NCBI GenBank assembly: GCA_024280535.1
Contig: JAJRPY010000114.1
Span: forward strand, 1-14,754
Length of the DNA stretch: 14,754 nt
Source: Gammaproteobacteria bacterium
GTDB lineage: Bacteria > Pseudomonadota > Gammaproteobacteria > PS1 > Pseudothioglobaceae
Direction: 5' to 3'
The position numbers were made by a program, and so were the translations under genes. A model generated the notes under the pieces. It had not been told where the DNA came from, did not search any database, and worked only from the letters and a program-made list of their open reading frames with translations. Shown in pieces: positions 1 to 14,754 of the stretch (positions are counted from its first letter, which is position 1; each line of letters starts with the position of its first letter).

Positions 1-317
1 CCACCACGAACATTAAAAATCGCCTTTAAACGCATAAATCTAGGGCTGGTCACCCGCGCCAATTCAGTTAAAATTTCATTAGTCACCGCTTCATGAAAAG
101 CACCCTTATCACGAAATGACCAAATATACATTTTTAAGGATTTAAGCTCAACGCAAGCTTGATCGGCGATATACTCTAACTGCAATGTGGCAAAATCGGG
201 CTGCCCAGTTTTAGGGCATAAGCAGGTAAATTCTGGCATATCGATTTGAATAACAAAATCACGCTCGGGATTAGGATTTTCAAACACTTCAAGTGTTTGA
301 CTAGGTGACAAAGACAT
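1..317 (-). CDS. queF: NADPH-dependent 7-cyano-7-deazaguanine reductase QueF (3' end cut off)
   Basis: QueF reduces preQ0 to preQ1 with NADPH, the step before queuine precursor insertion into tRNA; it is cytosolic. I translated 105 codons from ATG at 317 down to the window edge. The N-terminal half of the short, unimodular (type I) QueF is plain. The [10 protein letters not shown] segment is followed by [15 protein letters not shown] (residues 30-44), which holds the nucleophilic Cys of the family. Next comes the NADPH-side motif VELKSLKMY (56-64), then a conserved [16 protein letters not shown] stretch (67-82). The sequence ends at FNVRGG, so about 25 C-terminal residues are probably missing. 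A GAAAG purine run about 6 nt before ATG supports this start. It lies downstream of lptF on the same strand with a 65-nt gap that contains a candidate promoter, so it may be a separate unit. An exact inverted repeat sits in its first codons. Confidence 0.95.
280..300. repeat. Perfect 21-nt palindrome in the start of queF
   Basis: TCAAACACTT (280-289), one central C (290), and AAGTGTTTGA (291-300) form an exact inverted repeat. It lies over codons 6-13 of queF. In RNA it would fold as a 9-bp stem with a 3-nt loop. It could be an operator or a translational hairpin, or it could be chance within coding sequence. The symmetry is directly visible; any role is inference. Confidence 0.7.
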
Positions 318-336
318 AGTTGCTTTCAGATAAAAA

Positions 337-366
337 ATAATACATATTTTACACGCCTATAGACAA
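337..366 (-). promoter_or_regulatory. Candidate sigma-70 promoter for queF
   Basis: On the minus strand TTGTCT (366-361) is separated by 18 nt from TATTAT (342-337). Transcription would begin near 330 and give a very short leader of about a dozen nt before the queF ATG at 317, with GAAAG as the ribosome site. There is no convincing intrinsic terminator after lptF, so readthrough from lptF remains possible. Confidence 0.35.
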
Positions 367-382
367 AGTTGAAATAGCGATA

Positions 383-1528
383 TTAAAAAGCTTTGCCAAT
401 TTGGCGATTAAATTTGCCATGGCGATAAGCATAAAAAACAACCAACAGCGTTAAGATTAACAAATGCACCGACCACAAGCCAACCATAGGCGATAATTCA
501 CCCCGTTCTAGGCTAGATTTAGCCACTAATAATGTATTGTTATACACAATAAACAACAGCACACCAACAAGTACGCCCAAATTCTTGCCGCCACGGGGTG
601 ACGCCTTGCCCAGTAAAATACCAAAAATTGACAAAATTAACACGCTGATTGGCTGAGCAAAACGCCATTGCCACTCGGCAATTTCTTTGTTATCATGTGA
701 GAATAAAATATCCCATGTTGGTTTTGACTCAAGTTTTGTCACCCTATCGACTTTATTTGGCTTGCTGCCATCGATAATCTGCAAATCATATTGATTAAAC
801 TTTAGGATTTTTTTATTTTGATCGGAAGAAAAATTGTCATATCGAACCCCGTCTTTTAAGCGAAGATACACGCCTTGATTACTGGCATTGGTATATTTTT
901 GCGCTTGATTGGCCAGAGTAATGGTTGGTTCGCCATTTGATTCAGTATAAATAAAGACTTGCGCCATATTTTGTTTGGCACTATTTTTTACATTATTAAC
1001 CTTGGCGGCGTAAAAAACCAGCGCTGAATTTTTAAACTGTTGAAACTTGCCTTCTTTAATCAAAGAAAATTCTGATGCATTATTACTACGCTCCATAATC
1101 ACATTATGCTGATTTTTTGACCATGGCACAATAATCGTTGTTAGCGCTAAAATAAATACAAACATAGCCATCACCAAAGGCTGAATAAACACCATCAAGT
1201 GCTTATCGCCGATACCTAAAGAATTCATCACGATGGCTTCGGAGTCTTTGTAGAATTTACTAATGGCTAAAATAATAGCCAAAAACAAAGATAAGGACAG
1301 AATTAATGGCACATCCCTAATCACATTAAAACTCACCAGCGGCAATAAATCCGCAATGGGAATGCCCTCTTCTATGCTTTCTTTAACGACCAGCACCAAC
1401 TGATTGCCAAAAATAATCAATCCAATAATGATAGAAACAGCCAACAACAACAATACTACTTGACGCACAACATACTTTGCAATAATGCTATTTTGAAGGG
1501 TGAAAGCTTTGGAAAATACTGAATTCAT
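383..1528 (-). CDS. lptF: LPS export ABC transporter permease LptF (YjgP/YjgQ family)
   Basis: LptF is one of the two inner-membrane permeases of the LptB2FG complex that extracts lipopolysaccharide and passes it to LptC/LptA. The 381-residue protein has the family layout. One N-terminal membrane helix (about 18-45) is followed by a second (about 65-92) ending in the coupling region FYKDSEAIVMNSLGIG (about 93-108), and a third (about 112-136). A soluble periplasmic jellyroll domain follows (about 137-290), then three C-terminal helices (about 293-365) beginning with EWQWRFAQP. The DSE-containing loop and the C-terminal PRGGKNLG segment favour LptF over LptG. The frame can start at GTG 1531, but ATG 1528 directly after it is preferred; the N-terminus is about 14 residues longer than typical. 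It lies 24 nt after rho on the same strand. The usual partner lptG is not adjacent. Confidence 0.88.
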   Translation of the reverse strand: MNSVFSKAFTLQNSIIAKYVVRQVVLLLLAVSIIIGLIIFGNQLVLVVKESIEEGIPIADLLPLVSFNVIRDVPLILSLSLFLAIILAISKFYKDSEAIVMNSLGIGDKHLMVFIQPLVMAMFVFILALTTIIVPWSKNQHNVIMERSNNASEFSLIKEGKFQQFKNSALVFYAAKVNNVKNSAKQNMAQVFIYTESNGEPTITLANQAQKYTNASNQGVYLRLKDGVRYDNFSSDQNKKILKFNQYDLQIIDGSKPNKVDRVTKLESKPTWDILFSHDNKEIAEWQWRFAQPISVLILSIFGILLGKASPRGGKNLGVLVGVLLFIVYNNTLLVAKSSLERGELSPMVGLWSVHLLILTLLVVFYAYRHGKFNRQIGKAF

Positions 1529-1552
1529 CACTCAAGCATCCGCAAATGTGGT

Positions 1553-2815
1553 TTATTTTTTTTGTGACATAGAAGCAAAAAATTCATCGTTTGTTTTCGA
1601 CATTTTTAATCGGTCAATCAAAAATTCCGCGGCTTCGACCGTATCCATAGGATGCAGAATTTTTCTCAAAATCCACATTTTTTGCAATTCTTTTTCATCG
1701 GTAATTAGCTCTTCACGGCGCGTGCCAGATGCGTTAATATTAATGGCTGGAAAGATTCGTTTTTCGCTTAAACGTTTTTCTAAGTGCAATTCCATATTGC
1801 CAGTACCCTTAAATTCTTGATAAATAACCTCATCCATTTTAGAACCTGTATCAATCAAAGCGGTGGCAATAATGGTAATGCTACCACCATTTTCAATATT
1901 CCTCGCCGCGCCAAAAAAACGCTTAGGGCGCTGCAAGGCATTGGCATCCACACCACCAGTTAGCACCTTGCCTGATGAAGGCGCTACGGTGTTGTACGCT
2001 CTGGCCAATCGAGTAATTGAATCGAGCAAAATAATCACATCTTTGCCTTGTTCTGCACGTCTTTTGGCTTTTTGAATGACCATTTCGGCGACCTGAACAT
2101 GGCGCTTAGCAGGCTCGTCAAACGTCGAGGCAATAACCTCGCCGCGAACCGTGCGTGCCATTTCTGTCACCTCTTCTGGGCGCTCATCAATTAACAAAAC
2201 AATGAGTTCACATTCTGGGTGATTGCGCGATATAGAAGTGGCAATATTTTGCATAATCATCGTCTTACCAGCTTTGGGTGGTGCCACCAATAATCCCCTT
2301 TGCCCTTTGCCGAAAGGGGCAATTAAGTCAATCACTCGAGCGGTAATATCTTCGGTGCCGCCATTACCAATTTCTAAATTTAAACGCTCATTTGGGTGGA
2401 TGGGGGTTAGTGAGGCAAAAGGCACGCGATTTCTCACATTTTCTGGATTTTCGCCATTGACCTCAGACACCTGAACCAAGGCAAAATATTTTTCACCTTT
2501 TTTAGGGGCGCGAATCTTGCCAGCTACCAAATCACCGGTGGATAAATTAAAGCGTTTAATTTGATTAGGTGCAATATAAATATCATCTGCACCCGAAGTA
2601 TAAGAATCATTACTTGATCTTAAAAATCCATAGCCATCTTGCAATACGTCCAACACACCATCCCCTACTACCTCTTCATTATTAGCCGCTTTGGCCTTAA
2701 GGATGATAAAAATCAGCGTTTGTTTTTTGGCTCGAGAAATGTTTTCTGCCCCTAAAGATTGAGCCAATTCTAATAATGCCTCTGGGGATGATTTTTTTAA
2801 TTCTGACAGTTTCAT
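1553..2815 (-). CDS. rho: Transcription termination factor Rho
   Basis: Rho is the hexameric RNA-dependent ATPase/helicase that ends transcription at Rho-dependent sites. With ATG at 2815 it is 420 residues, essentially the E. coli length, and key residues fall at E. coli-like numbers. The N-terminal helix bundle begins MKLSELKK. The cold-shock-like RNA-binding domain carries the RNP1-type DGYGFLR (60-66). Walker A APPKAGKT ends at K184-T185. Walker B VIILLDS has D265. The Q-loop segment is [13 protein letters not shown] (about 285-297) and the R-loop GSKMD (about 324-328). The frame extends upstream to a TTG at 2839, but the resulting extra eight residues do not match the family start and overlap a hairpin, so ATG 2815 is chosen; a GGAAAA run just upstream may serve as ribosome site. 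trxA upstream is the classic proteobacterial neighbour. lptF follows after 24 nt, suggesting readthrough. Confidence 0.97.
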
Positions 2816-2824
2816 GAATTTTCC

Positions 2825-2866
2825 ATTGTAATTTGGCAAGAATTTGCCAATTGTTTATTGTAATTT
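2825..2866. repeat. Duplicated 10-mer in the rho leader
   Basis: ATTGTAATTT occurs at 2825-2834 and again at 2857-2866, 32 nt apart. On the transcribed strand this is AAATTACAAT twice, flanking the 7-bp hairpin before rho. Each copy contains TACAAT, a possible -10 box, but I find no good -35 for either. AT-rich sequence makes chance duplication fairly likely. Confidence 0.5.
2833..2850 (-). promoter_or_regulatory. Hairpin in the 5' leader of rho
   Basis: TTGGCAA (2833-2839) and TTGCCAA (2844-2850) pair as a 7-bp stem with a 4-nt loop, ending 17 nt before the rho ATG. No T-run follows on the transcribed strand, so it is not an intrinsic terminator. rho leaders are autoregulated in E. coli; a regulatory or translation-affecting hairpin here would fit but is inference. 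Confidence 0.45.
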
Positions 2867-2924
2867 GTTGTCATTGCTGAACAGTATTGTTTTTTTTAAA
2901 CTGTGACACCTTTAATTACATTCA

Positions 2925-3251
2925 TTAAATGTTGGTATCAATAAATGCGCTTAACTCTGCCTTGGACAAAGCGCCCATTTTTGTGGCAACCACAGCACCT
3001 TCTTTAAATAATAGCATGCTTGGAATGCCGCGAATACCGTATTTTGGTGGTGTTTGGTCGTTTTCATCCACATTAATCTTGACAATCACAACCTTGCCAT
3101 CGTACTCATCAGCAATCTCGTCTAACACGGGGGCTAAAGCTTTACAAGGGCCACACCATTCTGCCCAAAAATCAACCAATACGGCCTGTGATGAATTAAT
3201 AACGTCCGCTTCAAAGCTGGCATCTGTCACTGCTAAAATTTTATCGTTCAT
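2925..3251 (-). CDS. trxA: Thioredoxin
   Basis: This is a small cytosolic dithiol reductant, kept reduced by thioredoxin reductase, that serves ribonucleotide reductase, PAPS/methionine sulfoxide reductases and general disulfide repair. The 108-residue length is typical of TrxA. The active site WCGPC sits at 32-36 and the buried Asp at 27 (VDFWAEW). The cis-proline loop is GIRGIPS with P77; the usual Thr after that proline is Ser here, a conservative change. There is no signal peptide. ATG at 3251 is the start and no strong Shine-Dalgarno is visible. It lies upstream of rho with a 109-nt gap and downstream of glnD with a 90-nt gap. That second gap holds an extended -10 element and a hairpin, so trxA probably has its own transcript in addition to any readthrough from glnD. 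Confidence 0.96.
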
Positions 3252-3281
3252 AGTTTTTTAATAATTTAAAATAAGAAAGAG

Positions 3282-3297
3282 ACAGCAGAACTGCTGT
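3282..3297 (-). promoter_or_regulatory. Hairpin between glnD and trxA (leader stem or weak terminator)
   Basis: ACAGCA (3282-3287) pairs with TGCTGT (3292-3297), with an inner G-C pair also possible. On the minus strand it is followed by CTCTTTCTTATTTT, a broken T-tract. It could weakly terminate glnD transcripts. It also begins about 3 nt after the start predicted from the candidate trxA promoter, so it could equally be a 5'-terminal stem on trxA mRNA. I cannot decide between these from sequence. Confidence 0.45.
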
Positions 3298-3306
3298 AAT
3301 GTTGAA

Positions 3307-3315
3307 ATTATATCA
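3307..3315 (-). promoter_or_regulatory. Extended -10 promoter element for trxA
   Basis: The minus strand reads TGATATAAT, a full extended -10 (TG-N-TATAAT). No good -35 lies 16-18 nt upstream, which extended -10 promoters can tolerate. The predicted start near 3300 gives a leader of about 50 nt for trxA. Confidence 0.45.
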
Positions 3316-3341
3316 GCATTCACTCCAAATACATAGTTTTT

Positions 3342-5858
3342 TTACAATCTTTCTACTAATGCTTTTTTTAGTACCGACTGTTGTGCTTTATTGAGTGGCT
3401 TGCCTTGGTCATTATGAATATAAAAAACATCCTCAACACGCCCGCCCAATGTTGCCACTCGGGCATTAACAAGTGACACGTCCAACTGATACAAGACGTA
3501 AGCAATATTGGACAAAACCCCCACCCTATCAAGCGTATTAATTTCTAATTGAGACAATTGCCACTTTTTATTTTCACCAAATTTGATATGGGTTTTATGA
3601 TCAAAATATTTGTGCGATAGTTGTTGTATTGGCTTTGAAACATCAGATTCTGGTGCAATTAACGCCTCTTTAATAAGCTGATGAAAATCTAACTCGGCTA
3701 AATTATCATTTTGAAGAATACTAATAGTATTGTACGCTTGACCATTTTTAGTGGTGAGAATTTTTGCATCCACAATGTCCATCCCCATTTTTTCCACCAC
3801 AGACACCAGATTAAAAAACAGACCTTTAAAATCCTGACACAAAATAAAAATATCCACCACATTACTATCGGATATTTTTGAACTCACCAATATTTCTGGC
3901 AAATTTTTGTTAAGCTGCAACGACAAATGCCACAAAACATCATCAAGGTCATGGCGCAAATAATAATCCTCTGGCAACTGCTCTAATACGGCATCAACCA
4001 ACACCATATCAAGCCCCTGCGCGATAGCTGCCTGCATAATATGGCTTTTATTTGTCTTGGATCTTTGGCTATTACTGGGCAAAATAGCTACTTTATTGCC
4101 GAAATACTGCTTAGTCTGATTGAATAATTTTTTTAACAAAGCGTCTTTCCAATTATTCCAAAGATCGTCTTTAGTGGCGCGAATATCTGCCACGGTGAGC
4201 AAATATAAATAGTTTAAAAATTCTAAAGAACCTATAGCATCCGCAAAGTTTTTAATCACAATAGGATCATCAATATCTTGCTTTTGAGACACGCCAGACA
4301 TTAGCAAATGCCTTTTTACCAGCCCTACTACAAGATTAGTGTCCGCCGAATTTAGCCGATGACTTTGGCAAAATTCTTTAGCATCCTGCATGCCTAATTC
4401 AGCATGATCACCACCTCTGCCCTTGGCAATATCATGAAATAATCCACCCAGCAAAAGCAATTCTGGTTTTTTAATCTTGGTTGCCACTTCGCTACACAAA
4501 TTAAATTCATGGGCAAACTCACTCACAAAAAAGCGCCTTAAATTACGCACCACAAACAAGGTATGCTGATCCACCGTAAAAGCATGAAACAAATCATACT
4601 GCATTAGTCCGCTAATCTTGCCAAACGCTGGAATATACCGCTCCAATACACCATATCGATTCATTAATTTTAAGGCCTTATTAACCCCTTGACCTTGCTG
4701 CAACAACTCAATAAATAGGCGATTATTGTTTCGTTTTTGATGATAATGCTGATCCAATAAATCCAAATTATATTGCATTTGCCTAAGCGTTCCAGCACGA
4801 ATACCGCAGACATAACTATGCTTGGCAATGAGCAAAAAAACCTCAATAAAAGCGGATGGATTTTCTACAAAAACGCGATCATGGCAAGCATGAATATAAC
4901 CATACGAAATTTTAAATCGACTATTTAAAGTTTGGCTGTTTAATATCCTATCTTCTAATAACTGCAATAAAATATCATTCAAACGACCGACTTTAGTCAC
5001 GGTTTGGTAATAATCTTTCATAAACCCTTCGACTGCCATCGAATCGCCCTCTGCATAGCCCAGCATTTCTGCCACTTGTTTTTGGTATTGAAAAGCCAGA
5101 CGATCCTCTCGACGATTGGCAATCACGTGCAAGGCAAATCTAACCCGCCATAAGAATAATTGAGAGGTTTTTAAAATCTCGTATTCGTCATTACTTAAAT
5201 AATCAGAGGCGACCAAGCCAAACAAAGTATCTACATCAAAATACCATTTTGCCACCCAAGTAACCGTCTGAATATCGCGCAACCCCCCTGGGCTTTCTTT
5301 AATATTGGGCTCTAAATTGTAAGCACTATTTGCAAAGCGCCGGTGTCTATTTTGTTGCTCTTTTTGTTTTTCAACCAAAAAAGATTGCGAGGACCAATCA
5401 CTCAGTTTAATCACATTTTTCATTTGATTAAAAATTCGCTCCGGACCAATAATCAATCTCGATTCAAGCATATTGGTAACAATGCTCAACTCATCAATCA
5501 CTCGCATACAGTCCTGAATATCTCTTGTGGCATGACCCACCTCAAGACCAACATCCCATAAAAACGTTAGAAATTTGGCAATGGTCTCTTGATGCGTTTG
5601 GTGGGAGTCACTAGGAATAAGAATCAGTAAATCAATATCCGAATATAAGTGTAATTCACCTCGACCGTACCCCCCTACGGCGACCAATGAAAGCTGGCTT
5701 GAGATATTAAAACCTTGCCAAATAGATTTTAATAATTCATCAATACCATTGGCTCGGGCCAATACAAACCCTTCAACTGCACTACTGGATTTTAAAAAAC
5801 CCGCCTGTAAAGATTGTTGTAAATCTTGATATTGGGCTTTGTACTTATCTAATTGCAT
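3342..5858 (-). CDS. glnD: Bifunctional PII uridylyltransferase/uridylyl-removing enzyme GlnD
   Basis: GlnD senses glutamine and adds UMP to, or removes it from, PII proteins (GlnB/GlnK), thereby steering glutamine synthetase and NtrBC. All domains are present in 838 residues, slightly short of E. coli (about 890). The nucleotidyltransferase core has VGGYGRGELHLYSDID (61-76), with metal-binding D74 and D76. The GlnD-specific GGLRDI motif lies at 191-196. The HD domain for deuridylylation has LFHDIAKGRGGDHAELG, with H475-D476. Two C-terminal ACT domains (about 690-760 and 770-838) are recognisable by FKGLFFNLVSVV and DRVGVLSNIAYVL, and would bind glutamine. Both active sites look intact, so both activities are expected. 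ATG 5858 is used; no strong ribosome site is seen. It sits 15 nt after gltX, which probably drives it. The PII partner is not in the window. Confidence 0.95.
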   Translation of the reverse strand: MQLDKYKAQYQDLQQSLQAGFLKSSSAVEGFVLARANGIDELLKSIWQGFNISSQLSLVAVGGYGRGELHLYSDIDLLILIPSDSHQTHQETIAKFLTFLWDVGLEVGHATRDIQDCMRVIDELSIVTNMLESRLIIGPERIFNQMKNVIKLSDWSSQSFLVEKQKEQQNRHRRFANSAYNLEPNIKESPGGLRDIQTVTWVAKWYFDVDTLFGLVASDYLSNDEYEILKTSQLFLWRVRFALHVIANRREDRLAFQYQKQVAEMLGYAEGDSMAVEGFMKDYYQTVTKVGRLNDILLQLLEDRILNSQTLNSRFKISYGYIHACHDRVFVENPSAFIEVFLLIAKHSYVCGIRAGTLRQMQYNLDLLDQHYHQKRNNNRLFIELLQQGQGVNKALKLMNRYGVLERYIPAFGKISGLMQYDLFHAFTVDQHTLFVVRNLRRFFVSEFAHEFNLCSEVATKIKKPELLLLGGLFHDIAKGRGGDHAELGMQDAKEFCQSHRLNSADTNLVVGLVKRHLLMSGVSQKQDIDDPIVIKNFADAIGSLEFLNYLYLLTVADIRATKDDLWNNWKDALLKKLFNQTKQYFGNKVAILPSNSQRSKTNKSHIMQAAIAQGLDMVLVDAVLEQLPEDYYLRHDLDDVLWHLSLQLNKNLPEILVSSKISDSNVVDIFILCQDFKGLFFNLVSVVEKMGMDIVDAKILTTKNGQAYNTISILQNDNLAELDFHQLIKEALIAPESDVSKPIQQLSHKYFDHKTHIKFGENKKWQLSQLEINTLDRVGVLSNIAYVLYQLDVSLVNARVATLGGRVEDVFYIHNDQGKPLNKAQQSVLKKALVERL

Positions 5859-5873
5859 AGGCTAGATAATCAC

Positions 5874-7259
5874 TCATTCATCACCAGATTGTGCCATATA
5901 GTCAAGCGCCATTTTTAGTCTTGCCAGTGTGCGTTTTTGACCAACCAATTCTGCAACAATATCGATATTTCCAGCATTGCCATTGCCACTTAACGCCAAG
6001 CGAAACGGCTGGCCAATTTTGCCAAAGCCAATATCAAGCTCACTACACACTTGTTTAATTTGTTCTTTAATATTATCCGCAAGCCACTCATCTAAGGCAC
6101 TGAGTTTGTTGAATAGCAATTCGATGGGTTGACTGTCTTTAAATTGCTTCTGTGCTAATGCGGCATCAAATGTTGCAAAATCTTGATAAAACATTTTCAT
6201 ACCATCAGCCATCTCAACCAAGGTTTTTGAGCGTGTTTGTAAATGTTTAACAACTGCCTCAAGGCTTGGCCCGGTTGAGGTGTCAATTAATTGACGTTTT
6301 AAGTGCCAATCCAACTGTTCAATCAAATATTCAGCGCTGGCTGACTTAATATATGCTTGATTTAACCAGAGTAATTTTTCTGGATTAAAACTCGCCGGCG
6401 CTTTATTAATATTTTTCAATTCAAACAACGCCACAATTTCATCTATAGAAAACACCTCTTGATCGCCATGCGACCAACCCAAACGCACCAAATAATTCAA
6501 CAAAGCATCTGGCAAAAAACCCTCATCTCGATAAGCCATCACACTCACTGCCCCATGGCGTTTCGACAATCTGGCACCATCAGTACCCAAAATCATAGGC
6601 AAATGAGCAAATTCAGGCAACGCCCAGCCAAGTGCCTCATACAAGTTAATCTGTCTTGGTGTATTATTAATATGGTCGTCACCGCGAATAACGGTATCAA
6701 TCCCCATATCATGATCATCCACCACAACCGTCAAATTGTAAGTTGGAGTGCCGTCACTACGCGCAATAATCAAATCATCCAATTCTTGATTGCCAATCGA
6801 TATTGCTCCTTTAACCACATCATTAAAATGCACAAAACCATCTAAAGGATTGTTAAAACGCACCACGCCTGAGCGCAATTTTTTATCTCGACAGCGGCCA
6901 TCATATTTGGCTTTTTCACCTTGTTCGGTTAATTTTTCACGCAAACTTTGTAGCCGCTCTTTTGAGCATTCACAATAATAGGCTTTATCTTCATTTAATA
7001 ACTGCTGAATGATTTCCTGATAACGCTCAAATCGATCAGTTTGATAAAAAGGCCCTTCGTCATAGTCAAGCGCCAACCAGCTCATCCCCTCTAAAATAGC
7101 CTCTACCGAGGCCTGAGTCGATCGCTGCGTATCCGTATCTTCAATACGAAGCACAAAACTGCCTTGTTGTTTTTTGGCCCAAGCCCAAGCAAATAATGCC
7201 GTTCTGGCACCGCCTATATGCAAATATCCTGTCGGTGATGGTGCAAATCTTGATTTCAT
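5874..7259 (-). CDS. gltX: Glutamyl-tRNA synthetase
   Basis: GltX charges tRNA-Glu (and tRNA-Gln if non-discriminating) in the cytosol. It is a class I synthetase of 461 residues, the usual bacterial length. The HIGH-type motif is HIGG at 14-17 inside FAPSPTGYLHIGG. The KMSKS loop is the GluRS form LSKRHG (231-236). A zinc-type cluster is seen as CEC (96-98) with a YDGRC segment ending at C123, as in E. coli GluRS. The catalytic region TYNLTVVVDDHDMGI is intact. ATG 7259 is the start, 9 nt after the Sel1-repeat gene, and glnD follows 15 nt later. Co-expression of glutamate-charging and nitrogen-sensing genes is plausible but may be no more than operon convenience. Whether it discriminates against tRNA-Gln cannot be judged here. 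Confidence 0.96.
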   Translation of the reverse strand: MKSRFAPSPTGYLHIGGARTALFAWAWAKKQQGSFVLRIEDTDTQRSTQASVEAILEGMSWLALDYDEGPFYQTDRFERYQEIIQQLLNEDKAYYCECSKERLQSLREKLTEQGEKAKYDGRCRDKKLRSGVVRFNNPLDGFVHFNDVVKGAISIGNQELDDLIIARSDGTPTYNLTVVVDDHDMGIDTVIRGDDHINNTPRQINLYEALGWALPEFAHLPMILGTDGARLSKRHGAVSVMAYRDEGFLPDALLNYLVRLGWSHGDQEVFSIDEIVALFELKNINKAPASFNPEKLLWLNQAYIKSASAEYLIEQLDWHLKRQLIDTSTGPSLEAVVKHLQTRSKTLVEMADGMKMFYQDFATFDAALAQKQFKDSQPIELLFNKLSALDEWLADNIKEQIKQVCSELDIGFGKIGQPFRLALSGNGNAGNIDIVAELVGQKRTLARLKMALDYMAQSGDE

Positions 7260-7268
7260 AAATAGCGC

Positions 7269-7724
7269 TTATTCACTGTCCACTTTTGCCGCTTTGTCAT
7301 ACCAAAATTGCGACTTTGCTAAATCTTGAGTCACTTCCTTACCCTCTTCATACAACATACCGAGCGTGTACATCGGACCAGGAATACCAAATTCAGCCGC
7401 TTTTTCAAACCACTCAACGGCTTTTAAAATATCCTTATCAGCCCCCTCGCCCGTCATATAAGCAACGCCAATCATATGATGGGCAAAAACATGGCCTTGC
7501 TCGGCTGCTAATAGAAAATTGTCCAGCCCAAGCGCCTGATTTTCCACCATACCCAGCCCATTCATTTGCATCATCCCAAGCCGCCATTGGCTTTCAGCAT
7601 TGCCCTGTGCGGCAAGTGGCGCTAATAACTGGTAAGCCATCGTAAAATTTTTGGTATCGAAAGCTGTGATACCGCTTGATAAATCAGCATTATAAATATC
7701 TGTAGAATTAGAGTCACTCACCAT
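7269..7724 (-). CDS. Sel1-like (TPR-type) repeat protein of unknown role
   Basis: This is a 151-residue protein built largely of Sel1-like repeats, which form alpha-helical hairpin scaffolds for protein contacts. Three repeats can be traced. The first is AAQGNAESQWRLGMMQMNGLG (spread over about 40-60). The second is EQGHVFAHHMIGVAYMTGEGA, continuing into KAVEWFEKAAEFG. The third is GPMYTLGMLYEEGKEVTQD, ending in SQFWYDKAAK. No signal peptide or membrane helix is seen, so it is likely cytosolic, unlike many secreted Sel1 proteins. The frame reaches TTG at 7733, but ATG 7724 has a GAG ribosome site at good spacing and is preferred. It is the first gene of the probable sel1-gltX-glnD operon and starts about 40 nt after a candidate promoter. 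Its partner and function are unknown. Confidence 0.8.
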   Translation of the reverse strand: MVSDSNSTDIYNADLSSGITAFDTKNFTMAYQLLAPLAAQGNAESQWRLGMMQMNGLGMVENQALGLDNFLLAAEQGHVFAHHMIGVAYMTGEGADKDILKAVEWFEKAAEFGIPGPMYTLGMLYEEGKEVTQDLAKSQFWYDKAAKVDSE

Positions 7725-7767
7725 TTTTCTCAAATGTCAAAAGACGCTAATTTTACACGCAGACTGT

Positions 7768-7776
7768 TGTTATAAT
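7768..7776 (+). promoter_or_regulatory. Extended -10 promoter for the Mth938-rodA-murU operon
   Basis: The plus strand reads TGTTATAAT, a complete extended -10. A TTTACA at 7752-7757 is the best -35-like hexamer, but its 13-nt spacer is too short. The predicted start near 7783 gives a leader of about 25 nt before GTG 7808. It overlaps the opposing -10 box. Confidence 0.5.
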
Positions 7777-7796
7777 GTTTCAATAATTACAATCAA
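7769..7796 (-). promoter_or_regulatory. Candidate sigma-70 promoter for the sel1-gltX-glnD operon
   Basis: On the minus strand TTGATT (7796-7791) is followed after 16 nt by TATAAC (7774-7769). The predicted start near 7762 gives a leader of about 38 nt. Its -10 box shares bases with the plus-strand -10 element. Confidence 0.5.
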
Positions 7797-7807
7797 CCTT
7801 ATTTTAA

Positions 7808-8170
7808 GTGGAATTTAACCAACAAGATAATCATCAAAATAGCATTATTTCAATAGAAAATGATGTCATTCAATTGTCTAACGTCCAATTAACAACACCT
7901 TGTTTTATCTCTAAGAATTTTTCAACAAGCACCGATTTGCACCAACTGCATAAACTCAACAAATTGTCATTATTCCCACTCAGCAGCCAAGATGACATCG
8001 ATTTATTGATCATCGGCACCGGAGTCCTGCCCACATTTCTCAGCGGCCAGCAACAAGTTGAGTTCCAACACATGGGCATCAACACCGAATGTATGAATAG
8101 CGATTCCGCTTGTCGCAGTTTTAACCTGTTATTATCTGACGCTAGAAATATCGGCTTGCTACTCTTATGA
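7808..8170 (+). CDS. Mth938-like domain protein (DUF498 family)
   Basis: This is a 120-residue single-domain protein of the Mth938/Xcc981 fold. Related to the mitochondrial complex I assembly factor NDUFAF3, its bacterial role is not settled. The hallmark LLIIGTG (66-72) is followed by GINTECM and the conserved ACR plus SFN segment (about 90-106). GTG 7808 is the only reasonable start, because TAA at 7805-7807 lies directly before it in frame; no Shine-Dalgarno is evident. It is the first gene of the wall operon and overlaps rodA by 4 nt (ATGA), so its translation probably feeds rodA. Nothing in the sequence ties it to peptidoglycan except position. Confidence 0.82.
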   Translation: MEFNQQDNHQNSIISIENDVIQLSNVQLTTPCFISKNFSTSTDLHQLHKLNKLSLFPLSSQDDIDLLIIGTGVLPTFLSGQQQVEFQHMGINTECMNSDSACRSFNLLLSDARNIGLLLL

Positions 8171-9306
8171 ATTTTTTTAGCATTGCACGATTAAGGCATT
8201 ATTGGCATTATTTCAAACTAGATACACCTTTATTTTTGCTCATTATGACGCTAAGTAGCTTTGGTTTAGTAATTCTTTACTCCGCTTCAGCAGATTCTCT
8301 TAGCACTATTTACAAGCAAATTTTTCATTTTTCTCTGGCCATTGGCACTATGTTGGTAATCGCGCAAATTCCGCCCAATGTCCTCAGACGCTTTTCACCG
8401 TATCTGATGTTATTCGGTATTTTTCTGCTAGTTTTGGTGCTGTTTTTTGGCTCTAGCAGTGGTGGCGCGCAACGATGGCTCGATCTTGGTTTTGTGCGCT
8501 TCCAGCCCTCTGAAATTATGAAGGTCATTGTTCCCATTGCTATCGCCTCTATTTTGAGTGAAAAAACCTTACCCGCAAAGCCAATGCCTATTTTTTTATC
8601 CGTTATTTCCATTGCCACCATCGTCTTATTAATCGCCCGACAACCCGATTTAGGCACCTCCATACTGATTGGCGCTTCGGGTGCCTATGTATTATTTTTT
8701 TCAGGCGTTCGCATTCAAATTTTGCGTAATAATTGGCTTAATTTAACCCTAATCGCCTCATTTATTAGTGCCTCTGGTTACGTAGCTTGGAATTATCTAC
8801 TCATGACCTATCAAAAAAAACGCATCCTGACCTTAATTGACCCCAGTTCTGACCCACTTGGCTCTGGCTATCATATTTTACAATCCAAAATTGCCATCGG
8901 TTCGGGCGGTATTTTTGGCAAAGGGCTTGATCAAGGCTCACAATCCCAGCTTAATTTTCTGCCCGAGCATTCAACTGATTTTATTTTTGCCGTTATCGCT
9001 GAAGAGCTTGGACTAATCGGCATATTATGTTTATTTATGCTTTACGGCTTGATTATTTACAGGGCGTTTGTCATTTCTTTTCAGGCTGAAGACAACTTTT
9101 CTAAATTACTCGGTGCCAGCCTGACCTTAACATTTTTTACCTATATTTTTGTTAATGTTGGCATGGTTTCAGGCTTGTTGCCCGTTGTCGGCGTGCCATT
9201 GCCACTGGTTAGTTATGGGGGCTCATCACTGATTACTTTAATGTCAAGTTTTGGTATTATTATGGCCATTCGAAAACACAAAACCCCTAGCTATTTACAA
9301 CACTAA
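8167..9306 (+). CDS. rodA: Rod-shape SEDS peptidoglycan glycosyltransferase RodA
   Basis: RodA is the inner-membrane polymerase that, with PBP2, makes lateral-wall glycan from lipid II in the elongasome. The 379 residues form about ten membrane helices. SEDS signatures are all present: FQPSEIMK (112-119), QPDLGT (159-164), PEHSTDFIFA (266-275, with D271 in the position of the putative catalytic Asp), and GVPLPLVSYGGSS (342-354). The FTGASGAY-like stretch and the EELGL segment after the catalytic loop also match. RodA is favoured over FtsW by the short N-terminus and by the mltB-dacA neighbours. It overlaps the previous gene by 4 nt and mltB by 1 nt. The usual partners mrdA (PBP2) and rlpA are absent from this cluster, so PBP2 must lie elsewhere. 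Confidence 0.95.
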   Translation: MNFFSIARLRHYWHYFKLDTPLFLLIMTLSSFGLVILYSASADSLSTIYKQIFHFSLAIGTMLVIAQIPPNVLRRFSPYLMLFGIFLLVLVLFFGSSSGGAQRWLDLGFVRFQPSEIMKVIVPIAIASILSEKTLPAKPMPIFLSVISIATIVLLIARQPDLGTSILIGASGAYVLFFSGVRIQILRNNWLNLTLIASFISASGYVAWNYLLMTYQKKRILTLIDPSSDPLGSGYHILQSKIAIGSGGIFGKGLDQGSQSQLNFLPEHSTDFIFAVIAEELGLIGILCLFMLYGLIIYRAFVISFQAEDNFSKLLGASLTLTFFTYIFVNVGMVSGLLPVVGVPLPLVSYGGSSLITLMSSFGIIMAIRKHKTPSYLQH

Positions 9307-10340
9307 TGCCACTATTAATAACCCTATTTTTGCTGTTATTCTCGTCAACAATGCTGGCAAAAACCTTGCCCGCAACAAGTTTTCAAGTAACCCAAGACTT
9401 TATCAATAAAATGGTCAAAGTGCATGATTTTAATCAAGCCGAACTGCATGCTATGTTCTCAAAAATTGACCTCATCATTACTGATGAAACAAACAAGACA
9501 AATAAACCCAGTAAACCAAGCAAACCCAGCAAGGCAATAAAACAACCCAAGCCATTATCCTGGGATACCTACCGCGCCTTATTTATGACTAACAAACGCA
9601 TCCATAATGGCGTTCAATTCTGGAAAGACAACCTTTCAAGCCTCCAACGCGCTGAAAAACAATACAACGTCCCTCCAGAAATTATCGTGGCCATCTTAGG
9701 TATTGAAAGCAATTATGGCCGTCATAAAGGCACACATCCAGTCTTAGAAACATTGGCAAGATTATCTTTTAACCCGCATCGCCGCCAACCTTTCTACCAA
9801 AAAGAATTAGAAGAATTTCTGCTAATGTCGCGTGAAAATGCACTATCGCCCTTAACCATCAAGGGTTCTTATGCGGGCGCTCTGGGTTATGCGCAATTCA
9901 TTGCCAGTTCTTATCGACATTATGCAGTGGATTTTGATTCTGATCACAAAATAGACTTATTTAACAGTGCTGCGGATGCCATCGGCTCTATTGCCAATTA
10001 TTTTGACCAGCATCAATGGCACGATTCTGGTGCTTATGCGCGCCCAGTCAATTTGCCAGCCCATCAAAAAAAACATGCCAAATCAGGCATCAATAAACCC
10101 AAAACACGTGCCCTGTATTGGCGCAACAAGGGATTTAAAATAGACGACGACATTCACAACAAGACCAAACTGGCCTTTATTAAACTGCCTCAAGACAATC
10201 ATTTTGAAATTTGGCTGACTTTCTGGAATTTTTACGTGCTAACTCGTTATAATCATAACAATAAATATGCAATGACTATTGTGCAATTATCTAAAAAAAT
10301 TAAACAACAATTTATTCAACACTACCCTAAACTATTATGA
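9306..10340 (+). CDS. mltB: Lytic murein transglycosylase B (MltB family)
   Basis: MltB cleaves the MurNAc-GlcNAc bond of peptidoglycan without water, giving 1,6-anhydro-MurNAc ends that can be recycled. The 344-residue protein has the Slt35/MltB signature ILGIESNYGRHKGTHP, with catalytic E134. It also has the SYAGALGYAQFIASSY segment and an FDSDHKIDLFNSAADAIGSI stretch. The N-terminal hydrophobic segment (2-18) looks like a type I signal peptide ending near MLA. There is no lipobox Cys, so this form is probably soluble in the periplasm rather than an outer-membrane lipoprotein like E. coli MltB. A lysine-rich linker with three KPS repeats (from K67) precedes the domain. ATG 9306 overlaps the rodA stop by 1 nt (TAATG), and the end overlaps dacA by 4 nt. 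Confidence 0.93.
   Translation: MPLLITLFLLLFSSTMLAKTLPATSFQVTQDFINKMVKVHDFNQAELHAMFSKIDLIITDETNKTNKPSKPSKPSKAIKQPKPLSWDTYRALFMTNKRIHNGVQFWKDNLSSLQRAEKQYNVPPEIIVAILGIESNYGRHKGTHPVLETLARLSFNPHRRQPFYQKELEEFLLMSRENALSPLTIKGSYAGALGYAQFIASSYRHYAVDFDSDHKIDLFNSAADAIGSIANYFDQHQWHDSGAYARPVNLPAHQKKHAKSGINKPKTRALYWRNKGFKIDDDIHNKTKLAFIKLPQDNHFEIWLTFWNFYVLTRYNHNNKYAMTIVQLSKKIKQQFIQHYPKLL
9504..9530 (+). repeat. 9-nt tandem repeat coding (Lys-Pro-Ser)x3 in mltB
   Basis: Three near-identical 9-nt units (AAACCCAGT, AAACCAAGC, AAACCCAGC) run in frame, with a related lysine/proline-rich tail after them. They lie in the linker between the signal peptide region and the catalytic domain. In-frame units could change number by slippage without breaking the gene. 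Confidence 0.8.
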
Positions 10341-11464
10341 AATTTTTATCCTCCTCCAAACTCCTAATCGCCTCAATTATTACCATCTCAATTAATGCAC
10401 AAGCGGCTATTTTTATCACGCCACAATCCCCCGAGATTAACGCTGCTGCTTATGTTGTATTGGATTATAATTCTGGAATAACCCTAGCCAGCAGCAACCC
10501 ACACACCAGGCGCATACCTGCCAGCCTAGCCAAACTGATGACCGCTTATGTGATTTTCCAACTCATCCATGATGGTCGCGCCAGTCTTGATGACGAAGTG
10601 CGTATCAGCAAAAAAGCCTGGCAAACAGGTGGCTCTAAAAGTTTTGTTGAAGTTGGCAAAAAAATCAAGCTTGAGACCTTATTGCAAGGTATGATTATCC
10701 AATCTGGCAACGACTCCGCGGTCGCATTAGCCGAGCATATTGCAGGCACAGAAGGCACCTTTGCCACCTATATGAACGAATATGCTCGCAAATTAGGCAT
10801 GCAAGATTCACGCTTTGAAAATGCCTCGGGTCTGCCCCATGCCGACCAATACACCACAGCGGCAGATATGGCTATTTTGGCAGCAGCGACTATTCGTGAT
10901 TTTCCTCAATTCTACCCATGGTACTCACAAAAAGAGTTTACTTACCACGGCATCAAACAGCGCAATCGCAATAAATTACTTTGGAGCGATCACACGGTTG
11001 ACGGGCTTAAAACGGGTTTCACTAAAAAAGCCGGCTACAATCTAGTTGCCAGTGCCAATCGTGTTAATATGCGTCTAATTTCAGTAGTGCTTGGCTCAAC
11101 CAGCGTGGCAGCAAGATCCTCTCAAACCCAACGCATCTTAGACTACGGATTTCGTTTTTTTGAAACCCAAACACTCGCCGACTTTAGCAAGCAAATTCCC
11201 ATCTCTGGCGCCATAAAAGACACTTTAAACATTGGCTCTGTTGGCACGGCAAGCTTTACCTTGTCTCGCGGACAATTTAAATTATCCGACCAAGTTATTC
11301 AACTAGACGACGAAGTTTCAGCACCCATTAGCAAAGGAGACAAAATTGGCAAACTGCTAATTCAATTTGAAGGAAAAACCACTGCCAGCATTCCATTAGT
11401 TGCCCTAGAAGATGTAAAACAAGCTGGATTTTTCTCACGTATGTTGGAGAAAATTGGGTTTTAA
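10337..11464 (+). CDS. dacA: D-alanyl-D-alanine carboxypeptidase (PBP5/6 family)
   Basis: This is a low-molecular-weight penicillin-binding protein that trims the terminal D-Ala from pentapeptide stems in the periplasm, releasing D-Ala. All active-site motifs are present in 375 residues: SLAK (S63, K66), SGN (123-125) and KTG (225-227, in DGLKTGFTKKAGYN). A signal peptide covers about 1-23 and ends at AQA. The C-terminal beta-domain follows (about 275-360). The end (FFSRMLEKIGF) looks like the amphipathic helix that anchors PBP5 to the outer face of the inner membrane. ATG 10337 overlaps mltB (ATGA), and the stop overlaps the dat start by 1 nt. Whether it matches E. coli DacA, DacC or DacD cannot be told; dacA is used as the family name. 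Confidence 0.95.
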   Translation: MKFLSSSKLLIASIITISINAQAAIFITPQSPEINAAAYVVLDYNSGITLASSNPHTRRIPASLAKLMTAYVIFQLIHDGRASLDDEVRISKKAWQTGGSKSFVEVGKKIKLETLLQGMIIQSGNDSAVALAEHIAGTEGTFATYMNEYARKLGMQDSRFENASGLPHADQYTTAADMAILAAATIRDFPQFYPWYSQKEFTYHGIKQRNRNKLLWSDHTVDGLKTGFTKKAGYNLVASANRVNMRLISVVLGSTSVAARSSQTQRILDYGFRFFETQTLADFSKQIPISGAIKDTLNIGSVGTASFTLSRGQFKLSDQVIQLDDEVSAPISKGDKIGKLLIQFEGKTTASIPLVALEDVKQAGFFSRMLEKIGF

Positions 11465-12297
11465 TGGTCTATCTTAACGGCGAATTTGTCCCCAAACATA
11501 ATGCTTATGTCCACGTCATGGACAGAGGTTTTTTATTTGGCGATGGCGTTTATGAAGTGATACCGGTTTATTCTGGCAAGATTTTTCGCCTTGATGAACA
11601 CCTTAAACGCTTGCAAAACAGCCTGCATTCCGTGCAAATCAACAACCCCTACTCAACCCAACAATGGCACCAGATTTTGCATCAATTATTGGATTATTCA
11701 TCCACATCCAATCAATCACTGTATTTGCAAATAAGTCGTGGCGCGGATGTCTGTAGAAAGCACAGTTTTGATACACTCACCCCCACCGTATTTATTGAAT
11801 CAAACCCCTTAACACCCAAAACCAAGCCTGAACTTGAAACTGGCTATCGCGCCATTAGTCAAGCCGATTTTCGCTGGCAACGTTGCGATATTAAATCCAC
11901 CTCTTTATTGGCCAATATTATGTACGCACAACACGCCAAGCAACATCAAGTCGAAGAGGTCATTCTACACCGCGACCAACAAATCACAGAGGGTGCCACT
12001 TCTAATGTTTTTATCGTTAAAGACGACACACTATTCACCCACCCAACAAGCGAGCATATTTTATCTGGCATCACCCGTGATTTGGTGTTAGAAAGTGCCC
12101 GCTATTGCCAATTGTCCATTCAAGAAACTGCATTTAGCCTAGCTGATTTATTGTCCGCTGACGAAGTATGGCTCTCTAGTTCAACCCGCGAAATAATGCC
12201 CATTATTGACGTGGACGGCCACTCAATCAATCACGGCATCCTCGGCAAATACTGGTCGCAAGTGTATGATTATTATCAAGACTTAAAGCATGCATAA
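11464..12297 (+). CDS. dat: D-amino-acid (D-alanine) aminotransferase, PLP fold type IV
   Basis: This enzyme probably exchanges amino groups between D-alanine and 2-oxoacids, giving pyruvate plus D-glutamate, in the cytosol. The 277 residues fit fold-type IV transaminases. PLP Lys is K144 in CDIKSTSLLAN, the cofactor-binding Glu is E177 in EGATSNVFIV, and SSSTREIMPI closes the site. The RG-x4-RxH pattern (R92, R98, H100) is the substrate-carboxylate signature of D-amino-acid transaminases. It argues against IlvE or aminodeoxychorismate lyase, though these remain alternatives. ATG 11464 overlaps the dacA stop (TAATG), and amgK starts 8 nt before its end. Its place after a D-Ala-releasing carboxypeptidase suggests use of that D-Ala, or supply of D-Glu for MurD; this is inference. 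Confidence 0.85.
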   Translation: MVYLNGEFVPKHNAYVHVMDRGFLFGDGVYEVIPVYSGKIFRLDEHLKRLQNSLHSVQINNPYSTQQWHQILHQLLDYSSTSNQSLYLQISRGADVCRKHSFDTLTPTVFIESNPLTPKTKPELETGYRAISQADFRWQRCDIKSTSLLANIMYAQHAKQHQVEEVILHRDQQITEGATSNVFIVKDDTLFTHPTSEHILSGITRDLVLESARYCQLSIQETAFSLADLLSADEVWLSSSTREIMPIIDVDGHSINHGILGKYWSQVYDYYQDLKHA

Positions 12298-13252
12298 CCC
12301 GCAAAATACCCTAACCCCTGTGGATTTAAGATTAGACCAACTAGAAGACTGGCTAGAAACCTTCTTTGATGATGCCAATTTCACCCTATCCGCCATCAAT
12401 AACGATGCCAGTTTTCGTCGATATTTTCGTATTCAGCGCAACAACCTTTCTTTTATTGCAATGGATGCACCACCTGAAAAAGAAAATTCCGAACGATTTG
12501 TAGAAATTGCTAAATTGTTGCGCAATAATAATATTCATGCCCCGAAAATTATTGACAAAAATCTAACGTTAGGATTTTTACTCATTGAAGATTTAGGTAA
12601 CACAACCTTTCTACAAGCACTCAACAACAAAACAAATTTCGATTTATACAAGCTGGCAATTGACGAACTAATAAAAATCCAACAAATTGATTTAAAAGAT
12701 AGCACTCTTAAGCAATACGACGAAGCCTTGCTTAATACTGAATTAGAGCTACTAGTGGATTGGCATCTGCCCAAAAATATTAGGCAAACATCACTTCTTA
12801 ACAACTTGCACAGTTTATTTGACCAACTAACCCAAAATTCACTCAACTCACCACAGGTATTTGTCCACCGTGATTACCATTCTCGAAACCTAATGATGAC
12901 CAATAAAAAAATCACCATCATTGATTTTCAAGATGCCGTCATTGGCTCAAACACCTACGACTTAGTATCCTTACTCAAAGATGCCTATATTGAACTAGAG
13001 CCCACCAAAGTGCAAGCCTTGCTTGCATATTTTTATCAGCAAGCCAATGTTCAACTAGATTTTGCATCATTTGAAAAACAATTCGACCTCATGGGTTTAC
13101 AACGTCATCTTAAGATTTTGGGAATTTTTAAACGTCTATCATTACGTGATGGAAAAAATCAATATTTAAATGACATTCCCTTGGTTAAAAAATATGTCTT
13201 ACAAATGGCTGACAAATATTCTGATTTTACATGCCTAAAGGCGCTTTTATGA
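12290..13252 (+). CDS. amgK: N-acetylmuramate/N-acetylglucosamine kinase AmgK
   Basis: AmgK phosphorylates the anomeric carbon of free MurNAc (and GlcNAc), the first step of the recycling route found in Pseudomonas and relatives. The 320-residue protein has the aminoglycoside-phosphotransferase fold. DASFRRYFR (39-47), typical of AmgK, is in the N-lobe, and LLIEDLG marks the hinge. The catalytic loop is VHRDYHSRN (H193, D195, N200), and IIDFQDAVIG has metal-binding D212. A true aminoglycoside resistance kinase is unlikely given these motifs and the adjacent murU. ATG 12290 overlaps dat by 8 nt, the longest overlap in the operon, and the stop overlaps murU by 4 nt. The MupP phosphatase that feeds this route in Pseudomonas is not in the window. 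Confidence 0.9.
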   Translation: MHNPQNTLTPVDLRLDQLEDWLETFFDDANFTLSAINNDASFRRYFRIQRNNLSFIAMDAPPEKENSERFVEIAKLLRNNNIHAPKIIDKNLTLGFLLIEDLGNTTFLQALNNKTNFDLYKLAIDELIKIQQIDLKDSTLKQYDEALLNTELELLVDWHLPKNIRQTSLLNNLHSLFDQLTQNSLNSPQVFVHRDYHSRNLMMTNKKITIIDFQDAVIGSNTYDLVSLLKDAYIELEPTKVQALLAYFYQQANVQLDFASFEKQFDLMGLQRHLKILGIFKRLSLRDGKNQYLNDIPLVKKYVLQMADKYSDFTCLKALL

Positions 13253-13911
13253 AGGCAATGATTTTGGCTGCTGGCAGAGGTGAACGTATGATGCCACTCA
13301 CCAAAAACACCCCAAAACCATTAATCAAAGTCAAAGGTATAACACTCATTGAGCATACCATCAACGCCCTCAAACAAGCCAACATAACCGACATCATTAT
13401 CAATCTCTGCTATCTTGGCGAGCAAATTCAAACACAGCTAAAAGATGGCACAAATTTTGGCGTTAATATTCGTTACAGCGACGAATCAAACCACACCTTA
13501 GAAACCGCAGGCGGCATTATCAACGCCCTGCCATTATTAGGCAATAAGCCCTTTTTAGTCATTAATTCTGACGTATTATGTGATTACAACTTATCCAAAT
13601 TAAGCCTACCCGCAGATTCACTCGCGCATTTACTATTAGTCAATAACCCCAGTCACCACCCAAAAGGCGATTTCGCACTTACCAATAATCAAAAAATCAC
13701 ACTAGCCCAACACAAACGCCTAACTTTTTCAGGCATCGGCATTTATCACCCTGATTTTTTCAAACACCATCTAGGCACCCAAGGCAAACTAGCCCTCAAC
13801 CTACTACTCAAAGAAGCCATCTCCACCAACCAACTCAGTGGCGAACATTATCAAGGCTATTGGCAAGATATCGGCACACCAGAACGCTTGGAAAAGGCCG
13901 ATAATCGCTAA
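13249..13911 (+). CDS. murU: N-acetylmuramate-1-phosphate uridylyltransferase MurU
   Basis: MurU couples MurNAc-1-phosphate to UTP, giving UDP-MurNAc that re-enters wall synthesis after MurA/MurB, the fosfomycin-sensitive steps. The 220-residue nucleotidyltransferase begins MKAMILAAGRGERMMPLT (1-18), with the signature GxGxR loop and TPKPL (21-25). LVINSD (103-108) carries metal-binding D108. GDFAL, FSGIGIYHPDFF and QDIGTPERL near the C-terminus match MurU more than glucose-1-phosphate transferases. The frame is open to ATG 13231, but ATG 13249 gives the family N-terminus, an AAAGG ribosome site and a 4-nt ATGA overlap with amgK. It is the last gene of the operon, and no convincing intrinsic terminator follows. 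Confidence 0.92.
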   Translation: MKAMILAAGRGERMMPLTKNTPKPLIKVKGITLIEHTINALKQANITDIIINLCYLGEQIQTQLKDGTNFGVNIRYSDESNHTLETAGGIINALPLLGNKPFLVINSDVLCDYNLSKLSLPADSLAHLLLVNNPSHHPKGDFALTNNQKITLAQHKRLTFSGIGIYHPDFFKHHLGTQGKLALNLLLKEAISTNQLSGEHYQGYWQDIGTPERLEKADNR

Positions 13912-13958
13912 AAATATTTATTTCTAAAAATAACAATCAGGCGGGGGAATTTTCCATC

Positions 13959-13994
13959 TTATTAAGTGATAATTATTACCACTTTGCCTAATAA
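13959..13994. promoter_or_regulatory. Imperfect dyad upstream of the restriction gene
   Basis: AAGTG (13964-13968) and CACTT (13980-13984) flank an AT-rich core that includes the exact palindrome ATAATTAT (13969-13976). Outer TTATT (13959-13963) and AATAA (13990-13994) also pair if a 5-nt bulge is allowed. It lies just before a TATAAT box, where an operator could act. It is not a clear terminator for murU because no T-run follows. Confidence 0.35.
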
Positions 13995-14003
13995 TGCATA
14001 ACG

Positions 14004-14009
14004 TATAAT
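14004..14009 (+). promoter_or_regulatory. Consensus -10 box before the restriction gene
   Basis: A perfect TATAAT lies 33 nt before ATG 14043. The best upstream -35-like hexamers (TTTGCC or TTGCCT near 13983-13989) have spacers of only 14-15 nt, so this is a weak or regulated promoter at best. Confidence 0.35.
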
Positions 14010-14042
14010 TTGCACTCTAAATTTATAAAAATCATCAATTAT

Positions 14043-14754
14043 ATGACTCAAACTCGAACAGGAAAAGCATTTGAATACGCCATACTAAAAGAATTTTATG
14101 AGAAATTGAATCATATTACTACTGTTCAAATTGTTCAAAGTGATGCTTTAACAACAGCAAAAAATTACTTTACACAATTCAACAAACAAGAACAAGGGCG
14201 ATATTTATTAACAGCCAGTTTTGCTGTTAACTTTTTAATGGACATAGAGCCTAGACTTAAGCATGATATTGGCAAAACAGACATATTACAATTAGAAATT
14301 TTAACGGACTACCAAGGTCAACAAGGGGATGTTAGAGATATTGTTGCCATTCGTAAATTACAAGAATGGGAAATAGGTGTTTCTGCCAAAAACAACCATA
14401 AAGCAATTAAACATTCCAGACTGTCGAATAAAATTGATTTTGGGGAAAAATGGTTGGGCGTTAATTGTTCAAAAATTTATTTTGATGAGGTTGATTTAAT
14501 TTTTAATCCATTAAAAATAATAAAAGATGAGAGTAAGTCTACTCAAAAATGGGATACCTTAAACAACAAAGAAGATAGTATTTATATTCCAATTCTAAAA
14601 GCTTTTAAAAAAGAATTAAGTAGAATTTATAATACAAACCCTGGGAAAATAGCTGGTAATTTAGTCGAATATCTAGTTGGAAATAAGGATTTTTATAAAG
14701 TTATAAAAGGGAAAAACAAAGTAGAAATACAGGCTTACAACTTACATGGATCAC
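14043..14754 (+). CDS. HaeIII-family type II restriction endonuclease (3' end beyond window)
   Basis: I translated 237 codons from ATG 14043 with no stop, so the gene runs past the window. The N-terminus TGKAFEYAILKEFYEKL and the block GDVRDI (95-100) ... EWEIGVSAKNNH (108-119) ... KHSRLSNKIDFGEKW resemble HaeIII-type endonucleases, which cut GGCC. A PD-(D/E)XK-like site could use D96 or D99 with E110 and K116; this assignment is tentative. There is no signal peptide and no obvious Shine-Dalgarno. Sampled lines are about 30% G+C, below the neighbouring operon, and lack its C-over-G bias, which suggests horizontal acquisition. A GGCC-specific cytosine-C5 methyltransferase would be expected next to it, but none lies in the window, so it should be beyond 14754 if the system is whole. 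Confidence 0.82.
   Translation, partial: MTQTRTGKAFEYAILKEFYEKLNHITTVQIVQSDALTTAKNYFTQFNKQEQGRYLLTASFAVNFLMDIEPRLKHDIGKTDILQLEILTDYQGQQGDVRDIVAIRKLQEWEIGVSAKNNHKAIKHSRLSNKIDFGEKWLGVNCSKIYFDEVDLIFNPLKIIKDESKSTQKWDTLNNKEDSIYIPILKAFKKELSRIYNTNPGKIAGNLVEYLVGNKDFYKVIKGKNKVEIQAYNLHGS

Follow-up and report, generated by a model that had tools for sequence, protein, structure and literature searches.

The AnmK-MupP-AmgK-MurU recycling pathway of Pseudomonas putida and P. aeruginosa employs the enzymes that are predicted for the bacterial family considered here, and in both cases amgK and murU are adjacent (PMC5371407, PMC7038268). The Pseudomonas pair is PA0596-PA0597, for which the available parts of these papers mention no link to rodA, whereas the pair of the family ends a rodA operon and is fused in some genomes. 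The two are alike in that we found no MurQ over cut-off here, and the same fosfomycin effect is expected. In Caulobacter crescentus, AmgK and MurU are CCNA_03649/03650, and deleting amgK increases fosfomycin sensitivity; the neighbouring locus numbers recall the adjacent pair of the family, although the available part of that report, unlike the loci described below, mentions no link to a rod-elongation operon (PMC13046382). Elongation clusters are likewise familiar. The mrdA-mrdB(rodA)-rlpA-dacA-ybeD-lipB cluster of E. coli K-12 resembles our locus in that rodA is followed by wall-cleaving/RlpA genes and dacA, and the rodA-mltB-rlpA-dacA-dat-DUF493-lipB cluster of locus L051 resembles it in having dat directly after dacA. 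By comparison, our locus has DUF498 before rodA, lacks rlpA and carries amgK-murU in the place of DUF493-lipB. In the literature searched (titles and abstract openings, with few subscription journals), some papers name "AmgK-MurU" (for example PMC9764285), but we found none that links amgK to rodA or describes an AmgK-MurU fusion.

The window, which is the whole 14,754-nt stretch of DNA analysed, belongs to a draft genome of the Thioglobaceae (SUP05-type) that is 83% complete. The family includes marine sulfur-oxidising bacteria as well as clam and mussel symbionts. Seven ORFs follow one another on the + strand in the order DUF498-rodA-mltB-dacA-dat-amgK-murU. The first, a DUF498 (Mth938-type) gene with a GTG start (7808..8170; PF04430, 57.3 bits, cut-off 33), precedes rodA, for the elongasome peptidoglycan glycosyltransferase (8167..9306; TIGR02210, 404 bits, cut-off 336.7), mltB, for a lytic transglycosylase (9306..10340; TIGR02282, 308.4 bits, cut-off 281.4), and dacA, for a PBP5-type D,D-carboxypeptidase (10337..11464; PF00768 (Peptidase_S11), 264 bits, and PF07943 (PBP5_C), 45.8 bits). 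Profile matches thus place RodA, MltB and DacA on one strand. Next is dat, for a probable D-amino-acid transaminase (11464..12297; PF01063, 186 bits; TIGR01121, 275.4 bits, just below the cut-off of 277.45). The two salvage genes close the set. For amgK, predicted to encode a MurNAc (anomeric) kinase (12290..13252), NF045759 is the best model and matches near full length (residues 14-320), yet it stays under the strict cut-off (251.7 vs. 550 bits). For murU, predicted to encode a MurNAc-1-P uridylyltransferase (13249..13911; NF045761, 293.4 bits, cut-off 250), the product also matches the solved chains 4y7t and 8hhd; its start was placed at an internal ATG at 13249, the mechanical ORF opening at 13231.

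These matches uphold the gene identities proposed in the initial annotation, and its successive overlaps of 4, 1, 4, 1, 8, and 4 nt are exact from the ORF coordinates. No rlpA lies between mltB and dacA, which overlap by 4 nt in the window. General packing of the stretch was ruled out as the cause of the overlaps, since the six minus-strand neighbours (383 to 7733) have gaps at all five junctions (21, 85, 90, 15, and 9 nt). There were no Rfam hits at the gathering threshold in the window.

Upstream of DUF498, TGNTATAAT (7768..7776, + strand), which we take to be an extended -10 motif, is kept in full in 9 of the 10 genomes of the operon alignment; TATAAT at this position is invariant, both in that alignment (10/10) and among same-genus upstream regions (11/11). 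As judged by this conservation among same-genus genomes, it is the best conserved of the predicted promoters. With a sigma-70 scan we obtained 32 promoter-like sites where 21.8 were expected (sd 5.3), and we therefore did not rely on it alone but used conservation instead; terminator-like sites in the scan were at chance level (8 vs. 7.4 expected). Seven internal + strand promoter-like sites were followed through the alignment, and at none of them do over 4/10 genomes retain 5/6 TATAAT matches; the exception is a TATAAT inside mltB near 10248 that is kept in 10/10. On inspection this TATAAT falls within a YN codon pair, but it may still act as an internal promoter ahead of dacA. Internal promoters that would split the set, a possibility raised with the initial annotation, are thus disfavoured by the poor conservation of the internal sites next to an invariant upstream one; the conserved mltB site speaks the other way.

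Gene order was then compared across relatives, as the initial annotation had proposed, and it is conserved. The full seven-gene order is present in 38 of the 47 MurU-positive family genomes; the other nine loci are interrupted by contig ends, and their visible portions agree with it. In all 47, amgK is adjacent or fused to murU, and the pair forms a module placed between dat and dnaX, the latter lying 3' of murU in 40/47 loci (window not counted), with G046 showing 7.7 kb 3' of murU without dnaX. No match to lptD or rlpA was found within family loci. The overlaps vary more than the order. When homology is used to set the starts, overlap at every one of the six junctions is confined to the window genome (1 of the 38 family loci with six readable junctions, 36 of which have no broken gene). 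The 4-nt DUF498/rodA overlap occurs in 55/58 family loci, and the dat/amgK start giving an 8-nt overlap is available in 42/46 (first choice in 34), even in G082, the most divergent member. The start giving a 4-nt amgK/murU overlap is found in 39/39 unfused loci, or 48/48 counting fusions. By contrast, mltB/dacA overlap in just 7/38 loci, a count that omits the loci with broken genes in G037 and G056.

Outside the family, we observed no locus in which amgK-murU is joined on the same strand to rodA or dacA (0/63 and 0/80 loci), and of all genomes compared, only those of this family place the pair in a rodA operon. The usual context is instead a divergent lptD (42/58 and 44/73 loci, those with 2.5 kb upstream). 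This upholds the statement that rodA-mltB-dacA and amgK-murU are separate loci in other systems, though the two clusters are convergent neighbours in 12/80 class-sample loci. One same-strand Aminotran_4-like match (93 bits), 7.5 kb downstream of amgK at L325, was judged a paralogue rather than a linkage to a rodA cluster because no rodA or dacA match lies nearby.

In the AmgK tree, all 51 family sequences (some genomes twice), the window included, form one clade with support of 0.999, which rules out repeated horizontal gain inside the family; the trees omit sequences with stops or of insufficient length. The pair is missing from two genera. In a third, four reduced genomes (1.0 Mb each) have lost it or carry decayed remnants only. 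DUF498-rodA-dacA-dat stays where amgK-murU is lost, and in G037 mltB is decayed with amgK-murU intact. The rooted family tree has G082 as basal and g5 and g8 nested, and therefore suggests three losses, counting the g6 clade. In a tree with a single outgroup, g5 is basal instead of G082, so the absence of the pair in g5 could be ancestral; the rooting is weak, the outgroups and G082 being long branches.

We surveyed the rest of the pathway in 46 genomes (33 MurU-positive and 13 MurU-negative). AmpG is present in 33/33 of the former (one partial), full-length NagZ-type GH3 in 32/33, AnmK in 31/33, a MupP-like HAD protein (142-165 bits; identity checked in G000 and G062 only) in 31/33, Amidase_2 in 31/33 (that of G000, the window genome, not being AmpD) and stop-free full-length Mpl in 27/33. 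Each of these is found in 0/13 of the MurU-negative genomes, four of which retain stop-ridden fragments of the GH3 gene. MurA is present in 45/46 genomes. MurQ over cut-off is found in none of the 46; weak sub-cut-off matches occur in 34, including the window genome (best E 2.2e-5). Loss of amgK-murU thus nearly always accompanies loss of ampG, nagZ, ampD, anmK, mupP, and mpl. The window genome encodes AnmK (G000:C157, 395.4 bits, cut-off 24), adjoining AmpG and NagZ-type GH3 (G000:C68), Mpl, and a MupP candidate (G000:C128) whose best model, NF009696, gives 176.2 bits, below the cut-off of 359. Absence of the upstream recycling genes from this genome, which would have counted against the initial annotation, was thereby ruled out, AmpD aside. 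Its sole Amidase_2 protein is of another type (94.9 bits vs. the AmpD cut-off of 143); AmpD was identified by the curated model in the same-genus genome G062 (262 bits), and AmpD-size Amidase_2 frames (175-182 aa) are present in 8/8 other same-genus genomes tested, G062 among them. We consider operon and salvage pathway alike to be genuine, and the pathway itself is ordinary.

In such a pathway, AmpG, NagZ, and AmpD would import and trim anhydro-muropeptides, partly products of MltB; AnmK and MupP would yield MurNAc; AmgK would convert this to MurNAc-1-P, and MurU would form UDP-MurNAc, which would go back into wall synthesis. MurA carries GGCAIG(T/S/A)RP in 30/30 loci, presumably the motif of fosfomycin-sensitive MurA. 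Given this motif and the lack of MurQ over cut-off, intrinsic fosfomycin tolerance through the MurU bypass, as initially predicted, is plausible.

We think it probable that a single-promoter operon co-expresses rodA, mltB, dacA, and dat with amgK-murU, a module-like pair that joined once, in the family ancestor. The gapless junctions and the one conserved promoter would fit, indirectly, a single transcript running from DUF498 to murU. The pair would have been added 3' of an existing DUF498-rodA-mltB-dacA-dat operon and before dnaX-ybaB-recR, its source probably being the common gammaproteobacterial site beside lptD, and as a module it would be retained or lost with the recycling pathway. The benefit is likely constitutive co-expression matching wall growth rather than a sensing circuit. 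It is possible, if less likely, that a streamlining rearrangement neutrally placed the two genes downstream of a constitutively expressed operon, the linkage supplying a promoter only. Of the salvage genes, the operon contains just the last two, with ampG-nagZ, anmK, mupP, ampD, and mpl all located away from it, and the pair is lost while DUF498-rodA-dacA-dat persists; moreover, as the clusters are already convergent neighbours in some class-sample loci, a local inversion and deletion could have joined them. Neutral packing fits poorly, however, with an order and a dat/amgK overlap that are kept family-wide, including in G082, across genomes spanning 0.9 to 2.8 Mb.

The initial annotation went further, and proposed that one transcript ties glycan insertion to turnover and re-use of MurNAc. 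We found this regulatory link unsupported: some genomes do without the pair, mltB has been lost on its own, and the six other recycling genes are elsewhere. In its strongest form, translational coupling through overlaps would set the stoichiometry of elongasome and salvage, so that salvaged UDP-MurNAc is supplied at the place and time of glycan insertion by RodA. The single conserved promoter and the near-constant dat/amgK and amgK/murU starts or fusions would suit such a loop, but the operon encodes no sensor or regulator, the salvage entry steps are unlinked to it, the mltB/dacA overlap is poorly conserved, and AmgK and MurU work in the cytoplasm, well upstream of lipid II; we regard it as improbable. 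It is similarly doubtful, if marginally less so, that a fixed elongasome:AmgK-MurU ratio, with a fusion channelling MurNAc-1-P, explains why this pair alone sits here. That AmgK and MurU serve another sugar-nucleotide pathway would accord with the sub-cut-off AmgK score and with G001 and G082, which have the pair without an AnmK match (G082, 86% complete, also lacks MupP-like and Amidase_2 matches). Nevertheless, MurU exceeds its cut-off and the pair tracks AmpG, NagZ, AnmK, and MupP-like genes in nearly all genomes tested, which makes this very improbable compared with the co-expression that we favour.

The AmgK-MurU fusions, present in 9 of the 47 MurU-positive family genomes, are direct targets for biochemistry. 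We left aside a possible fusion outside the family (L280, 1/80 loci), since an ambiguous residue falls at the junction in its translation. The family is a natural experiment: some of its genera have the pathway, others do not, and its reduced genomes are in mid-decay. If G037 is Candidatus Ruthia magnifica, a clam symbiont keeps MurNAc salvage; the group to which it belongs is described as having reduced wall synthesis in the available part of one report (PMC7826175).

The seven open reading frames of the operon (7808-13911, plus strand) were assigned by domain and family models to DUF498, RodA, MltB, a DacA-type carboxypeptidase, a D-amino-acid transaminase (dat), AmgK and MurU, and a recount of their junctions gave overlaps of 4, 1, 4, 1, 8 and 4 nt in order, exactly as the initial annotation had described. 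The transaminase lies narrowly under its curated family-model cut-off; AmgK lies far under its own, yet aligns across almost its full length and adjoins a MurU that passes. Among the matches listed, the closest AmgK relatives are from Candidatus Thioglobus and thiotrophic symbionts of Bathymodiolus. Upstream, on the opposite strand, are sel1 (named by domain search) and gltX, glnD, trxA and rho (named from their translations), with intergenic gaps of 9 to 90 nt; the gltX, sel1 and glnD translations match counterparts at equivalent positions in relatives.

A strong MurU match was found in 47 of the 83 family genomes. Of these, 45 score above the curated cut-off; the other two are G082, at 238.6 bits, and G069, a contig-end piece at 179.4 bits. 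All seven genes occur in the same order on one contig in 38 of these 47, two of which contain broken genes (mltB remnants in G037; rodA and mltB split across frames in G056). The other nine loci are cut by contig ends, and each visible neighbor among the seven is the expected one. The operon arrangement is real, its gene order is conserved in relatives and, within the genomes examined, it was seen only in this family; the pathway itself is known.

Neither rodA nor dacA was detected on the same strand near amgK in two sets of loci from outside the family: 0/63 (the non-family share of the best 80 loci kept from the genome_contigs sample) and 0/80 from a class sample (AmgK matched in 100 of 114 class genomes, two of them in-family, and 80 loci were taken from the remaining 98). 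Flanks reached up to about 9.5 kb but were often shorter, with at least 5 kb on both sides in 35/63 and 57/80. Where at least 2.5 kb was available upstream of amgK, a divergent lptD was common (42/58 from the best 80 loci and 44/73 class loci); lptD was not matched at any locus of the family. The claim that rodA-mltB-dacA and amgK-murU are separate elsewhere is supported, but in 12/80 class loci and in L051, dat and/or dacA lie downstream of amgK-murU on the opposite strand, joined by lipB, rlpA, mltB or rodA in flanks long enough to show them (L044 has this layout with dat and lipB alone in view). From such a layout, a local inversion plus loss of DUF493-lipB would yield the present gene order.

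In MurU-positive members of the family, amgK-murU forms a module placed between dat and dnaX; DnaX, YbaB and RecR were identified downstream. In genera g5 (14 loci) and g8 (2 loci) dnaX directly follows dat, the two matches lying roughly 190 to 240 nt apart. Our contig ends before dnaX, which lies downstream of murU in 40 of the 47 other family loci; of the remaining seven, six are cut off within 2.4 kb, while G046 extends for 7.7 kb and shows no dnaX. Four reduced genomes of g6 have 793 to 1269 nt between dat and dnaX: G034 retains remnants of both amgK and murU, G035 and G043 retain remnants of murU, and in G038 neither gene gives a detectable match. Because remnants are in place in three of the four, loss in this clade is supported. 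If the linkage arose once, both trees imply loss in g8, and a loss in g5 is probable without being assured: g5 branches first in one tree (63 taxa, four genes, one outgroup), whereas in the other (41 taxa, six genes, outgroups E. coli and L051) G082 branches first (94.7/95) and g5 and g8 are nested.

Decay in the reduced g6 genomes is stepwise (L139, L164-L167), with mltB remnants in G037, G034, G038 and G043, stops in rodA of G035, and nagZ fragments with stops in four genomes. Of the 14 g5 loci, 11 have no mltB match in the operon; G015 and G029 retain an intact gene and G031 a remnant. In G007, a glutamate/aspartate-type ABC transporter set separates dacA from dat (L173:6742-9830); at the remaining 13 g5 loci, dat begins no more than about 13 nt from the dacA end.

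A single reading frame encodes both AmgK and MurU in nine of the 47 genomes (G001, G002, G003, G073, G074, G077, G078, G081 and G082), both domains being confirmed by model in G082 only. Four such fusions (L135:9150-10835, L153:8893-10533, L158:8176-9786 and L019:8995-10605) are 536 to 561 aa long. G077 (6% contamination) has fused and unfused copies on two contigs, and genus g10 has fusions beside species with unfused pairs.

Other recycling genes were lost with the pair in a hand-chosen panel of 46 of the 83 genomes (mostly more complete ones plus all 12 of g6; 33 MurU-positive, 13 MurU-negative). AmpG (33/33, one partial), full-length NagZ-type GH3 (32/33), AnmK (31/33), MupP-like HAD (31/33), Amidase_2 (31/33, counting the non-AmpD protein of G000) and stop-free full-length Mpl (27/33) occur in MurU-positive genomes vs. 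0/13 for each in MurU-negative ones, although these counts share ancestry and reflect about three losses, not 13 independent ones. MurA is present in 45/46, with none found in G078. Exceptions among MurU-positive genomes are G001 and G082 (no AnmK match), G082 again (no MupP-like or Amidase_2 match), G055 (no Amidase_2; HAD as contig-end pieces alone) and G047 (no GH3 match); MurU-negative G015 carries an ambiguous HAD fragment (91 bits) where a contig begins. Six genomes with MurU show a decayed Mpl or none at all (G036, G037, G039, G040, G042 and G070), the first five retaining intact AnmK and MurU alongside a decayed mpl, and thus the peptide arm can go first. The seven g5 genomes tested lack AnmK, GH3, AmpG, Amidase_2 and full-length Mpl.

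The contig's own genome (G000, a 1.27 Mb draft, 83% complete, in which it is C152) encodes most of the upstream recycling genes that the initial annotation called for: AmpG and NagZ-type GH3 (both on C68), AnmK (C157), a MupP-like HAD (C128) and Mpl (C134), with MurA as pieces on C24 and C26. AmpD was not found in this draft, the sole Amidase_2 protein (C155) being of another type by curated score. The MupP assignment rests on the top-ranking model, though under its cut-off, and on a nearby YciK-family gene in G062; in Pseudomonas, mupP is located close to yciK. The Amidase_2 protein at L230:3630-4454, next to a MurD-like ORF, looks exported and, with its C-terminal extension, reads as AmiD-like.

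Co-transcription of the operon is predicted to be likely, because the upstream -10 is conserved while the seven internal plus-strand promoter-like sites from a scan drift among genomes. In the sequence alignment, the extended -10 at 7768-7776 is the operon's best conserved promoter motif: its TATAAT occurs in 11/11 upstream regions and 10/10 operon alignments, and the full TGNTATAAT in 9/10. Inside the operon, a TATAAT within mltB codons is conserved. The anatomy first described stands, but the regulatory reading, in which one transcript ties glycan insertion to MurNAc turnover and re-use, exceeds the evidence.

The murU-dnaX gap looks like an insertion site because its content varies: a HaeIII-type restriction endonuclease gene directly after murU here (14010-14753, PF09556, 246.9 bits, cut by the contig end), a homoserine-efflux-like gene in G062, and 1.2 to 2.0 kb in G056, G067 and G072.
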